Made by a program: the position numbers and the translations under genes
Notes under the pieces: model-generated
Database searches by the model: none
What the model saw: the letters and a program-made list of their open reading frames with translations, nothing else
What the model was told of the DNA's origin: nothing
NCBI RefSeq assembly: GCF_017549005.1
Contig: NZ_JAFYYT010000056.1
Span: 105,054 to 169,053, forward strand
Source: Ruminococcus sp.
GTDB lineage: Bacteria > Bacillota > Clostridia > Oscillospirales > Ruminococcaceae
Reading direction: 5' to 3'
Length of the DNA: 64,000 nucleotides
Part shown: positions 1 through 64,000 of the stretch, piece by piece
Layout: the number at the start of each line of letters is the position of its first letter
How positions within the stretch are numbered: position 1 is the first letter of the stretch

Positions 1-846
1 AACAAGGAGCTTCTTCCGTACACGCTTTACGACCTCAAGGAAGTAACCACTTACAAGGACGGAAAGATACTCTGCGACCTCACCTTTGACGAGGACGGCA
101 GCAAATGGGAACTTCCTGCATACTACTCACAGGTAACTCTCGACCAGACCGAGGTAACAGCTACCTTCAACAACATCGTCCGTCTCGAAGCTGAGGAAAT
201 GATGGACGAAAAGCTTGACGACCTCACCAAGTACGGCTTTGACAAGCCCTACGGCGAGGCTGTTGTAAAGGGACTTGACGGAAGCGAGAGACATCTTCTC
301 GTAAGCATAAACGAAAGCGACCCTAAGTACTGCTACGTCCTCGTGGACAAGGAACAGGTGGAGATGTACTACACCGCAGACCTTGATTTCACCCAGAAGA
401 CCGCATATGACTACATCGTTCAGAACTACAATACCGCAAGCTATTACAACATAAGCGGATTCAGCTTCAAATTCCGTGAAAACGACGATAAGTGCACGCT
501 TGACAACGACGCAAAGGAATGCACCTACAACGGAAAGAGTGTAGATATCGATTCTTCCGAGACATATCTTGCGTTCACCAACTTCTACAACTCGTTCTCT
601 ATACTCAAGCTCAAAGGCACGGACGCAGAGGCAAAACCCGAGCTGAAAGACCCTGAGCTGTCTGCCGAGTTCCTTCTCAAAGAGGGCGGCAGCATAAAGA
701 TCGACCTTGTAAAGGGTGAAGACACAATCTACTATGTATTCCGCGACGGAAAATACATCGGTGCATACGTGGACGAATCAATGCTCACAGGAAGAAACAC
801 GGTCAGCGACTTCTACCTGAAGTTCAAGAAACTGGCGAATATATAA
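1..846 (+). CDS. DUF4340 domain protein, C-terminal part
   Basis: The reading frame is open from the first base, so the gene starts upstream of the window; 281 codons are visible. The repeated pattern of extended strands with the phrase LTKYGFDKPYGEAVVKG matches the DUF4340 family (proteins met beside ABC-2 type exporters and gliding-motility-like permeases). The visible part has no membrane helix, so it would be the extracytoplasmic portion of a protein anchored at an unseen N-terminus. Biochemical role unknown. An ATG at 199 is internal and should not be taken as the start. A terminator follows 6 bp after the stop. Confidence 0.7.
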   Translation, partial: NKELLPYTLYDLKEVTTYKDGKILCDLTFDEDGSKWELPAYYSQVTLDQTEVTATFNNIVRLEAEEMMDEKLDDLTKYGFDKPYGEAVVKGLDGSERHLLVSINESDPKYCYVLVDKEQVEMYYTADLDFTQKTAYDYIVQNYNTASYYNISGFSFKFRENDDKCTLDNDAKECTYNGKSVDIDSSETYLAFTNFYNSFSILKLKGTDAEAKPELKDPELSAEFLLKEGGSIKIDLVKGEDTIYYVFRDGKYIGAYVDESMLTGRNTVSDFYLKFKKLANI

Positions 847-852
847 AGAAAA

Positions 853-878
853 AGCAGCACATCATGTGCTGCTTTTTT
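853..878 (+). terminator. Rho-independent terminator of the DUF4340 gene
   Basis: A near-perfect inverted repeat, AGCAGCACAT/ATGTGCTGCT with a tiny loop, is followed by a run of T, just after the stop codon. Confidence 0.9.
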
Positions 879-917
879 CAGTTTGTCGAAAAAATATGTT
901 TTTAATCATTTATTCAC

Positions 918-939
918 GGGCTGATGCGGGCGTCAGCCC
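918..939. repeat. Short palindrome, GGGCTGA/TCAGCCC
   Basis: GGGCTGA and TCAGCCC are separated by 8 bp in the gap before spoIIID. A related palindrome (GGGGCTGATGC/GCATCAGTCC) lies near 15857. It looks like a member of a dispersed intergenic repeat family. Confidence 0.5.
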
Positions 940-957
940 TGCAGCCATAGCTTCCTT

Positions 958-1236
958 TTATCTGTAAAACCGTCCTTTTTTATGACAAGTCATAGCTTCG
1001 TACTTCCTTTTTGTGGCAAGACCGCCGCGTATATGGCGTTCCTGCTTGTTTATTTCAAGAATATCCTTTACTTTCGCATAAAGCTCGGGATCGTCCGTTC
1101 TTAGCCGCTCGCTCACATCTTTATGGACAGTGCTCTTTGAGATACCGAAATACTTGGCGGCAGCTCTTACTGTAGCCTTGTTTTCGGTTATGAACTTCCC
1201 GAGCATGACCGCCCGCCCCTCAGGCTGAGTTTTCAA
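958..1236 (-). CDS. spoIIID: Sporulation transcription factor SpoIIID
   Basis: About 92 residues, the usual size for SpoIIID, a DNA-binding protein that adjusts SigE-dependent transcription in the mother cell. A helix-turn-helix (AAKYFGISKSTVHKDVSERL) is followed by the family's basic tail with RHIRGGLATKRKY. The frame could open at a GTG at 1245, but the Shine-Dalgarno AGAGGTGAT overlaps that GTG and the following ATG. The TTG at 1236 sits about 8 nt from the GG core and gives an N-terminus (MKTQPEGRAVMLGKF) that fits the family, so it is chosen. Divergent from spoVAC. R. flavefaciens is not known as a spore former, so the gene may be a remnant or used otherwise. Confidence 0.9.
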   Translation of the reverse strand: MKTQPEGRAVMLGKFITENKATVRAAAKYFGISKSTVHKDVSERLRTDDPELYAKVKDILEINKQERHIRGGLATKRKYEAMTCHKKGRFYR

Positions 1237-1386
1237 ACACATCACCTCTTTTCATGACGTTTACTAATGTATATGTCATAAAAAAGAAATAGATGTTACG
1301 TTAAATCAAAATTTAACTTTGCCAAATTATGATTGAACGAATAATTTGCGCAAAAACGCACATACTACCGCAAAGGAGCTGATAAT

Positions 1387-1827
1387 ATGAAGATAACCCC
1401 CGAGCTTTACAGCGATATGACGCGGCAGGCTTCACCGAAGTCCAACTCCAAAGCCAACATAACAGCCGCATTTTTAGTGGGTGGAACTGTCTGCGCCATA
1501 GGACAGATACTGCTCTCCCTCCTCGAAGCCTGCGGACTTGACAGAACAGCGGCAGGCACATGGACTTCCATAATCCTTGTGGGGATAAGCTCAATATGCA
1601 CCGGCTTCGGCTGGTACCAGCGGCTCGCAAAGCTCGCAGGCGCAGGAACGCTCGTCCCCATAACAGGCTTTTCAAACGCCATAAGCTCATGCGCCATAGA
1701 AGCACGTTCAGAGGGACCCATTCTCGGCGTAGGAGCAAAGATATTCACCATAGCAGGCCCCGTACTCCTGTACGGCTGCACAGCAGCAAGTATCTACGGC
1801 GTGATATACTATTTTACTGCCCGATAA
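1387..1827 (+). CDS. spoVAC: Stage V sporulation protein AC (SpoVAC)
   Basis: 146 residues with several hydrophobic helices and the family motif GAGTLVPITGFSNAISSCAIE, followed by GPILGVGAKIF. SpoVAC is part of the SpoVA channel that moves dipicolinic acid across the inner spore membrane. AAAGGAG lies 8 nt before the ATG. In spore formers it is normally followed by spoVAD and spoVAE (or spoVAEB); here the gene stands alone, followed by a non-coding stretch. Neighbouring spoIIID suggests a sporulation remnant cluster. Confidence 0.9.
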   Translation: MKITPELYSDMTRQASPKSNSKANITAAFLVGGTVCAIGQILLSLLEACGLDRTAAGTWTSIILVGISSICTGFGWYQRLAKLAGAGTLVPITGFSNAISSCAIEARSEGPILGVGAKIFTIAGPVLLYGCTAASIYGVIYYFTAR

Positions 1828-1836
1828 ACCTGCAGA

Positions 1837-1856
1837 GGGGCGGATATTATCCGTCC
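1837..1856. repeat. GGGCGGATATTATCCGTCC palindrome
   Basis: An imperfect palindrome directly downstream of spoVAC. Close relatives occur at 15814-15830 and 22601-22615, which suggests a dispersed intergenic repeat. Confidence 0.55.
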
Positions 1857-1890
1857 GTCACCTGACATAACCGTTCCCTCCCGTATAAGC

Positions 1891-1917
1891 AAAAAAAGGC
1901 AGGGCATAAAGCCCTGC
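1891..1917 (-). terminator. Terminator of the candidate small RNA
   Basis: GCAGGGC and GCCCTGC are separated by ATAAA, with seven T on the minus-strand side. The plus side lacks a good T run, so it mainly serves minus-strand transcription. Confidence 0.75.
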
Positions 1918-2003
1918 TTGTCTTAGATAAACAGATAAAAATAAATATGTGTAGAACAAAAGAAAGGAGACAACAAAACGAGTGTTAAATAAATCTTAAC
2001 ACT
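1891..2003 (-). ncRNA. Candidate small RNA with own promoter and terminator
   Basis: A complete minus-strand promoter (2010-2038) is followed by about 110 nt without a plausible reading frame and then a strong terminator. The predicted RNA begins with a perfect 8-bp hairpin (AGTGTTAA/TTAACACT, 7-nt loop, 2003-1981), continues as a CU-rich single-stranded stretch containing GUCUCCUUUC, which is complementary to a Shine-Dalgarno sequence, and ends in the GCAGGGC/GCCCTGC terminator. The layout suggests a trans-acting riboregulator; this is inference. The 5' hairpin could instead be a DNA operator at the start site. Confidence 0.45.
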
Positions 2004-2009
2004 GTAGTT

Positions 2010-2038
2010 ATTATACCTTATTTCTGACCTTTCGTCAA
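2010..2038 (-). promoter_or_regulatory. Sigma-A-type promoter of the candidate small RNA
   Basis: On the minus strand, TTGACG (2038-2033) and TATAAT (2015-2010) are 17 bp apart. The perfect inverted repeat AGTGTTAA/TTAACACT lies exactly at the expected start site. Confidence 0.6.
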
Positions 2039-2237
2039 GCAAATCCCCTAACTTTTGTCAAAATACACAACTTTAAGCAATCTTAGTAATACATTTTTCA
2101 CAACGCCCGTTAAAATCACTGACAGCTGTACATATTTATTCTGCCGCAGCTGCGGACATTGTCAGACAAACGGCTTTATATAGACATATTGCTAAAAAAA
2201 CGCCTGATAATTTTGTAACAAGTCAGCAAAAAAAGTG

Positions 2238-2266
2238 TTTACAAAGATTATGATTTGTGGTATAAT
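2238..2266 (+). promoter_or_regulatory. Promoter of nifJ
   Basis: TTTACA (2238-2243) and a perfect TATAAT (2261-2266) are 17 bp apart. The leader is about 80 nt and contains a GGTTA/TAACC inverted repeat near 2288-2310. The stretch 2040-2237 shows nothing else recognisable. Confidence 0.7.
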
Positions 2267-2353
2267 ATTTCACAGTAGTTATATTTGGTTAACGTTATCA
2301 CCCGCTAACCACTTCTATAACCTAATTATTATAATATTTAGGAGGTCATTCCT

Positions 2354-5300
2354 ATGGCAATCAAAAGAAAAATGAAAACAATGGACGGTAATAATGCCGC
2401 TGCATATGTTTCTTACGCCTTCACGGAAGTTGCCGGTATCTACCCGATCACACCTTCCAGCCCGATGGCAGACTATGTTGATCAGTGGTCTGCTCAGGGT
2501 GTAAAGAACATTTTCGGCACTACCGTTAAGGTTGAGGAGATGCAGTCTGAAGCTGGTGCAGCCGGTACTGTTCACGGTTCTCTGAACGCTGGTGCACTCA
2601 CAACTACATACACAGCATCACAGGGACTTCTCCTCATGATCCCGAATATGTACAAGATCGCAGGTGAGCTGCTTCCTTGCGTATTCCATGTTTCTGCACG
2701 CTGCGTTGCTTCTCACGCACTGAACATTTTCGGCGACCACTCTGACGTTTATGCTTGCCGTCAGACAGGTTTTGCAATGCTCGCTGAGACAAACCCGCAG
2801 GAAGTTATGGATCTCGCTGCTGTTGCTCATCTCGCTTCAATCAAGAGCCGCGTTCCTTTCATCAACTTCTTCGACGGTTTCCGTACATCCCACGAGATCC
2901 AGAAGATCGAGACATGGGATTACGAGGATCTGAAGGAAATGTGCGATATGGATGCTGTAAAGGCATTCCGCGAGCGTGCTCTTAATCCTGAAAATCCGAC
3001 AATGCGTGGTTCTCACGAGAACGGTGATATCTTCTTCCAGCACCGTGAGGCTTGCAACTCCTACTACAATGCTGTTCCTGCTATCGTTGAGGAGTACATG
3101 GGCAAGGTAAACGCAAAGCTCGGCACTGACTACAAGCTCTTCAATTACTACGGTGCTCCTGATGCAGACCGTGTTATCGTTGCAATGGGTTCGATCTGCG
3201 ACGTTGCTGAGGAAGTTATCGACTACCTGAACAAGAAGGGTGAGAAGGTCGGTATCGTTAAGGTTCGCCTGTTCCGTCCGTTCTCAGCTGAAAAGCTTGC
3301 TGAGGCAATCCCTGCAACAGCAAAGACGATCGCTGTACTTGACAGAACAAAGGAGCCCGGTTCTCTCGGTGAGCCTCTTTACCTCGATGTAGTTGCAGCT
3401 CTTAATGTTACAGGCAGAAACGGTATCAAGGTAATCGGCGGCCGTTACGGTCTCGGTTCAAAGGATACTCCTCCTGCATCTGTATTCGCTGTTTATGCAG
3501 AGCTCGCAAAGGCTGATCCTAAGCCGCAGTTCACACTCGGTATCGTTGACGATGTTACAAACCTCTCACTCGCTGAGGAAGATGCTCCGAATACTGCAGC
3601 AGAAGGCACTATCGAGTGCAAGTTCTGGGGTCTCGGCGGCGACGGCACCGTTGGCGCAAACAAGGACTCTATCAAGATCATCGGCGACCATACCAACAAG
3701 TACGTTCAGGCATACTTCCAGTATGACTCCAAGAAGACCGGTGGTATCACAATCTCACACCTCCGTTTCGGCGATAAGCCTATCAAGAGCCCTTACTACA
3801 TCAACAAGGCTGACTTTGTTGCATGTCACAATCCTTCCTACATACTCAAGGGTTACAAGATGGTAAACGATGTAAAGCCCGGCGGTGTATTCCTCATCAA
3901 CTGCCAGTGGAAGCCTGAGGAGCTCGATCAGCACCTCACAGCTGATACAAAGCAGTATATCGCAAAGAACAATATCCAGCTCTATCTGGTTAACGCAATA
4001 GACCTTGCACAGGAGATCGGTCTTGGCAAGCGTACCAACACCATCCTCCAGTCTGCATTCTTCTCACTTTCAAAGGTTCTTCCTGAGGCTGAGGCGATCG
4101 GCTACATGAAGGAAAAGGCTCAGAAGTTCATGAAGAAGGGTATCGAGATCGTTCAGATGAACGAGAAGGCAATCGACGCAGGCGCAAATGCTTATGTCAA
4201 GGTCGATGTTCCTGCTGAGTGGGCAAATGCTGTTGATAATTCCGCACCTGCAAAGCTCGAGGGCGCAGAGAAGCTCGTCAAGATGGTTGACGGCATCATG
4301 AACCCTGTAGGCAAGATGCTCGGTGATACTCTTCCTGTTTCTGCATTCTCAGATCACGTTGACGGTACATTCGAGCAGGGTGCTTCTGCATATGAAAAGC
4401 GCGGAGTTGCTGTTATGGTTCCTGAGTGGAATCAGGATACATGTGCAAAGTGTAACAAATGTTCATTTGTCTGCCCGCACGCAACGATCCGTCCTTTCGC
4501 TCTTACAGACGCTGAAGTTTCTGCTGCTCCGGAGAACATCAAGATCGCTCCCAAGCCGATCGTAAAGAGCGAGTACAAGTACACTCTCGCTGTTTCCGCT
4601 ATGGACTGCATGGGCTGCGGCGTATGTATCGGTGTCTGCCCGACAAAGTCACTCAAGATGGTTCCAAGAGAGTCTCAGGAGTCACAGCAGGCAGTATTCG
4701 ATTACTGTGTTGCTAAGGTTACAGAGAAGGCAGATGTAGCAACTGACGCTAATGTTATCTCCAGCCAGTACAAGAAGCCTCTTCTTGAATTCTCAGGTTC
4801 ATGTGCAGGCTGTGCCGAGACTTCATATGCAAGACTCATCACACAGCTCTTCGGTTCAAGAATGTATATCTCCAACGCAACAGGATGTTCTTCAATCTGG
4901 GGCGGTCCTGCTGCTACTTCACCATATACTGTTGATGCAAACGGCCACGGTCCTGCATGGGCAAACTCACTGTTCGAGGACAACGCTGAGCACGGTCTCG
5001 GTATGTATCTCGGTCAGAAGGCAATCCGTGAAAGACTCATCGAGGAAGTAAAGGAAATCGCTGCAAGCGACAAGGCATCTGCAGAAATCAAGGCTGCTGC
5101 TGATGAGTATCTCGCAACTGTTAACGACGGTGCTAAGAATACAGCTGCAACTGCTGCACTCGTTGCTGAGCTCGAGAAGTGCGACTGCAAGTGCGATAAG
5201 AAGGCAGATATCCTTGAGAACAAGAACTACCTCTCCAAGAAGTCCGTATGGATCTTCGGCGGCGACGGCTGGGCTTATGATATCGGCTTCGGCGGTCTTG

Positions 5301-5887
5301 ACCACGTTCTCGCTACAGGCGAAGATGTAAACATCATGGTATTCGATACCGAGGTTTACTCAAACACAGGCGGACAGGCTTCCAAGTCATCCAACATCGG
5401 TCAGGTTGCACAGTTCGCAGCAGCTGGTAAGGCAATTGCAAAGAAGCGCCTTGCTGATATCGCTATGAGCTACGGCTACATCTATGTTGCACAGATCGCT
5501 ATGGGTGCTGACATGAACCAGACACTCAAGGCAATCAAGGAAGCTGAGTCTTATCCGGGACCGTCACTCATCATCGGTTATGCACCTTGTGAGATGCACT
5601 CAATCAAGGGCGGTATGACTAACTGCCAGGCTGAGATGGAAAAGGCTGTTAAGTGCGGCTACTGGAATAACTTCCGTTATGATCCTCGTCTTGCTGCTGA
5701 GGGCAAGAACCCATTCCAGCTTGATTCCAAGGCTCCTACAGAGTCTTATCAGGACTTCATCATGAACGAGGCTCGTTACAGCGCTCTCACACGTTCATTC
5801 CCTGACCGTGCTAAGGAGCTGTTCGCTAAGGCTGAGCAGACTGCAGCTAATCGTTACGATTACCTCACAAAGCTCGCTGAGAAGTAA
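2354..5887 (+). CDS. nifJ: Pyruvate:ferredoxin (flavodoxin) oxidoreductase
   Basis: A single-chain 1177-residue enzyme that converts pyruvate and CoA to acetyl-CoA and CO2 and reduces ferredoxin; central to fermentation of sugars from cellulose. Domains in order: the N-terminal thiamine pyrophosphate-facing domain (TEVAGIYPITPSSPMADY), the CoA-side domain, the gamma-like domain (WGLGGDGTVGANKDS), a two-cluster ferredoxin segment (CAKCNKCSFVCPHA and CMGCGVCIGVCP), and the C-terminal TPP domain with cluster-binding CAGCAETSY and GDGWAYDIGFGGLDH. AGGAGG lies 8 nt before the ATG. Codon choice leans to GCT, GTT and CGT, unlike the neighbours, as expected for a very highly expressed gene. Confidence 0.97.
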   Translation: MAIKRKMKTMDGNNAAAYVSYAFTEVAGIYPITPSSPMADYVDQWSAQGVKNIFGTTVKVEEMQSEAGAAGTVHGSLNAGALTTTYTASQGLLLMIPNMYKIAGELLPCVFHVSARCVASHALNIFGDHSDVYACRQTGFAMLAETNPQEVMDLAAVAHLASIKSRVPFINFFDGFRTSHEIQKIETWDYEDLKEMCDMDAVKAFRERALNPENPTMRGSHENGDIFFQHREACNSYYNAVPAIVEEYMGKVNAKLGTDYKLFNYYGAPDADRVIVAMGSICDVAEEVIDYLNKKGEKVGIVKVRLFRPFSAEKLAEAIPATAKTIAVLDRTKEPGSLGEPLYLDVVAALNVTGRNGIKVIGGRYGLGSKDTPPASVFAVYAELAKADPKPQFTLGIVDDVTNLSLAEEDAPNTAAEGTIECKFWGLGGDGTVGANKDSIKIIGDHTNKYVQAYFQYDSKKTGGITISHLRFGDKPIKSPYYINKADFVACHNPSYILKGYKMVNDVKPGGVFLINCQWKPEELDQHLTADTKQYIAKNNIQLYLVNAIDLAQEIGLGKRTNTILQSAFFSLSKVLPEAEAIGYMKEKAQKFMKKGIEIVQMNEKAIDAGANAYVKVDVPAEWANAVDNSAPAKLEGAEKLVKMVDGIMNPVGKMLGDTLPVSAFSDHVDGTFEQGASAYEKRGVAVMVPEWNQDTCAKCNKCSFVCPHATIRPFALTDAEVSAAPENIKIAPKPIVKSEYKYTLAVSAMDCMGCGVCIGVCPTKSLKMVPRESQESQQAVFDYCVAKVTEKADVATDANVISSQYKKPLLEFSGSCAGCAETSYARLITQLFGSRMYISNATGCSSIWGGPAATSPYTVDANGHGPAWANSLFEDNAEHGLGMYLGQKAIRERLIEEVKEIAASDKASAEIKAAADEYLATVNDGAKNTAATAALVAELEKCDCKCDKKADILENKNYLSKKSVWIFGGDGWAYDIGFGGLDHVLATGEDVNIMVFDTEVYSNTGGQASKSSNIGQVAQFAAAGKAIAKKRLADIAMSYGYIYVAQIAMGADMNQTLKAIKEAESYPGPSLIIGYAPCEMHSIKGGMTNCQAEMEKAVKCGYWNNFRYDPRLAAEGKNPFQLDSKAPTESYQDFIMNEARYSALTRSFPDRAKELFAKAEQTAANRYDYLTKLAEK

Positions 5888-5976
5888 TTCTTCGCAGAGA
5901 AGCTCTTCAGTGAAGACTGTTTAAACGGAAAATATTTCCGCTTTATAATCAACGTGCACATACGAATATAATAAAT

Positions 5977-6010
5977 CTCCCCGATACGAACAGGTACCGG
6001 GGAGTTTTTT
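5977..6010 (+). terminator. Terminator of nifJ
   Basis: CTCCCCG and CGGGGAG are separated by about 14 nt and followed by six T. It lies in the convergent gap with the minus-strand gene ending at 6012. Confidence 0.85.
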
Positions 6011-6011
6011 A

Positions 6012-6443
6012 TTACATTTTCTTCTTATAGAATATATTGACAATAACTGTTATCAACGCACTTGCCGTCATTTCAGCAAACAGCGTAGTAGCTATGACTT
6101 TGCTGAAAAATCCTGATACTATTACCGCAATAGCCGTAAGCATAAGGCTTACCACAGAGGCTGTACGCATAGTCTCCTTGCTTATGGCAATATTGCGCTC
6201 GTCAGTCGATTTTATGTACTCCTCTTTCAGCTTTTTCTCATTGCGGAGCAGCATAAGATATTTTATCATCAAAAAGACCGCTATCACGTCCATTCCGACC
6301 ATAACTCCTGCTATCATTCCGCGTGAGAAATCGGGAGCATTTTTTATCAAATGCTGAAGCAAAAAGTATGTACCCGATGCCGCACCGCAATACATCGTGC
6401 ATAAATAAAATCTTCTCTGAATTTTTTTCTTGAATTCTTCCAT
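6012..6443 (-). CDS. Membrane protein paired with an Xre regulator
   Basis: 143 residues with about four hydrophobic helices arranged as two hairpins around a charged central stretch (RNEKKLKEEYIKSTDERN). No family name can be given with confidence. It is 11 bp downstream of the Xre gene and the last gene of a three-gene unit. Such small Xre-plus-membrane-protein pairs are common in Firmicutes, and the membrane protein often modulates or is controlled by the regulator. Function unknown. Confidence 0.75.
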   Translation of the reverse strand: MEEFKKKIQRRFYLCTMYCGAASGTYFLLQHLIKNAPDFSRGMIAGVMVGMDVIAVFLMIKYLMLLRNEKKLKEEYIKSTDERNIAISKETMRTASVVSLMLTAIAVIVSGFFSKVIATTLFAEMTASALITVIVNIFYKKKM

Positions 6444-6454
6444 AATAATTCTCC

Positions 6455-6661
6455 TTATAGGTTCTCCTCGCCCTCGAAAATGAACAGCTCTTCGATAGAA
6501 ACGCCGAAGAACTGCGCCGCCTTATGGGCGAGGGTAAGTGAAGCATTGTATTTTCCGTTTTCCAGTGATATGATAGTCTGCCGCGTGACGCTGAGCGCGT
6601 CGGCAAGTTCCTGCTGCGTGACCTTTCGGACTTTCCGCAGTTCCTGTATCCTATTTTTCAT
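6455..6661 (-). CDS. Xre-family helix-turn-helix regulator
   Basis: 68 residues. The helix-turn-helix motif (TQQELADALSVTRQTIISLENGKY) and the tail (AAQFFGVSIEELFIFE) are typical of the short Xre regulators related to YozG and HTH_3. The ATG at 6661 is chosen because AAGGAG lies 8 nt upstream; the longer open frame upstream has no Shine-Dalgarno and overlaps another gene. Its start overlaps the end of the small membrane peptide gene. The promoter carries repeated AAAG/CTTT half-sites, so it probably controls its own operon. Confidence 0.88.
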   Translation of the reverse strand: MKNRIQELRKVRKVTQQELADALSVTRQTIISLENGKYNASLTLAHKAAQFFGVSIEELFIFEGEENL

Positions 6662-6773
6662 ATTTATTCTCCTTCTTTGCCCTGCCGCGGCAAACAAAGA
6701 CGACCGCAATCGCTGTAGCAACTGTCGCCCACGGCAAAGCCGCATTTATAAAATCGTGTAATAACTCAGTCAT
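6651..6773 (-). CDS. Small single-helix membrane peptide, 40 residues
   Basis: Translation gives an acidic start (MTELLHDFINAALPW), one hydrophobic helix (ATVATAIAVVFVC) and a basic end (RGRAKKENKYEK). A strong AGGAGG lies 7 nt before the ATG at 6773. The stop is 11 nt inside the Xre gene, implying translational coupling. First gene of the unit, directly behind the promoter. No homolog recognised; it could be a membrane anchor, sensor or toxin-like peptide partnered with the Xre protein. That role is inference. Confidence 0.6.
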   Translation of the reverse strand: MTELLHDFINAALPWATVATAIAVVFVCRGRAKKENKYEK

Positions 6774-6793
6774 GATATTACCTCCTCGCCTAT

Positions 6794-6865
6794 GTAAAGT
6801 TCGCTTTACCTTCTCTGTGATTATAGTATAGCACGCTTTACATTTTTTGTCAAGCTCACTTTACA
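6794..6865 (-). promoter_or_regulatory. Promoter and AAAG/CTTT operators of the Xre module
   Basis: On the minus strand, a perfect TTGACA (6853-6848) and TATACT (6830-6825) are 17 bp apart. Around and inside it are three related sites: TGTAAAG at 6865-6859, TGTAAAG at 6842-6836, and the inverted repeat GTAAAG-TTCG-CTTTAC at 6794-6809. The middle site is in the spacer, so binding there would block polymerase. Autoregulation by the Xre protein is the simplest reading. Confidence 0.65.
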
Positions 6866-6884
6866 TATTTTTATTTTTTAACAT

Positions 6885-6922
6885 AAAAACAGCTCCATGT
6901 CATAAAACATGGAGCTGTTTTT
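6885..6922 (-). terminator. Terminator of the three-paralog membrane gene unit
   Basis: A long inverted repeat with AACAGCTCCATGT/ACATGGAGCTGTT around a 6-nt loop, flanked by A on one side and T on the other; it can work in both directions. It lies 23 bp after the last paralog. Confidence 0.85.
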
Positions 6923-6950
6923 CGTAACACCGAGAGCGGCGTATCCTACT
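6923..6950. repeat. Dispersed intergenic repeat, copy 1
   Basis: A 26-bp stretch beginning CGTAACACCGAGAGCGG closely resembles 15900-15930 (CGTGACGCCGAGGGCGG). Both lie just after the stop of a minus-strand gene. Confidence 0.45.
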
Positions 6951-7446
6951 GATTATTAACAGCTTTCATATACTTCCTGTACTTTATGCTCTTAATTATA
7001 TACAGTATCTGCCAGAATATACAGAACGGGAATACAGGGATAATGCAGCTGAAAAGGAGAATACCGATGAACACGAATGTATCCCAGAACGCCTCCGAGC
7101 CGTACCATGTCGAGCCCATGAATGAAAAGCCAGTAAAAATACTTGCCGTGCAGTTTATCATCAGGAACATAAACGGAATGAAGCTCAGGATGAAGCTTGC
7201 CCTGTAGGCAGGAGATATGGGCTTCTGCTCCTTTTCAACGCGCTTTCTCAGCCTTGTGGATACCAGTATCACAAGAGAACCAACTACCGATATAGCAAAG
7301 CCCCATACTATAACAAGTGTGAACGGGTCGAAGAAATTGTAATCAAGACTTTCCTTCAGCACTCCGCACCTGTAGACGAGCTCCATAATAAACAGCCCTA
7401 TAAATGAACCGAATATTATCATGCATACTTTTTCCCATTTTTTCAT
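6946..7446 (-). CDS. Four-helix membrane protein, paralog A
   Basis: 166 residues with four predicted helices and a basic cytoplasmic loop (STRLRKRVEKEQK) between helices two and three. It shares length, helix spacing and a C-terminal pattern (IPVFPFCIFWQILYIIKSIK) with the next two upstream genes, so the three are tandem paralogs. AAGGAGAT precedes the ATG. No family recognised and no enzyme motif visible. Third gene of the unit. Confidence 0.7.
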   Translation of the reverse strand: MKKWEKVCMIIFGSFIGLFIMELVYRCGVLKESLDYNFFDPFTLVIVWGFAISVVGSLVILVSTRLRKRVEKEQKPISPAYRASFILSFIPFMFLMINCTASIFTGFSFMGSTWYGSEAFWDTFVFIGILLFSCIIPVFPFCIFWQILYIIKSIKYRKYMKAVNNQ

Positions 7447-7458
7447 AATAACATCTCC

Positions 7459-7947
7459 TTACTGTAAAGCCGCAGTCTCAGCCTTTTTCACTTTGCGGCG
7501 TCTTATCAGATAAATAACCTGCCATACGATACACAGCGGCAGAACGGGAACAACTACCAGCGCTATCCCACCGAACAGCACTGCGATAAGAAACGCGTCC
7601 AGACCATAGCTCCTTGACCAAAGGAAATCAATGCCGAAGAACGCGGAGTAAACTCCGTACAGAAGCATGAGCAGAAACGGCACGAACGACAGTCTGAACC
7701 ATATCCTGTCCGCATTTGTTATAGCCTTTTTTCCTTTGTTCTTCCTGTTCCTCATTGCATGGGAAACAAGCACTGCAAAAAGTCCGAGGCAGGAAACTAC
7801 CAGTATCACGCCGAACTCGGAACAATAGCCCTTTTCAAAGCCGTGAGCAAGTCCGAAACCCGTTATGCCCTCTGTTATGCAGTAAGCAAGAAAGATCAGT
7901 ATACCGAGACCAAATACGCCTATAAGAACTTTTTCCACCTTATTCAT
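7459..7947 (-). CDS. Four-helix membrane protein, paralog B
   Basis: 162 residues. The start (MNKVEKVLIGVFGLGILIF), the central basic loop (HAMRNRKNKGKK) and the end (VPVLPLCIVWQVIYLIRRRK) align by eye with paralogs A and C. The ATG follows AGGAGCTGAG inside the end of the preceding gene, 5 bp after its stop, and 12 bp separate its stop from paralog A, so one mRNA is likely. Function unknown. Confidence 0.7.
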   Translation of the reverse strand: MNKVEKVLIGVFGLGILIFLAYCITEGITGFGLAHGFEKGYCSEFGVILVVSCLGLFAVLVSHAMRNRKNKGKKAITNADRIWFRLSFVPFLLMLLYGVYSAFFGIDFLWSRSYGLDAFLIAVLFGGIALVVVPVLPLCIVWQVIYLIRRRKVKKAETAALQ

Positions 7948-7952
7948 ACAAC

Positions 7953-8387
7953 TCAGCTCCTCTCACGATAATGTTTTCTTATGCTTATGATACGCTTTAT
8001 GAATTTCACCTGAACTATGACCGCCATAGGTATCACAGGGAAAACAGTCATAAGGAACGATGATATGAACAGCGTTTCCGAAAACGCCTCCCAGCCGTGT
8101 TTTTCACGGAATATCATACTTCCGCCCGTACCGTTTATACCTGCGTCCGCCGACCAGTAAATGCAGAGAGCAGCAGGGAGGAAAGAAAGTATGAACAGCA
8201 GTACCAGCCACCATGGCATTTTCTCAGCGCTGCTCTTTCCGAGGAAATGCGACAGCACAGTGCAGAAGCCCATGCTGATACCGACAGCAAGCAAAAATGC
8301 CGAAGCCCAAGCAAAGATCACAGATACCGCTCCCACAGCTGTAAGCACAGCCGATATTATAAGCAGTATTTTTTCCGACTTTTTCAT
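7953..8387 (-). CDS. Four-helix membrane protein, paralog C
   Basis: 144 residues from the ATG at 8387, which is chosen because AGGAGGAGAGC lies just upstream; a longer open frame to 8426 lacks a ribosome binding site. It starts MKKSEKILLIISAVLTAVGA and ends with the shared pattern IPMAVIVQVKFIKRIIS. First gene of the three-paralog unit. The paralogs have diverged strongly, so the duplication is old. Function unknown. Confidence 0.7.
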   Translation of the reverse strand: MKKSEKILLIISAVLTAVGAVSVIFAWASAFLLAVGISMGFCTVLSHFLGKSSAEKMPWWLVLLFILSFLPAALCIYWSADAGINGTGGSMIFREKHGWEAFSETLFISSFLMTVFPVIPMAVIVQVKFIKRIISIRKHYRERS

Positions 8388-8446
8388 AAGCTCTCCTCCT
8401 TTTCTTTTCTGATATAATGATACCACAGAAAAGGAGCTTTTTTAAG

Positions 8447-8482
8447 GTGTCAGATGTCACTTTCCGAGTGACAAATGTCACT
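8447..8482 (-). promoter_or_regulatory. Paired GTGACA/TGTCAC operator-like sites
   Basis: Two similar imperfect palindromes sit side by side: AGTGACAAATGTCACT (8467-8482) and GTGTCAGATGTCACT (8447-8461). Both are about 60-100 bp upstream of paralog C. A TATCAT -10-like box is present downstream but no good -35 was found, so an activator-dependent promoter is possible. Confidence 0.5.
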
Positions 8483-8483
8483 G

Positions 8484-8523
8484 AAAAAAAGCACGGACTT
8501 ATGAAATTCTCACAAGTCCGTGC
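8484..8523 (-). terminator. Terminator of malQ-glgP
   Basis: GCACGGACTT/AAGTCCGTGC is a perfect 10-bp stem with a 13-nt loop and seven T on the minus strand. It lies about 145 bp after glgP; 8524-8667 contains nothing else recognisable. Confidence 0.85.
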
Positions 8524-8667
8524 GTATGATTTTATACAAAACAGAGAAACTGAAAATTATTTTTTTCTTATTAAACGGTTTTCCGTTTAATACCCCTTCA
8601 TTTCAGCCCCCTTACAGAGAGGTACTAATGTACAAGCTGCTGCTTGAGTATCACTGTAACAGAGGAC

Positions 8668-11013
8668 TTATTTTATTCCCCATATATTCTCGGCGTAATC
8701 GGCAATGGTTCTGTCGGAGCTGAACTTGCCTGCATTGCACATATTCAGCCACTGCTTACGTGCAAATGCGAGCCTGTTGCTGCTGTAGTCGTTTATGCAG
8801 CGAAGCTTTGTCTCCACGTAGTCCCTCATATCGCCGAGGAGGTAATAATGGTCGGGAGCGTGCCAGCTCGCACCGTCAAGGAGAGCCATATACAACTCGT
8901 GGAAGTCACCGCTGCCGCCGTCTGAAACAGTACCGTCGATAAGCGAGGAAACGACTTTGCGAACCATGCTGTCTGACGAGAAGATGCTTCTGCTGTCGTA
9001 CTCGGGAACTATATTTTCAAGCTCCTCGACACGGGCGCCGAAGATATAATTGTTCTCCTCCCCTGCCTCCTGCACTATTTCGATATTAGCTCCGTCGTAG
9101 GTACCGAGAGTTACCGCGCCGTTGAGCATGAGCTTCATATTTCCCGTACCGCTTGCCTCGGTGCCTGCTGTGGATATCTGCTCCGAGACATCAGCCGCCG
9201 CCACAAGCTTTTCCGCATAGGAAACATTATAATTCTGCACGAAAACTACCTTTATAAGGCCGCGGGTGTCCTTATCCTCAGAAACTATCCTGCCCACCTC
9301 GTTGATGAACTTGATTATCGCCTTTGCACGGCGGTAACCTGGGGCAGACTTGGCTCCGAAAATAAAGGTTGTGGGCGTAAAGTCCGTGATACTTCCGTCC
9401 TTTATGCCGTAGTAAATCCAAAGTATGGAGAAAGCATTGAGAAGCTGTCTCTTGTACTCATGAAGTCTCTTTATCTGGATATCGAAAACGGAGTTTTCAT
9501 CAATATCAATACCGTCGTGAGCCTTGATGAACTCCGCAAGCTGACGCTTCTTGCCCTGCTTGATATCAACAAAACGGCGGAGCACATTCTCATCGTCGGC
9601 ATATTTTGAAAGCTCTTTCAGCTTATCGAGGTCGTTTATCCAGTCATCTCCGCCGAGAAGCTCCGTGATATAAGCGGAGAGCTCCCTGTTGCAGAGTGCT
9701 ATCCAGCGGCGCTGAGTTATACCGTTTGTCTCGTTGCGGAAACGCTGGGGATAAAGGCTGAACCAGTCCGCAAGGACAGTATCCTTGAGTATCTGAGTGT
9801 GGATCTCCGCAACACCGTTTATATGCCCCGAAGCATAACACGCCATATCCGCCATATGGATAAGGTCCTTCTTGATTATCCTGATGCGGCTTATCTTTTC
9901 CTTTTCAACTCCCGAGGCGTACATTTCGGCAATGAGAGCCTCGTTTATCTGAATGATAATAGCGTATATCCTCGGAAGGAGCTCCTCCACAAGGTCTGTA
10001 CGCCACTTTTCGAGAGCCTCCTGCATTACGGTATGGTTTGTATAATTGAATATCTTCTTTGCCATATCAAGGGCTTTCTCAAAGGTGAAGCCCTCGTTGT
10101 CCACAAGCTGTCTTATGAGCTCGGGGATAGATATAACAGGGTGCGTATCATTGAGCTGAACCGATATATAGTCAGCTAAATTGTCGAGAGTTCCGAAACG
10201 CGCCTTGTGCTTCTTTAATATATCGGTAAGGGAAGCACAGCTGAAGAAGTACTGCTGCTTCAGACGGAGCTTCTTGCCCTCGTCGGTATCATCGTTAGGA
10301 TAAAGCACACGGGATATGTCCTCAGCGTATATCTTCTCCTTTGAAGCCTCAAGGTAGTCCTGCTTGTTGAACACATCGAAGTCGAACTCCTTTACAGGCT
10401 CAGCCTGCCACAGTCTGAGAGTTCCCACATTCTCAGTACGGAAACCGAATACGGGCATATCATAAGGCACAGCCTTAACGGTCTGACCGCTGTACTCTAT
10501 GAGGACAGTGTCCTCGTCGCAGCGGACTGACCACGGATCGCCGTATTTCGTCCAGTCGTCGATATCCTCGCGCTGAAAGCCATCAACTATTGACTGCTTG
10601 AAAAGTCCGTATTTATAGCGAATGCCATAGCCGTCAAGGGGAAGTCCCAGCGTTGCGGCGCTGTCAAGAAAGCAGGCAGCAAGTCTGCCGAGGCCGCCGT
10701 TTCCGAGAGCAGCGTCCTCTATCTCTTCAAGGTCTGCAGGATCGAGCCCGAGCTCCCTGAATACCTCGCCTGCCTCGTCGTAAATGCCGAGAACCAGAAG
10801 ATTATTGTAAACCGCCCTTCCCACAAGGAACTCCATTGAAAGGTAAGCCGCACGGCGCTTTGAAAGGTGCTCCTGACGGGCATTTTCCCAGCGGTCTGCA
10901 AACATCTCCATTACGGTCTTACCGAGAGCGTCGTGAAGCTGCTGCGGCGAAGCGCTTTTTATATCCTTGGGAAGTCTTCCCGTAAACTTTTCCATAAACA
11001 ATTTCTTATCCAT
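8668..11013 (-). CDS. glgP: Glycogen/maltodextrin phosphorylase
   Basis: 781 residues, full length for the family. It cleaves alpha-1,4-glucan with phosphate to glucose 1-phosphate in the cytoplasm. The pyridoxal phosphate site is visible (EASGTGNMKLMLNGA, with the Lys that forms the Schiff base), together with YDGANIEI, and the N-terminal part has RRAAYLSMEFLVGR and DAALGNGGLGRLAACFLDS. It follows malQ by 118 bp on the same strand with no strong terminator between, so malQ-glgP is likely one unit for using stored glycogen or imported maltodextrins. Confidence 0.96.
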   Translation of the reverse strand: MDKKLFMEKFTGRLPKDIKSASPQQLHDALGKTVMEMFADRWENARQEHLSKRRAAYLSMEFLVGRAVYNNLLVLGIYDEAGEVFRELGLDPADLEEIEDAALGNGGLGRLAACFLDSAATLGLPLDGYGIRYKYGLFKQSIVDGFQREDIDDWTKYGDPWSVRCDEDTVLIEYSGQTVKAVPYDMPVFGFRTENVGTLRLWQAEPVKEFDFDVFNKQDYLEASKEKIYAEDISRVLYPNDDTDEGKKLRLKQQYFFSCASLTDILKKHKARFGTLDNLADYISVQLNDTHPVISIPELIRQLVDNEGFTFEKALDMAKKIFNYTNHTVMQEALEKWRTDLVEELLPRIYAIIIQINEALIAEMYASGVEKEKISRIRIIKKDLIHMADMACYASGHINGVAEIHTQILKDTVLADWFSLYPQRFRNETNGITQRRWIALCNRELSAYITELLGGDDWINDLDKLKELSKYADDENVLRRFVDIKQGKKRQLAEFIKAHDGIDIDENSVFDIQIKRLHEYKRQLLNAFSILWIYYGIKDGSITDFTPTTFIFGAKSAPGYRRAKAIIKFINEVGRIVSEDKDTRGLIKVVFVQNYNVSYAEKLVAAADVSEQISTAGTEASGTGNMKLMLNGAVTLGTYDGANIEIVQEAGEENNYIFGARVEELENIVPEYDSRSIFSSDSMVRKVVSSLIDGTVSDGGSGDFHELYMALLDGASWHAPDHYYLLGDMRDYVETKLRCINDYSSNRLAFARKQWLNMCNAGKFSSDRTIADYAENIWGIK

Positions 11014-11131
11014 ATTCCCTTGCTCCTATTCTTAAAGTTAAGGGTTTTGAGTTGCGTTTTTCTTTTAAATGATATTCATAGATGTGACCGACAAGTCACA
11101 TCTTAACTCTTAACTCTCCACTCTCAACTAT

Positions 11132-12604
11132 TCAGCGATTATACATTTTATTCAGCTTACGTATTTTCTTTGCAAGCTCTGGTGTAAAGTCCGACTTCTT
11201 CGTGCGGAACTGCCAGTTTCCGCCGAGAGTCGAGGGAGTGTTCATTCTTCCCTCGGGCGGACTTTCAAGGAAGTCCTGTATCTGAGCCGCAGCCACCTCT
11301 GCGACGCTTCCCCATGCAGCGCGTATCACAGCGTCGGGAATGTCCTTTTTCTTCTTGACGTTGAGGTATTTCATGGCGAATTTCAGCGACTTCTTATCCA
11401 GGTCGTCCACCCAGCCGCTGAGAGTCTCATTGTCATGGGTGCCCGTGTATGCAAAGTAATTCGTACTCCTGAAATTATGGGGCAGATACTCGTTTACTCC
11501 GTCGCTGAACGCGAACTGCAGCACCTTCATGCCCGGATATCCGCATTTGTCCAGCATTTTCCTTACCTCGGGAGTAATAAAGCCCAGGTCCTCGGCGATT
11601 ATTTTCAGCTTGCCCAACTTTTTTTCGGCGAGCTTGAAAAGCTCATAGTTCGGACCTTTTTTCCACTCGCCCACAGTAGCGTCCTCGTTTCCGTAGGGAA
11701 TGGTGTAATAGCTCTCAAAGCCGCGGAAATGGTCGATACGGACTATATCGTAGAGCCTCGAAGCCGCGCCGATACGGTCTATCCACCACTCATAGCCTGT
11801 CTTTTTATGATAGTCCCAGTCGTAGAGCGGATTGCCCCAGAGCTGTCCCAGCGGCGAGAAATCATCGGGAGGACAGCCTGCAACGGCAATAGGTCTGCGC
11901 TCCTTGTCAAAGTAGAAAAGCTTAGGCGAAGCCCACGCCTCAACGCTGTCGAGGGCACAGTATATGGGAATATCGCCGATTATCTCGATACCGCTGTCGT
12001 TGGCGTACTTTTTCAGCTCCTTCCACTGACGGCTGAACTCGAACTGTATGAATTTATGGAAATTTACATCTTTTTTGAGGTCCTTTTTCGCCTGTGCAAC
12101 AGCCTTGGGCTTATGCATGGCGAGGTCCCCGTCCCATGAGTACCAGGGCTTTCCCTCAAAGCGGAATTTCAGCGCCATGAAAAGTGCATACTCGTCGAGC
12201 CACTTCTTGTTCTCCGTGCAGAACTTCCTGTAATCGGGGAACTTAGCTGGCTTGAAGCGTTCAAAGGCGATACGCAGAACGTCGTAGCAGTTATCATAGA
12301 GCAGGGCATAATCCACCTTATCCGGCTCGTTTTCCCAGTCGAACATATCATATTCGTGGCGCTCGAGAAGTCCGTCCCCTTCGAGGACTTCAAAGTCGAT
12401 AAAGTAAGGATTTCCTGCATTTACCGAGAATGACTGATATGGCGAGTCTCCGTAGCTCGTCGGAGAAATGGGCAGTATCTGCCAGCATTTCACACCTGCG
12501 GACCTGAGAAAGTCCACGAACTCGAAAGCCGCCTTTCCCATTTTGCCTATGCCGTAATTTGACGGCAGACTCGATATATGCATAAGTATACAGCTTTTTC
12601 GCAT
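11132..12604 (-). CDS. malQ: 4-alpha-glucanotransferase (amylomaltase, GH77)
   Basis: 490 residues. It transfers alpha-1,4-glucan segments between maltodextrins, complementing the phosphorylase. Visible GH77 hallmarks are MHISSLPSNYGIG near the N-terminus, the nucleophile region IVRIDHFRGFESY, the acid/base region AEDLGFIT, and TGTHDNETLSGW. It precedes glgP. No dockerin or signal peptide, so it acts in the cytoplasm. Confidence 0.95.
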   Translation of the reverse strand: MRKSCILMHISSLPSNYGIGKMGKAAFEFVDFLRSAGVKCWQILPISPTSYGDSPYQSFSVNAGNPYFIDFEVLEGDGLLERHEYDMFDWENEPDKVDYALLYDNCYDVLRIAFERFKPAKFPDYRKFCTENKKWLDEYALFMALKFRFEGKPWYSWDGDLAMHKPKAVAQAKKDLKKDVNFHKFIQFEFSRQWKELKKYANDSGIEIIGDIPIYCALDSVEAWASPKLFYFDKERRPIAVAGCPPDDFSPLGQLWGNPLYDWDYHKKTGYEWWIDRIGAASRLYDIVRIDHFRGFESYYTIPYGNEDATVGEWKKGPNYELFKLAEKKLGKLKIIAEDLGFITPEVRKMLDKCGYPGMKVLQFAFSDGVNEYLPHNFRSTNYFAYTGTHDNETLSGWVDDLDKKSLKFAMKYLNVKKKKDIPDAVIRAAWGSVAEVAAAQIQDFLESPPEGRMNTPSTLGGNWQFRTKKSDFTPELAKKIRKLNKMYNR

Positions 12605-12669
12605 TTATTCCAACTCCCTTTTTGAATATTCACTCTGAAATATGTCGATAATAATTCTGAGGTGATACC

Positions 12670-13098
12670 ATGAAGCTTTCACAGCTCTTATTCTCTTTTT
12701 TAATGGGATATTTCTGTTACAGTCTTATCGAAATTGTCATGCGAGGATATACTCACTGGACGATGTCCCTTACGGGCGGACTGGTGCTTATGGTGCTGTA
12801 CATCATAAACAGCCGCAGCTCCGTTACCCTTATCAGGAGCTGTATCGCAGGAACTCTCAGCATAACAGCCATAGAGCTGACCGTCGGCATATTCGACAAC
12901 GTTATTATGCACTGGAACGTATGGGATTACTCCGATATGCCATTTAATTTTCTCGGTCAGATATGTATCCCCTTTTCCTGTCTGTGGTTCGTGCTGTGTA
13001 TCCCTGCAAGGCTACTTTGCAGGCAGATAGGCCGCACTCTCGGCAGACAGCCTGTGAACAAAAAGGCTGTTCCGATAAGATCAGAACAGCCCTTATGA
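12670..13098 (+). CDS. Putative ABC transporter permease-like membrane protein (CmpB type)
   Basis: 142 residues, four or five hydrophobic helices. The pattern YSLIEIVMRGYTHWTM, a later GG-rich helix, then WDYSDMPFNFLGQICI matches the small membrane proteins annotated as putative ABC transporter permease (PF06541). No ATPase gene is adjacent, so transport is not proven. GAGGTGA lies 7 nt before the ATG. Its stop is one base from the stop of the convergent zinc ribbon gene. Confidence 0.65.
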   Translation: MKLSQLLFSFLMGYFCYSLIEIVMRGYTHWTMSLTGGLVLMVLYIINSRSSVTLIRSCIAGTLSITAIELTVGIFDNVIMHWNVWDYSDMPFNFLGQICIPFSCLWFVLCIPARLLCRQIGRTLGRQPVNKKAVPIRSEQPL

Positions 13099-13533
13099 TC
13101 AATAATTCTTGTTTGGATCAGCATTAAAGAAGTTATTGCTGCTTTCCGTGTAATAATCATTAGGCTCAAGCGACATGAAGTCCTCGTCCTCGATATCGGG
13201 AAGTCTTGCGCCGCAGCGTCCGCAGAACTGGAAGCGTTCATTGACCTCAGCGTCGCACTTGGGACATACCTTATAGCCCCTGATGCCGTTGAGCTCATAT
13301 CTCATCTTCTTTATTCTTCTGCGTCGTGTATCTATGTCGTCGCAGAGCACTTTAAGGGCCTCAACGTCCTCACCGTGCTCCTTGTAGTACTTCTTGCCGA
13401 TATCGGTGAAGATCTCTACGATCCTTTCCTCCTCGTAAAGAATCTTCCTTTTCAGATTATTAGCCTCCGAAATGCTTTTAGCCTTCTCTGAAACACCCCT
13501 GCTTGCGTCATTGAATTTATCGAGAATACCCAT
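13099..13533 (-). CDS. Zinc ribbon protein
   Basis: 144 residues. An N-terminal coiled-coil-like charged region (residues 1-85) is followed by a zinc ribbon (CPKCDAEVNERFQFCGRCG, two CxxC pairs, about residues 90-110) and an acidic tail. No catalytic motif. It has its own promoter. Role unknown; proteins of this build often sit with membrane or stress functions, but nothing here fixes that. Confidence 0.7.
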   Translation of the reverse strand: MGILDKFNDASRGVSEKAKSISEANNLKRKILYEEERIVEIFTDIGKKYYKEHGEDVEALKVLCDDIDTRRRRIKKMRYELNGIRGYKVCPKCDAEVNERFQFCGRCGARLPDIEDEDFMSLEPNDYYTESSNNFFNADPNKNY

Positions 13534-13582
13534 TTTACATCACTCCTGTCGAATATTTTCTCGTTAATTCTTATCATATTGT

Positions 13583-13612
13583 ATTATACAACATTAACAG
13601 GAATTATGTCAA
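13583..13612 (-). promoter_or_regulatory. Promoter of the zinc ribbon gene
   Basis: TTGACA (13612-13607) and TATAAT (13588-13583) on the minus strand are 18 bp apart. Confidence 0.65.
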
Positions 13613-13659
13613 GCGTTTTCAAAATATTTTTACAAACAGAATGGCTTTTTGTGCAATCC

Positions 13660-14094
13660 CTACATCTCAGCAATGTCATTTTCGGTAAGCTGAATAATGC
13701 CCCCGTCTGTCAGAGCCTCGGACGCATTTGCGATGTCGTCCACCCTGATAACAAACGAAACAGACCTGTCCGATTTACCGAGGAATGTATAGAGGTATTC
13801 GAGGTTAACGTTCTTTCCTCCGAGGATATCGAGCACGCGGCTCAGCTGTCCGGGAGAATCGGGAATGGATATTGCGACTACCTCTGTTACCGTAACAGCG
13901 TAGGAAGTAGCTTTCAGCTTTTCAACTGTCTTATCCGTATCATTGACTATCATTCTGACGATACCAAAATCACTTGTGTCGGCAAGGCTGAGGGCGCGGA
14001 CGTTGATCCTGCACTCCTTTATCATCTTCATGACGCCTGCCAGCTGATTGGGCTTATTATCAACAAATACTGAGATCTGTCTTACGTTTGACAT
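13660..14094 (-). CDS. Tandem ACT domain protein
   Basis: 144 residues made of two ACT domains: residues 5-65 (ISVFVDNKPNQLAGVMKMI) and 70-140 (ISIPDSPGQLSRVLDIL). ACT domains bind small ligands, usually amino acids. Stand-alone tandem ACT proteins are repeatedly found next to phenylacetate-CoA ligase genes, as here (paaK is two genes upstream), so binding of an aromatic acid or amino acid is a fair inference. Confidence 0.85.
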   Translation of the reverse strand: MSNVRQISVFVDNKPNQLAGVMKMIKECRINVRALSLADTSDFGIVRMIVNDTDKTVEKLKATSYAVTVTEVVAISIPDSPGQLSRVLDILGGKNVNLEYLYTFLGKSDRSVSFVIRVDDIANASEALTDGGIIQLTENDIAEM

Positions 14095-14139
14095 ATGTTT
14101 TGCCTCCTTCAGGTCAGGATAATAATACGCCGCGAAGGA

Positions 14140-14379
14140 TCACTTTTTCTTTGCTGCTGTCTTCGGGAGATCCTCATACATAACGAGGACTGAATGCTCG
14201 TCAACATACTCGTTTACATGAGTCTGTGCATCATGGCAGAGACCTGCTGATGTGCTGTACTTGATGTCGATGACTTTTACCCCCTGAATGAACTGATTGA
14301 GCTCGTTCTCAAAAGCAGCGAATCGCTGGTACTTCTCCTGCTCCGGCATATAGTTTGTGGAAAATAATCTGATTTTCAT
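14140..14379 (-). CDS. Small protein resembling the Cse60 family
   Basis: 79 residues. The layout (MKIRLFSTNY..., then FENELNQFIQGVKVIDIKYSTSAG and a final VLVMYEDL) resembles the small Cse60-like proteins of Firmicutes. Role unknown. It lies between paaK and the ACT gene on the same strand, with AAGGAGG about 7 nt before the ATG. Assignment is tentative. Confidence 0.55.
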   Translation of the reverse strand: MKIRLFSTNYMPEQEKYQRFAAFENELNQFIQGVKVIDIKYSTSAGLCHDAQTHVNEYVDEHSVLVMYEDLPKTAAKKK

Positions 14380-14445
14380 AAATGAAACCTCCTTAAAATA
14401 ATGGAAAATATTTAACAGCGCGTCAGTGACGACGCTGTGTAAACC

Positions 14446-15753
14446 TTAATCGTGAAGCTTTCGTCTGTCGATAACTCGTACAGCCTTACCCTCGCTTCGT
14501 GTGATAGATTTCGGTGACACCAGGTGGACCTTGGGGTTGATGCCCAGCATAGTCTTGATAGCTACTGCAAGGTCTCTCTCCTGTTTCTGCATATCCTTTA
14601 CCTTATCCGAGAACTGCTCGGGATTCATTTCAACGCTGATGTCCAGCGTATCCGTGTTGTTTACACGGTCTACCTCAATGAGATAGTTGGGCGAATAGCC
14701 CTGTTCGATAAGAACAGTCTCTATCTGTGACGGGAATACGTTTACTCCGCGGATTATCATCATATCGTCGCTTCTGCCCATAGGCTTGGCCATTTTTATG
14801 AGAGTACGTCCGCATGAGCACTTCTTCCTGCTGAGTACGCAGAGGTCACGTGTACGGTATCTGAGAAGCGGGAAAGCTTCTTTTGTGATACTTGTGAATA
14901 CAAGCTCGCCAACTGTTCCCTCGGGAAGAACTTCACCCGTATCGGGATCGATTATCTCGGGGATAAAGTTGTCCTCGTTGATGTGCATACCTGTCTGCTC
15001 GGAACATTCAAAGGCAACGCCGGGGCCGCTTGACTCGGTAAGTCCGTAGATATCGTAAGCCTTGATACCCAGCGACTTCTCAATTGAGCGGCGCATTTCC
15101 TCAGTCCACGGCTCTGCTCCGAAGATACCTGCCTTGAGCTTGAGGTCCTCGGGCTTAATTCCCATTTCGGCGATGGTCTCGCCTATGTAAGCCGCATATG
15201 ACGGCGTACAGCAGAGTATGGTAGAACCGAGATCCTGCATGAACTGTATCTGCCTTTCGGTATTTCCCGAGCTCATCGGGAGAGTAAGACAGCCTGCCTT
15301 GTGAGAACCGCCGTGAAGTCCCATACCGCCCGTGAAAAGTCCGTAGCCGTATGCCACCTGAACAACATCGTCCTCGTTGCCGCCTGCGGCGGTGATAGCT
15401 CTTGCACAGCAGTCCTCCCACATATCCACATCGTTCTGTGTGTAGAAAGCAACTACTCTCTTTCCTGTGGTACCGCTGGTGGAGTGTATCCTTACACAGT
15501 CGCCGAGAGGCTTTGCAAGCAGACCGTAGGGATATGCTTCACGAAGATCAGCCTTGCTGAGGAACGGAAGCTTGTGAAGGTCTTCTGTTCCCTTGATGTC
15601 CTCGGGCTTAACGCCCTTTTTGTCCATGAGATCGCGGTAGTACTTCACGTTTTCGTAAACGTGCTTTACCTGTGCCACGAGGCGCCCGTCCTGGAGCTTT
15701 TTCATGTCCTCCCGTGACATACATTCGATCTCTTTGTTCCAATACTTTTCCAT
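14446..15753 (-). CDS. paaK: Phenylacetate-CoA ligase
   Basis: 435 residues, the usual length. It makes phenylacetyl-CoA (or another aryl-acetyl-CoA) from the acid, CoA and ATP. The AMP-binding signature HSTSGTTGKRVVAFYT, the aromatic-site region YGLTESSGPGV and the C-terminal hinge RTRDLCVLSRKKCSCGRT with a Cys pair are typical. With iorAB nearby it suggests use of rumen phenylacetate: ligation, then reductive carboxylation by indolepyruvate oxidoreductase run in reverse, then transamination to phenylalanine. Such a route is classically described in rumen Ruminococcus; its link to these genes is inference. Confidence 0.93.
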   Translation of the reverse strand: MEKYWNKEIECMSREDMKKLQDGRLVAQVKHVYENVKYYRDLMDKKGVKPEDIKGTEDLHKLPFLSKADLREAYPYGLLAKPLGDCVRIHSTSGTTGKRVVAFYTQNDVDMWEDCCARAITAAGGNEDDVVQVAYGYGLFTGGMGLHGGSHKAGCLTLPMSSGNTERQIQFMQDLGSTILCCTPSYAAYIGETIAEMGIKPEDLKLKAGIFGAEPWTEEMRRSIEKSLGIKAYDIYGLTESSGPGVAFECSEQTGMHINEDNFIPEIIDPDTGEVLPEGTVGELVFTSITKEAFPLLRYRTRDLCVLSRKKCSCGRTLIKMAKPMGRSDDMMIIRGVNVFPSQIETVLIEQGYSPNYLIEVDRVNNTDTLDISVEMNPEQFSDKVKDMQKQERDLAVAIKTMLGINPKVHLVSPKSITRSEGKAVRVIDRRKLHD

Positions 15754-15810
15754 TGGACTTCTACTCCTTATTATTGGGATTTATTATGTTATGATATGAT
15801 GTTCGCCTTT

Positions 15811-15930
15811 AGAGGCGGATACTATCCGCCCGAATAATCGTCCGATATCCTTTGTAGGGGCTGATGCCCGCATCAGTCCGGTATAACGAGCCCGAACTCA
15901 CGTGACGCCGAGGGCGGTGTCTCCTACATA
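15811..15930. repeat. Cluster of three dispersed palindromic repeats
   Basis: The iorB-paaK gap holds three repeat types in a row: GGCGGATACTATCCGCC (15814-15830), GGGGCTGATGC/GCATCAGTCC (about 15857-15880), and a stretch beginning CGTGACGCCGAGGGCGG (15900-15930). Each has a relative elsewhere in the window (1837, 918 and 6923). They are non-coding. Confidence 0.5.
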
Positions 15931-15932
15931 GT

Positions 15933-16508
15933 TTACTGAGCGTTCTTTCCCAGCTCGAAAGCCTTCCTGTTTAGGTCGAGGAATTTGGGCGGTACGCACT
16001 GCTCCAGTGCCTTCTGCCACAGCTCGTCGGGATAGTCCATACGTGAAGCAAGCACGCCCATAAGAACTACGTTTGAAGCCTTTGCTGTACCTGCCTGCTC
16101 TGCAAGAGAGAGAGCGTCAACCGCAACAAGCTCAGCACCTGCTGCTTTGAGCTTCTCAACGAGATTTTCGGGATACTTTGCAGCGCCTGTAATAACGGGC
16201 ATAGGGTCTATCTGCTGTGTGGAGGTTATAAGCTTGCCGCCCTTCTTGAGGTAAGGGAGACATCTTGCAGCCTCAAGGAGCTCGAAGGAGATAACGGCGT
16301 CAGCCTCGCCCTTTTCGATAACAGGCGAGTAAACCTTATCGCCGTACTTTACGTATGTAACAACGGAGCCGCCTCTCTGAGACATTCCGTGCACTTCGCT
16401 GACCTTTACGTCATAGCCCTGCGCAAGAAGCACGTTTCCGAGAAGTCTTGAAGCAAGCAGCGAACCCTGTCCGCCGACTCCGACTATCATTATAGATTTA
16501 GTTTCCAT
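15933..16508 (-). CDS. iorB: Indolepyruvate ferredoxin oxidoreductase, beta subunit
   Basis: 191 residues, full length for IorB, the gamma-type domain of 2-oxoacid:ferredoxin oxidoreductases (MIVGVGGQGSLLASRLLGNVL, then VHGMSQRGGSVVTYVKYG). With IorA it oxidises aryl pyruvates to aryl-acetyl-CoA, or runs in reverse with reduced ferredoxin. Unusually it is not next to iorA: three other genes (16538-18144) lie between, all on the same strand. Confidence 0.93.
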   Translation of the reverse strand: METKSIMIVGVGGQGSLLASRLLGNVLLAQGYDVKVSEVHGMSQRGGSVVTYVKYGDKVYSPVIEKGEADAVISFELLEAARCLPYLKKGGKLITSTQQIDPMPVITGAAKYPENLVEKLKAAGAELVAVDALSLAEQAGTAKASNVVLMGVLASRMDYPDELWQKALEQCVPPKFLDLNRKAFELGKNAQ

Positions 16509-16537
16509 TATATATTACTCCTTAATGTTATTATTCT

Positions 16538-17524
16538 TTAAAAGCTTTTCTTTCCGAACTTCGAGAACAGCCAGAGGGCTCCCAAAGCGCAGAAGAGGTA
16601 GTTTTCAGCGAGTGAACCGATGAACTTTCCTTTCAGACCAAGTATCGTAAGTATCCTGCTGAAATTCGAGGAACAGTTGGAATACGTAGGCTCGGTATGT
16701 CCGAAGAGGAACTCATAGCTCGTGTCGATGTTATCCATATCCTCGTCCGTATACTCGCCGCTGTCGTCCATATACGAGTACGTAAGGCTCTTTACGGTTT
16801 TAAGCGTGTCTCTAAGCGCAAACGTCCACGATGAACGTACTGCGATGAATATTGCTATGACCATAACGGCTATGCAGACGATACCGCCCCGCTTCATATC
16901 GAAGCCGCTCTTGCGGGTGGCGATATAGTAACCGAAGAATGTTCCGGCTGCAAGGATAGTTCCGCATATGGAAGCGATTATTCCGAACCTGGCAAGTCCC
17001 ATGATGAAGAAAAATCCCGGGATCGCTCCGATTATAGCGCCTATTGCGCCCTTTACTATGGTCATGAACTCGGTCTCGGAGCCTTCAAAATCGCCGTAAG
17101 ACGCTCCGAAATCGGGAGTCGGACTGTACTGCGGTGTGTCGTTGTAGCCCGAAGCTCTTTGTCCATAGCCGTTCTGCGGTGCATTATAGCCTGCGGACTG
17201 CTGTCCGTAACCGCTCTGCGGTGCATTATAGCCTGCGGACTGCTGTCCGTAACCGTTCTGCGGCGCATTGTAGCCTGCGGACTGCTGTCCGTAACCGTTC
17301 TGCGGTGCATTGTAGCCTGCGGACTGCTGTCCGTAACCGCTCTGCGGTGCATTGTAGCCTGCGGACTGCTGTCCGTAACCGTTCTGCGGTGCATTGTAGC
17401 CTGCGGACTGCTGTCCCTGAATGGTATTATTATGCGGCTGTAAAGCTTCTTCCGCCTGACGCGCAAGCTCGTTTATATCGTCCATTCCGCCTGAATTTCC
17501 GACTCCTGTCATTAAATCGTCCAT
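16538..17524 (-). CDS. Repeat-rich Gln/Gly/Tyr N-terminus with membrane domain
   Basis: 328 residues in three parts. Residues 1-36 are acidic. Residues 37-125 hold about six copies of a 14-residue repeat (QQSAGYNAPQNGYG, Asn/Ser variable), low-complexity and prion-like in composition. Residues 150-328 hold about four membrane helices with one longer loop (YSYMDDSGEYTDEDMDNIDTSYEF) that may face outside. GA-rich sequence precedes the ATG. No family recognised for the membrane part; the repeat may scaffold or self-associate. It sits between iorA and iorB with no clear link to them. Confidence 0.7.
   Translation of the reverse strand: MDDLMTGVGNSGGMDDINELARQAEEALQPHNNTIQGQQSAGYNAPQNGYGQQSAGYNAPQSGYGQQSAGYNAPQNGYGQQSAGYNAPQNGYGQQSAGYNAPQSGYGQQSAGYNAPQNGYGQRASGYNDTPQYSPTPDFGASYGDFEGSETEFMTIVKGAIGAIIGAIPGFFFIMGLARFGIIASICGTILAAGTFFGYYIATRKSGFDMKRGGIVCIAVMVIAIFIAVRSSWTFALRDTLKTVKSLTYSYMDDSGEYTDEDMDNIDTSYEFLFGHTEPTYSNCSSNFSRILTILGLKGKFIGSLAENYLFCALGALWLFSKFGKKSF
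17155..17415. repeat. 42-bp tandem coding repeat
   Basis: About six copies of a 42-bp unit (core CTGCGGACTGCTGTCCGTAA on the plus strand) encode the QQSAGYNAPQNGYG repeats. Copies differ at only a few positions, so expansion is recent or kept uniform by recombination. Confidence 0.85.
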
Positions 17525-17543
17525 CTCTGTACTCTCCCTGATG

Positions 17544-17939
17544 TTATTTTACAATTTCAAGGTCACCATCGACAAATCCAATGGCAGTTCCTTTGACTTC
17601 ATTAAGAATATCCTTATATCTGCCGTTTCCGAGGTACTCCTCAGCCATTTCCTTTATGAGTTCCTGAGCGTGTTCGCAGCCTGTGTCGTCTTCGTCCGAG
17701 GTATCAACGGTGAAGATGTTCTCCTCACAGCTCCACACTTCTTCGCAGGCCCATTCTCCGTCCTTGTCGTCGGGGTCGAACTCACAGGTGGCAACAAGCT
17801 GCACACCATAGATGTGGTCCTCCTCGGACTCCTCATACAGATTAAAACAGAACGCCTTTGTTTCCGCAGGCATATCGTTGTTTTCGAGGAGATCGTCCAG
17901 CCAGTGGGCGAACTCCTCATATATTGGTAACTGTATCAT
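17544..17939 (-). CDS. Acidic cytoplasmic protein, unknown
   Basis: 131 residues from the ATG at 17939, chosen because GAGGAAATAAT lies directly upstream; the longer frame to 18002 overlaps the upstream zinc ribbon gene. Very acidic in the middle (DPDDKDGEWACEEVWSCEEN) and rich in Asp and Glu. No signal peptide or helix. The compact acidic build recalls stand-alone immunity-like proteins, but no toxin gene is adjacent and this is only a resemblance. Confidence 0.65.
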   Translation of the reverse strand: MIQLPIYEEFAHWLDDLLENNDMPAETKAFCFNLYEESEEDHIYGVQLVATCEFDPDDKDGEWACEEVWSCEENIFTVDTSDEDDTGCEHAQELIKEMAEEYLGNGRYKDILNEVKGTAIGFVDGDLEIVK

Positions 17940-17940
17940 A

Positions 17941-18144
17941 TTATTTCCTCTTTGTTTTCTTGTATCTGAATAATTCAAGCTTTCCGCACTTCGGACACTC
18001 ATATATACTCGCTGAGAGTGCTCCGGAAAACAGATTATCCAAGTCGCCTAATATAAAGCCTGTACGTCCAAGCTGTATGCGTTTAGTGCCCTTATATTCC
18101 ATAAGCACATTGCAGTAAGGGCAGTATATAGTTCTTATCTTCAT
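17941..18144 (-). CDS. Small zinc-binding protein with two CxxC motifs
   Basis: 67 residues: CPYCNVLMEY at the start and CPKCGKLELFRYKK near the end form one zinc ribbon around a central loop. The basic tail (RYKKTKRK) suits nucleic acid contact. GAGGTAATACT lies before the ATG. Its stop and the next gene's start are 1 bp apart, so the two are probably co-translated. Confidence 0.7.
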   Translation of the reverse strand: MKIRTIYCPYCNVLMEYKGTKRIQLGRTGFILGDLDNLFSGALSASIYECPKCGKLELFRYKKTKRK

Positions 18145-18203
18145 AGTATTACCTCATTGATTATCGATTTTTTATTGTACATTTGAACTATTTTACGTTT
18201 TGT

Positions 18204-18235
18204 GGAACGCCGAGTGCCTCCGCACCCGGCGTTCC
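18204..18235. repeat. Perfect 9-bp inverted repeat between iorA and the zinc ribbon gene
   Basis: GGAACGCCG and CGGCGTTCC are separated by 14 nt. There is no T run on either side, so it may be an mRNA stem between iorA and the following genes or another dispersed palindrome rather than a terminator. Confidence 0.5.
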
Positions 18236-18257
18236 TTAGTCTTTCACGTTCAGCAGC

Positions 18258-19988
18258 TTACTGGATAGCTCCTACCTTACACTGCTCCTGACAGATTCCG
18301 CAGCCTACGCAGAGAGTGTGGTCTACTACTGCCTTACCGTCGCGCATGGAGATAGCAGGACATCCCAGCTTCATGCACATCTTGCAGCCTACGCACTTGT
18401 CGGTATTTACCTTGAGAGGCGGATTGTGCTTTACGTACTTGAGCAGAGCGCACGGACGGCGCGAAATGATAACAGAAGCCTCGTCAGCTGCAAGCTCCTC
18501 CCTGATAGCTGCCTCAGTCTCGGCAAGCTTGTACGGGTCTGTAACTCTTACACGCTTGATACCGATAGCCTTGCAGAGCTCCTCGAGGTTTACAGCCGCA
18601 GCAGGGTCGCCCTTGAGGTTCTTGCCTGTTGTCGGGTTCTGCTGATGGCCTGTCATTCCTGTGATGGAGTTATCAAGTATGATAACTGTGGAATTTGAAT
18701 TATTGTAAGCGATATTCACAAGTCCTGTCATGCCGCTGTGCATGAATGTGGAATCGCCGATAACTGCAACTGTCTTGTGCTCGGACTCTGCGCCCCTTGC
18801 CTTGTTGAAGCCGTGGAGTCCAGAGATCGAAGCTCCCATGCAGATAGTTGTGTCTATAGCATTGAGAGGTGCTGCCGCTCCGAGAGTATAGCAGCCGATA
18901 TCGCCCGATACTGTTACGCCCAGTTTCTTTAAGCAGTAGAAAAGTCCTCTGTGCGGACATCCTGCACACATAACAGGAGGACGTACAGGTATCTCGTCGT
19001 CAAGCGCTGTGAAATCCTTCTTCTCGCCGAGAAGCTTCTCTGCAATAACAGACTGCGGAAGCTCGCCGATGTAGCCGAATATCTCCTTGCCCTTAACATT
19101 GTTTACGCCGATATTGCGGCAGTGCTCCTCGATAATGCCGTCAAGCTCCTCGATAACGTATATCTGCTGGTACTTCTTTGCGAAGTCCTGAATGAGCTTT
19201 ACGGGAAGAGGATTTACCATACCGAGCTTCAGCACGGAAGCCTTGTCGCCGAGAGCTTCCTTTACGTACTGGTAAGCAGCTCCGTTTGTGATAACGCCGA
19301 ACTCAGCCTTGTCCGATATCTCGACTCTGTTGAGAGGTGTGGTCTCTGCATACTCTGTGAGCTTCTTTGTGCGCTCCTCAACGAATACGTGTCTGCCCTT
19401 TGCATATGCAGGCATCATTACGAACTTGCTGGGAGTCTTTTCATAGTCCTTGAGAGGGAGGTCGTTTCTGTCCTCCATTTCAACTATGCTCTGTGAATGA
19501 GCAACTCTTGTGGACATTCTTACTATGAACGGTGCGTCGTACTTCTCCGAAAGCTCGAAGGCAAGCTTGACGAACTCCTTACATTCCGTTGAATCAGAGG
19601 GCTCCAGCATAGGCACCTTTGAAGCGATAGCGTGGTGACGGCTGTCCTGCTCGTTCTGAGAGGAATGCATTCCCTGGTCGTCGGCAACTGCGATGACCAT
19701 ACCTGCGTTAACGCCTGTGTATCCTGCTGTATATAAGGGGTCTGCAGCTACGTTGAGACCAACGTGCTTCATTCCGCAGAAGCTCCTTGCGCCTGCGATA
19801 GAAGCTCCGAGAGCTGTCTCCATAGCAACCTTTTCATTGGGAGCCCACTCGGCATAGACCTCGTCGTACTTTGCGACCTCCTCTGTGATCTCTGTGGACG
19901 GTGTACCGGGGTAGCTCGATACTACGCGGCAGCCCGCTTCATACAAGCCTCTCGCAAAGGCTTCGTTTCCCAGCATTAATTTCTTCAT
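18258..19988 (-). CDS. iorA: Indolepyruvate ferredoxin oxidoreductase, alpha subunit
   Basis: 576 residues, full length. Domains in order: pyrimidine-binding domain (YPGTPSTEITEEV), transketolase C-terminal-like domain, TPP-binding domain (GDIGCYTLG, GDSTFMHSGMTGLVN), and a C-terminal two-cluster ferredoxin domain (CVGCKMCMKLGCP and CVGCGICQEQCK). It works with IorB on aryl pyruvates. AAAGGAA precedes the ATG. iorB lies 1.7 kb away on the same strand beyond three unrelated genes. Confidence 0.95.
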   Translation of the reverse strand: MKKLMLGNEAFARGLYEAGCRVVSSYPGTPSTEITEEVAKYDEVYAEWAPNEKVAMETALGASIAGARSFCGMKHVGLNVAADPLYTAGYTGVNAGMVIAVADDQGMHSSQNEQDSRHHAIASKVPMLEPSDSTECKEFVKLAFELSEKYDAPFIVRMSTRVAHSQSIVEMEDRNDLPLKDYEKTPSKFVMMPAYAKGRHVFVEERTKKLTEYAETTPLNRVEISDKAEFGVITNGAAYQYVKEALGDKASVLKLGMVNPLPVKLIQDFAKKYQQIYVIEELDGIIEEHCRNIGVNNVKGKEIFGYIGELPQSVIAEKLLGEKKDFTALDDEIPVRPPVMCAGCPHRGLFYCLKKLGVTVSGDIGCYTLGAAAPLNAIDTTICMGASISGLHGFNKARGAESEHKTVAVIGDSTFMHSGMTGLVNIAYNNSNSTVIILDNSITGMTGHQQNPTTGKNLKGDPAAAVNLEELCKAIGIKRVRVTDPYKLAETEAAIREELAADEASVIISRRPCALLKYVKHNPPLKVNTDKCVGCKMCMKLGCPAISMRDGKAVVDHTLCVGCGICQEQCKVGAIQ

Positions 19989-20019
19989 ATTATGTATTTC
20001 CTTTCATGTTAAAGATTAT

Positions 20020-20106
20020 CATATCAATAAAGCCCTTAGCCTTTAGCTTTCAGCCATTAGTGAGCGGATTCGCCGCTGCAACAAGCTAACGGCTAATGGA
20101 AAATGG
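20020..20106. repeat. Low-complexity intergenic stretch with gctaacggct repeats
   Basis: Between the HAD gene and iorA, short variants of GCTAACGGCTAATGG occur in direct and inverted order (for example GGCTAACGGC at the right edge of the HAD gene and CAGCCATTAG near 20050). No gene or terminator is evident. Confidence 0.4.
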
Positions 20107-20928
20107 CTAACGGCTCAGTTCGTCAAGCAGCCACTTTGCAACCCCGTCCTCGGAGTTTGTCCCGATGACTATATCGGCTGCGGCCTTTACCTCGTCCCTT
20201 GCGTTGCCGACTGCGACCTTTATGTCCGCCTCCGCGAACATGGGCAGGTCGTTCAGGTTGTCGCCGAATGCGACTATCTCGTCAAAGCCGTACTTCTCAC
20301 GCAGAAAACGAAGCCCGTTGGACTTTGAGGCTTTGTGTGAGAATATCTCAAGATACCACGAATCGTCGTAAACGTCAAGATAAAAGGCGATATCAACGCC
20401 TGCTATCCTTTCGGCTTCGAGCTTTACGGGTAAAAGTTCGTCATACTTTCCTCTGGTGGTGAAGTATACCGTGTACTCGTCGGCATAATCCTCAAGTCGG
20501 CACTGTACAAAGGGTTTCTTGTACTCATGCTTCCTTACCTCCGCAAAGCTCTGCATGACTCTGCTGGTGAGCTTTGAATAGTAACAGGTAAGAGCTCCCT
20601 TGTCTATGCGGTACATGAAGCATTCAACGCCGTGACGCCTGTATATTTCAAGCAGCTTTGCAGACAATGCGGGGTCTATGAACTCGTTCTTGACATAGCT
20701 CTCGTTTCTGATATCATAAATGCTCACGCCGTTCATAAGTATACACGGTACGTTTATATCCAGAGCCGAGGTTATCGGTACCGCCGAATATATCGACCTC
20801 GCAGTTGCAAATGTGAAGTTCATGCCCTTTCGTGCAAGAGCGTTCATTATCTCTGCGGTATGCGCTGTTATTTCGGGCTTCGGGCTCAGAAGAGTTCCGT
20901 CAAGATCGCTGATATAGAGCCTTTTCAA
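20107..20928 (-). CDS. Cof-type HAD phosphatase
   Basis: 273 residues of the HAD superfamily, Cof/type IIB group. Visible are the catalytic motif I DLDGTLLSP, motif IV GDNLNDLPMFAEADIKVAVGNA, and a large cap domain in between. Members dephosphorylate sugar phosphates or phosphorylated cofactors; the substrate cannot be read from sequence. Stand-alone, cytoplasmic. Confidence 0.88.
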   Translation of the reverse strand: MKRLYISDLDGTLLSPKPEITAHTAEIMNALARKGMNFTFATARSIYSAVPITSALDINVPCILMNGVSIYDIRNESYVKNEFIDPALSAKLLEIYRRHGVECFMYRIDKGALTCYYSKLTSRVMQSFAEVRKHEYKKPFVQCRLEDYADEYTVYFTTRGKYDELLPVKLEAERIAGVDIAFYLDVYDDSWYLEIFSHKASKSNGLRFLREKYGFDEIVAFGDNLNDLPMFAEADIKVAVGNARDEVKAAADIVIGTNSEDGVAKWLLDELSR

Positions 20929-21100
20929 ATTTTACGGTCACCCCCGTGATCTGCATATGGATATTCATAATAGTATTATAGCATATTCAGTCAAAAAAGT
21001 GAAGAATTAATTTTTAACAGGAAAGCGATTTGTACATTCCGACGGATTTTGACAGCTCTTAATGTTAATCATGCATAAAGCAGTATACTGCCGTGCATTG

Positions 21101-21162
21101 AAAAAGGGCGGCCAAATGCCGCCCTCAAAAAAATAAAGGACGGAAGCCCGTGTCCGCCCTTT
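21101..21162 (-). terminator. Tandem terminators of hsp20
   Basis: Two GC-rich stems in a row. First reached on the minus strand is 21162-21127 (AAAGGGCGGA pairing with TCCGTCCTTT, then seven T). The second is 21126-21101 (GGGCGGC/GCCGCCC, then five T). A double stop fits a strongly induced heat-shock gene. Confidence 0.8.
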
Positions 21163-21172
21163 ATATCGGTAT

Positions 21173-21598
21173 TTAATTTATCTCAAGTCTTCTGGCAACA
21201 GGAGCTTCGGGAGCTTTCTTCGGGAGCTCAATGGTAAGGATACCGTTCTTGTACTCCGCACTGATAGCTTCCGTATTGATATCGCCGATATCAAAGCTCC
21301 TCTTATATGAGCCGTAAGTCCTCTCACGGCGGATATAATTGCCCTTCTCGTCCTTTTCGTCGTTATTTGTGCTGTGCTCAGCCGCAATGGTGAGCTGTGT
21401 TCCGCTCAGGTCGAGCTTGATGTCCTCTTTCTCAAAGCCCGGGAGCTCCGATTCAAGAACGTATTTGTCGCCGTCGTCGCGGATATCTGTCTTGCAGTTG
21501 TTCATCGGCATATTGCCGCCGAAGAAATTCTTGTCAAAATCATTGAATGCGTCCCACAGACCGTAGCCTGTGCCGCCGAAAGGTGTAAGTCCATACAT
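21173..21598 (-). CDS. hsp20: Small heat shock protein, Hsp20/alpha-crystallin
   Basis: 141 residues with the alpha-crystallin domain at about 35-141 (ELPGFEKEDIKLDLSGTQLTI, then YGSYKRSFDIG and AEYKNGILTIELPK). It binds unfolding proteins and prevents aggregation in the cytoplasm. The C-terminal extension is short, with no clear IXI motif. Preceded by a perfect CIRCE element, so under HrcA control. Confidence 0.95.
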   Translation of the reverse strand: MYGLTPFGGTGYGLWDAFNDFDKNFFGGNMPMNNCKTDIRDDGDKYVLESELPGFEKEDIKLDLSGTQLTIAAEHSTNNDEKDEKGNYIRRERTYGSYKRSFDIGDINTEAISAEYKNGILTIELPKKAPEAPVARRLEIN

Positions 21599-21752
21599 AA
21601 TTCATGCCTCCATTTGATTTTTCATATTTATCCTATGCAGTTTTCCTCATAATATGCACTTTCCATCGGTATCGCTTCCTTTCGTTTCATTGTCTATATA
21701 TTACAGCGCTTTTTTGAAAGGAATATCAAGGTTCTGTGACAGTATAATGAAA

Positions 21753-21779
21753 ATTAGCACTCTCGATGCGAGAGTGCTA
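21753..21779 (-). promoter_or_regulatory. CIRCE operator (HrcA binding site) of hsp20
   Basis: TTAGCACTC and GAGTGCTAA separated by 9 bp: a perfect match to the CIRCE consensus. A TATACT-like -10 box on the minus strand lies just downstream (about 21744-21739). hsp20 is the only heat-shock gene here. Confidence 0.95.
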
Positions 21780-21808
21780 ATCTGAAGCTTATTCAATTGT
21801 CCTTTATC

Positions 21809-22300
21809 TCAGCTTTCAGACTGTGCAAGCACAAGATCCTCGAATTTTCCGCGTATCGCCTTTACAAGTGCCTGCGGAGAAAGATGTATCTGCACGCCTA
21901 TCCTGCCGCCGCTTATGTAGAACTGCGGCATAGCTTCGGCGCTGTTGTGCACCACCGTCATGAACTGCTTCTTCATGCCTATGGGCGTACAGCCGCCGCG
22001 GACATAGCCCGTTACTGCCGTTATATCCTTAACGTGGAGAAGCTCCACGGATTTCTCGTCCACGCTCTTTGCAGCCTTTTTCAGGTCCAGCTCCAGCGCC
22101 ACGGGAAGCAGAAAGCAGTAATAGCTGCCGCTCTTTCCCTTTGCAACGAGGGTCTTGAAGGTCTCCTCAAGGGGCTGACCCAGTTTTTCGGCTGTGTGGA
22201 TACCGTCGATGAACTCCTCGCATTCGTAGGTCTGTACTGTGTATTCTATCTTGCTCTTATCAAGAAAACGCATTGCGTTTGTTTTCAGTTCCTTGCCCAT
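21809..22300 (-). CDS. ybaK: Cys-tRNA(Pro)/Cys-tRNA(Cys) deacylase, YbaK/EbsC type
   Basis: 163 residues with the YbaK fold: early FLDKSKIEYTVQTYE, middle KTLVAKGKSGSYYCFLLPV, and VTGYVRGGCTPIGMKKQF. It removes wrongly charged amino acids from tRNA in trans. Stands alone between hsp20 and a small peptide gene. Confidence 0.92.
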   Translation of the reverse strand: MGKELKTNAMRFLDKSKIEYTVQTYECEEFIDGIHTAEKLGQPLEETFKTLVAKGKSGSYYCFLLPVALELDLKKAAKSVDEKSVELLHVKDITAVTGYVRGGCTPIGMKKQFMTVVHNSAEAMPQFYISGGRIGVQIHLSPQALVKAIRGKFEDLVLAQSES

Positions 22301-22446
22301 TGTTTTTCTCCCTGACAGAAATAATCGTTATCATTTCAGCACGTTTATACAGTTAGAATAGTACCGCGCTATAAAGTTGGAGCAGTACCACAAAAATACC
22401 AAATGAAATATAAGACATGAAACCACTAATAATATACTTACCCGTT

Positions 22447-22578
22447 TCAGGTCAGCTTTTTTGCCTTTTTCTTTGCATTCCGGATATGTACCTTTGCACA
22501 GAGGAAATACAGCCCCAGCCATATTATTATGTCTGTGATGCAGAATAAAACAATTATGATGCGTTCAGAATACTGCAT
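22447..22578 (-). CDS. Possible 43-residue membrane peptide
   Basis: Translates to a peptide with one hydrophobic segment (IIIVLFCITDIIIWLGLYF) and a strongly basic end (RNAKKKAKKLT). AAAAGG lies 9-10 nt before the ATG, a weak ribosome binding site. An overlapping frame (22331-22522) is less convincing. No homolog recognised. Confidence 0.4.
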   Translation of the reverse strand: MQYSERIIIVLFCITDIIIWLGLYFLCAKVHIRNAKKKAKKLT

Positions 22579-22600
22579 ATCTTTTTACCTTTTCAAAACA

Positions 22601-22615
22601 GCGGATAATATCCGC
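22601..22615. repeat. GCGGATAATATCCGC palindrome
   Basis: A perfect 15-bp palindrome with a central A, between queH and the small peptide gene; related to the copies at 1837 and 15814. Confidence 0.5.
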
Positions 22616-22631
22616 ACATACCAAGCACTTA

Positions 22632-23243
22632 TCACTTTTTGCTGAAAACGCAGCCGCAGTAGTTCTGTCTGTACAAGTTATACTGCCTTGACAGCTCTAT
22701 GGAATGCTTGTAGCCGTCGTGCTTCTTGAAGTCCGAGAAAAGGTACGGTACTCCGCATTCGTCCTGTATCTGCGCTCCGCACTCGTTGATAAAGGTACAG
22801 TCCTTATGGGGGCTGATAGTAAGGGTAGTGGTGAACATATCACAGCCAAGCTCCCTTGCCTTTGCTCCTGCCTTTCTCAGGCGGTATGCTATGCATCTGC
22901 GGCAGCGCTCTCCCCTTTCGGGCAGGTCCTCAAGGCCCTTTGCAAGCTCGTAAAAGGGTGCAGGGTCGTACTTCTCCTCTATCACCGGGATATCAAGTCC
23001 CATTTCCCGAACCAGCCTTTTCAGCTCCGCAAAACGGAAGGCGAACTCCTCCTCTGGAGCTATGTTCGGGTTGCAGAAATACAGCGTGACACTGAAGTAT
23101 TTCTCCAGCACCGTAAGGGTATGGCTGCTGCACGGCGCACAGCAGGCATGGAGCAGAAGCGACGGCCTTTCGCCGCTTTTTTCGAGGTCACTGAGCTTGC
23201 TGTCCAGCAGTAGACCGTAATTCGTCTTAGGCTTGCCCTCCAT
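22632..23243 (-). CDS. queH: Epoxyqueuosine reductase QueH
   Basis: 203 residues. It completes queuosine synthesis by reducing epoxyqueuosine in tRNA; QueH is the non-B12 form. Cys motifs bind an iron-sulfur cluster and a second metal: HACCAPCSSH near the N-terminus, RCRRCIAYRL in the middle, and YCGCVF at the end. Its ATG overlaps the stop of ricT by one base, so the two are coupled. Confidence 0.92.
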   Translation of the reverse strand: MEGKPKTNYGLLLDSKLSDLEKSGERPSLLLHACCAPCSSHTLTVLEKYFSVTLYFCNPNIAPEEEFAFRFAELKRLVREMGLDIPVIEEKYDPAPFYELAKGLEDLPERGERCRRCIAYRLRKAGAKARELGCDMFTTTLTISPHKDCTFINECGAQIQDECGVPYLFSDFKKHDGYKHSIELSRQYNLYRQNYCGCVFSKK

Positions 23244-24109
23244 TACTGATCCTCAAGGTTCTTCAGCGCCTTGAGCTCCTCTTTGTTTATCCTTATCTCC
23301 GCGTCCTTGAGGAGCTTTACCTCGCTCCTGTCAAGAGTTACGGGAACTTCCGACTTATCGGTCTTTACGCGAAGCTTTCCTGTGATGAGGTTTACGTCCT
23401 CCACCTTGCCCCTGTCACCGTCGGGAGTTACTACGATAGCTCCCACCTTAGGCGTTATCTTGAGCAGAGCTTCATATGCGTTCTGCTCGTTTTTAAGGCA
23501 GCACATAAGTCTGCCGCAGGTTCCCGATATCTTCGTAGGATTGAGGGAAAGTCCCTGTTCCTTTGCCATTTTTATGGAAACGGGCTGAAAATCGCCCATA
23601 TAGCCCTTACAACAGAACTCCCTGCCGCATATGCCAAGTCCGCCGAGTATCTTCGCCTCGTCGCGGACGCCTATCTGACGCAGCTCTATCCTGGTTCTGA
23701 ATACGGCTGCAAGGTCCTTTACCAGCTCGCGGAAGTCAACACGGTTCTCGGCTGTGAAGTAGAAGAGAAGCTTGTTGTTGTCAAATGTGCATTCAACGTC
23801 CACAAGCTTCATGCTCAGCTTGCGGAAAGCTATCTTTTCCTCGCATATCTTGAAAGCGTCCTTTTCACGCTGTTTGTTCTTCTCCACGGTTTTCATGTCG
23901 TTGGCGTCCGCAAGCCTGATTATGGGCTTGAGAGGCGAGGTCACCTGATCGTCGTTTATCTGACGGTTGGCGATAACGACCTCTCCGCATTCAACTCCGC
24001 GGATAGTCTCGACTATGGCGTGGTCGCCAACGTTCGCCTTTATATTTCCGGGGGAAAAGTAATATATTTTGCCTACGCTCTTGAAGCGTACTCCGACTAT
24101 TTCTTTCAT
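23243..24109 (-). CDS. ricT: PSP1/RicT family protein
   Basis: 288 residues. PSP1 domain with the family's Cys-rich signature (GLGICGREFCCKGYMGDFQ, then GTCGRLMCCLKNEQ, about residues 155-205). In Bacillus RicT (YaaT) belongs to an iron-sulfur complex that stimulates RNA maturation by RNase Y, and influences sporulation and biofilm. The order holB-ricT is conserved in Firmicutes and is seen here. Confidence 0.93.
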   Translation of the reverse strand: MKEIVGVRFKSVGKIYYFSPGNIKANVGDHAIVETIRGVECGEVVIANRQINDDQVTSPLKPIIRLADANDMKTVEKNKQREKDAFKICEEKIAFRKLSMKLVDVECTFDNNKLLFYFTAENRVDFRELVKDLAAVFRTRIELRQIGVRDEAKILGGLGICGREFCCKGYMGDFQPVSIKMAKEQGLSLNPTKISGTCGRLMCCLKNEQNAYEALLKITPKVGAIVVTPDGDRGKVEDVNLITGKLRVKTDKSEVPVTLDRSEVKLLKDAEIRINKEELKALKNLEDQ

Positions 24110-24129
24110 AGAAGCTCCTAACCGAAAGT

Positions 24130-25113
24130 CTATCCGACTATCTCCATTATCTCAGCGCCAAGCGCCGTAAGCGCCAGCGGTATGCCCACATTCCTCTCCA
24201 CAGCCCTCCATGCGTTCTCTATGCATGAATGGAGCCGCGCAGACTGATACGCCGTCACGGCCTGTGACAGAGCAAGGGCTCCCTCGCGGAAGCAGCCTAT
24301 GGTGTGGGCAGAGCTGTCCTTTGCAAGCACCGCCGCGTCACGGACGAGCTTATCAAGCATGGACAGCGTTTCTCTCACGTCCCCGCGCTCCCTGCCGAGG
24401 GAGAAAAGTCCGACTGTGAGAGCGTATTCATCTTTTCTTATTATACTATCGGCAAGCGATTTTGTCAAATCCACACGCTTTCTCAGCTCCCCGTCGCTGA
24501 TATAGCTCTCACACATTCCGATATTTCCGTGAAAGCAGCTTACTGCGGCGCTTATCTCCTGCTGACCGTGACCGCTCTCCGCAAGAGCCTCCGCAGCTTC
24601 TTCCTCGGTGCAGGGAGAAGTGGTGAAGCACACGCAGCGTGAGATTATAGTCGGCAGGAACTCCGACTTTGAGCCGCAGGTGAATATGAAATACGCATAC
24701 TCAGGAGGCTCCTCTATGAGCTTGAGGAGAGCGTTCTGCGTTCTGTCGTCAACATTGCAGCAGTCCGCAAAGATGTATACCTTGCAGCCGCTACTGTTGT
24801 TGGGCTTGATATAGGCGTCAGCTATAACCTCGCGCGCAGTCTCGACGCTGTAATTGCCGAGCTTTCCCGTTTTTTTCGGGTATATCACATCGGGGTGCAC
24901 ATCGTTACAGATATTTTTGCAGGTATTGCACACTCCGCAGGGTCTGCCCTCCACGGGAGCCTCGCACATCAGCGCCTGTGTGTAGTATTTCGCGATACTC
25001 TTTCTGCCGCTGCCCTTTTCGCCGCTTATTATAAGGGAATGAGCCGTCCTGCCGCTGACCGCCATTCGCTCAAGAGTGCTTTTCAGCTGCTCGTTTCCGT
25101 ATATTTTCTTCAT
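24130..25113 (-). CDS. holB: DNA polymerase III subunit delta'
   Basis: 327 residues. Clamp-loader subunit with an AAA+ P-loop (SGEKGSGRKSIAKYY), a zinc-binding Cys group (CEAPVEGRPCGVCNTCKN) and the IEEPPEYAYFIF sensor segment. It follows the kinase-like gene by 2 bp and precedes ricT by 20 bp, so the four genes from 26033 to 22632 form one unit. Confidence 0.93.
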   Translation of the reverse strand: MKKIYGNEQLKSTLERMAVSGRTAHSLIISGEKGSGRKSIAKYYTQALMCEAPVEGRPCGVCNTCKNICNDVHPDVIYPKKTGKLGNYSVETAREVIADAYIKPNNSSGCKVYIFADCCNVDDRTQNALLKLIEEPPEYAYFIFTCGSKSEFLPTIISRCVCFTTSPCTEEEAAEALAESGHGQQEISAAVSCFHGNIGMCESYISDGELRKRVDLTKSLADSIIRKDEYALTVGLFSLGRERGDVRETLSMLDKLVRDAAVLAKDSSAHTIGCFREGALALSQAVTAYQSARLHSCIENAWRAVERNVGIPLALTALGAEIMEIVG

Positions 25114-25115
25114 AT

Positions 25116-26033
25116 TCAGTCCTTTTCAAAGGGAAGTCTTTTCTTTCCGCGCACCATAAAGGGAACTGCCCTCTTGTGACAGCATATGCGGTTCACGGCC
25201 TCCTCGCCGCCGTACTCGCCGTCTCTCGTCCATGAGAACGGCTTGTCGGAAAGATTGGTTATCGTCACTTCATTGGTACGGAAGAATACAATGTTCTTGT
25301 CCGTCATGTCATTTTTCAGGAGAGCAAGAGCTGTTCTGCCAAGCTCTGCTGCATTTTTCGGCTTTCTTATGAGAGTTACCTCGAAAATGCCGTCGTCAAG
25401 GAGAAAGTTCTTCATATTTATCATGCCTGCCACGGAAGCTGTGTTCGTCACCATTCCGTATACGAATTCGCCCTCGATAGTCTTGTCCGCATACTCTATA
25501 CGCATGGGTTTTGCCTTGATACTGCCGAGATGAGCAGCTCCCCCTGCGATATAAGCCGCGTGGCCGAAAACGTTCTTCACCTTCTGCGAGGTCTCGTAGG
25601 TGATATTGGTAAAAGCTCCGAAGGCCGCAACATAGGAGAAATAGCTGTCGTTGAAGCCGCCGACGTCGCAGAGGACAGGCTTTCCGTGAGTTATGACCTT
25701 TGCAGCCTTTATCTGGTCCGAGGGGATACCGAGGCTCTTTGCAAAATCATTGGTCGAGCCTGCAGGAACATATCCTATGGGTATCTTCTTTTCATAGCCC
25801 ATAACTCCCTGCAGACACTGGCTGAGAGTTCCGTCGCCGCCTGCCACAACAAGCAGGTCGTAGCCCTTTTCACAGGCGAATACCGCCTGCTCAACAGCGT
25901 CGCCGCCGCTCTGTGTGGTGTGTACGGTCACTTCATATCCCTCTTTTACGAACTCGTCGATTATCCTGCCCAGCTTCTTGTTTATGACTGCCTTGCCTGC
26001 AACAAGATTTACCACAAAATATATCTTTTTCAT
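25116..26033 (-). CDS. Diacylglycerol/lipid kinase (DagK/YegS type)
   Basis: 305 residues. Catalytic domain signature VVAGGDGTLSQCLQGV at about residues 60-75, then PIGYVPAGSTNDFAKSLGI, and a C-terminal beta domain. It phosphorylates diacylglycerol or another lipid at the inner membrane face. Substrate not decided by sequence. First gene of the unit leading to holB, ricT and queH. Confidence 0.9.
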   Translation of the reverse strand: MKKIYFVVNLVAGKAVINKKLGRIIDEFVKEGYEVTVHTTQSGGDAVEQAVFACEKGYDLLVVAGGDGTLSQCLQGVMGYEKKIPIGYVPAGSTNDFAKSLGIPSDQIKAAKVITHGKPVLCDVGGFNDSYFSYVAAFGAFTNITYETSQKVKNVFGHAAYIAGGAAHLGSIKAKPMRIEYADKTIEGEFVYGMVTNTASVAGMINMKNFLLDDGIFEVTLIRKPKNAAELGRTALALLKNDMTDKNIVFFRTNEVTITNLSDKPFSWTRDGEYGGEEAVNRICCHKRAVPFMVRGKKRLPFEKD

Positions 26034-26052
26034 AGCTTTCTCCCTATATAAT

Positions 26053-26079
26053 CAGCGGACAGGGGTTAGCTGTCCGCTG
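26053..26079 (-). terminator. Stem-loop after the SGNH-dockerin gene
   Basis: CAGCGGACAG/CTGTCCGCTG is a perfect 10-bp stem with a 7-nt loop just after the stop at 26086. The following T run is poor, so termination may be partial. Confidence 0.55.
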
Positions 26080-26085
26080 AGATCG

Positions 26086-27720
26086 TTATGCCTTCTTTAA
26101 AAATTCCTCAAAAGTTTTCTTTTCTCCCTTTGCGCTTGATAGATATGCATAGAATCTAAGTATCTTTGCAGCGTCAACGGAGTCTATCATGCCGTTTGAG
26201 TCGATGTCTGCCGCCTTGTTCTGAGCATCTGTAAATGTGCCCTTTGCACCGCTTACAGAACGTTTTGCGTACTCAACAAGCACCTTTGCCGCGTCAACTG
26301 CGTCTACATAGCCGTCGTTATTCACATCGCCCAGCTTGTATGACGGAACTGGCTGTGTTGTTGTAGTGGTCGTTGTTGTAACGGGAGCTGTAGTTGTGGT
26401 AGTTGTGGGCTTTGCAGTTGTTGTGGTAGTGGTCGTGGTTGTCGTTGTAGTTGTTGTTGTCGTCGTGGTAGTTGTGGTCGTTGTTGTCGTAGTAGTTGTG
26501 GTGGTGGTTGTAGTTGTGGTAGTAGTTGTTGTCGTTGTTGTTGGCTTTGCAGTTGTTGTAGTGGTGGTCTGCTCCTCCTTTACGCCTGCAACTCTCTTGT
26601 ATGTAGCAAGGGGAAGTGCAGGATAGCTTGCCTTATCGGTGAAGCTGTCGAAGGTCCCGGAAAGGAGTCCCTTATCCTCGTGGAGCTTGCCTATCTTGTC
26701 AAGAACTGCCGCTGCGATCGCAACGTGTCCCTTCTGATTGGGGTGGATATCCATATCAAACAGCGAGCCTGATGACTGTACGTCAACAAAGTAGTATGCA
26801 TAGCCGTTGTTGTTCTGACCATCCTTGTTTGCGCTGGGCGCTTTGCCGAGAGCTGTGAACTCGTACTTTACGTCAACTATGTCGATACCCTTTACGTTCT
26901 CGATCTGCTGAGAATAGGACTTCATTATGTCCTCAAGGTCAGCTCTCAGGATATTGACCATTGATGCGTTGTCGCCGAACCTGTCAGTCATGTACTTGGG
27001 GTCGAACTGAAGAGGCTGGAATATGGTCTGAACATATATCTTGGCGTCGGGATTTACCTTCTTTATTCCGTCCGCAGCCTTCTGTATGTTGGGAACGATG
27101 TGCTCTCCTATAAGACCGCCACTGTATCTCTTGTCCTTTGTGTAGATATCGGGCTTGCCGCTTATCTCCTCAACAAGGTCGCCAAGCTCTGCGCCGAATA
27201 CCAGCTGATTTGTAAAAGAGCCTGTGAGAGATTCCTTGAGTCCGCCCTTGCCGTTGATGTTTATCATGGTGGTTATGTCCGAAACTGTGGGATTTTTGGG
27301 GATATCCTTTGCAGAATAGCCCTCGTTGAAGAAATTGTTGCGGGTAGCGTAATCAAGCATGAACTTCGCAATATGCTCGATAATGTCGTTTCCGCCTACA
27401 GAAATAACGACATACTCTGCGTCTGCAAGGTTTTTCTGCTGCTGTGTGTCAAATGCAGACATCTTTGCGAGCATATCATCGGTATTGTCGCCTGTGTGTG
27501 CATAATTATATACATCACAGCCGAGATAATCGCCGCATATCTCGCCGTAATTATGCTCTACAGCACCTTTTCTCGTGTATCCCGAAGCAATGCTGTCTCC
27601 GAGAAGAACCATTCCCTTCTTTTCGGGAGCTTTTTCCGTTTCAACAGCGTTTGTTGTAAAGGACGCCATTGCACTGACACCTACGATTGCTGAAACGAAA
27701 GCTGAAATGATTTTTTTCAT
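26086..27720 (-). CDS. SGNH/GDSL hydrolase with Thr linker and dockerin
   Basis: 544 residues, a secreted cellulosome component. Signal peptide 1-25. SGNH hydrolase domain 35-370 with the catalytic Ser in LGDSIASGY, block III SVGGNDI and the Asp/His block DIHPNQKGH. Linker about 385-460, nearly pure Thr. Dockerin 465-544 with two calcium loops (DVNNDGYVDAVDAAK and DIDSNGMIDSVDAAK). Such enzymes often remove acetyl or other esters from plant glycans. The dockerin resembles those of ScaB, CttA and the 34.1 kb protein more than those of ScaA and ScaC. Own promoter. Confidence 0.9.
   Translation of the reverse strand: MKKIISAFVSAIVGVSAMASFTTNAVETEKAPEKKGMVLLGDSIASGYTRKGAVEHNYGEICGDYLGCDVYNYAHTGDNTDDMLAKMSAFDTQQQKNLADAEYVVISVGGNDIIEHIAKFMLDYATRNNFFNEGYSAKDIPKNPTVSDITTMININGKGGLKESLTGSFTNQLVFGAELGDLVEEISGKPDIYTKDKRYSGGLIGEHIVPNIQKAADGIKKVNPDAKIYVQTIFQPLQFDPKYMTDRFGDNASMVNILRADLEDIMKSYSQQIENVKGIDIVDVKYEFTALGKAPSANKDGQNNNGYAYYFVDVQSSGSLFDMDIHPNQKGHVAIAAAVLDKIGKLHEDKGLLSGTFDSFTDKASYPALPLATYKRVAGVKEEQTTTTTTAKPTTTTTTTTTTTTTTTTTTTTTTTTTTTTTTTTTTTTTTTTTTAKPTTTTTTAPVTTTTTTTTQPVPSYKLGDVNNDGYVDAVDAAKVLVEYAKRSVSGAKGTFTDAQNKAADIDSNGMIDSVDAAKILRFYAYLSSAKGEKKTFEEFLKKA
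26410..26560. repeat. Poly-threonine linker repeat
   Basis: A long uninterrupted run of Thr codons (plus strand GTAGTTGTGG-type triplets), with mixed third bases, encodes the linker of the SGNH-dockerin protein. Likely length-variable. Confidence 0.75.
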
Positions 27721-27757
27721 GTGGATTGCCCTCCTAAATAATTAATCTTATACGCTG

Positions 27758-27786
27758 ATTATATAATATTTCTTACTCATTGTCAA
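27758..27786 (-). promoter_or_regulatory. Promoter of the SGNH-dockerin gene
   Basis: A perfect TTGACA (27786-27781) and TATAAT (27763-27758) on the minus strand, 17 bp apart. Confidence 0.75.
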
Positions 27787-27860
27787 GCAGTAAGTTTCAG
27801 CCATCTGCCCTTTGCCGCGGGAAAAAGCCGTTTCATCTTCTATTTCCGCAGGGCACACGC

Positions 27861-27887
27861 AAAAATGCGGAGCAAAAGCTCCGCATT
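27861..27887 (-). terminator. Terminator of the GH5 gene
   Basis: AATGCGGAGC/GCTCCGCATT, a perfect 10-bp stem with a 4-nt loop followed by T on the minus strand, 11 bp after the GH5 stop. Confidence 0.85.
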
Positions 27888-27897
27888 CGTTGATATC

Positions 27898-29952
27898 TTA
27901 TTTAGCGCCTTCCATTATGGCACTGAGGATATTGCCCTCCCATGTGAGAGCTCCCCTGTTGAATATGCCGAAGCTGGAATCGCCGCTCATCTTGCCGTTG
28001 TCCCATACAAAGCACTTTATGCCCTTTGCCTTTGCCGCGCTTATGTAATAGGTATAGTAGCTGCTCCTTGTAGCCGCGTCCGCAGCGTTCACACAGCCGA
28101 ACTCGTCAATGATAACGGGTATTCCCTTATCTATGAACTTCTGCTTGAGCTCGGAGAACTTAGCGTCCAGCTCGCCCTTGCCGCTTTCGGTAAAGACTGT
28201 ATCAGCTCCCTCCGCAAAGCGCCACGGAGCATAGTAGTGAACTGTGAATATCACGTTCTTGTCGCTGGGGACTATCATATCGTTAAGGGCTACGCTGTCG
28301 GCAGAAGCCGCATATGACGTAACGATAAGGGTCCTGTCGGCGTTCTTGCCGCCGCTGGCGCGGACTGTGTCAACGAAATCCTTTGCATACTTGTTGACGG
28401 TCTTGCGCTCTCCCTTGGTACCGCCCATCCATTCCATAGCCGAGCCTACCGTTCTCGGCTCGTTCATGCCCTCGAACATGAGCCTGTCATCGTAATTCGC
28501 AAAACGTGCGGATATCTGCTCCCATATCTTCTTCAGACGGGCGCTGTCGCCGCTGTAGGAAGTCTCCTGGGGATCGAACCATATATAGTCGTCATGGTGC
28601 ATATTGAGTATGACGAAAAGTCCCTCGCTGTATGCATAGTCAACGACCTCCTGAACTCTGTCGAGCCATTCGGTCTGTATTTCATCGCCGTTCATATGCT
28701 CAGACCACGTTACAGGTATTCTCACGGCATTGAAGCCTGCCGCCCTGACGGAATTTATCATTTCCTTCGTGGTCTTCATATTGCCCCAGCCAGTCTCGGT
28801 GCTGAGACCTGTTTTGCCTGTATCATAGCTGTCAAGGGTATTGCCCAGGTTCCAGCCAACCTTTATCTCGGATACTATCTCCTTGGCGCTGCGGAAGCCG
28901 TTTGCGTTATGGGCGGCTATCTCCGTAGCCACCTCTGTTGTGGGCTGTACCGCAGGTGCAGGGTAGTCTCCCGTGCCCGTGCTGAACTTTACGTCTACCG
29001 TTTTTATGGTAACTGTCGGCTGTTCGCTCCACCAGTACTTGAACAGGAGCTCGTTGTTCCTTGCAATGCAGCCCTTTGCCCTGTCAGGTACGAACCAGAC
29101 GAGGTCAAGCTCCGAATCATTGGTGAATACCGCTGTATCTCCCGATACGTATTCGCCGTCTGAGGAGCTTATGCCGTATGCTCCCGTGAATTTTCCCAGC
29201 CTTCCTTCGGAAGCTATGCTGAATGTTACCACCTCGGGGACCATTCCCTCGGGGATAAAGTCGAGAGGTATGCGTACTGTCCTGTCGCCCTCGGAATAGC
29301 TTACGCTCTCCCCCGATTTGGTGACGCCCTCACCGTCAACGGGAACTTCTCTCGTTCTCTCAAGGGTGCAGATAACGTTCTCTATCCTGAGACTGTCGCA
29401 GTTTCCCCACCAGTAGCCGAACATTACCTCGCCGCTCTCATGGATATAGTCCTTCAGCTCCTCGGGGACTACCCATGTGATCTCGCCGTATGTTCCCTGT
29501 GTGGGTGCTGTAAACTCCTCCGACTGGAACCAGCCGGGATGTGTTGCGGCAGGACATCTGTCCTCGACAGATATTCCGCAGCCGCCTTTGAATTCGCCTA
29601 TATTGCTCGTACCATCGCCTGAGTATATGATGAAGGTGAACGAAACTATCCTGTCCCCCTCATCTATAAGATCGGCAAGGGGAAATTTTGCGGTATTGCT
29701 TCCCTGTGCTCTCCCGATAACTCTCCCGTCAGTCATCTGAGTGCCGATCATAGCCGAAACGGTCTCAACTGGGCTTATATGCTCGGTTGCCATCTCTGTA
29801 GTTTCCTCCTCAATAACGGCGGTCGTCACCTCCTGTGTACCCGTCTCTTTTTCTTTTTCCGACAGGTCAGGCGATCCGCCTTTCTTCGCGCATGACACGC
29901 CGAGCAGCAGCATAGCTGCGGCTGTGAAGAGCGCCATTGCCTTTTTTCCCAT
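27898..29952 (-). CDS. GH5 endoglucanase lipoprotein with two N-terminal beta modules
   Basis: 684 residues. Lipoprotein signal with Cys at 21 (LLLGVSC). Residues about 75-205 and 215-335 are two copies of one module: each has a G(E/K)F(K/T)G-GIS turn, a (T/V)W(V/F)VP motif and an YWW motif, suggesting tandem carbohydrate-binding modules (CBM80 comes to mind; not verified). GH5 catalytic domain 350-684: VGWNLGNTLDSY, acid/base Glu in EGMNEPR, nucleophile Glu in IIDEFGC, which fits subfamily GH5_4 acting on beta-glucans or xyloglucan. No dockerin: it is tied to the cell membrane rather than the cellulosome. Confidence 0.92.
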   Translation of the reverse strand: MGKKAMALFTAAAMLLLGVSCAKKGGSPDLSEKEKETGTQEVTTAVIEEETTEMATEHISPVETVSAMIGTQMTDGRVIGRAQGSNTAKFPLADLIDEGDRIVSFTFIIYSGDGTSNIGEFKGGCGISVEDRCPAATHPGWFQSEEFTAPTQGTYGEITWVVPEELKDYIHESGEVMFGYWWGNCDSLRIENVICTLERTREVPVDGEGVTKSGESVSYSEGDRTVRIPLDFIPEGMVPEVVTFSIASEGRLGKFTGAYGISSSDGEYVSGDTAVFTNDSELDLVWFVPDRAKGCIARNNELLFKYWWSEQPTVTIKTVDVKFSTGTGDYPAPAVQPTTEVATEIAAHNANGFRSAKEIVSEIKVGWNLGNTLDSYDTGKTGLSTETGWGNMKTTKEMINSVRAAGFNAVRIPVTWSEHMNGDEIQTEWLDRVQEVVDYAYSEGLFVILNMHHDDYIWFDPQETSYSGDSARLKKIWEQISARFANYDDRLMFEGMNEPRTVGSAMEWMGGTKGERKTVNKYAKDFVDTVRASGGKNADRTLIVTSYAASADSVALNDMIVPSDKNVIFTVHYYAPWRFAEGADTVFTESGKGELDAKFSELKQKFIDKGIPVIIDEFGCVNAADAATRSSYYTYYISAAKAKGIKCFVWDNGKMSGDSSFGIFNRGALTWEGNILSAIMEGAK

Positions 29953-30022
29953 TGTTAAATGTCCTTTCCTCTTTAGCCCTGATCTCTCTCTTATCTAAGG
30001 CATACTAAAAACACCTATTTTT

Positions 30023-30051
30023 ATTATATCACGCTATACGCTCATTTGCAA
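30023..30051 (-). promoter_or_regulatory. Promoter of the GH5 gene
   Basis: TTGCAA (30051-30046) and TATAAT (30028-30023) on the minus strand, 17 bp apart. The 366-bp gap between the divergent genes otherwise shows only the opposing promoter at 30213. Confidence 0.7.
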
Positions 30052-30212
30052 TGCATGATTTTGCCTAATATGAACCCCACAGAAACGACTTTATATAATA
30101 ATCTGCCCATAACTATATAATTATTTTATAAATAAATATGACAAAACGGTGAAGCATAAGTGGTAAAAGTGTGTCTCTTTGTCGAATAATTGATTACAAT
30201 TCTCCCTTTGGC

Positions 30213-30241
30213 TTGACAAATTATCAGCGCCCGTGTATAAT
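30213..30241 (+). promoter_or_regulatory. Promoter of the cohesin-like lipoprotein gene
   Basis: Perfect TTGACA (30213-30218) and perfect TATAAT (30236-30241) separated by 17 bp. Confidence 0.8.
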
Positions 30242-30318
30242 AATTACAGTAGAAGCGGAACTACTTCTTTCCGCGGTAAAATAAACGAATACCTTTAGTT
30301 ATGAAAGGATAGGAAACT

Positions 30319-31236
30319 ATGAATATTTCAAAGAAAAAAGCAATCGCGCTGGCATCTGTTCTCTGCGTAGCATTTTCTTCTCTCGTTTCATGTCTCGACA
30401 ACAAGGAAGGCGGCTCTTCCGATAAAAATGATACAAACAGCAAAAGCAGCAGTTCTCAGACAACTACTGCCGCTGACGGTCAGCAGTCTGCTCCTACCAA
30501 GGATATCAGTCAGATAAAGAACGACGAAGGTGCCGTTGTAGGTACCCCATTCCAGTCAGGCTCCGCTGCTGATTTTGCAGAAACAGGTATGCCTGTAAAG
30601 GACGACCTCAATGCTGACGATCCGACTTCAAAGGAGCCCGCTACAGAGGTCGTTGAGGTGACAGAGGCTAACGGCGAAAAGGCTACAGACGCACAGGGAC
30701 AGGTCGTTACCGAGATAGTTACAAAGGCTCCGTCGGCTGACGATTACGTAAGCAAGACAGATAAGAGATACTGCCTCTGGATCGACATCTCCGCTGATCC
30801 CGACACTGAGAAAGAATACAAGGGCGTTCCGATAACTCAGGACGGTTACGCTTTCAACGATCAGATCGTTAAGGTAACATTCAAGCTCAAGGACAATATC
30901 CCCGACAGAGACTACGCTGTAAGATTCAACCCTGATTTCTCAAGTCTCCGCGGCGTTTCACTCAAGCCGAAGGTAGTTCAGGGCAATATCCGTGTAGGCG
31001 GCGATATCGCTGCACAGGACGTTTCGGGCGAGTCTGATTTCGTTGCATACGGCGACAATATCTCCGCAAAACCAGGCGATACCGTTGATTACTACATCAA
31101 TTTAAAGAACAACCCAGGTCTCGCAGCTATGCTCCTCTGGGTATACTACGATTCAAACGCTATGGACGTTCAGAGCATTACTGCTGCAGGCGACTACGCA
31201 AAGATCGCACGCGGCACGGAAACAGGATCCAAATAA
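30319..31236 (+). CDS. Lipoprotein with a cohesin-like C-terminal segment
   Basis: 305 residues. Lipoprotein signal with Cys at about 25 (SLVSCLDN), then a Ser/Thr-rich acidic spacer to about 150. From about 245 to the end, the strands NISAKPGDTVDYYINLKN and NPGLAAMLLWVYYDSN follow the opening strands of a cohesin (a GDTV turn, then an alternating strand before YDS). Only about 55 residues of this pattern are present, too few for a whole cohesin. It could be a degenerate cohesin or another small beta module. Strong promoter, own terminator. Confidence 0.75.
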   Translation: MNISKKKAIALASVLCVAFSSLVSCLDNKEGGSSDKNDTNSKSSSSQTTTAADGQQSAPTKDISQIKNDEGAVVGTPFQSGSAADFAETGMPVKDDLNADDPTSKEPATEVVEVTEANGEKATDAQGQVVTEIVTKAPSADDYVSKTDKRYCLWIDISADPDTEKEYKGVPITQDGYAFNDQIVKVTFKLKDNIPDRDYAVRFNPDFSSLRGVSLKPKVVQGNIRVGGDIAAQDVSGESDFVAYGDNISAKPGDTVDYYINLKNNPGLAAMLLWVYYDSNAMDVQSITAAGDYAKIARGTETGSK

Positions 31237-31249
31237 TCAGGATAAAGAC

Positions 31250-31288
31250 AAAAGCCATAAGGAAGCTATCACTTCTTTGTGGCTTTTT
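31250..31288 (+). terminator. Terminator of the cohesin-like lipoprotein gene
   Basis: AAAAGCCATAAGGAAG pairs with CTTCTTTGTGGCTTTT, followed by T. Confidence 0.8.
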
Positions 31289-31362
31289 ATTTTGTGCTGC
31301 CGCCCGTGCATGGCTGCTGTCAGGCGTTTCTTCAAGGGCGGAAACATTTTTTCAAAAAAGGG

Positions 31363-31391
31363 TTGACAAATGTAAATTTACCTGATATAAT
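31363..31391 (+). promoter_or_regulatory. Promoter of the cysK leader and cysK
   Basis: TTGACA (31363-31368) and TATAAT (31386-31391) separated by 17 bp. The predicted start site falls inside the operator described next. Confidence 0.8.
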
Positions 31392-31396
31392 ATAAT

Positions 31397-31419
31397 CATA
31401 CCAAACATATAGGTAATAT
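31397..31419 (+). promoter_or_regulatory. Candidate Rrf2 operator at the cysK promoter
   Basis: CATACCAAACATATAGGTAA lies just after the -10 box. It has ATACC and GGTA arms and matches the promoter region of the neighbouring rrf2 gene (CATACTAAACCTATGGTAT). Position over the start site predicts repression. Confidence 0.6.
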
Positions 31420-31441
31420 GAACATTACTTGGAGGTACATC

Positions 31442-31477
31442 ATGGTTACTTATATTTTTATGCGATGTTGCAGATGA
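31442..31477 (+). CDS. Leader peptide with tandem Cys codons before cysK
   Basis: A complete 11-codon reading frame, MVTYIFMRCCR, with a strong GGAGGT 5 nt before the ATG (SD at 31431-31436). It ends 61 bp before cysK. The adjacent TGT TGC codons sit near the end, where ribosome stalling on low Cys-tRNA could be sensed. This is the layout of amino-acid attenuation leaders; Cys-rich leader peptides are known before cysteine genes in mycobacteria. No obvious terminator hairpin was found in the 61 bp, so any control may act on translation instead. Confidence 0.55.
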   Translation: MVTYIFMRCCR

Positions 31478-31538
31478 AATGCATATCTTTACCGGGAACG
31501 AATAAAATTGATAAAAATCATATAAAGGAGATATTATT

Positions 31539-32465
31539 ATGGCAATTTATAAGAAGATAACAGACCTCATCGGCGGAACTCCGCTCCTTGAGCTCACAAA
31601 CACAGAGAAGAACAACGACCTCAACGCTACTATCCTCGCTAAGCTCGAGTACTTCAACCCTGCCGGAAGCGTTAAGGACAGAGTTGCAAAGGCTATGATA
31701 GACGATGCAGAGGCAAAGGGTATCCTCAAAGAGGGCAGCGTTATCATCGAGCCCACCAGCGGCAATACAGGTATCGGTCTCGCGTCTGTTGCAGCTTCAA
31801 GAGGCTACCGCCTTATCATTACAATGCCCGAGACCATGAGCATCGAGCGCCGCAACCTCATGAAGGCTTACGGTGCAGAGCTCGTCCTCACTGACGGCTC
31901 AAAGGGCATGAAGGGCGCTATCGCAAAAGCAGAGGAACTCGCACAGGAAATAAAGGGCAGCTTTATCCCTTCACAGTTCACTAACCCTGCAAACCCTGCT
32001 ATCCACGAAAAGACCACAGGCGTTGAGATATGGGACGATACAGACGGAAAAGTCGATATCTTCGTTGCAGGCGTCGGTACAGGCGGTACTGTCAGCGGTA
32101 CAGGCGCTTACCTCAAGTCCAAGAACCCGAATGTCAAGGTAGTTGCTGTAGAACCGAAGAACTCGCCTGTTCTCTCAGAGGGCAAGGCAGGTCCGCATAA
32201 GATACAGGGTATCGGCGCAGGATTTGTTCCGGAGACTCTCAATACAAAGATATATGACGAGATAATCACCGTTTCCAACGAGGACGCTTTTGAAACAGGC
32301 AAGGCTATCGTAAGAAACGAGGGCGTACTTGTGGGTATTTCATCGGGTGCGGCTGTATGGGCTGCTATCCAGCTTGCAAAGCGCCCCGAAAACAAGGGCA
32401 AGACTATAGTTGCTCTGCTTCCTGATACAGGCGAGCGCTATCTCTCAACTCCTATGTTTGAATAA
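31539..32465 (+). CDS. cysK: Cysteine synthase A (O-acetylserine sulfhydrylase)
   Basis: 308 residues, full length. It makes cysteine from O-acetylserine and sulfide using pyridoxal phosphate in the cytoplasm. The PLP Lys region [14 protein letters not shown], the substrate loop [15 protein letters not shown] and the PLP phosphate region [12 protein letters not shown] are all intact. AAAGGAG lies about 8 nt before the ATG. Own promoter with an operator and a Cys-codon leader peptide; convergent with the regulator unit ending at 32530. Confidence 0.97.
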
Positions 32466-32490
32466 TAATATTAACCATATACACTTCTCA

Positions 32491-32530
32491 AAAAAAGCCA
32501 TAAAGAAGAGATTTCTTCTTTATGGCTTTT
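32491..32530 (+). terminator. Terminator of cysK, also usable in reverse
   Basis: AAAGCCATAAAGAAGA/TCTTCTTTATGGCTTT around a short loop, with A and T runs outside. It lies between two converging units. Confidence 0.85.
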
Positions 32531-32823
32531 TACTTATACCGGATCGTTATGCTGTCCCCCGAATTAAGCTCGAAAGACAGCGCTTTGTCATTTTCTTCGA
32601 TGAGGAGCTCTGAGGATACGATATAGCTTCCCTTGCCCCACGGTTCCCTGTGCGTGATGTTCAACTCCGAAAAAGGGCATATAACGAGCTCTGCGCCGCA
32701 GCCCCGTGCGTCCCTGAGGTATATTTCGACCCTTGAAGCCGAATAGTCCACGCAAAAAGATACTGTTTCATAGTCATGCAGCCCCGAATCGGCTGCCATA
32801 GACTCGGTTATTATGCTTTTCAT
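32530..32823 (-). CDS. Small protein of unknown function downstream of rrf2
   Basis: 97 residues, predicted mostly beta strands (VSFCVDYSASRVEIYLRD), no signal peptide or helix, two Cys in the centre. It follows the Rrf2 gene by 4 bp, so is surely co-transcribed. No family recognised; the operon context suggests a part in sulfur or redox metabolism but nothing in the sequence shows it. Confidence 0.6.
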   Translation of the reverse strand: MKSIITESMAADSGLHDYETVSFCVDYSASRVEIYLRDARGCGAELVICPFSELNITHREPWGKGSYIVSSELLIEENDKALSFELNSGDSITIRYK

Positions 32824-32827
32824 GGCT

Positions 32828-33262
32828 TTATATGCAGTAATCGCCTGAAATGCTTATTCCGCGGTCGATTATGTCCTTGAGACTTATACCGTCGAGATAT
32901 TCGTTGACCGCCTTATAAAGCCCCTCCCATACGAAAAGGGTGGAGCAGTCGGCTGCTCTCGGACATTCGTTGGGTTCAAAGTCAAGACAGGCTACGGGCG
33001 CAAGACTGCCCTCGGTAGCTCTCAGTATATCTCCTACCGTTATCTCGTCGGCTTTTCCTGCAAGCATATATCCGCCCTTGTTTCCGCGGTTCGTCCTGAG
33101 AAGCCCTGTCTTGTTCAGCAGAGGAACGATCTGTTCGAGGTATTTCTTCGATATTCCCTGCCTGTCTGCTATATCTTTAAGCGATACGTAGCCCTCCTCC
33201 TGGTGGAGCGCAAGATCATAAAGCATTCTGAGCGCGTATCTTCCTTTAGTCGATATTTTCAT
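32828..33262 (-). CDS. Rrf2-family regulator (IscR/CymR type)
   Basis: 144 residues. N-terminal winged helix (MKISTKGRYALRMLYDLAL, then SLKDIADRQGISKKYLEQI) and a Cys triplet near 103-118 (CLDFEPNECPRAADC), as in Rrf2 members that hold an iron-sulfur cluster. Family members control cysteine or Fe-S cluster genes. Neighbouring cysK and the shared ATACC/GGTA operator point to cysteine metabolism (CymR-like role); the Cys triplet points to Fe-S sensing (IscR-like). Both are possible. Confidence 0.9.
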   Translation of the reverse strand: MKISTKGRYALRMLYDLALHQEEGYVSLKDIADRQGISKKYLEQIVPLLNKTGLLRTNRGNKGGYMLAGKADEITVGDILRATEGSLAPVACLDFEPNECPRAADCSTLFVWEGLYKAVNEYLDGISLKDIIDRGISISGDYCI

Positions 33263-33301
33263 AGATCAATCTGCACGTCCTTTCTGTCTGCTGTATCTAT
33301 T

Positions 33302-33329
33302 ATTATACCATAGGTTTAGTATGAATTGC
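33302..33329 (-). promoter_or_regulatory. rrf2 promoter with operator in the spacer
   Basis: On the minus strand, TTGCAA and TATAAT (33307-33302) are 18 bp apart. CATACTAAACCTATGGTAT (33323-33305) fills the spacer and resembles the cysK operator, so autorepression is expected. Confidence 0.6.
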
Positions 33330-33389
33330 AAGAGCTGAGAGAGATTTTTTTATATTTTTCCCTGATTTTCGCCGATGTGCTTTTCCCCC

Positions 33390-33419
33390 TTGACATATGC
33401 CGCCTTGTTGTGATATACT
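33390..33419 (+). promoter_or_regulatory. Promoter of the DUF4352 lipoprotein gene
   Basis: TTGACA (33390-33395) and TATACT (33414-33419), 18 bp apart. Confidence 0.7.
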
Positions 33420-33481
33420 ATATGTGCTCAAAATGCAAATATATCGCAGTGCGATTTCTTAATACCACGGAGGATACAAAC

Positions 33482-34093
33482 ATGAGGATCAAAAAGACAG
33501 CTGCGCTTTTTATGGCTGCTTCGCTTATGGCTGCGCTTTCCGCAGGCTGCATTAACAATAACAATAAAAACAATACTTCCGAAGAGGACATCTTCCCCAC
33601 ACTCAGCAATGAAACTGTTGCTCCCATAGGCTCTACCGAGATAAAGGGCGAGCTCGGCAAGGAAGTAACTGCCAACAATACCTCTTTCACTCTGAGATCA
33701 CTGCTTGTCCACACCGACAGCGCTGCAAAGGAAAGATTCATATTCTTCGATATCGACCTCAGAAACAGCACAAATAAGGAGTACACGCTGAATACTCTCA
33801 ACAACTTCTATATAAAGCTCGATGACGGTACCGAGGTATTCTCCGACGTCCGCAGTCAGCTCTATGCAAACGGCAACATCAAAAAGGACAAATACTTCGT
33901 TGATCCTTTCAATATCCCCTCAAACGGACAGTTCAGCGGTATCGTGGGCGGATTTATCCTCAAGGACGATATCGACAGCTTCACGGTCTGCTTCTTCCCG
34001 ACAGGCAGCAACCCCAACGACAAGGGTACGGTCATTGAGTACAGCATAACCGCCGACGACCTAAAAGAGCTTGATTCAACATTACTGAAATAA
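33482..34093 (+). CDS. DUF4352-like lipoprotein
   Basis: 203 residues from the ATG at 33482, chosen for GGAGG 8 nt upstream and a lipoprotein signal (LMAALSAGC, Cys at 23). The frame is open further upstream but without a ribosome binding site. After an Asn-rich spacer (NNNNKNN), residues 55-200 form a beta-sandwich of DUF4352 type (FTLRSLLVHTD, then FIFFDIDLRNSTNKEY). Family members are secreted, immunoglobulin-like; role unknown. Own promoter and terminator. Confidence 0.8.
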   Translation: MRIKKTAALFMAASLMAALSAGCINNNNKNNTSEEDIFPTLSNETVAPIGSTEIKGELGKEVTANNTSFTLRSLLVHTDSAAKERFIFFDIDLRNSTNKEYTLNTLNNFYIKLDDGTEVFSDVRSQLYANGNIKKDKYFVDPFNIPSNGQFSGIVGGFILKDDIDSFTVCFFPTGSNPNDKGTVIEYSITADDLKELDSTLLK

Positions 34094-34123
34094 AGAAAGC
34101 CCGCATTGCGGGCTTTCTTTTTC
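34093..34123 (+). terminator. Terminator of the DUF4352 gene
   Basis: AAAGCCCGCA/TGCGGGCTTT with a 2-4 nt loop and five T, directly after the stop; can also serve the converging gene. Confidence 0.85.
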
Positions 34124-34140
34124 TATCTGTCTATGGCTTG

Positions 34141-35091
34141 TCACTTAGACTTGATCTCTTCACAAAAAGCTTTGAATGTGATATTCTTGCCTGACGAAAC
34201 TCTTGCATAATATGCAAGCAGCAGTGAAGCGTCAACTGCGTTTATCCTTCCGTCCTTATTAACGTCGCTTACATTGATATCCTCAGCTGTGGGAACAGCC
34301 TTGTCCGTGGAGTATTTCGCGTAGTCCGCAAGAAGGAACGAAGCGTCTACCGCGTCGATAATGCCGTCGCCGTTAAGGTCGCCTGTCTTTTTCTTTGCAT
34401 CTGTTATTTCGATATATCCCTGCTCGATTCCCTTTGTGAAGAGCCATGCCTCCATATTCTTGCCGTCCTTGTCGTCGGCAAAATTCGTGAATATATCATG
34501 GCGCAGGGAATTGCTCTTGTCCACCCAGAAAAAGACCTCTATGGGGTACTTGTCCCCGACCTTTGCATTTTCCGGCACCTTTACCCTGAACTTCCACATA
34601 ACGCCGTCTTTACCGCCGTTGCCGTTGCCGCAGGAGGTAGTCAGGAACAGTCCGTGAGGGGCACCGTTTTCGTCTACATAATCTGGCTCCTGTTTATAGC
34701 TCAGCTTCTTTATAGCAGGACCGTTGTCCGCATAATCCTCGTCGTCCACAGGGATAAGCCGAAGTCTGTCGTCAAATCTTATATGCAGTCCTGTTGAAGC
34801 ATATTTTCCGTCGGCGCCGCTGATCGTGAGTTCTATCTCTTTTTCCTCATCTGTCTGATTAACGGGCACTTCAAAACGGCTAAGGGACAATGTAGGCTTG
34901 GTTTTCGCCTTTTCGGGGTTGAGAACTACCTTTTTGCCCCCCTCTGTTCCGTCGTCTACTGTATATTCAACCGCATAGCTCTCGCCTGCCGCAGGTCCTG
35001 CATAGACCTTTGATATAGACGGAGCAAGCAGCATTGTAGCCGCTATACAGAACGTTATAAATCTTGCTATCCTTCGTTTCATACATCTCAC
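34141..35091 (-). CDS. Adaptor scaffoldin: ScaE-type cohesin plus dockerin
   Basis: 316 residues. Signal peptide 1-31 (cleavage near VYAGP). Cohesin about 50-230, clearly related to ScaE of the sca cluster: both share GKYA-TGLH-(R/Q)FD(D/E)RL, KKLSY, an FLTTS/FFVTTS strand, and a final (A/E)AW(L/V)FT(K/N)GI pattern. Dockerin 236-316 with two calcium loops (DLNGDGIIDAVDAS and DVNKDGRINAVDAS). It carries no sortase tail, unlike ScaE. So it can dock onto one partner while presenting a ScaE-like cohesin to another. A single-cohesin adaptor outside the sca cluster; which dockerins it binds is not visible. Confidence 0.92.
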   Translation of the reverse strand: MRCMKRRIARFITFCIAATMLLAPSISKVYAGPAAGESYAVEYTVDDGTEGGKKVVLNPEKAKTKPTLSLSRFEVPVNQTDEEKEIELTISGADGKYASTGLHIRFDDRLRLIPVDDEDYADNGPAIKKLSYKQEPDYVDENGAPHGLFLTTSCGNGNGGKDGVMWKFRVKVPENAKVGDKYPIEVFFWVDKSNSLRHDIFTNFADDKDGKNMEAWLFTKGIEQGYIEITDAKKKTGDLNGDGIIDAVDASFLLADYAKYSTDKAVPTAEDINVSDVNKDGRINAVDASLLLAYYARVSSGKNITFKAFCEEIKSK

Positions 35092-35129
35092 TCCTTTTGT
35101 CCCCTGAGGGGGCTTCCTTTGTTGATTTT

Positions 35130-35158
35130 ATTATAGCATATTCGATAAATTATTGCAA
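35130..35158 (-). promoter_or_regulatory. Promoter of the ScaE-type adaptor gene
   Basis: TTGCAA (35158-35153) and TATAAT (35135-35130) on the minus strand, 17 bp apart; the same TTGCAA box as the GH5 gene. Confidence 0.7.
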
Positions 35159-35245
35159 TATGGTTACGAAAATTCAGGAGTTATAACAATCGGCAGTAGC
35201 TTTTTTGACCTTTTTCACCAAAAAGAAGCTTCTCATTAGTTGTTT

Positions 35246-36871
35246 TTACTTATCTCTCGGAAAAACGGTCGTCCGATCTGCTGAAAGAGCCCTCAGAAAC
35301 GCTATGTAAACAGTTCCTCCGACCACCGCAGATGCACCTATTACTGTTAATCGCGACAGTTCCCTATGTTTCGCGGTGCACGCTGTCAGATAAGCTGAAC
35401 CGCCGCACATAAAGCCTGCATAAAGCGCGTTTACAAATGGTATAATATGTATTTTTATTTTCACCGTTGTAATATAAATCCGGAGTGATAGACAGAGTAT
35501 CAGCGCATAGCACAGTGTGGTGGAAAATGCAGCTCCGTCAACTCCCATAAAAGGTATGAGCAGCAGATTGCCCGCGAGCTTCACGGCTGTGCCTGCAAGC
35601 ATTATCTTCAGGGGCGCGGAGGGTTTCCCTGCGGCCTGAAGCATACTGAACAGCGGATAAGAAGCGCACAGGCAGACCATTCCTGCCATAAGATACCTCA
35701 GCGGAGCTATGCACAGCGCCGCTTCGTCGCTCTGCCTCGGATACAGGAAGCCCAGCACCTCGGGCGCAAGAACAAAAAGCCCTGCCGCCGCAGGTACCGA
35801 TATTATCACGGCAGTCAGCAGTGCCTGCATCGTACCGCGCTGTACAGCCGCCCTGTCGCCGCTGCCGCAGGCTGAGGCAATGCAGGTAAGAGCTCCCTTG
35901 CCCAGCATATTCGTCACCGAGGGAACAAGTCCGAACACCGTGAGGGCTATGCCTGCAAATGAACCGTACACAAAGCTCGGCAGTTCCCCTGCCGTTACGC
36001 CTGCGGGAGCTTTTATTCCGCTGCCGAACCTTGATATACAGCCTATCACAGTCCACATATCAACTACCGCCGTGAGGTTCGTCACAAGAGCTCCTATGCC
36101 TACGGGAAGCGCCGTCGCCATGAGCTCCCTGACTATGGCCCTGCCGCTCATGAGATGAGCTTCGCCGCCGCGGTGCGGACGCACGACAAGTCTCATGACG
36201 CCAAAGAAAAGAGCCGCTCCTGCCGTGGAGAGAGTAACTCCGAGGACGCCTGCCGCCGCGGCTGCTCCGCGGATATCGGTGATATCCGGAAACAGTCCCA
36301 TGACCGTGCCGGGGTGTGAGGTCACATAGCCGCACAGCATAAGGCCTGCGACTGCCTTAACTACGCCCTCCGCCGCTTGTGAGAAGGCTGTGGGGTACAT
36401 GTTGCTCATGCCCTCATAGTAGCCGCGCTCAACAGCGGTGATACAGCCGAAAAATACGGACGGAGCTATCATTGCAACTGCTCCGTAAGCTTCGGGGCTG
36501 CCGATAAAATACAGGCTGAACGGCTTTGCAAGCAGAAATATAAGGAGGCTCCCTACAAGTCCCACTCCCGAAAACAGCATCAGAGCAGTCCGTCGCACCT
36601 TTGCGGCATTTGCATACATACCGAGAGCCGCGCTCTGTGCAGTCATACGCGCCACGGCGGAGCTCAGCCCCGTCACGGTCAGGGCGTACACGGGCATGAA
36701 GATACTGTAGGCACAGCTGAAATAGCTCATGCCTATGCCGCCCAGTATGTTGGTAAGAGGTATCTTGAATACCGCTCCCAGCAGCTTTGCTGCCGCTGCC
36801 GATATCATCAGTATTATGGAGCCCTTGAGGAAATCCTGCCTTTTCAGTCCGAAACGCCTCCTGTTTGACAT
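35246..36871 (-). CDS. spoVB: SpoVB-type lipid flippase (MATE/MurJ-like)
   Basis: 541 residues from the ATG at 36871, which is where the family similarity begins (RQDFLKGSIILMISAAAAKLLGAVFKIPL). About 14 membrane helices; the motif VERGYYEGMSNMYPTAFSQAAEGVVK is characteristic of the SpoVB/polysaccharide exporter group. It probably flips peptidoglycan or spore cortex precursors. The frame extends 70 codons upstream, but that part is not family-like; the chosen ATG has a weak ribosome binding site, so the start is less certain than the identity. Confidence 0.85.
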   Translation of the reverse strand: MSNRRRFGLKRQDFLKGSIILMISAAAAKLLGAVFKIPLTNILGGIGMSYFSCAYSIFMPVYALTVTGLSSAVARMTAQSAALGMYANAAKVRRTALMLFSGVGLVGSLLIFLLAKPFSLYFIGSPEAYGAVAMIAPSVFFGCITAVERGYYEGMSNMYPTAFSQAAEGVVKAVAGLMLCGYVTSHPGTVMGLFPDITDIRGAAAAAGVLGVTLSTAGAALFFGVMRLVVRPHRGGEAHLMSGRAIVRELMATALPVGIGALVTNLTAVVDMWTVIGCISRFGSGIKAPAGVTAGELPSFVYGSFAGIALTVFGLVPSVTNMLGKGALTCIASACGSGDRAAVQRGTMQALLTAVIISVPAAAGLFVLAPEVLGFLYPRQSDEAALCIAPLRYLMAGMVCLCASYPLFSMLQAAGKPSAPLKIMLAGTAVKLAGNLLLIPFMGVDGAAFSTTLCYALILCLSLRIYITTVKIKIHIIPFVNALYAGFMCGGSAYLTACTAKHRELSRLTVIGASAVVGGTVYIAFLRALSADRTTVFPRDK

Positions 36872-36983
36872 AATATGCGGAAAAGACCGCTTTTTTATAA
36901 AAATATATGATGCAGGATTTGAATTTATGTGGTATAGGTTCGCGGCACGGATAATTAATTTGCCCACTATTTTTCCGCGGCTG

Positions 36984-37012
36984 TTGCTTTTTTTGTAATT
37001 ATGTGGTATAAT
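36984..37012 (+). promoter_or_regulatory. Promoter of the aminotransferase gene
   Basis: TTGCTT (36984-36989) and TATAAT (37007-37012), 17 bp apart. Confidence 0.65.
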
Positions 37013-37116
37013 GGTTAAGATAGGCTGATAATACATTCCGAACTGTCCCGATATAAGACGTGACGGGACAAAACCAAGCAAATAATTAACAAACAGACGA
37101 AAGGCTGGTTTTTATC

Positions 37117-38310
37117 ATGAATTATAAATTCTCAGACAAGGTAAGCAAGCTGCAGGCATCGGCTATCAGAGAAATACTGAAATTCACCGCCGATCCCGAG
37201 GTCATTTCCTTCGCGGCAGGCAATCCTGCACCTGAGGCTTTCCCCAAGGAGCAGATCGCCGAGATATCCGCTGAGCTTCTCAGAGACGACCCTATCCTCG
37301 CTCTTCAGTACAGCGTTACCGAGGGATACACTCCGCTCCGTGATTACCTCAAGGGCTGGATGACTGAAAAGGGCTGCTTCCATAAAGAGTTCGACGACCT
37401 TATCATCACCTCGGGCGGTCAGCAGGCCAACGAGCTTGCCTGCAAGGTGCTCCTCAATGAGGGAGATACTCTCCTTGTTGAGTCTCCAAGCTTTATCGGT
37501 TCGCTCAACGCTTTCCGCTCATACAACGTTCACCTCAGGGGTATCGAGATGGAGGACGACGGAATTGACCTTGAAAAGCTGGAAAACGCTCTCAGGACAG
37601 AGAAGAACGTGAAGCTCCTCTATGTTATCCCGAACTTCCAGAACCCAACAGGAAAAACTATGTCGCTTGCAAAGAGAAAGGCTGTTTATGAGCTTGCCTG
37701 CAAGTACGACTTCATTATCCTCGAGGACGACCCATACGGCGAGCTCCGCTTCGAGGGCGAGAACGTTCCGTGTATCAAGAGCTTTGATACCGAGGGCAGA
37801 GTCATCTACTCCAGCACATTCTCAAAGATAATCTCATCGGGCTTCAGAACAGGCTACTGCTCAGCTCCGTCACCTGTTATCCAGAAAATGGTCGTATGCA
37901 AGCAGGTGGCAGACGTTCACTCGAATATGTGGGCTCAGGTAGTATCCTACAGATTCATGTCAACAGTTGACAGAGAAGCTCATTTCAAGAAGCTCCGCGC
38001 TATATACAAGGAGAAATGCGACCTTATGTGCGGATACATTGACAACGACTTCTCAAAGCAGATAAAGTACATCAAGCCTCAGGGCGGTCTCTTCGTATGG
38101 TGCGACCTTCCCGAGAGCTGCGATATGAACGATTTTTGCAGAAAGGCTGTACAGCAGTACAAGATTGCAGTCGTTCCCGGCAATTCGTTCAGCATCGAGG
38201 AGGGCGAGGTAAGCCACTCCTTCAGACTCAACTATTCAACGCCTACCAACGAGCAGATAAAGAAGGGCATGGATATACTGGCCCGTATGACAAAAGAAAT
38301 GCTCGATTGA
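37117..38310 (+). CDS. PLP-dependent aminotransferase, class I/II
   Basis: 397 residues. PLP Lys in YSSTFSKIISSGFRTGY, the Asn-Pro segment PNFQNPTGKTMS and the DDPYGELRF strand are typical of the 2-aminoadipate/valine-type aminotransferases related to LysN and the MocR catalytic domain. Substrate uncertain; aromatic or branched amino acids are possible and would fit the aryl-pyruvate genes elsewhere in the window. Acts in the cytoplasm. Confidence 0.9.
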   Translation: MNYKFSDKVSKLQASAIREILKFTADPEVISFAAGNPAPEAFPKEQIAEISAELLRDDPILALQYSVTEGYTPLRDYLKGWMTEKGCFHKEFDDLIITSGGQQANELACKVLLNEGDTLLVESPSFIGSLNAFRSYNVHLRGIEMEDDGIDLEKLENALRTEKNVKLLYVIPNFQNPTGKTMSLAKRKAVYELACKYDFIILEDDPYGELRFEGENVPCIKSFDTEGRVIYSSTFSKIISSGFRTGYCSAPSPVIQKMVVCKQVADVHSNMWAQVVSYRFMSTVDREAHFKKLRAIYKEKCDLMCGYIDNDFSKQIKYIKPQGGLFVWCDLPESCDMNDFCRKAVQQYKIAVVPGNSFSIEEGEVSHSFRLNYSTPTNEQIKKGMDILARMTKEMLD

Positions 38311-38408
38311 TAAAAAAGAAAAGGGCAGATCCTTTTTGCAGCGGAAATATCTGCTGACAACGCAAAAAGTACAAGCCCAAAGAAATTACACTGAAAGGAT
38401 AATCCATT

Positions 38409-38939
38409 ATGCCAAACAGAATGACAGACAGATATAATGTCACACAGAAATACCTCATGACAAGAGGTCAGGCTATCAATTTCCCTGCCGAGTACTTCAA
38501 CAACATCATCAAGCTCAAGAAAGACGATGTTTTCGGAGTAGTCATCGACATCCCGATGTCGGCAGACGTTCTCACTACTATGGTATGCTTCATCAACGGC
38601 GCTGCCAACGTTTACTTCAACAACGGCGGCGAGTACACAGGAGCTTCCCAGAGATACAGAAATCTCGTTCAGGCTGCTCATACTCTCGTTGCAAATGCAG
38701 GTCAGATCATGCCCAAGTGCGAAAAGACAAAGTCCTACGACCTCCCCAAGGGAAGAAACAACAACATCTTCCTCCTCACCAAGAACGGCGTATACAAGAC
38801 AGTACTTGCTTCAGGTCCTATCCCCGAGGAAGAAAAGGAGCTCCGTTCATTCTACGTTCTCTATCAGCGCGTTCTCAGCGAGATAAGAAACTGTCAGCTC
38901 AAGGACGACGCTATCAGAAGAAAAGAAGCTAATCAGTAA
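38409..38939 (+). CDS. Conserved-looking protein of unknown function
   Basis: 176 residues, soluble, basic overall. No signal peptide, helix or catalytic motif. Well-formed start with GAAAGGA upstream and codon use like its neighbours, so it is a real gene. It lies 98 bp after the aminotransferase and 14 bp before trpS, which suggests a shared mRNA. Not recognised. Confidence 0.7.
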   Translation: MPNRMTDRYNVTQKYLMTRGQAINFPAEYFNNIIKLKKDDVFGVVIDIPMSADVLTTMVCFINGAANVYFNNGGEYTGASQRYRNLVQAAHTLVANAGQIMPKCEKTKSYDLPKGRNNNIFLLTKNGVYKTVLASGPIPEEEKELRSFYVLYQRVLSEIRNCQLKDDAIRRKEANQ

Positions 38940-38953
38940 GGAGTCGGCACAAA

Positions 38954-39949
38954 ATGGACGATAAAAAGCTGATATTCAGCGGTATCCAGCCTACAGGAAC
39001 CTTCACTCTCGGTAACTATATCGGAGCTGTAAGAAACTGGGGCGTTTTGCAGGAGCAGTACAACTGCATCTACTGCGTTGTTGATATGCACGCTATCACG
39101 GTAAGACAGGAGCCAGCAAAGCTCCGTCAGAACACACTCAATTCGTATGCGCTTCTTATGGCGTGCGGCGTTGATCCCGAAAGATCCATACTCTTTATAC
39201 AGAGCCACGCTCCCACACACGCGGAGCTCAACTGGATACTGGGCTGCAATACGCAGTTCGGCGAGCTCTCACGTATGACTCAGTTCAAGGACAAGAGCCA
39301 GAAGCACCCCGACGATATAAATGCGGGACTCTTCACCTACCCTACTCTCATGGCTGCCGATATCCTCGCATATAACGCAGACCTCGTTCCCGTAGGCGTA
39401 GACCAGAAGCAGCATCTCGAACTTGCAAGAAATATCGCTCAGCGCTTCAATCAGCGCTACGGCGACTTCTTCACGCTCCCCGAGCCATATATCCCGGAGG
39501 TGGGCGCCAAGATAATGTCATTGCAGGAGCCTTCAAAGAAAATGTCAAAATCCGACGATAACCCCAACGCCTGCATACTTATCCTCGACGATAAGGACAC
39601 TATCATACGCAAATTCAAGAGAGCCGTTACCGACAGCGAGGCTGAGATATGCTACCGTGAGGGCAAGGACGGCATAAATAACCTTATGACTATATATTCC
39701 TGTGTTACAGGCAAGGACTTCAAGGCTATAGAGTCCGAATTTGCAGGAAAGGGCTACGGCGACTTCAAGCTCGCTGTGGGTGAAGCCGTTGCCGATCACC
39801 TTGAGCCTGTACGTACTGAGTTCGCAAGACTCAGCGCCGACAAGGCTTACCTCAAGCAGTGTTACACCGAGGGTGCACAGAAGGCTCTCAGGTACTCCGG
39901 AAGGATAGTTTCAAAGGTTTACCATAAGGTCGGATTTGTTGACAGATAG
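38954..39949 (+). CDS. trpS: Tryptophanyl-tRNA synthetase
   Basis: 331 residues, full length. Class I synthetase: the HIGH-like segment GTFTLGNYIGAVRNW and the KMSKS loop (KKMSKSDDNPNA) are both present. It charges tRNA-Trp. AAGGAGT lies before the ATG. No T-box leader precedes it. Confidence 0.97.
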   Translation: MDDKKLIFSGIQPTGTFTLGNYIGAVRNWGVLQEQYNCIYCVVDMHAITVRQEPAKLRQNTLNSYALLMACGVDPERSILFIQSHAPTHAELNWILGCNTQFGELSRMTQFKDKSQKHPDDINAGLFTYPTLMAADILAYNADLVPVGVDQKQHLELARNIAQRFNQRYGDFFTLPEPYIPEVGAKIMSLQEPSKKMSKSDDNPNACILILDDKDTIIRKFKRAVTDSEAEICYREGKDGINNLMTIYSCVTGKDFKAIESEFAGKGYGDFKLAVGEAVADHLEPVRTEFARLSADKAYLKQCYTEGAQKALRYSGRIVSKVYHKVGFVDR

Positions 39950-40073
39950 GTGATTTGACCGTTTCGGGCGTTTGTATATATATAACTAACTGTAATTATA
40001 TGGCAAAAATATACAAACTGCGACGAGGTAAAGCATATTATTCCACAATATTGACGAAATTGTAAAAAATAGG

Positions 40074-40102
40074 TTGCAATTTGATAAATTTTAGGGTATT
40101 AT
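40074..40102 (+). promoter_or_regulatory. Promoter of mazG-hup-rqcP
   Basis: TTGCAA (40074-40079) and TATTAT (40097-40102), 17 bp apart. Confidence 0.65.
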
Positions 40103-40136
40103 ATTACATAGCCCGTCTTTAAGGGAGTGTTTTCCT

Positions 40137-40967
40137 ATGGTTGAATATCAGCAGAAGGATCATTACTCGATCAGCGATCTGCTCGATATAGTCAGGCTTT
40201 TGAGAGGCGAGGGCGGCTGCCCCTGGGACAGGGAGCAGACCCACAAGTCTATCAAGAGCGACTTCATAGAAGAGACCTGCGAGGTCATCGAGGCTATCGA
40301 CCTTGACGACAAGGCGCTTCTTCGTGAAGAGCTGGGCGACGTTCTGCTTCAGGTAGTTTTCCATTGCAGGATCGAGGAGGAAACAAGTACGTTTACCTTC
40401 GATGATGTGTGCGACGAAGTCTGCAAGAAGCTCATCATCCGTCACCCCCACGTTTTCGGTGACGTCACAGCCAATACCACCGACCAGGTGCTTAAAAACT
40501 GGGACGCTATCAAAATGGAAACAAAGGGACAGGAACGCTATACCGATACGCTCACAAGCGTTGCAAAGTCGCTTCCCGCTCTTATGAGAGCGCAGAAGGT
40601 CGGCAAACGCGCAATGCGCGCAGGTATGGATTTCCGCTGTGCAGAGGATGCTGTGGCTTGTATCGGAAACGAAAAGGCTGAGCTGGACGCTGCTATCGCT
40701 AACGGCGATAAGGCTAATATCGAGGAAGAAATTGGCGATCTGCTTTTTTCGTGCGTAAATGCAGCTCGTCATCTCGGCGTTGACGCCGAGCTTGCACTTA
40801 AATCGGCTACGGAAAAGTTCATCAAGCGCTTTTCCGTCACAGAAGACCTCACTTCTGCCGAAAAGATCGACATGAAGGAGCTTCCTATTGAAGAGCTTGA
40901 CAAGTATTGGAACAAGGCAAAATCAATTATCAGTAAAACGGAGGAACGTAAAAATGACAAAGACTGA
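40137..40967 (+). CDS. mazG: Nucleoside triphosphate pyrophosphohydrolase MazG
   Basis: 276 residues with two MazG repeats. The catalytic helix motif EELGDVLLQVVFH (EExxD type) is near residue 65 and a second, EEIGDLLFSCVNAARH, near 200. It hydrolyses nucleoside triphosphates to monophosphates and pyrophosphate and helps clear abnormal nucleotides. In Firmicutes mazG (yabN) typically follows spoVB; here spoVB is 3.3 kb away in the opposite direction. Confidence 0.95.
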   Translation: MVEYQQKDHYSISDLLDIVRLLRGEGGCPWDREQTHKSIKSDFIEETCEVIEAIDLDDKALLREELGDVLLQVVFHCRIEEETSTFTFDDVCDEVCKKLIIRHPHVFGDVTANTTDQVLKNWDAIKMETKGQERYTDTLTSVAKSLPALMRAQKVGKRAMRAGMDFRCAEDAVACIGNEKAELDAAIANGDKANIEEEIGDLLFSCVNAARHLGVDAELALKSATEKFIKRFSVTEDLTSAEKIDMKELPIEELDKYWNKAKSIISKTEERKNDKD

Positions 40968-41256
40968 ACTCATCAATTCAATCGCAGAAAAGGCTGGCTG
41001 CACAAAGAAGGACGCTGCAGCTGCTCTTGAGGCTACACTTTCATCAATCCAGGAGACACTCGTTAAGGGTGAGAAGGTTTCTATCACAGGCTTCGGTACA
41101 TTCGAGGTTCGTGAGAGAGGCGAAAAGACCTGCATCAACCCCAAGACAAAGGCTAAAATGGTTTGCCCTCCCTGCAAGGCTCCCGCTTTCAAGGCTGGCA
41201 GAGGCCTCAAGGAAGCTGTTAACACAGTAAAGAACAGCAAGAAGAAGAAAAAGTAA
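40954..41256 (+). CDS. hup: HU family DNA-binding protein
   Basis: 100 residues. Histone-like HU: starts MTKTELINSIAEKAGCTKKD, has the arm segment (GFGTFEVRERGEK) and a Lys-rich end. It bends DNA and compacts the nucleoid. The ATG at 40954 lies 10 nt after GGAGG (40940-40944). It overlaps the end of mazG by 14 nt, so the two are coupled. Cys residues in CINPKTKAKMVCPPCKAPAF are unusual for HU and may respond to redox. Confidence 0.95.
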   Translation: MTKTELINSIAEKAGCTKKDAAAALEATLSSIQETLVKGEKVSITGFGTFEVRERGEKTCINPKTKAKMVCPPCKAPAFKAGRGLKEAVNTVKNSKKKKK

Positions 41257-41262
41257 TAAATA

Positions 41263-41290
41263 ACGGGGACAGGCTTCTGTCCCCGTTTGT
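41263..41290 (+). terminator. Stem-loop between hup and rqcP
   Basis: CGGGGACAG/CTGTCCCCG with a 4-nt loop followed by TTTGTTTT: a terminator or attenuating stem that would lower rqcP expression relative to hup. Confidence 0.8.
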
Positions 41291-41311
41291 TTTACAATAG
41301 AAAGGATAAAT

Positions 41312-41554
41312 ATGAGACTGGACAAATACCTTAAAGTAACACGCCTCATCAAGCGCCGCACCGTTGCCAACGAAGCCTGCGACGCAGAAAAGATAGTCGT
41401 TAACGGCAAGGCTGCACGCGCTTCATACGACGTTAAGGTGGGCGACATAATAGAGATCAATATGGGTACACGCCCCCTCAAAGTAAAGGTCCTGAGCGTC
41501 ACAGAACACGCTACAAAGGAGAATGCTGCGGATAACTATACCGTTATTGAATAA
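41312..41554 (+). CDS. rqcP: S4-domain RNA-binding protein RqcP
   Basis: 80 residues, a lone S4 domain (MRLDKYLKVTRLIKRRTVANEA, then VVNGKAARASYDVKVGD). RqcP (YabO) helps add Ala tails to stalled nascent chains in ribosome quality control. The gene order mazG-rqcP is conserved in Firmicutes; hup is inserted between them here. AAAGGA precedes the ATG. Confidence 0.9.
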   Translation: MRLDKYLKVTRLIKRRTVANEACDAEKIVVNGKAARASYDVKVGDIIEINMGTRPLKVKVLSVTEHATKENAADNYTVIE

Positions 41555-41565
41555 GGAAATGTTCA

Positions 41566-41597
41566 AGCCCCCGTGTGACTTCGGCACACGGGGGCTT
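41566..41597 (+). terminator. Terminator of rqcP
   Basis: AGCCCCCGTGTG/CACACGGGGGCT with a short loop, then TTTG. It can also serve the converging epimerase gene. Confidence 0.85.
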
Positions 41598-41602
41598 TGA
41601 TA

Positions 41603-42556
41603 TTACTTGGTATTATGTAAGTCCCAGCGGAACGTTACAAGCTTTGACGCACGGGTGCAGTCAAGCATATTGTTGTTTTCAAGCTTATTGATGTCAAGGA
41701 AACGGTAATTCTGCTTTTCCTCCTTGCTTGCGCCGAATATTCCCTTCAGCTTAGACATTGCGCCGGCAGGCGACTTCTGAACTACCGCACCGAGGCGATG
41801 ATGTTCACGCATGAAGGTTATTATATCTGCGGCAGATGTGAGGAGCTTGTCACCTACGTTGTAAACTCCGGAATATTTAGTAGAATCCGCATTCTTGATA
41901 AAGCAAAGAATAAAATCAACAAGATTGTGCACGCAGCAGAACTGAAAGCCGTATTGTCCCTGTCCGTACACGAAAAGCGAACCGTCCTTCGGGTCTGTGA
42001 TCTTTACCATGAGATTATCGGTGAAATTGTGGGTATAAACAGGTGCAAACCTTATTATACAGCCGATTATCTCCTTATGGTGCTGCATTTCCGTAGCCAT
42101 CATCTTCTCAGATGAGTACTTCATGCTCGCGTAATTTGTGATCGGTTTGAGATCGCTGTCCTCGCGTATAGGTTCGCGGGACTTGGTGATCTGATAGATC
42201 TGAGAAGTACTGAGCATAACTATTTTCTTTATCGTCGATGTTACCGCATAGTGATAGATGAATTTGTCTGCAGCGGCACACGCCTTCATCTCCCCTTCGG
42301 TTATAGTCGGCGGGAAATCGTTATCCACAGTGAATGCAGCGTGTACGATCGCCGAAAAGTCATACTTCTCAAAAAGCTCTGCAATGGTGTTCTTGTCAGC
42401 AGGGTCACACTCAACGAAGGTGTAGTTATCCTTGCCGTCGTTGTAGCCTGTTTCCTCCCTGTCAATAGCTATGACCTCATATCCCTTCTTCAGCAGTCCT
42501 GAACAAATATGCTGACCTATTAGTCCGCATCCCCCTGTAACAAGCACTTTCTCCAT
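41603..42556 (-). CDS. NAD-dependent epimerase/dehydratase family protein
   Basis: 317 residues from the ATG at 42556 (GGAGG 8 nt upstream; an upstream in-frame ATG is too close to it). Rossmann start VLVTGGCGLIGQHICSGLL, and the extended SDR catalytic Ser and YxxxK in STSQIYQ and NYASMKYSSEKM, with the YxxxK pattern shifted (YASMKYSSEK). It probably acts on a nucleotide sugar or similar. Substrate unknown. Own promoter. Confidence 0.82.
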   Translation of the reverse strand: MEKVLVTGGCGLIGQHICSGLLKKGYEVIAIDREETGYNDGKDNYTFVECDPADKNTIAELFEKYDFSAIVHAAFTVDNDFPPTITEGEMKACAAADKFIYHYAVTSTIKKIVMLSTSQIYQITKSREPIREDSDLKPITNYASMKYSSEKMMATEMQHHKEIIGCIIRFAPVYTHNFTDNLMVKITDPKDGSLFVYGQGQYGFQFCCVHNLVDFILCFIKNADSTKYSGVYNVGDKLLTSAADIITFMREHHRLGAVVQKSPAGAMSKLKGIFGASKEEKQNYRFLDINKLENNNMLDCTRASKLVTFRWDLHNTK

Positions 42557-42610
42557 GATCATAGCCTCCTTCCAAGCTCTAATTAACAAGATCTTAACCG
42601 CTTTTCGTTA

Positions 42611-42639
42611 ATTATAGCATAATTTTGCACATTATTCAA
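42611..42639 (-). promoter_or_regulatory. Promoter of the epimerase gene
   Basis: TTGAAT (42639-42634) and TATAAT (42616-42611) on the minus strand, 17 bp apart. Confidence 0.6.
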
Positions 42640-42682
42640 TAGTTAAACTAAAAAATTACATCTTTGCTTAGTTTTCGGGGTC

Positions 42683-44089
42683 TCATTCGACATCCGCAGC
42701 CTCGGGAGCTGCGTTTATCTTGTCAAGATACTTATCAACTGTTGCGTAAATGGATTCGTATGTCTCATTCCACGGTGTTCCTCTTGCAGCCTTTCTAAGA
42801 CTGTCATCAAGAAGCTCGCCGCAGTCGTCGGATATGCCCTTTGATATGTCGATAACAGGATTTTCCTCCGCAAGCTCCTGCATACTATCCTTCATATCGA
42901 GCATTTCCTGTGTCCAACCGTAGTCTTCCAAGAATTGCTTATCAGCAAGTGCCTTTGTGTTCTCGTCCAGATGTGTGAAGCGCTTGCAGTCGAGGTACTT
43001 TGCCACGCCCTCGGGGTTTGAACCGCCGCTCACGAACATATAGGCTTCAAAGCCTGTGGGGATATAATATTCGTCAGCCTTTGGGTCCTTTGGCATAGGT
43101 ACGAAGAACGCATCGTTTCCGAAGGTCTTGCTCCACTGAGCCTTTTCCTTGTAGAACTCATACAAGCCCGAAGGATAGAACAGCGTCTTGCCCTCGCCAA
43201 TATATGCCGGGTGCTCCGTCCAGCCCAGGTCATCACTGCCAATAGCAACATAGCCTTTCTGACTGAGCTCATACATCCAGTTCTGAACACGCTCCATTGA
43301 AGGATTGCCGATATTGCTTATAAGTTTGCCGTTTTCGAGGCTTACGGGCGGAATACCTATGGTATTCATCAGTCCGAACTCGAACCACCAGCCGTCAATG
43401 CCGTACCTCTGATTGGGGATATCGACGTACTGTTCGAGCATACTCTCGAATGCGTCCCAGTCCCATTCGCCCTTTGCGAACAGTTCTGCGGGGTCCTCCA
43501 GACCTGCCTCAGCAACGGTCTTTCGGTTGTAGATCACTCCCACCTTGTCACCGGTAGCCTGAACTCCAGCCATATAGTGTTTGCCGTTCCACATAAAGCT
43601 GTCGTTAAGCTCCTTTACGTCCTCCCACAGGGGAGAACTGAAGTCGATGTAGTCATCGACGGGAGCGAATATCTTTTTTATAGCACCGTTTGGAAAAGCG
43701 TCGAGGTTTCCTCCATAGAAAAAGTCTATGCCCTCGTCGGAGTTTATATACTCCGCAAGCTTGTCATAACGGTTCTGGAATGTACATTTATAATACTTTA
43801 CCGTGCCGCCGTAGCGCTCCTGGAATACTGCAAGATCGGTAGGAACGTTCTTGCCTGTGCCGTCGGGATTGATATCCCAGTCGGAAAGCCACTTTATAAC
43901 ACCGTTTTCAAGTTTGTCGCCTGTAAGAAGGTCAGATTCAGCGGCATTCTTATGTATCTCTTCTCTTACAGAATTATCGAGCTCCTTACTATACTTCGGC
44001 TTCTCGTCCTTGCTGCTGCATGAAAGAAGTGATGCAGGCATTGCAGCTATGAGCAATGCAGAAATGAAATACCTGATTTTTTTCATCAT
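42683..44089 (-). CDS. ABC sugar transporter substrate-binding lipoprotein
   Basis: 468 residues. Lipoprotein signal (SLLSCSSKD, Cys at 24). The remainder is an extracellular solute-binding protein of the oligosaccharide type (family 1): segments GIDFFYGGNLDAFPNG and VGVIYNRKTVAEAGLEDP are typical. No permease or ATPase gene is adjacent, so it must use components elsewhere or act as a receptor. Two ATGs in a row start the gene after AAAGGAG. Ligand probably an oligosaccharide released from plant glycans (inference). Confidence 0.88.
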   Translation of the reverse strand: MMKKIRYFISALLIAAMPASLLSCSSKDEKPKYSKELDNSVREEIHKNAAESDLLTGDKLENGVIKWLSDWDINPDGTGKNVPTDLAVFQERYGGTVKYYKCTFQNRYDKLAEYINSDEGIDFFYGGNLDAFPNGAIKKIFAPVDDYIDFSSPLWEDVKELNDSFMWNGKHYMAGVQATGDKVGVIYNRKTVAEAGLEDPAELFAKGEWDWDAFESMLEQYVDIPNQRYGIDGWWFEFGLMNTIGIPPVSLENGKLISNIGNPSMERVQNWMYELSQKGYVAIGSDDLGWTEHPAYIGEGKTLFYPSGLYEFYKEKAQWSKTFGNDAFFVPMPKDPKADEYYIPTGFEAYMFVSGGSNPEGVAKYLDCKRFTHLDENTKALADKQFLEDYGWTQEMLDMKDSMQELAEENPVIDISKGISDDCGELLDDSLRKAARGTPWNETYESIYATVDKYLDKINAAPEAADVE

Positions 44090-44167
44090 CTAACTCCTTT
44101 TAAGATCGCGCTTTTATTTTTGAACAGACCTTTAATTGCGTTTTTATCAATTATTGCGTTTTTCTTA

Positions 44168-44244
44168 ATTATATCACTTTGTTACTATTTGTGTCAATAT
44201 CTATTTTACATAGATTTTAGGACGATTTATAGTGATATTATCAC
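44168..44244 (-). promoter_or_regulatory. Promoter and upstream palindrome of the binding lipoprotein
   Basis: TTGACA (44197-44192) and TATAAT (44173-44168) on the minus strand, 18 bp apart. A perfect palindrome, GTGATATTATCAC (44232-44244), lies about 35 bp upstream of the -35 box and may be an activator site. Confidence 0.6.
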
Positions 44245-44288
44245 ATATTTCTGATTAAATAAATATCAGAAAGCATCTGTATTACGTA

Positions 44289-44957
44289 CTATTTTTTACA
44301 AATACTGCCTGAAAGTCTGTAGGCGCAGCTGTCTTTCATTGTGCATATCGCACAGCTTCGCCTGCCCCGCTCAACAGGCGAGTCAGAAATGCCGATGACT
44401 GCCGTCACCGACTTTGAAGGGATAAGGAGACTGCTGTCCGTAACTGTCAGTCCTATGCGGCGCTGAGCGTTCAGTGCAAGGAGAAATCCGCGCTGCAGCG
44501 TTATCGGAAGGTCTCCGTAGCCAGGGCTGAACCGCCATGTCCTGTAGGTCGCAGCTTCCCTTGCGAATATCTCCTCCTCCGCCCTGTCGCAGACCTGTTC
44601 TATGGCTGCGCTGCATATGCAGTCAAGTGCGAGAGAATATGCCATATCCGTCACAGCTGCCTGTCGTATGAGCTTATCGGCTTCCTGCGAAAGAGTTGCC
44701 GCAAGGAGCACTGCTTTGTTGCAGCCCTTCATATGACGCTTTATGTCCTCCCCCGTCAGAGGCTCGGACATTGCACTGAGAAGAACTCCACCGTCTGTAA
44801 CGGTCATATCAGTTTCAAGATAGACGTACTTGGGGCGCAGAGTCTCGCGTACCTGCTTTTCCGCCCTGTCAAGGAGCTCCGCAACTGCGCTGTCGGGCTC
44901 GCCCTTTACGCCCATATACCGTGCGGCTTCCGCCTTTGATATCGGCAGCAGCTCCAT
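44289..44957 (-). CDS. Vitamin B12-dependent methionine synthase activation-domain protein
   Basis: 222 residues, a stand-alone version of the C-terminal activation domain of MetH, which binds S-adenosylmethionine for reductive methylation of the cobalamin. Key segment RFSPGYGDLPITLQ and SVTAVIGISDSP; C-terminal Cys group (CAICTMKDSCAY). It overlaps metF by one base. MetH itself is not nearby. Confidence 0.88.
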   Translation of the reverse strand: MELLPISKAEAARYMGVKGEPDSAVAELLDRAEKQVRETLRPKYVYLETDMTVTDGGVLLSAMSEPLTGEDIKRHMKGCNKAVLLAATLSQEADKLIRQAAVTDMAYSLALDCICSAAIEQVCDRAEEEIFAREAATYRTWRFSPGYGDLPITLQRGFLLALNAQRRIGLTVTDSSLLIPSKSVTAVIGISDSPVERGRRSCAICTMKDSCAYRLSGSICKK

Positions 44958-45817
44958 TACGCACCGATTATGCCCGATACGGCTTCGCTTATCTTGCGTG
45001 CAACGTAGGGCTTGTTCATAGTATAGAGATGTATGCCGTCAACTCCGCTCGCCACAAGGTCTACTATCTGGTCTACAGCGTAGGCTATTCCTGCGTCGCA
45101 GAGAGCCTCGGGACTGTGCTCATATCTCGTCATTATACGCACGAACTTCTTCGGCAGACTTGCGCCGCAGGTAGTTACCATACGCTCTATCTGATTTTTG
45201 TTGACAACAGGCATTATTCCTGCCTCTATAGGCACGTTTATACCTGCGATCGCAGCCTTTTCGCGGAACTCGTAAAAGCTGTCGTTATCAAAGAAAAGCT
45301 GGGTTATAAGATGATCGGCGCCTGCCTCCACCTTTTTGCGGAGATTCGTTATATCCTCTATGAGATTTTCTGCGTCGGGGTGACACTCTGGATAGCAGGC
45401 TCCTGCAATGTCGAAGCTGCCCTTTGTCTTTATGTAGCTTATAAGGTCGCTTGCGTGACGGAATTCGTCCACAGGAGGTATATCAGGATTGATATCGCCT
45501 CTCAGTGCGAGTATGTTCTCGATACCGCGCTCCTGCGCCTCGCTGAGCGCTGCGTCGATCTCAGCCCTTGTAAAGTTGATACAGGGCAGATGAAGCATTG
45601 GCGTAATGCCGCTCGCCTTTATTTTTGAAGCTATCTCCAGCGCATATTTGCTGTTTCCGCTGCCGCCTGCGCCAAAGGTTACGCTGATAAAATCGGGCTT
45701 GAGTCCGTTCAGCTCGTCGAGAGTCTCGTATATCACCTCTACAGGGCTCGTCTTTTTGGGTGGGAATACCTCGAATGAGTACACCGTTTTTTGGCCGAAA
45801 AGTTCCTTTATATGCAT
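44957..45817 (-). CDS. metF: Methylenetetrahydrofolate reductase
   Basis: 286 residues, full length. It reduces 5,10-methylene- to 5-methyl-tetrahydrofolate with FAD, feeding methionine synthase. Motifs SFEVFPPK, SVTFGAGGSG, LALRGD and GADHLITQLFFD are present. With the overlapping activation-domain gene it forms a methionine unit. It begins 13 bp after ung. Confidence 0.95.
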   Translation of the reverse strand: MHIKELFGQKTVYSFEVFPPKKTSPVEVIYETLDELNGLKPDFISVTFGAGGSGNSKYALEIASKIKASGITPMLHLPCINFTRAEIDAALSEAQERGIENILALRGDINPDIPPVDEFRHASDLISYIKTKGSFDIAGACYPECHPDAENLIEDITNLRKKVEAGADHLITQLFFDNDSFYEFREKAAIAGINVPIEAGIMPVVNKNQIERMVTTCGASLPKKFVRIMTRYEHSPEALCDAGIAYAVDQIVDLVASGVDGIHLYTMNKPYVARKISEAVSGIIGA

Positions 45818-45830
45818 GATCTGCCCCCGT

Positions 45831-46502
45831 TCAGTCTATTGACCAGTCTATTTCTCCCATGCCCTTTGCGCGGAGAAATGCGTTCGCCTTTGAAAAGTGC
45901 CTGCACCCGAAAAAGCCGTTGTACGCCGAAAGCGGACTGGGATGTGCGGCTTTCAGTACAAGGTGAGCCGGATTTGTTATAAACTGCTGCTTTGCCTTTG
46001 CGTCGCCTCCCCAGAGCATGAATACCATTGGCTTTTCACGCTTGTTCAGGAGCTGTATAACATCTGTGGTGAAGTTCTCCCAGCCTATGCCGTGATGACT
46101 TCTTGCCTGATCGGCACGTACCGTGAGTACGGAATTGAGCAGAAGAACTCCCTCCTGCGCCCATTTTGTCAGCTCGCCGTGCTTGCCGAGGTTGTCGATA
46201 CCTACATCGTCGCGTATCTCCTTGAATATGTTTATCAGCGACGGCGGCGGAGCTACTCCCTTGCGCACGGAAAAACTAAGCCCGTGAGCCTGTCCTTCAC
46301 CGTGATAGGGATCCTGTCCTATTATAACGCATTTTACATCGTTGTACGCCGTGTACTTCATAGCATTGAATATGTCGTACATTCCAGGGTAAATACGCTG
46401 CGTCCTGTATTCGGTTATAAGCGTCTGCCTGAGCTCAAGATAGTATTCCTTGTCAAATTCACCCTTTAAAAGTTCGTCCCAGTCATTGTTGAAATTTACC
46501 AT
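45831..46502 (-). CDS. ung: Uracil-DNA glycosylase, family 1
   Basis: 223 residues. Active-site motif GQDPYHGEGQAHGLSFSV (water-activating Asp) and HPSPLSAYNGFFGCRHF (catalytic His loop) are intact. Removes uracil from DNA. First gene of the ung-metF-activation unit. Confidence 0.97.
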   Translation of the reverse strand: MVNFNNDWDELLKGEFDKEYYLELRQTLITEYRTQRIYPGMYDIFNAMKYTAYNDVKCVIIGQDPYHGEGQAHGLSFSVRKGVAPPPSLINIFKEIRDDVGIDNLGKHGELTKWAQEGVLLLNSVLTVRADQARSHHGIGWENFTTDVIQLLNKREKPMVFMLWGGDAKAKQQFITNPAHLVLKAAHPSPLSAYNGFFGCRHFSKANAFLRAKGMGEIDWSID

Positions 46503-46544
46503 TTTTACACGTCCGTTTCTGTATACAAATACGGGGCAGCTTAT

Positions 46545-46816
46545 GTGTGGTACACATACAAAAGTGTATGTTTATTATTGAGGGAAACCCTTTTGAAAAA
46601 GGGTTCTCCCTCAAACTCCCTTCCTAAAACTTCCAGCTTAAATTTTCCTAAACAGGTCACCCACCCAAAAACTAAAACGCTCTGTACATCTTACAATGGG
46701 CGTCCTGTTTAGGAAAATTTGGGTTAAAAGTCTTTGGAAAGGGGTTCGGGGAAGAACCTTTCCTCAGAAAGGTTTTCCCCGATAAATAAGTATAGGCTTC
46801 TGTATATGTACCGCAC
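46545..46816. mobile_element. 272-bp inverted-repeat element, MITE-like
   Basis: Ends match as inverted repeats: GTGTGGTACACATAC at 46545-46559 and GTATATGTACCGCAC at 46802-46816, 13 of 15 identical when reverse-complemented. Long arms of about 100 bp align throughout and end in a perfect 17-bp pair at the centre (AAATTTTCCTAAACAGG at 46640-46656 against 46704-46720), leaving a 47-bp loop. No reading frame inside. The arms carry GGGAAACCC/GGGTT-type hairpins. No target-site duplication was established. Confidence 0.6.
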
Positions 46817-46832
46817 GTAAGTCGCCCTTTTA

Positions 46833-47375
46833 TCAATTGAACACTGTATCCTCGTAATATTTGAACTTTACGAGGGTATTACGCTTATATGTAAGCGAGC
46901 CCTGCTGATTAAAGGGAATTTTGTCGTAAGCCTCTGCCGAGCACTCTATTTTCAGCTTCTGCCCCTTTCGGGTCACGAAAATAAGCTCATAGTACTCGTC
47001 GACGAGTCTTATCTGCCCCGAGCTTTCGATTATTCTCAGTCGGTCGTCGCTCTTTCTCACAAGGGTAGCCATTTCCACAATAGGCTCGGAGGTGCGCTTC
47101 TGTACGAACTCCTCTTCGGGAGCGGCTCTGCGCTGCGCGGGTGCGGCAGGAGCGCCTCTGTGCGGCGATCCTCCGTCCATTTCCTCCTCAGGCTGTTCCT
47201 CGAGGAATATTGACAGAAACCGTCTGAACTTGCTCTTGCTGCTGAAAAGCAGTATTATCAGTATGAGTATTACAACTATTGCACCTATCAGTATGAGCAG
47301 CTTCTTCAAAGGCGCTGAAATAGCGGTATGATCTGCCGCTGCCATAATGATGATATCGTTTAATAATGAGGTCAT
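46833..47375 (-). CDS. DUF2500-like membrane protein
   Basis: 180 residues. One membrane helix (LLILIGAIVVILILIILLF, 25-45), then an acidic/Pro-Ala-rich linker and a C-terminal beta domain (IRLVDEYYELIFVTRKGQKLKIEC, then QQGSLTYKRNTLVKF) of DUF2500 type. Function unknown. It lies beside the inverted-repeat element; its stop is 16 bp from the element's right end. Confidence 0.6.
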   Translation of the reverse strand: MTSLLNDIIIMAAADHTAISAPLKKLLILIGAIVVILILIILLFSSKSKFRRFLSIFLEEQPEEEMDGGSPHRGAPAAPAQRRAAPEEEFVQKRTSEPIVEMATLVRKSDDRLRIIESSGQIRLVDEYYELIFVTRKGQKLKIECSAEAYDKIPFNQQGSLTYKRNTLVKFKYYEDTVFN

Positions 47376-47584
47376 TTCTTTTTCTGCGCCAAAAGCGCAG
47401 CTCCTTTCGTTTATGGGCTCTTTATTGCAGGAGCTCCACTTATAATTATATATTGTCCTTTATATTATAATATATTTTTGCTATTTTTGCAAGTTTTTAA
47501 TTGCAAATTTTTTGAAAACACGCAGTATCAGGTGAATTGAAAGGGTGCATGGTATACGTAAGCCAGCAACTTAAACTTATCATC

Positions 47585-47613
47585 TTGCATTTTGAGCTTT
47601 TTTGTGTTATAAT
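47585..47613 (+). promoter_or_regulatory. Promoter of the ttcA-like gene
   Basis: TTGCAT (47585-47590) and a perfect TATAAT (47608-47613), 17 bp apart. Confidence 0.65.
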
Positions 47614-47641
47614 CAATCGAATACGATTTACGGAGGACATT

Positions 47642-48388
47642 ATGCAGAAAATTCTCGGTTATATGCGAAAAGCTATTCAGGAATACGGACTCATAAGCGA
47701 CGGCGACCGCATTCTTGCAGGCATTTCGGGCGGCAAGGACAGCCTTGTGCTGATGCAGGGGCTTATACTCCTCAGGCGCTTTATCGGTATAGATTATGAA
47801 GTCGTGGGAGTTACCCTCGACATGGGCTTCAAGGACAGAAAGCCCGACTTCTCCCCTGTTGCGGAGCTTTGCAGCAGTCAGGGCGTGGAGTACCACGTTA
47901 TCCCCACTCAGATAGGCGAAATAGTCTTTGATGTGCGTAAGGAGCCAAGTCCGTGCAGTCTCTGCGCGAGAATGCGCCGCGGAGCTCTTCACGACGCCGC
48001 AAACGAGCTGGGCTGCAACAAGGTGGCTCTCGGTCACAACTACGACGACGCTGTCGAGACCTTTGTAATGAACCTGTTTACTGAGGGGCGTATCGGCTGC
48101 TTTTCGCCAAGCACCTACCTCACTCATAAGAAAGTCACCGTTATCCGGCCGCTTGTGCTCGCTCCCGAAAAGGAAATACGCCGAGCCGCCCGCAAAAACG
48201 AGCTTCCCGTTGTGAAGTCTGTCTGTCCTGCGGACGGACACACAAACAGGCAGAAAACCAAGGAATTCCTTGCAGACATGGAGCGTAAAGACCACGGCTT
48301 CAAGGACAGGCTCTTCGGCGCCATGAAACGTGCCAACGTTGACGGCTGGGGCGGTATTGATTACACTCCGCCTGCAAAAAAAGACTAA
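47642..48388 (+). CDS. TtcA-like tRNA 2-thiolation enzyme
   Basis: 248 residues from the ATG at 47642 (GGAGG 7 nt upstream). PP-loop ATPase: GISGGKDSLVLMQG, the CSLCARMRR Cys pair and ALGHNYDDAVETFVMNLF. TtcA thiolates cytidine 32 of tRNA using a [4Fe-4S] cluster; close relatives act on other positions, so the target base is not certain. Confidence 0.88.
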   Translation: MQKILGYMRKAIQEYGLISDGDRILAGISGGKDSLVLMQGLILLRRFIGIDYEVVGVTLDMGFKDRKPDFSPVAELCSSQGVEYHVIPTQIGEIVFDVRKEPSPCSLCARMRRGALHDAANELGCNKVALGHNYDDAVETFVMNLFTEGRIGCFSPSTYLTHKKVTVIRPLVLAPEKEIRRAARKNELPVVKSVCPADGHTNRQKTKEFLADMERKDHGFKDRLFGAMKRANVDGWGGIDYTPPAKKD

Positions 48389-48389
48389 A

Positions 48390-48414
48390 AAAGGCTCTCC
48401 AATGGAGAGCCTTT
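48390..48414. terminator. Bidirectional terminator between ttcA-like and scaE
   Basis: AAAGGCTCTCCA/TGGAGAGCCTTT with A and T runs on the outside; it can end both convergent units. Confidence 0.85.
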
Positions 48415-48443
48415 AATATTCAGTATGAATGGGGACTAATTAA

Positions 48444-49322
48444 TTAGTCTTCCTTCTTTCTGAGAGCAAATGCTGTACCTACAGCGATTGCAAGACCTGC
48501 AACTGCGAGACCTGCACCCTGAACACCTGTCTTAGGTGAGTTGCCAGCCTTAGTTGTTGTCTTAGCAGCTGTTGTTGTAGTTGTAGTTGTTGAAGCCTTA
48601 GATGTAGTAGCTGAAGATGTAGATGTAGTTGTTGTTGTAGATGTTGTTGTAGTTGTTGTAGTTGTAGTAGTTGTAGTACTAGTTGTTGTTGTTGTTGGGC
48701 CCTTAACCTGGATACCACCCTGAACGATACCGTTTGTGAATACCCATGCCTGCATGAGCTGACCCTCTTCGTTCTGGTCAACGTTTGTGAAGAGGTCCTT
48801 AGCGTTCTCTGTGCTCTTGTAAGCGATCTCTACAGGGAAGAAGTCGCCGCCCTTAGCATCAGCAGGAAGCTTAAGGTCAAATGTCCAAAGAACACCGTCG
48901 TTACCGCTGTCCTTATCTGCAGATGTAGTTACGAAGAAACCGTTATTTCCGTCCTTCTCTTCTGTATAGCTGAGCTTCTTACCAGCGTCGCCTTTTTCAG
49001 CGTACTCACCGTCTCTCTGAACGAGCTCGAGTCTCTCATCGAACTGTACGTGGAGACCTGTAGGAGCATACTTGCCAGCAGCACCCTCAACGCTGAGGTT
49101 AAGAGTTACAGTTGAACCAGCAGCTGAAGCTTCGTCAACTTCCTTTGTCTCAATTGTAAGTGTAGGCTTAACTGTAGCCTTTGTAGGATCTAAACCTGCT
49201 AAGTCATAATCCTGACCAGCAGCCTTGGCAGCAAATGCTACCATAGCTGTACTTGAAACTGCTACAGCTGAAACAGCGAGTGCTGCAATAACACTCTTGA
49301 ATGCATTCTTCTTCATTGTCAT
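48444..49322 (-). CDS. scaE: Cell-wall-anchored cohesin protein ScaE
   Basis: 292 residues. Signal peptide 1-33. One cohesin at about 45-205 (GKYAPTGLHVQFDERL, then AWVFTNGIVQGG). Thr/Ser linker 206-255. C-terminal sortase signal with SPKTG in place of LPXTG, then a helix (AGLAVAGLAIAVGTAFAL) and RKKED. ScaE in R. flavefaciens is fixed to the peptidoglycan and binds the X-dockerins of ScaB and CttA, tying the cellulosome and a cellulose-binding protein to the cell. Last gene of the cluster; AAAGGAAA precedes the ATG. Confidence 0.93.
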   Translation of the reverse strand: MTMKKNAFKSVIAALAVSAVAVSSTAMVAFAAKAAGQDYDLAGLDPTKATVKPTLTIETKEVDEASAAGSTVTLNLSVEGAAGKYAPTGLHVQFDERLELVQRDGEYAEKGDAGKKLSYTEEKDGNNGFFVTTSADKDSGNDGVLWTFDLKLPADAKGGDFFPVEIAYKSTENAKDLFTNVDQNEEGQLMQAWVFTNGIVQGGIQVKGPTTTTTSTTTTTTTTTTTTSTTTTTSTSSATTSKASTTTTTTTAAKTTTKAGNSPKTGVQGAGLAVAGLAIAVGTAFALRKKED

Positions 49323-49354
49323 TATTTCCTTTCAGATATAATTTATATATGTTC

Positions 49355-49378
49355 TCTGCCGCCGCTAACGGCGGCAGA
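49355..49378 (-). other. Strong intercistronic hairpin between cttA and scaE
   Basis: TCTGCCGCCG/CGGCGGCAGA: a perfect 10-bp, GC-rich stem with a 4-nt loop, without a T run. In the mRNA it would stand between cttA and scaE, where it could stop 3' to 5' decay or mark a processing site. Confidence 0.7.
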
Positions 49379-49409
49379 TTAAACATTCATTTGGTTTTAG
49401 CGAATGAGA

Positions 49410-51791
49410 TCACGACTCATCCTGTGCTTTTTCCTGAGCGTCCTTGTTTTCGTTAGGATCAGGAGTGATCTTGTCAACGATGTCCCAGAGCTGCTTGTTT
49501 GTCATGCTATCATAGTCAGAAGAAGATCTCTTAGCGTAGAACTTGAGGATCCTTGAAGCATCGACAGCGTCGCAGGTTCTGTTGATCTTTCTTGTGAATC
49601 TTGTTACAGGCTTGTCAGCACCGGTCTGAACGTCGCTGAGGAATGCAGCGAGATCGTCATACGAGCTGCTCGGGTTGTTCTTGAGTATCTCATTGTTTGA
49701 AAGCTTTGTATCCGCAGGCTTATTACCTGTTGAAAGGGCTGCATAGTAACGGAGCACGAGTGAAGCATCAGCTGCATCTGCAATACCGTCGAGGTTTGTA
49801 TCGCCCTTAACGCCGATGTAAACCTTCATTGTGAAAGGATCACCGACTGAGTCTGTAACTACCTCACCGTTGTAGTAAACGGGTATCTCATACTTAAAGG
49901 TCTTGTTTTCCTTGTTGTATGTGTTTGCAGGTGTTGCAGTACCGAATGTGATAAGGTTCATGTCTGCGTCTACAACAGCATTTTCCTTCTCAGCAACGAT
50001 AACCTTGTTGCCGTCCTTATCAACGTAGCCTTCCTGATACTTACCGTGGATCTTAGCGTCCTTGATCTGTGACTTGTCGAAAGCTTCCTCAATGCTGTAA
50101 TAGAATGAGTACTGCTCTACACTAGCCTCTAAGTAAGCGTTAAGAACTGTAGTTGTCACAACAGGCTCTGTTGTAGTAGTTGTTGTTGTGGTGGATGTGC
50201 TTGTATCAGAACCGCCCTTACCTGTAGTTGTGGTAGTGGTTGTTGTAGTTGTTGTTGTTGTGGAAGTTGTAGTTGTGTTTGTCTGAAGAACTCTCTCGAG
50301 CTGGAAATCAGCAGAACCGAACTTCTCTTCCTTTACGTTTGTAAGGTCGCCCTTTGCAGTGAGCTTCTTGTATGAGCTTTCATATGTATAGCCCTGCTTT
50401 GCAAGGGATTCCTTAAGCTCCTTGACTTCCTTTTCGCTGTCGGGGAATATAGCGATTGCTGTTCCCTTAGCGCCGTTTGTATCAACACTGATGTTCATAA
50501 GGCTGTCAGCGAACTGACCAAGCTCGTTAGCTGTGATGCTGAACTTGTTGTTTGCAACGTTCATAGCCTTCTCATAGTACTTGAGAACTGTGCTGTTTGC
50601 TGCGATATCAGTAGCTGTAGCGGGGAGCTGCTTGTTGATGCCGAGCTCCTTGTAGTACTTGTTGTTTGTGAGCTTATCGTTAGCATAAGAGATTGCATCA
50701 GGAACTGAAGCAAATGTCTTTGAGTGTGCACCGGCATTCAGGAGCTTTGTTACTCCGTTGTCTGCCTTTGTAGCAGCCTTGATGAACTTGTCAAGTTTCT
50801 CGTCGTACTTGCCCTGAATCGAATCTGCAAGGCTTGCGTCGAAGCTCTTCTTGATTCCCTCGTCGCCTGTCTTCTTGATGGACTCTAAAGCTGTCTTAGC
50901 GAACTCAGGAAGCTGTCCGAGGTAATATGTCTTACCGTCGTTGCACTTGTAGGTGAAATCAGCTGTAACTGTTGTACCATACTTGAGGTCAGAGCCGTTG
51001 ATAACGAGCTTGAACGTACCGCCGATCTTTGTCTTTGAGAAATCGATGTCGCTGAACTTGATAGAAACATAGTCCTGGCTGATGTTCTTGATAGTATCGT
51101 TATCGATCTTAGCACCTTCAAGCTTTACTTCACCAAGAGTCTTTACTTCCTCATTTGCAAGATCCGGAATTTCATACTTCTCCGCGAGTTCCTTACGTGT
51201 ATCCATATCGATGGTTGTAAGGTCGAGGTTCTTGAGGTCCTCAATGTCAACGCCCTCGGGAAGGAGTGAAAGATCCAGTCCCTCAGGGATCTTCGGAGCC
51301 ATCTGACGTCCGGGAGCAGCCTGTGGTGCGGGCTTTGAAGAATCCATCTCGCTCTTGATGATCTCATTGAAATCAGGCTCTTCGATCTCGCCCTCGATTG
51401 TGAGGTTAAGATTCTCGTCGAGCTTGTATGTCACATTCTTGATGAGATCAAGTGCATACTCTGCAACATCCTTATACTGACCGGCATTGTTAATGATCTT
51501 CTCGGAATACTCCTTGATATCAATTGTTCCGGACTTTTCGCCCTGTCCAGCCATACCCTGTGTTAATTTCTTGTTCCACTTGGACACTGTCTCGTCTGCA
51601 GGGATATAAAGAATATCTTCAAGTGTTACACCTTTTTCTTCTGCCTGTACTTGTGCAGTTCCCTTTACCGCATTGATTGATACAGCATTTGTGAATGTTG
51701 GACACTGTGTGAGAGTCAGCGGAACAGCTGCTGCTGCTGCGATTGCTCTCTTGAATAATGAGTTCTTCATTGTTCTATACCTCTCTAACAT
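49410..51791 (-). CDS. cttA: Cellulose-binding protein CttA with X-module and dockerin
   Basis: 793 residues. Signal peptide within 1-37. The large region to about 505 is Lys-rich with two apparent beta-rich parts and corresponds in position to the cellulose-binding modules of R. flavefaciens CttA. Thr-rich linker about 505-545. X-module 550-660 and dockerin 660-775. The first calcium loop is intact (GDTNLDGIADAADAS); the second is degenerate (NRTCDAVDAS) and separated by a long insert, as known for this type. CttA attaches cells to cellulose through ScaE. An ATG at 51770 is an alternative start. Own promoter. Confidence 0.9.
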   Translation of the reverse strand: MLERYRTMKNSLFKRAIAAAAAVPLTLTQCPTFTNAVSINAVKGTAQVQAEEKGVTLEDILYIPADETVSKWNKKLTQGMAGQGEKSGTIDIKEYSEKIINNAGQYKDVAEYALDLIKNVTYKLDENLNLTIEGEIEEPDFNEIIKSEMDSSKPAPQAAPGRQMAPKIPEGLDLSLLPEGVDIEDLKNLDLTTIDMDTRKELAEKYEIPDLANEEVKTLGEVKLEGAKIDNDTIKNISQDYVSIKFSDIDFSKTKIGGTFKLVINGSDLKYGTTVTADFTYKCNDGKTYYLGQLPEFAKTALESIKKTGDEGIKKSFDASLADSIQGKYDEKLDKFIKAATKADNGVTKLLNAGAHSKTFASVPDAISYANDKLTNNKYYKELGINKQLPATATDIAANSTVLKYYEKAMNVANNKFSITANELGQFADSLMNISVDTNGAKGTAIAIFPDSEKEVKELKESLAKQGYTYESSYKKLTAKGDLTNVKEEKFGSADFQLERVLQTNTTTTSTTTTTTTTTTTTTGKGGSDTSTSTTTTTTTTEPVVTTTVLNAYLEASVEQYSFYYSIEEAFDKSQIKDAKIHGKYQEGYVDKDGNKVIVAEKENAVVDADMNLITFGTATPANTYNKENKTFKYEIPVYYNGEVVTDSVGDPFTMKVYIGVKGDTNLDGIADAADASLVLRYYAALSTGNKPADTKLSNNEILKNNPSSSYDDLAAFLSDVQTGADKPVTRFTRKINRTCDAVDASRILKFYAKRSSSDYDSMTNKQLWDIVDKITPDPNENKDAQEKAQDES

Positions 51792-51908
51792 TGTTTATTC
51801 CCCCTTTGCCCGAGACACGTCTTGGTCACAAGTGGCCCCGTGCATTAGGCTAAATTTCGGGACCAATTTCTGCATTTGAATACAACTTGCCCCAAAATTC
51901 ATAACTAC

Positions 51909-51937
51909 ATTTTATCACATAAACAACAATAAGTCAA
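51909..51937 (-). promoter_or_regulatory. Promoter of cttA-scaE
   Basis: TTGACT (51937-51932) and TAAAAT (51914-51909) on the minus strand, 17 bp apart. The leader to cttA is about 110 nt. The rest of the 51792-52143 gap is AT-rich with no feature seen. Confidence 0.65.
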
Positions 51938-52143
51938 GCAAAACAGCACATTTTTATCAAAAATAATTGACGATTAATATTTGGGCTTTTTGTGCTTATT
52001 TCACAATATAGCCCTTAATGAACAGTAATATTTTCGTCCAATTGAACTTTCTGTAATATTTCTCCTCATTTCGATTCGATTTTTTGCTTTTCAGCATACA
52101 TATTATATCATTTTGTTTTTGTTCTGTCAATCGGTAAATATTG

Positions 52144-52174
52144 AAAAAAAGCAGGCCATTCGGCCTGCTTTTTT
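52144..52174 (-). terminator. Terminator of scaC-scaA-scaB
   Basis: AGCAGGCC/GGCCTGCT with a 4-nt loop and A/T runs on both sides, 19 bp after the scaB stop. Confidence 0.85.
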
Positions 52175-52192
52175 ATTAAGCTTAATCAGCTT

Positions 52193-55100
52193 TTATGATC
52201 CCTGCTCTTCACTTTTGCTTGGATTGATCTGCTGCCAGATAGTATTGCTTGATACTTCTGCAGCTGTTACAGATCTCATAGCATAGAATCTGAGGATCTT
52301 GGATGCGTCAACAGCGTCGATTACTCGCTCGCTCTTTGTCTGCTTCCAGTTTACTGCACTGTACTCGTTTTCGCTTACGTCACCGAGGAATGCAGCGAGC
52401 TGGTCAAATGCATCAGTAGGCTCGCTAACCTGATATGAACCTGATGTTGCAGCTGCTGTCTGGCACTTTACGCTATCAACTGTTGCACCTGTTGAAAGTG
52501 CTGCATAATATCTCTGTGCTATAGAAGCGTCTACTGCGTCACAGATGTTGTTAAGTGTGATATCACCCTTAACACCGATATATGCCTCGATAGAAAGTGC
52601 GCTGCCGCTCTCGTCTACGAGACGCTCAGAACCATAGTAAACATCTACGCTGTACTTGAAGTCAACTGCACTACCCTTGCCTACAACGTGAGGAACACTG
52701 TTATAAGCAGATTCAGGAGTTACATCATTGAAGTTGATCTTGCCAGTATCAATGTCCTGCTCTTCCTTGTGACCGTCATCGTAAACATCATAAATGTGGA
52801 TAGTCTTGATCTGGCTCTTCTTGAAGCCGCCTGATACACTACCGTCATCGTGGCTGAAGTAGAAGCCTACCTCTGTCTCGATAGAAGCATATGTCTTTAC
52901 ATATCCAGCCTTCTTGGTTACAGTTGTTGTAGTTCCTGTTTCACTACCGCCATTATTTGTGGTTGTAGTAGAAGTTGTTGTCTTCTTAGGATCAACTGTT
53001 GTCGTTGTCGAAGTTGTTGTCTTCTTAGGATCAACTGTTGTCGTTGTTGAAGTTGTTGTCTTCTTAGAATCAACCGTTGTCGTTGTTGAAGTTGTTGTCT
53101 TCTTAGGATCAACTGTTGTCGTTGTCGAAGTTGTTGTCTTCTTAGGATCAACTGTTGTCGTTGTCGAAGTTGTTGTCTTCTTAGGATCAACTGTTGTCGT
53201 TGTCGAAGTTGTTGTCTTCTTAGGATCAACTGTTGTTGTAGAAGTTGTTGTCTTCTTAGGATCAGCTGTTGTCGTTGAAGTTGTTGTCTTCTTAGGATCA
53301 GCTGTTGTTGTAGAAGTCGTTGTCTTCTTAGGATCAGCTGTTGTAGAAGTTGTTGTAGAAGTTGTTGTTACCTTCTCAGTAGTAGGATTCGGATCACCCT
53401 TAGGAAGAACTGTGATGCTTCCCTTTACAGTGTAAATCTTTGAAGAGATATTTGCACTCTTCTCGCCTGCTACTACGAGATTCTTGATCTCTACAGGGAT
53501 AACTTCGCCTTTTTCAGCGTTCTCGCTTACTGTGTAGATAAGCTCTGCAACAACGTCATCATTGCCTGCAGCCTTTAATTTGCTGTCAGCAAAGAGAAGT
53601 CTTACCTTGTCGTCGCTTGTCATAACCTCAGCACCGTAAGCTGACTTCTTGCCAACTTCTGCGAGAGTTGCATTGGCACCTGACTCCATATCGAACTGAG
53701 CGCCTGCGATAGCAAGTGCCTTGTTGTTAGGATCAAATACCTTGATCTCAACCTTAACCTGATCACCGGGTCTTGCATACACATTGTCAACTACCCAAGC
53801 GATAGACTTATCCTCGGGAATTACAATAGGAGCAGCTGTTGTTGTTGTGATCGGGAAAGAAACGGTTGTTGTAGTTGTTGTCTTCTTAGGATCAACCTTT
53901 GTTGTAGTAGTTGTTGTTACTACCTTCTTAGTAGTTGTAGAAGTTGTTGTTGTTCCGCCGATAGTGATAGAACCGTCAACAAGCTTAACCTTAGAAGAAA
54001 TGTTTACGCCCTTTTCAGCACTTACAACTGTATCTGCCCACTTAACAGGGAATGTACCTGTTGTACCTGCGGGGATATCAAATATAAGTGTAGCGAATAC
54101 ATCGCCGTCCTTAGCTGTAGCGCCCTTTACTGCTGCGAAGAGATAAGTATTCTTCTCTGCGTTGGCAGCAAGTGAAACACCATAAGGCTTGCCTGAAGCT
54201 TTTTCCAGAGTGATAGGTGACTTAACGTCGATCGCAAACTGAGCGCCTGCAACTGCGAGGTCAGAGTTACCCTTTACCTGAACCTTGAGCTCAGCGCTTG
54301 TAGCGCCTGCCTCAACTGTAACGTCAGGAATCACCCATGATACTGCGTCAGCATCGGGATTAGAGCTTACTGTGATAGAACCGTCAACAAACTCAACGTT
54401 TGATGTGATGTTCTTGGATAAAGCGCTGCTGATAACTTCCTCAGCCCACTTTATGTCATATTTGCCTTCTGCACACTTTTCATCAACCTTGAATTCGAGT
54501 GTAACAACGGTCTTGCCGTTCTTAGCAGCTACTGAAGCTGAACCGGCCTTACCGAACATGATAACATTCTTGTCAAGATTCTTGCTGATAGAAGCGTCGT
54601 AAGCCTCTGACTTCTCAGAAACACCTACAAGCTTGATATCCTTTGATGCAGAATTGATAGCGAACTGTGCACCGGCAATTGCTACTGCTGCGTTAGCAGA
54701 GTCATCAACAACTGCGCTGAGCTTTACAGTATCGCCCGGCTTAGCGGTCTCGTTGCCGAGAACCCACTTGATCTTGCCTGTCTGCTGCTCATCAGCAGAT
54801 TTAACTGTGATAGAGCCGTTTGTGAACTTTACCTTAGAGGTAATGTTCTTTGCTAAACCGTCACTTACAACCTGCTCTGCCCACTTAACATCGTAAGTAC
54901 CAGCCTTACAATCTGTAGGAACAGTATATGTAAGTGTCATGATCTCAGCCTTATCAGCTGCAACAACGCCTTCCTTAGCAACCTTTGAGAAGAGGAAAGC
55001 AGGCTGTTCGCCCTTGTCATTGACTTCGATCTTAGCGTCATAAGCTCCGCCGTCCTTAACGGAATCGAACTTTACAGCCGAGCCAGCGTCGATAACGAAC

Positions 55101-55783
55101 TGACCGCCTGCAACTCCTACAGCTGAGCCTTCTGCGTTGTTTACGTAAGCTGAGAGTTCAACCTTCTGTCCGGGAACAGCAGTAACATTGTCAAGTACCC
55201 ACTCAACAGTTCCGTCAGCGTCTTTCTTGACATTGATAGCACCATCTGTGAATTTTACCTTGTCTGTTACATTCTTGCCGCCGGGAGCGCTTGCTGTGCT
55301 CTCAGACCACTTTACGTCATATTTGCCTTCCGCACAATCTGCGGGGATAGTGAATTTAAGAGTACCTACTACAGAATTCTGAGCAGCTACGATACCCTTT
55401 ACACCACTAAAAAGAAATGTATTTTCGTCTGCGTTGGACGCGATCTCGTATCCATATGCATTTCCTGTTACGATAGAATTGAAAGCGATAGGTGAAGCAG
55501 CTTTGATCACGAACTGACCGCCTGCTATTTCAAGACCTGTGCCCTGAACAACTATCGGCATAGTCACGGTCTGACCGGGAGCTGCTGTAATTGTCGGGAG
55601 CTTCCATTCAACTGATCCGTCTGCAGCGAATGTCTTAGCAGAAACATCCAGTACTTCGCCCATACTAATGTTAGGCTGCTCGACAGTTAAACTGCCGGCA
55701 GCACTAACTGACGAAGCAAATGCACCTGTCATGAGCGAAGCGCTCATGACAACGGATGTAACTGCTGAAAGCAGTTTCTTCAT
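52193..55783 (-). CDS. scaB: Anchoring scaffoldin ScaB with five cohesins and X-dockerin
   Basis: 1196 residues. Signal peptide 1-29. Cohesins at about 55-180, 190-325, 335-475, 480-620 and 665-800; each starts with a WxLxxxTAxPGxTV-like strand and has an AG(A/G)QF strand and a SxVKFxDGSI-like end. A linker at 800-965 has about ten copies of DPKKTTTSTTT. X-module about 970-1075 and an atypical dockerin to 1190 whose first calcium loop is degenerate (GDITLNNICDAVDAS) but the second keeps VIDAVDAS. ScaB cohesins bind the ScaA dockerin, and the X-dockerin binds ScaE. From memory, strain 17 has seven and FD-1 nine cohesins, so five is low. Confidence 0.93.
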   Translation of the reverse strand: MKKLLSAVTSVVMSASLMTGAFASSVSAAGSLTVEQPNISMGEVLDVSAKTFAADGSVEWKLPTITAAPGQTVTMPIVVQGTGLEIAGGQFVIKAASPIAFNSIVTGNAYGYEIASNADENTFLFSGVKGIVAAQNSVVGTLKFTIPADCAEGKYDVKWSESTASAPGGKNVTDKVKFTDGAINVKKDADGTVEWVLDNVTAVPGQKVELSAYVNNAEGSAVGVAGGQFVIDAGSAVKFDSVKDGGAYDAKIEVNDKGEQPAFLFSKVAKEGVVAADKAEIMTLTYTVPTDCKAGTYDVKWAEQVVSDGLAKNITSKVKFTNGSITVKSADEQQTGKIKWVLGNETAKPGDTVKLSAVVDDSANAAVAIAGAQFAINSASKDIKLVGVSEKSEAYDASISKNLDKNVIMFGKAGSASVAAKNGKTVVTLEFKVDEKCAEGKYDIKWAEEVISSALSKNITSNVEFVDGSITVSSNPDADAVSWVIPDVTVEAGATSAELKVQVKGNSDLAVAGAQFAIDVKSPITLEKASGKPYGVSLAANAEKNTYLFAAVKGATAKDGDVFATLIFDIPAGTTGTFPVKWADTVVSAEKGVNISSKVKLVDGSITIGGTTTTSTTTKKVVTTTTTTKVDPKKTTTTTTVSFPITTTTAAPIVIPEDKSIAWVVDNVYARPGDQVKVEIKVFDPNNKALAIAGAQFDMESGANATLAEVGKKSAYGAEVMTSDDKVRLLFADSKLKAAGNDDVVAELIYTVSENAEKGEVIPVEIKNLVVAGEKSANISSKIYTVKGSITVLPKGDPNPTTEKVTTTSTTTSTTADPKKTTTSTTTADPKKTTTSTTTADPKKTTTSTTTVDPKKTTTSTTTTVDPKKTTTSTTTTVDPKKTTTSTTTTVDPKKTTTSTTTTVDSKKTTTSTTTTVDPKKTTTSTTTTVDPKKTTTSTTTTNNGGSETGTTTTVTKKAGYVKTYASIETEVGFYFSHDDGSVSGGFKKSQIKTIHIYDVYDDGHKEEQDIDTGKINFNDVTPESAYNSVPHVVGKGSAVDFKYSVDVYYGSERLVDESGSALSIEAYIGVKGDITLNNICDAVDASIAQRYYAALSTGATVDSVKCQTAAATSGSYQVSEPTDAFDQLAAFLGDVSENEYSAVNWKQTKSERVIDAVDASKILRFYAMRSVTAAEVSSNTIWQQINPSKSEEQGS
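52960..53400. repeat. 36-39-bp tandem linker repeat in scaB
   Basis: About ten near-identical copies of a unit with core GTTGTCTTCTTAGGATCAAC (plus strand) encode DPKKTTTSTTTTV. Variants (A for V, S for P) group by position, indicating stepwise duplication. Confidence 0.85.
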
Positions 55784-55843
55784 CAGTGCATTTCCTTTCC
55801 GAGCATAAAGCTCTTATTAAATTAGTACGTTCTTATACTGTTC

Positions 55844-58009
55844 TCATTCGGGCTTGTTGATCTGCTTGAGGCAGTACTTGATGAGAGTCTCGCTATCTTC
55901 AGATGTGATACCCTTCTCGCCTGCAACGTCAGCATTGATCTTGCCCTGCTCTGTGAAGTAATCGATTGAGCTGTCAGAGATGTATGTGAGTACGAGTACA
56001 ACGTCACAAACGTTTACGTCACCGTCTTCGTTTGCATCGCCCCAAACCTTCTTGCCGTCACCGCCGTTTGTCTTAGGTGCTGTTGTTGTAGAAGTTGTTG
56101 TTGTCTTAGGAGCTTCTGTTGTAGTTGTTGTTGTCTTCTCTTCCTTCTTAGTTGTAGTTGTTGTTGTAGTAGTTGTTGTTGTCTCTACTACAGGCTCATC
56201 GCCAACTACGATCTCGAGAGGAGCGAAGCTTGTCTTGTAGTTGAAGTTTGTGCTGTCCTTGAATACCTTGCACTGATCAGCAAAGCCGATTGTGTATGTG
56301 CCGTCCTTAGCGTCAGCGTCAACCTTAACCTTGAGTGTGAATGCAGCCTTTCCATCAGCAGGAACGATAGGCTCACCTGAATCGTCTGTAGATGTGAAGT
56401 TTGCACGGTACTCGTCAGGGTTTGTAGAAACTGCAGAACCGCCGCAAGCTGCTGACTTGCTACCGATCTGAGTGATTGTAAGACCCTTGGAAGCTGCGAA
56501 CTGTACGTCCATAGCTGATACAGGCTTACCGTCAGCCTTTACGTTAGCAACAACTGTGATCTCGTCGCCAGCCTTAGCATTAACCTTTGTATTGCCCTTG
56601 TTGTCTGCGAATGTGAACTGGATGTCGCCGTCCTGAACTACAGTCTTAGTTGTAGTTGTTGTTTCCTGCTTAGGAGCTGTTGTAGTTGTTGTTACCTTAG
56701 GAGCCTCAGTTGTAACATCACCTGAACCGCCGCCTACCTTGATAGTAGCAGGAGCGAAGCTTGTCTTGTAGTTGAAGTTTGTGCTGTCCTTGAATACCTT
56801 GCACTGATCAGCGAAGCCGATTGTGTAAGTAGCATCCTTAGCGTCAGCAGGAACCTTAACCTTGAGTGTGAATGCAGCCTTTCCATCAGCAGGAACGATA
56901 GGCTCACCTGAATCGTCTGTAGATGTGAAGTTTGCACGGTACTCGTCAGGGTTTGTAGAAACTGCAACACCCTCGAGAGCTGTTGCCTTGCCGCCGATCT
57001 GAGTGATCTCAAGACCGTTTGTAGCCTTGAACTGAACGTCCATAGCTGATACAGGCTTACCGCCAGCCTTTACGTTAGCGTAGATTGTGATCTCTTCGCC
57101 AGCAGAAGCTGTGATGTCGCTGTTGCCGTTCTTATCAGCGAATGTGAACTGGATATCGCCGTCCTGAACTACAGGCTTAGTTGTTGTAGTCTCCTGCTTC
57201 TGAACAGTTGTAGTTGTTGTTACCTTAGGAGCCTCAGTTGTTGTAGCCTGCTCCTCACCATCGCCTTTAACAACGATCTTCATTGTCTCGAGATTGAGAG
57301 TCTTATCCTTAGTTGTGAATCTTGTCTTCTCGCCCTCTACGAGAGGTGATGGGTTGTCGTTTACGCCTGAAGCGTCTGTATTGTACTCACAGAACTTGAT
57401 TGTGTATTCGCCTTCAGCGATATTAGCAGGAATAACTGTATCGAATACATAGAAAGGATATGAATCTGACTTTTCGCCAGCCCACTTGTAATCCTTACCG
57501 TTGTTTGTCCATGAGCAACCGATGAAGTAGTTGTCTGTGCCTGCTGCTGACTGGGATGAATCGATACCGAATACATACTTACCAGCTGCTGCATAGCCAT
57601 CGAGATCATCGTATGAACCTGCAAATGAGATATAGCTGCTTGTTGAGAATGTATCTCCGCCAAGTGTGTACTCCTTCTCAGAGTCTGTATAACCTTCCTT
57701 AGTAGGATTATAAAGCTTGAAAGAGATGTCCTTGGAGTCTGTTGTGATAGCAACGAGAAGAGAATCTGTCTTGTTGGTACCCTCTGAATAATATACAGCA
57801 GAAGGGATAACATAACCGTCTGCGGGGATATCCTTCTTGTTGATTGTTATGGAGGACTTAGCATCAGAAGCAGCCGGCTTGCTGATGTCATATGTTTTAA
57901 TAGCAAAGCCCTTGGAAGCGTCTGCAGCACCTACAGTTGCAGGAACTACTGCGCTTACCATTGATGCAGCCATACACAGTGATGTGACTGCAGAAATTAA
58001 CTTTTTCAT
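55844..58009 (-). CDS. scaA: Primary scaffoldin ScaA with two cohesins and dockerin
   Basis: 721 residues. Signal peptide 1-28. N-terminal domain 29-255 of unknown fold, rich in Tyr and Ser. Two cohesins at about 285-430 and 460-605, nearly identical to each other (both have VSTNPDEYRANFTSTDDSG and DQCKVFKDSTNFNYK). Thr-rich linkers contain TTEAPKVTTTTT. Dockerin 655-721: the first loop is a good calcium site (GDANEDGDVNVCD), the second is less regular. It binds ScaB through the dockerin and holds enzyme or ScaC dockerins on its cohesins. R. flavefaciens FD-1 also has two cohesins here. Confidence 0.93.
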   Translation of the reverse strand: MKKLISAVTSLCMAASMVSAVVPATVGAADASKGFAIKTYDISKPAASDAKSSITINKKDIPADGYVIPSAVYYSEGTNKTDSLLVAITTDSKDISFKLYNPTKEGYTDSEKEYTLGGDTFSTSSYISFAGSYDDLDGYAAAGKYVFGIDSSQSAAGTDNYFIGCSWTNNGKDYKWAGEKSDSYPFYVFDTVIPANIAEGEYTIKFCEYNTDASGVNDNPSPLVEGEKTRFTTKDKTLNLETMKIVVKGDGEEQATTTEAPKVTTTTTVQKQETTTTKPVVQDGDIQFTFADKNGNSDITASAGEEITIYANVKAGGKPVSAMDVQFKATNGLEITQIGGKATALEGVAVSTNPDEYRANFTSTDDSGEPIVPADGKAAFTLKVKVPADAKDATYTIGFADQCKVFKDSTNFNYKTSFAPATIKVGGGSGDVTTEAPKVTTTTTAPKQETTTTTKTVVQDGDIQFTFADNKGNTKVNAKAGDEITVVANVKADGKPVSAMDVQFAASKGLTITQIGSKSAACGGSAVSTNPDEYRANFTSTDDSGEPIVPADGKAAFTLKVKVDADAKDGTYTIGFADQCKVFKDSTNFNYKTSFAPLEIVVGDEPVVETTTTTTTTTTTKKEEKTTTTTTEAPKTTTTSTTTAPKTNGGDGKKVWGDANEDGDVNVCDVVLVLTYISDSSIDYFTEQGKINADVAGEKGITSEDSETLIKYCLKQINKPE
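56210..57060. repeat. Internal duplication of the ScaA cohesin
   Basis: Two cohesin coding segments about 531 bp apart are nearly identical in DNA as well as protein; at least 90 bp around 56345-56440 is the same as 56876-56971. Confidence 0.8.
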
Positions 58010-58106
58010 TTGTAATAATTCCTTTCTTTAGGTTTTTACGCCTATTAATAAAACATAAATTGGGTTTGTATTCCTTTGTAAGGGGGACAAATCAGATAAT
58101 CTCGGA

Positions 58107-58970
58107 TCAGAGCTCTTTAATGCTCTTGAGCAGGTACTTCTGGATCTTGAGTGCATCGTTAGATGTAAGACCCTTTACTTCTTCATCAACATCGCCGTTG
58201 AGCTTGCCCTGTTCAGTAATGTGCTTGGAATCAGATCCGCTTAAGCCATACTTGTTGGGGTTTGCAAGACTCTGCATGATGAGAACAGCATCTCCCATAT
58301 CTACTGTACCGTCACAGTTTGCATCACCGCGAACGATCTTTTCAGTTGGCTTTTCAGTTGTTGTTACAGCCTTGCCAACCGTAACGCTTCCGTTGCTAAC
58401 ACTTGTAGCGAGCTTTACAGGCTTACCGTCCTTCTCGTAGCCACAGCCGATGTCTCCGTTGGGAGAACCTGAACCAGCATATGTCTCACGATCAATAGGA
58501 ACGATCTTGAGAGCTGACTCTGCACCATTTGTTGCACCGCTTGCTACAGTACCCTTGATAGTACAGAATACGCCGTCGCCCTTGAGCCAATATGAAGCGT
58601 CATCAGTAGAAGTCGACCAGATCATGCTCACAAAGCCCTCTTTTGAATTGATAGAGCTTTCAAACAGCGGGGAAAGAGAAGCTGACTTGTCAGCAGACTC
58701 TGCGCTCTTGTTTATGAGAGCTCCCTGTTCAACTGATTTAATTGTGAGTACCTTGCTGTCATAGGTAACAGCAAAGTCAAGTGCCTGGATACCGGAAGAT
58801 GGGATATCAGCTAATGATACGTCCACCGAAAATTCTGCACCTGCCTCTGCATTAGTTTTGCCAACGGATATCTGCACTGTTTCGCCGGCAGCTACTGCAG
58901 GTGCAAGTGAGCAGACAGAAAGTGAAAGCATCGCAGCCAATGCTCCGACGACTACCTTTTTTGTCTTCAT
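58107..58970 (-). CDS. scaC: Adaptor scaffoldin ScaC: one cohesin plus dockerin
   Basis: 287 residues from the ATG at 58970, chosen because AAGGAGG lies 8 nt upstream; the frame extends to a TTG at 58991 within the ribosome binding site region. Signal peptide 1-28. Cohesin about 30-195 (ISVGKTNAEAGAEFSVDVSL, then ALDFAVTYDSKVLTI). Dockerin 215-287, first loop GDANCDGTVDMGDAV. ScaC docks on ScaA and exposes a cohesin of different specificity, widening the set of enzymes recruited. First gene of the cluster, behind a long structured leader. Confidence 0.93.
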   Translation of the reverse strand: MKTKKVVVGALAAMLSLSVCSLAPAVAAGETVQISVGKTNAEAGAEFSVDVSLADIPSSGIQALDFAVTYDSKVLTIKSVEQGALINKSAESADKSASLSPLFESSINSKEGFVSMIWSTSTDDASYWLKGDGVFCTIKGTVASGATNGAESALKIVPIDRETYAGSGSPNGDIGCGYEKDGKPVKLATSVSNGSVTVGKAVTTTEKPTEKIVRGDANCDGTVDMGDAVLIMQSLANPNKYGLSGSDSKHITEQGKLNGDVDEEVKGLTSNDALKIQKYLLKSIKEL

Positions 58971-59038
58971 TATTTTTTCCTCCTTCTTCAATAATGTTAT
59001 ATAACAAAGGAACGGGTATGCCCCTTTTATTATATCTT

Positions 59039-59281
59039 GTCTTAATTCAGCGGCCCCCTGTCCGCCGTCCGCAAAACCGCGTCACCGATATACGAATGAA
59101 GCACGTGCCTGGCGGGCGGAAAACGCCGCTGCTGGTCATACAGACGCGACCTAAGCACTCTGAGCTGCGGTTCAAGCGGATCTATCCAGATCAAGCGTTT
59201 GTACACACTGCTCCGAAGCTCCCCTCTGATGTCAGTCCGTGACCACACCGCACTCTGCACGCAGTGGTTTTGTCCTAAGAC
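59039..59281 (-). ncRNA. Candidate structured leader RNA upstream of scaC
   Basis: About 243 nt, visibly more GC-rich than the flanks, between the promoter at 59339 and scaC. Nested long-range pairings close it on itself: GTCTTA (59281-59276) with TAAGAC (59044-59039), then CAAAACC (59272-59266) with GGTTTTG (59078-59072). Local hairpins inside include GATCT/AGATC, GGCG/CGCC and GCGG/CCGC. A 72-codon open frame exists but is Arg-rich, without a ribosome binding site, and looks like a by-product of base composition. Hallmark motifs of 6S, RNase P, SRP and tmRNA are not seen. Confidence 0.5.
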
Positions 59282-59338
59282 GCATCACACTGCCGTGATG
59301 AGACACTTAATGCCAAGTCTATACTTATTCATGATTTC

Positions 59339-59367
59339 ATTATATATCAGGTCTAATCAAAAGTAAA
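59339..59367 (-). promoter_or_regulatory. Promoter of the sca cluster
   Basis: TTTACT (59367-59362) and TATAAT (59344-59339) on the minus strand, 17 bp apart. The start near 59332 would give scaC a leader of about 360 nt. 59370-59495 shows nothing more. Confidence 0.6.
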
Positions 59368-59495
59368 TAGGTTCATATAGTTTTTGGTATTTTACATAAA
59401 CAGTTAAAGTTATTTTTGCACGGTTTGCACAATCTCATTTTTTCTCAAAAACAGCGTTTCAAGCCTGTATTTGAACAAAAAATGAATTTATCAAT

Positions 59496-60755
59496 TTATT
59501 TGTCGAGTTTGCGAAATTCAGTAGGAATTGCCTCGTCAATTATGCGATTTATAACGTTCCAGCCGAAGTCTGTATAAGTACCCTGCGGCACCGCATAAGG
59601 CAGTCCGTGACGCTCTGCAAGCTCGGGTGAATATTTGCTGTAAGGATAAACTTTCATGTTTGAAAATTCGCTCTCGTAGTGAACGATAGTGGGTATGCAG
59701 CCCACATTTTCAAGTCTCAGCTCATTCGTCTGACCGTCGATGACGATATCGAAATCGGGAAGCTCACCGACCACGTTGAAGTTGTCGGTCTGAGCACATA
59801 TGAAATTGCCCATTGAGTAGTAGACAAAGCCCTTTGTTCCGTCATCACGCTCTATCCATTCCATTGTCTGGGCTGTATGCGTATGGCAGCCGAGTATGAC
59901 ATCTGCGCCCCAGTCCACCATTTTATCGGCGAGTTCACGCCTTTCGTCGGAAACGATAGTCGTATCCTCAGCGCCCCAGTGCGCCGAAACTATAACAACA
60001 TCCGCAAGCTGTCTTGCTTCCTTGATCTGCCTCTCGATAACGTCCTCCTCGTCGTTCTTGATAACTCTGAGCGGCACGTCGTCAAGCAGCGCGTCGAAGC
60101 CGTTTATATGCTCCGCATAGGCAAGGAAAGCGATCTTTACGCCGTTGACCTCGCGGACGCGGATATTGTTCGCATCTTCCTCGTCAAGGTAAGCGCCCAG
60201 GACTGTAAGGTTATTCTCCGCTGCCTTTCTGTTCCAGAAATTTATGGATTCCTCCAGTCCGCTCGTACCCATATCGAGCAGATGATTGTTTGCCATTGTA
60301 AATACGTCGAAGCCGAGGTCTATCACCGCGTCAGCCACCTCGGGCGGCGAGTTGAATATGAGGACTCCGCCCTCTGCGCCTCGTATGCCGTTGCTCTCGG
60401 AGATGACAGTCTCCTGATTGAGTATTGCGACGTCGGCAGCCTCGATGAGGTACTTGACCTCAGAGTACATGGGCTTGAAGTCGTAGCCGTAGCCGCCTGC
60501 CAGTTTTTCGGCGTTCTTGAACACTGAATAGTGTATGAGGTTATCGCCTGCAGCCGTTACGTGAACGACCTTATCGGGCGGAACAGTCGTCTGCTCCTCC
60601 GTAGTTTCCTCGGGGACTGTTGTCACCGCTACTTCAGAAGTATCCTGCGGATCGTTGTTGGCTTTGCCGACTATAGTTCCGCAGCCGATGCCGCCTGCAA
60701 CCAGCGCTGTCAGGATCGCCAGCGCCCCTGCGGCACGTCCTTTTCTTAGTTTCAT
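59496..60755 (-). CDS. CapA-family (PGA_cap) metallophosphatase-like protein
   Basis: 419 residues. N-terminal helix with a possible lipid-attachment Cys (GGIGC at about 25), then a Thr/Glu linker. The CapA domain starts at about 68 (HVTAAGDNLIH) with metal ligands in AILNQETVIS, TMANNHLLDMG, VIVSAHWGAE and LGCHTHTAQ. Family members are named for polyglutamate capsule synthesis, but most are calcineurin-like phosphatases of unknown role at the cell surface. Stands alone. Confidence 0.88.
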   Translation of the reverse strand: MKLRKGRAAGALAILTALVAGGIGCGTIVGKANNDPQDTSEVAVTTVPEETTEEQTTVPPDKVVHVTAAGDNLIHYSVFKNAEKLAGGYGYDFKPMYSEVKYLIEAADVAILNQETVISESNGIRGAEGGVLIFNSPPEVADAVIDLGFDVFTMANNHLLDMGTSGLEESINFWNRKAAENNLTVLGAYLDEEDANNIRVREVNGVKIAFLAYAEHINGFDALLDDVPLRVIKNDEEDVIERQIKEARQLADVVIVSAHWGAEDTTIVSDERRELADKMVDWGADVILGCHTHTAQTMEWIERDDGTKGFVYYSMGNFICAQTDNFNVVGELPDFDIVIDGQTNELRLENVGCIPTIVHYESEFSNMKVYPYSKYSPELAERHGLPYAVPQGTYTDFGWNVINRIIDEAIPTEFRKLDK

Positions 60756-61052
60756 AAAGGTCTCCTTTGTAAAAGCAGTATAAAAACAACATAAAATATA
60801 CCGCTTTTCAATTCATATTATATCACATTATTTTTCATTTGGCAATTACAATTTGTATCAAACTTAAATGACTTTACAAGCTGTTTTATATTACAAAAGA
60901 TTAAATTTTGGTTACAAACTGCGGATTTAAGCCAAATTCTCCTTTTGTAACTTTATCACTACCCGTTATTTGTGAGTTCATACGAATTTTTAACTGATAA
61001 TTTGTGCAATCCGTCAAACTTTGTCATTTTTATCCAAATAGTATACATTTTT
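60756..61052. other. AT-rich intergenic stretch without a clear feature
   Basis: 297 bp of AT-rich sequence between dusB and capA-like gene. No reading frame with a ribosome binding site, no clear terminator and no convincing promoter were found. Confidence 0.5.
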
Positions 61053-62057
61053 CTACACTTTGTTGATTTCACGCTGACGCTGTAACTCGATAAACTCTGC
61101 CGCAAGAGCTTCCGCTTCCGCATAAGATGAAAGCTGATAGCACCGGCCGCGGAACTTCGCCGAACCGTAGTAGCCGTTCATGTACCACGCCGCGTGCTTG
61201 CGCGCCTCATGCATTGCCAGCTCCTCGCACTTTTCGCTGAGCTCCAGTATCAGGCGTATGTGCTCAAGCATGACGTCCATTTTCTCCTCAAGAGTGGGCG
61301 GAGTATAGGCTTCACCGCGGAGCTGCGCCGCTATTTCGCGGAAAATGAAAGGATTGCCGTAGCTGCCGCGGCCTATCATAACGAGGTCGCAACCCGTCCG
61401 CTCGTACATATCCGCACAGGAACGGAAATCCGTGATATCGCCGTTTCCGATAACGGGAACGCTCACCGCGTTCCTGACCGCCTTTACCACGTTCATATCC
61501 GACTCGCCGCTGTAGAACATATCCCTCGTGCGCCCGTGGACTGCTATCGCAGCAGCTCCTGCCGCTTCAAGAGCCTTTGCCATTTCGGGAGCATTGATAC
61601 TGTCGGCGCTCCAGCCGCTTCGTATCTTCACGGTTACGGGAGTGTCCCCTGCCGCTTTTACTGCCGCCTCCGCAACAGCCGCCGCAAGCTTCACATCCTT
61701 CATAAGCGCCGAGCCCGCACCCGTTCCGACGACCTTCGGCACAGGACAGCCCATATTGATATCTATGATGTCGGGAGCATAGTCAAGAACTATCTTCACC
61801 GCCTCCGCCATGAAATCAGGCTCGCTGCCGAAGAGCTGCACCGCCATTGGCCGCTCCTCATCCGTGACCGTACAGAGCTCCGCTGTCTTGCGGTCGCTGT
61901 AGCAGATTCCCTTTGCGGAAACCATTTCGCTGACCACGTAAGCCGCCCCGTACTTCTTGCACATGAGCCTGTAGGCGCGGTCGGCAACTCCCGCCATGGG
62001 TGCAAGAGCAGCAGTCCGCTCAATGCTGACCTTACCTATTTTCAAAGTATCACTCAT
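61053..62057 (-). CDS. dusB: tRNA-dihydrouridine synthase
   Basis: 334 residues from the ATG at 62057 (GGAG upstream; the longer frame overlaps the gtrA gene). FMN TIM barrel: LAPMAGVADRAYR, DINMGCPVPKVV, catalytic Cys in GCPVPK, AVHGRTRD, GNGDITD and MIGRGSYGNP. It reduces specific uridines in tRNA. It overlaps the end of the gtrA gene by 8 bp. DusB subfamily is likely but not certain. Confidence 0.93.
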   Translation of the reverse strand: MSDTLKIGKVSIERTAALAPMAGVADRAYRLMCKKYGAAYVVSEMVSAKGICYSDRKTAELCTVTDEERPMAVQLFGSEPDFMAEAVKIVLDYAPDIIDINMGCPVPKVVGTGAGSALMKDVKLAAAVAEAAVKAAGDTPVTVKIRSGWSADSINAPEMAKALEAAGAAAIAVHGRTRDMFYSGESDMNVVKAVRNAVSVPVIGNGDITDFRSCADMYERTGCDLVMIGRGSYGNPFIFREIAAQLRGEAYTPPTLEEKMDVMLEHIRLILELSEKCEELAMHEARKHAAWYMNGYYGSAKFRGRCYQLSSYAEAEALAAEFIELQRQREINKV

Positions 62058-62553
62058 TTTGCTGCTCCGCAGGTTTACCGTCCTTGTTGCGGAAAACAAA
62101 TATCTTGCTGATAACGTAATTGAGTATGAGGACCACAACGTTAGCAAGCGCCTTTACCAGCCAGAAATTCTTGCCTATCATGCCGAATCCGACGTGTATC
62201 ATCACCCATTCCACTGCAAGGGTAAAAACTCTGCCGCCGTAGAACTTTCCTGCCTCTGCAACTATGTTTTTGAAGCCCTTTGCATTGGACTCGAACACCC
62301 ATAACTTATTTGTGATGTAAGCAAATGTGACCGAGCAGACCCACGAAAATACGGTGCTTATATCTCCTATAGACTTCGTGCTGTAGCCTCCTGCGTTTTC
62401 GAGGACAGTCTTTGCCAGCCCTGCTGTCAGAAAGCTTACAGCAGTGGTAAGGACTCCGAAAACAAGGTACAGCCATTTCTCCTCATATTTGTAGTATATT
62501 TTCTGAAGCGGCTTCGGAAGTATCGAAACGCACCACTTGATGAACTTTTCCAT
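62050..62553 (-). CDS. GtrA family membrane protein
   Basis: 167 residues from the ATG at 62553 (AAAGGA 8 nt upstream). Four helices, with YLVFGVLTTAVSFLTAG near the start and FAYITNKLWVF in the middle, as in GtrA proteins thought to move or help make undecaprenyl-linked sugars. Overlaps dusB. Confidence 0.88.
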   Translation of the reverse strand: MEKFIKWCVSILPKPLQKIYYKYEEKWLYLVFGVLTTAVSFLTAGLAKTVLENAGGYSTKSIGDISTVFSWVCSVTFAYITNKLWVFESNAKGFKNIVAEAGKFYGGRVFTLAVEWVMIHVGFGMIGKNFWLVKALANVVVLILNYVISKIFVFRNKDGKPAEQQNE

Positions 62554-62816
62554 TATCAATATCCTTTCATATTACAATGCCTTATTATAATAGCAGTTTA
62601 CGAAAGAAAATGCAAGCCCTTTCGGGTGTTTTTGTAGTTTTTTTGAAATTTTCACTGAGTTTGCCCCCTTACACATACAATAATCGCTGTCAGTGCGGAA
62701 ATTGTTACACATTTCATCTGTAAATATAAAAAAACCGCAGCTGTGATATTACATTTCGTACAAAGCTCTATTCACATTATACTAAGAGGGGACATCTTTT
62801 TTGTGAAATACTAATA

Positions 62817-62845
62817 TTGTATATAACAAAAAATTGTGATATAAT
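62817..62845 (+). promoter_or_regulatory. Promoter of the candidate small RNA
   Basis: TTGTAT (62817-62822) and TATAAT (62840-62845), 17 bp apart. Confidence 0.55.
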
Positions 62846-62851
62846 AACAAA

Positions 62852-62973
62852 TGTATTAATCATTTCGCTTATTTAAGTTATCGGTGCGAAATGCTGATAC
62901 TTGTCAAAGCTCTGTTTTCATTTCACAGCTAACCGCTGCGAAATCAAGAAAGCTCCCTTATGGGAGCTTTTTT
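62852..62973 (+). ncRNA. Candidate small RNA ending in a terminator
   Basis: About 120 nt between a promoter and a strong terminator. Contains CATTTCGC/GCGAAATG (62861-62868 with 62886-62893), a CTGT/ACAG stem and a second GCGAAAT motif near 62937. One 13-codon frame exists without a ribosome binding site. No riboswitch recognised. Confidence 0.4.
62949..62973 (+). terminator. Terminator of the candidate small RNA
   Basis: AAAGCTCCC/GGGAGCTTT with a 4-nt loop and a T run. Confidence 0.85.
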
Positions 62974-63045
62974 ATGTCCGCAGCATCGTCATTATATACA
63001 ATGCCGCAATTTTTGCACGAGTTCCAATTGTTTGATTCTACAATA

Positions 63046-63148
63046 TTTAAAGCCGCACTTTAAAAACTTATTGACACGCTTTAAAATACGTGCTATAATG
63101 CATACATCAGCTGATAGAAACTTTAAAAACTTAAAGTAGCACTTTAAA
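63046..63148 (+). promoter_or_regulatory. Promoter flanked by two TTTAAAG-N5-CTTTAAA operators
   Basis: Perfect TTGACA (63071-63076) and TATAAT (63094-63099), 17 bp apart. TTTAAAG-CCGCA-CTTTAAA lies upstream (63046-63064), TTAAAG-TAGCA-CTTTAAA downstream (63131-63148), and a half-site GCTTTAAAA is inside the spacer. Likely target of the Xre protein encoded at 63638. Confidence 0.7.
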
Positions 63149-63163
63149 AAAGGAGATGCTGTT

Positions 63164-63625
63164 ATGAACAAAATGATATCCGAAAAACTAAAAAAACGTA
63201 CCTTTATCGACACTGTACTGAGCTGTATTCTCTGCTTTGTCGCCCTCGGAGCTGCTATATGGCAGTTCATAAGATTTCTGGACCATACAAATATGAAGGA
63301 GTACCTGACCAACAGTCTCTGCTCTCTTTTAATATTCGCCGAGCTGGGACTTCTTGCGCTGATACTGCTTGAAATACGCAAAACAGGCAAGCCCTTTTCA
63401 AAGAAGATCATAGCAAAGCTCCGCATTATGGCAGTTATCCTGTTTGCGGGCGGTCTTATCCCCTCCTGTTCGACTATACCCGTTGACGACAGTCAATATG
63501 CAATGGCCATATCTTTTAATATGCAGAATATCCTTATAATCGCAGCAGGCGTCATAATCGGCATTATATCCGAGGTTTTCGTCTATGGTCTCAGTCTTCA
63601 GGAAGACAACGACCTGATAGCGTAA
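63164..63625 (+). CDS. DUF2975 membrane protein
   Basis: 153 residues, four helices. The signature TGKPFSKKIIAKLRIMA (residues about 77-95) and the ending LQEDNDLIA are those of DUF2975, a family regularly followed by a short Xre regulator, as here (12 bp gap). AAGGAGAT precedes the ATG. Function unknown; a membrane sensor for its partner regulator is a common proposal. Confidence 0.88.
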   Translation: MNKMISEKLKKRTFIDTVLSCILCFVALGAAIWQFIRFLDHTNMKEYLTNSLCSLLIFAELGLLALILLEIRKTGKPFSKKIIAKLRIMAVILFAGGLIPSCSTIPVDDSQYAMAISFNMQNILIIAAGVIIGIISEVFVYGLSLQEDNDLIA

Positions 63626-63637
63626 AGGCGGTGCGGA

Positions 63638-63844
63638 ATGGCTATAATAATCAGACTTGACAAAATGATGGCTGACCGAAAAATGTCGCTGAACGAGCTC
63701 GCCGAAAGAGTGGGTATGACCAATGTCAACCTTTCCAACCTGAAAACAGGCAAGATGAAGGGTATCCGCTTCGAGACCATGAACGCTATATGCGAGGCTC
63801 TCGACTGTCAGCCCGGCGACCTTTTTGAGCATACCAAGGACTGA
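63638..63844 (+). CDS. Xre regulator of the DUF2975 pair
   Basis: 68 residues, Xre-type (SLNELAERVGMTNVNLSNLKTGK, then AICEALDCQPGDLFEH), of the YozG/HTH_26 kind. Same length as the Xre protein at 6455 but of a different subgroup. Probably represses its own operon through the AAAG/CTTT operators. Confidence 0.92.
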   Translation: MAIIIRLDKMMADRKMSLNELAERVGMTNVNLSNLKTGKMKGIRFETMNAICEALDCQPGDLFEHTKD

Positions 63845-63889
63845 AGCAAGCTCCCCTCACGGGTAATGTCATTAAGCTAAGGAAAAGTA

Positions 63890-63930
63890 AAATAATCACA
63901 GGAATCAAAAAGATCCTGTGATTATTTTTT
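63890..63930 (+). terminator. Terminator of the DUF2975-Xre unit
   Basis: AAAATAATCACAGGA/TCCTGTGATTATTTT around a 10-nt loop with extra T. The last 70 bp hold a TTGACA-like box (63963-63968) and no gene. Confidence 0.85.
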
Positions 63931-64000
63931 TTGTATATAATGTAAATTTTTGCAAAAAGGTATTGACAAATAGCCAAAAATGTGCGGCGCAGCTAATCAG

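Follow-up and report, generated by a model that had tools for sequence, protein, structure and literature searches.

To our knowledge, how ruminococci of the rumen and gut keep the components of their cellulosomes in proportion is an open question. It takes a concrete form in the 64-kb stretch of Ruminococcus DNA analyzed here (the window), where a first-pass annotation made from the sequence had placed a long structured leader or a small RNA where the sca scaffoldin cluster begins, ahead of its first gene, scaC. We asked whether such an RNA is kept in relatives, which of its parts have been conserved and what it could do for scaC. If the leader sets ScaC output, it would offer a small testable handle on cellulosome balance in a genus central to fiber digestion, and would represent a new family of structured leaders with about a hundred natural variants.

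The scaC locus and the parts of its leader

In the window, scaC (58107-58970, minus strand) is followed downstream by scaA and scaB, scaA being named by its place in the cluster. Pfam finds in ScaC a cohesin (PF00963, E 2e-17) and a weak dockerin match (PF00404, 20.9 bits, below the Pfam cut-off of 22.9). The conserved upstream neighbor, according to the open reading frame list and Pfam, is a capA-like gene (PF09587; 59496-60755, minus strand). A sequence scan found the promoter already read by the first-pass annotation between the two genes: a TTTACT -35 and a TATAAT -10 separated by 17 nt (59367-59339, minus strand). Both hexamers are present in 105/105 collected copies and the spacer measures 17 nt in 104 of them, a count in which both hexamers were fixed by the search pattern and the spacer was free between limits. 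Upstream of the -35, ACCAAAAA (59381-59388, minus strand), whose loose pattern matches 98/105 copies, is a possible regulator site.

Genome comparison delimits a leader of about 370 nt, from the first base past the -10 to the scaC ATG (59338-58968, minus strand), ending at the start codon (58970-58968); judging by the position of the -10, transcription would start around 59332. The observation of the annotation (59039-59281) is confirmed, both helices being at their stated positions, but the feature lies on the minus strand and is larger: the leader runs from about 59332 to 58971, and the annotated stretch left out two 5' hairpins and the hairpin P3.

After the -10 come a conserved 5' end, the hairpins P0 and P1, the 5' strand of the closing helix P2 and a hypervariable GC-rich domain which contains P4 and hairpins; 3' of this domain stand the other strand of P2, P3, the Shine-Dalgarno sequence and the AUG. 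All elements lie on the minus strand. P0 (59300-59314) is a weak hairpin, GGGAU/AUCUC in relatives with one mismatch in the window; 75.3% of its cells are paired in the aligned leaders and its last base is shared with the start of P1. The latter (59283-59300) reads CAUCAC-GGCAGU-GUGAUG. P2 can join GUCUUA (59281-59276) to UAAGAC (59044-59039), and the inner helix P4 can join CAAAACC (59272-59266) to GGUUUUG (59078-59072). Directly inside the closing helix, P5 (59048-59067) pairs CGGCGG with CCGCUG; by eye, P5-like hairpins of other sequence are observed in many relatives. The most conserved part is P3 (58999-59035), which reads AUAUAAU-A-AAAGGGGC on its 5' side and GUUCCUUU-GUUAUAU on its 3' side. 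The Shine-Dalgarno sequence AAGGAGG (58979-58985) falls in the loop of a weak hairpin, P6 (CAUUAUU/AAUAAUG, 58968-58996), and the AUG in its stem.

The inner domain varies greatly in length and sequence between relatives: in 89 copies, P3 stands anywhere from 139 to 334 nt away from the -10, and the branched domain appears to be gone in L120, where P3 is retained.

Two further observations concern loops. The GGCAGU loop of P1 is complementary to CACUGC about 25 nt downstream (59261-59294, minus strand). A complementary run of at least 5 is found in 70/82 relatives, with a mean of 5.2 as compared with 4.0 in shuffled sequences, and this pairing could form a pseudoknot, or else an alternative hairpin excluding P2. 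Many of the longer inner domains (e.g. L057, L081, L102 and L103) carry a conserved UGUACA-type loop on a stem of changing sequence. G[UA]ACA occurs within the domain of 58/89 copies, not in a hairpin loop every time. Being palindromic, the UGUACA-type loop could give rise to RNA dimers.

Distribution among relatives

The leader DNA matched 29 of the 60 genomes searched, namely its own genome, 27/35 other genomes of the genus and one genome of another family, whose match of only 28 nt (G047) was counted as chance. Each of the 28 genus loci is flanked by a CapA-like frame on its upstream side and by a ScaC-like one on its downstream side. The pattern of the 3' hairpin was found in 86/125 genus genomes, with 0 for the reversed control, and in 3/197 family genomes, all three belonging to the genus; among named records (84 stretches overall) it occurs in R. 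flavefaciens FD-1, 007c and ATCC 19208. A search with the ScaC protein covered 37 genomes, i.e. the 36 without a known copy and G028. It added 16 copies, with altered hairpins in most, from genomes picked for the absence of the pattern or, for G028, for a deviating one. All 105 collected copies (89 + 16) precede a ScaC-type open reading frame.

The check by covariance model, suggested along with the annotation, was carried out with R2, a model of the 3' part of the leader whose structure was supplied by hand. R2 recovers 105 strong places (at least 54.5 bits) in 104/125 genus genomes, equal in number to the 89 and 16 collected copies, and the scores beneath them fall from 54.5 to 35.5 bits in one gap. 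At E <= 0.01, it matches 62/68 of the more complete genus genomes. Each genome has one strong copy, save G006 (about 330 contigs) with two, both ahead of scaC-type genes. In the 125 genus genomes no strong match lies away from scaC, and three weak ones score 31.7-35.5 bits; the large searches were run under strict filters, which lose weak matches. The own genome has no second copy of the leader, only matches of 16-21 nt. The 21/125 genus genomes without a strong R2 match include several incomplete ones, and six genus genomes carry diverged ScaC-like genes without the element (seven loci, L130-L135 and L143).

In a second genus, R2 finds a match in 3/3 genomes, with scores of 38.5-41.8 bits, and all three show the order PGA_cap (PF09587), leader, and a protein with cohesin and dockerin (PF00963, PF00404). 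A further match in the family (G241, 34.2 bits) looks like chance, another kind of protein following it as judged by eye.

Pairing maintained through sequence change

The folding energy of the window copy alone is ordinary, with z-scores of -1.02 and -1.08 and 15/100 and 30/200 shuffles folding equally well or better, so that the question of structure had to be decided by comparison. For 81 of the 89 copies, with 15 shuffles each, the branched domain inside P2 has a mean z of -3.02 and lies below zero in 80/81, as against -1.08 (63/79 below zero) for the control upstream of the promoter and -0.75 (55/81) for the scaC coding sequence.

In the 89 aligned leaders, P1 and P2 jointly display changes on both sides in 10/11 pairs: 5/5 counted pairs for P1, 96.6% of whose cells are paired, and 5/6 for P2, with 85.5% of cells paired. 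In the whole structure, 14/31 pairs have changed on both sides versus 7.9 in shuffles, none of 500 reaching 14, the shuffles taking no account of the relatedness of the genomes. When the structure is slid along the alignment, 38-64% of cells are paired versus 92.6% for the structure itself, and 7-11 pairs are double-changed. In double-changed cells, two of the six slid versions reach 49 and 42, versus 40 for the structure.

We also compared the duplex energy of native strands with that of pairs taken between genomes (strand-swap test), in 82/89 copies, the other 7 being without a P1 anchor. P2 gives a modest signal, with z -3.3 versus -2.1 and -2.7 for the reversed controls. In the P4 region, native partners reach z -7.1 versus 0.1 and -0.8 for the reversed controls, a search which picks the best duplex within the region and therefore leaves the individual base pairs of the CAAAACC/GGUUUUG helix unproven. 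With only 24 representatives, the values are -2.5 for P2 (control -1.4) and -2.7 for P4 (control 0.6). P6 covaries as well (z -5.3 versus -1.4 for the reversed control, n=105). When the 17 closest relatives are folded to a consensus, the GGUUUUGCA strand pairs with the neighboring GCAGAGC and not with CAAAACC, which suggests that the two may compete for it; this fold also gives other pairings for the strands of P1 and P2.

Comparison shows that sequence change in P1, P2 and P3, and in the region of P4, has left the predicted pairing in place. The outer GTCTTA/TAAGAC pairing of the first-pass annotation is thereby upheld by compensatory changes of modest statistics, and its inner CAAAACC/GGTTTTG pairing lies in a region that covaries clearly. 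Its proposal of a structured leader heading the sca cluster agrees with the conservation of the element in relatives.

The P3 hairpin and the start of scaC

P3, the Shine-Dalgarno sequence and the first scaC codons form the most conserved part of the leader region. Since the 89-copy set was mostly gathered by a pattern fixing the letters of P3, the invariance of this hairpin there is partly by construction. In the 43 copies collected without the P3 pattern, 98.7% of P3 cells are paired, versus 98.3 when shuffled; double changes are confined to two pairs of a single genome (L114 by sequence), and the covariation score is 0.048 versus 0.050 in shuffles, 400/500 of which reach it. The structure used for this pair count was given by hand. 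In L114, both arms are altered and pairing is kept (AGAGAGG/CUCUCU).

The arms of P3 in the second genus are stronger evidence of pairing than the 43-copy set. The inner stem reads AAAGGAAU/AUUCCUUU in L242 and L243 and AAGGCGG/CCGCUUU in L249, paired in every case, and outer arms of the UAUAA/UUAUA type are retained. Across the first genus, the P3 loop measures 4-6 nt, a variation more in keeping with the loop of an RNA than with a DNA operator. RNAalifold, run on A3, preferred a pairing of the Shine-Dalgarno sequence over P3, a choice that we are inclined to attribute to gaps interrupting the columns of P3; the model derived from this fold (R1) was left out of the searches.

Conservation continues beyond the AUG. 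Codon 2 of scaC is AAG in 89/89 copies, the threonine of codon 3 is ACA in 78/78, the lysine of codon 5 AAG in 87/87 and the valine of codon 7 GTC in 81/81, and from codon 8 onward codons vary. As codons 2, 3, 5 and 7 are near frozen, the constraint at the RNA level may extend into scaC.

The leader itself lacks a convincing protein frame, as the annotation had stated. Its 72-codon frame (59260-59042, GTG start) is open in 1/17 aligned sequences, the window's own. No conserved short open reading frame that would make a leader peptide was found in the 105 copies, 66 of which have an ATG near the start, with frames of 5 to 69 aa.

Known RNA families and earlier reports

The Rfam scan put forward with the annotation was performed with Rfam 15: no family, riboswitches included, matched the 64 kb at gathering score, in line with the statement that no RNA had been described at this place. 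When 20 relatives were compared with Rfam, caiA RNA (RF02934) was the sole family at E <= 1, below its cut-off. It scores 23.7 bits in the window, versus a gathering score of 55.5, and 29.3-31.9 bits in 3/20 relatives; similar scores also occur elsewhere in the same genomes. It exceeds its cut-off in 0/125 genus genomes and in 0/197 genomes of the order, where control genomes are silent too. The weak caiA match at the leader is at chance level. Like the leader, caiA RNA, the best weak Rfam match at this place, has a hairpin followed by UUAUAUA, a Shine-Dalgarno sequence and an AUG; unlike it, its model of 78 positions is devoid of a branched domain.

Part of the element has already served as DNA. 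The PCR primer ScaFwd, which types R. flavefaciens scaC (PMC3197198), reads AGACARGRTATAATHAAAGGGGC and corresponds to the 3' strand of P2 and the 5' arm of P3; the accessible portion of that report makes use of the conservation at the DNA level and mentions no RNA structure or function (PMC3197198). Among the titles and abstract beginnings searched, a scope outside which most subscription journals fall, no RNA was reported at this place, and a term search in one ncRNA survey found neither 'Ruminococc' nor 'cellulos' (PMC11109978). We file the element as a putative new family of structured cis-acting leader, a known kind of RNA.

Possible functions of the leader

The first-pass annotation had hesitated between a cis-regulatory and an independent RNA. 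Since strong copies go together with the start of scaC, cis action on this gene is the simplest reading, and the former option is favored: P3 ends 26-31 nt before the AUG of a ScaC-type gene in 105/105 copies, including the 16 found via ScaC. In our view, the element is probably a structured 5' leader of scaC that acts in cis and after transcription. Hairpins located right before a ribosome site can shield the 5' end of a message or determine where it lies. P3 could be such a stability or processing hairpin, which would cap the scaC message and leave the ribosome site accessible; the branched domain could tune its effect. The output of scaC would then be set post-transcriptionally and separately from that of the downstream scaA and scaB, the main step being stability, processing or translation. 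In R. flavefaciens FD-1, the mRNAs of scaA, scaB and scaC are reported to increase about 4.5-fold with cellulose (PMC2721979), and in strain 007C the ScaC protein is reported to be little affected by the substrate (PMC3672088). This contrast, drawn between different strains and methods, only hints at control after transcription, and the leader may help explain it.

The annotation had further inferred that the cis-regulatory RNA senses a signal for cellulosome production. Such a leader would sense a ligand or a protein as a riboswitch does, P1 with its GGCAGU loop, P2 and the inner loops forming a receptor by which the scaC start would be opened or closed. The conserved P1 loop, its complementarity to the downstream stretch (a run of at least 5 in 70/82), the UGUACA-type loop of many inner domains and the cited difference between sca mRNAs and ScaC protein on cellulose would all be consistent with this. 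However, both the length and the sequence of the inner domain vary widely, the domain is apparently lost in L120 and 7/89 copies yielded no P1 anchor. The 139-334 nt separating the -10 from P3 and the loss in L120 are unlike a metabolite aptamer. Furthermore, none of the four terminator-like sites that a simple consensus scan for a transcription attenuator located in 57500-61000 falls within the leader, and the window has no Rfam match at gathering score. We regard a sensing leader as unlikely. We would also be surprised to find an independent small RNA made from the same promoter, cut or ending before scaC and acting on other messages. The GC-rich and fast-evolving sequence, the closing helix P2 of its own and the conserved promoter would suit such an RNA, but no strong copy exists apart from scaC in the 125 genus genomes, conservation peaks at P3, the Shine-Dalgarno sequence and the first codons, and the terminator-like sites again lie outside the leader.

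Two other explanations concern P3 itself. It could be the inverted-repeat operator of a repressor, the RNA fold being a by-product of control at the DNA level. The outer arms AUAUAA/UUAUAU are indeed near invariant in their letters, second genus included. Yet L242 and L243 have 9-10 nt between the inner arms, as compared with 4-6 nt in the genus, conserved G-U pairs would be mismatches in a DNA dyad, and the inner arms alter on both strands with pairing kept, which makes an operator very improbable. Alternatively, P3 could conceal an anti-Shine-Dalgarno sequence, UUCCUUU, that would block the ribosome site once P3 opens. In agreement with this, RNAalifold on A3 pairs UUCCUUU with GAAGGAG, and the computed accessibility of the Shine-Dalgarno sequence drops from 0.88 to 0.45 once the 5' arm of P3 is removed. 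But a shuffled 3' arm gives 0.44, hence the effect is compositional; the native value is lower in 62/105, and L249 carries CCGCUUUGG instead. We give this mechanism hardly any credit.

For the cis-acting leader of scaC, the nearest system is the cip-cel operon of Clostridium cellulolyticum, in which the stoichiometry of the cellulosome is reported to depend on stem-loops and on selective processing and stabilization of RNA (PMC4423207). In both cases cellulosome genes are concerned and RNA stem-loops adjoin scaffoldin genes; a structured segment of the cipC 5' UTR was among those tested, and orthologous stem-loops occur in related species (PMC4423207). On the other hand, the cip-cel stem-loops stand mostly at 3' ends or between genes and have mapped processing sites (PMC4423207), whereas scaC has a long 5' leader and belongs to other bacteria. 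A bolder and rather doubtful hypothesis would be that the sca cluster holds an RNA program for cellulosome stoichiometry, in which the branched domain and old hairpin of scaC, together with a near-invariant element between scaC and scaA, would set scaffoldin ratios post-transcriptionally, perhaps in response to a signal or to a scaffoldin-related protein.

The spacer between scaC and scaA

The spacer separating scaC from scaA has features of its own. The 3' arm of P3 pairs perfectly in the window with ACAAAGGAA of this spacer; we rejected this pairing, which is not co-conserved, L114 changing P3 only and L119, L127, L128 and L129 changing the spacer only with the same 3' arm of P3. Directly 3' of scaC (58062-58101, minus strand), near-invariant GATTATCT[GT]ATTTGTC is present in 104/104 spacers, one of the 105 loci ending too early. 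In most spacers CCCCCTTACAAAGGAATACAAACCC or a closely similar sequence comes next, along with a small CCUU/AAGG hairpin. The near-invariant element occurs once in its own genome, includes the site of primer ScaRev and was not found in the three spacers of the second genus. Just ahead of the scaA Shine-Dalgarno sequence (58029-58044, minus strand) lies a hairpin of the UAGG...CCUA type. A best-stem script retrieves such a stem in about 56/103 spacers, other stems being longer in the remainder, and these stems differ in sequence, for instance TAGACCTCA/TGAGGTCTA and AGGTCT/AGACCT.
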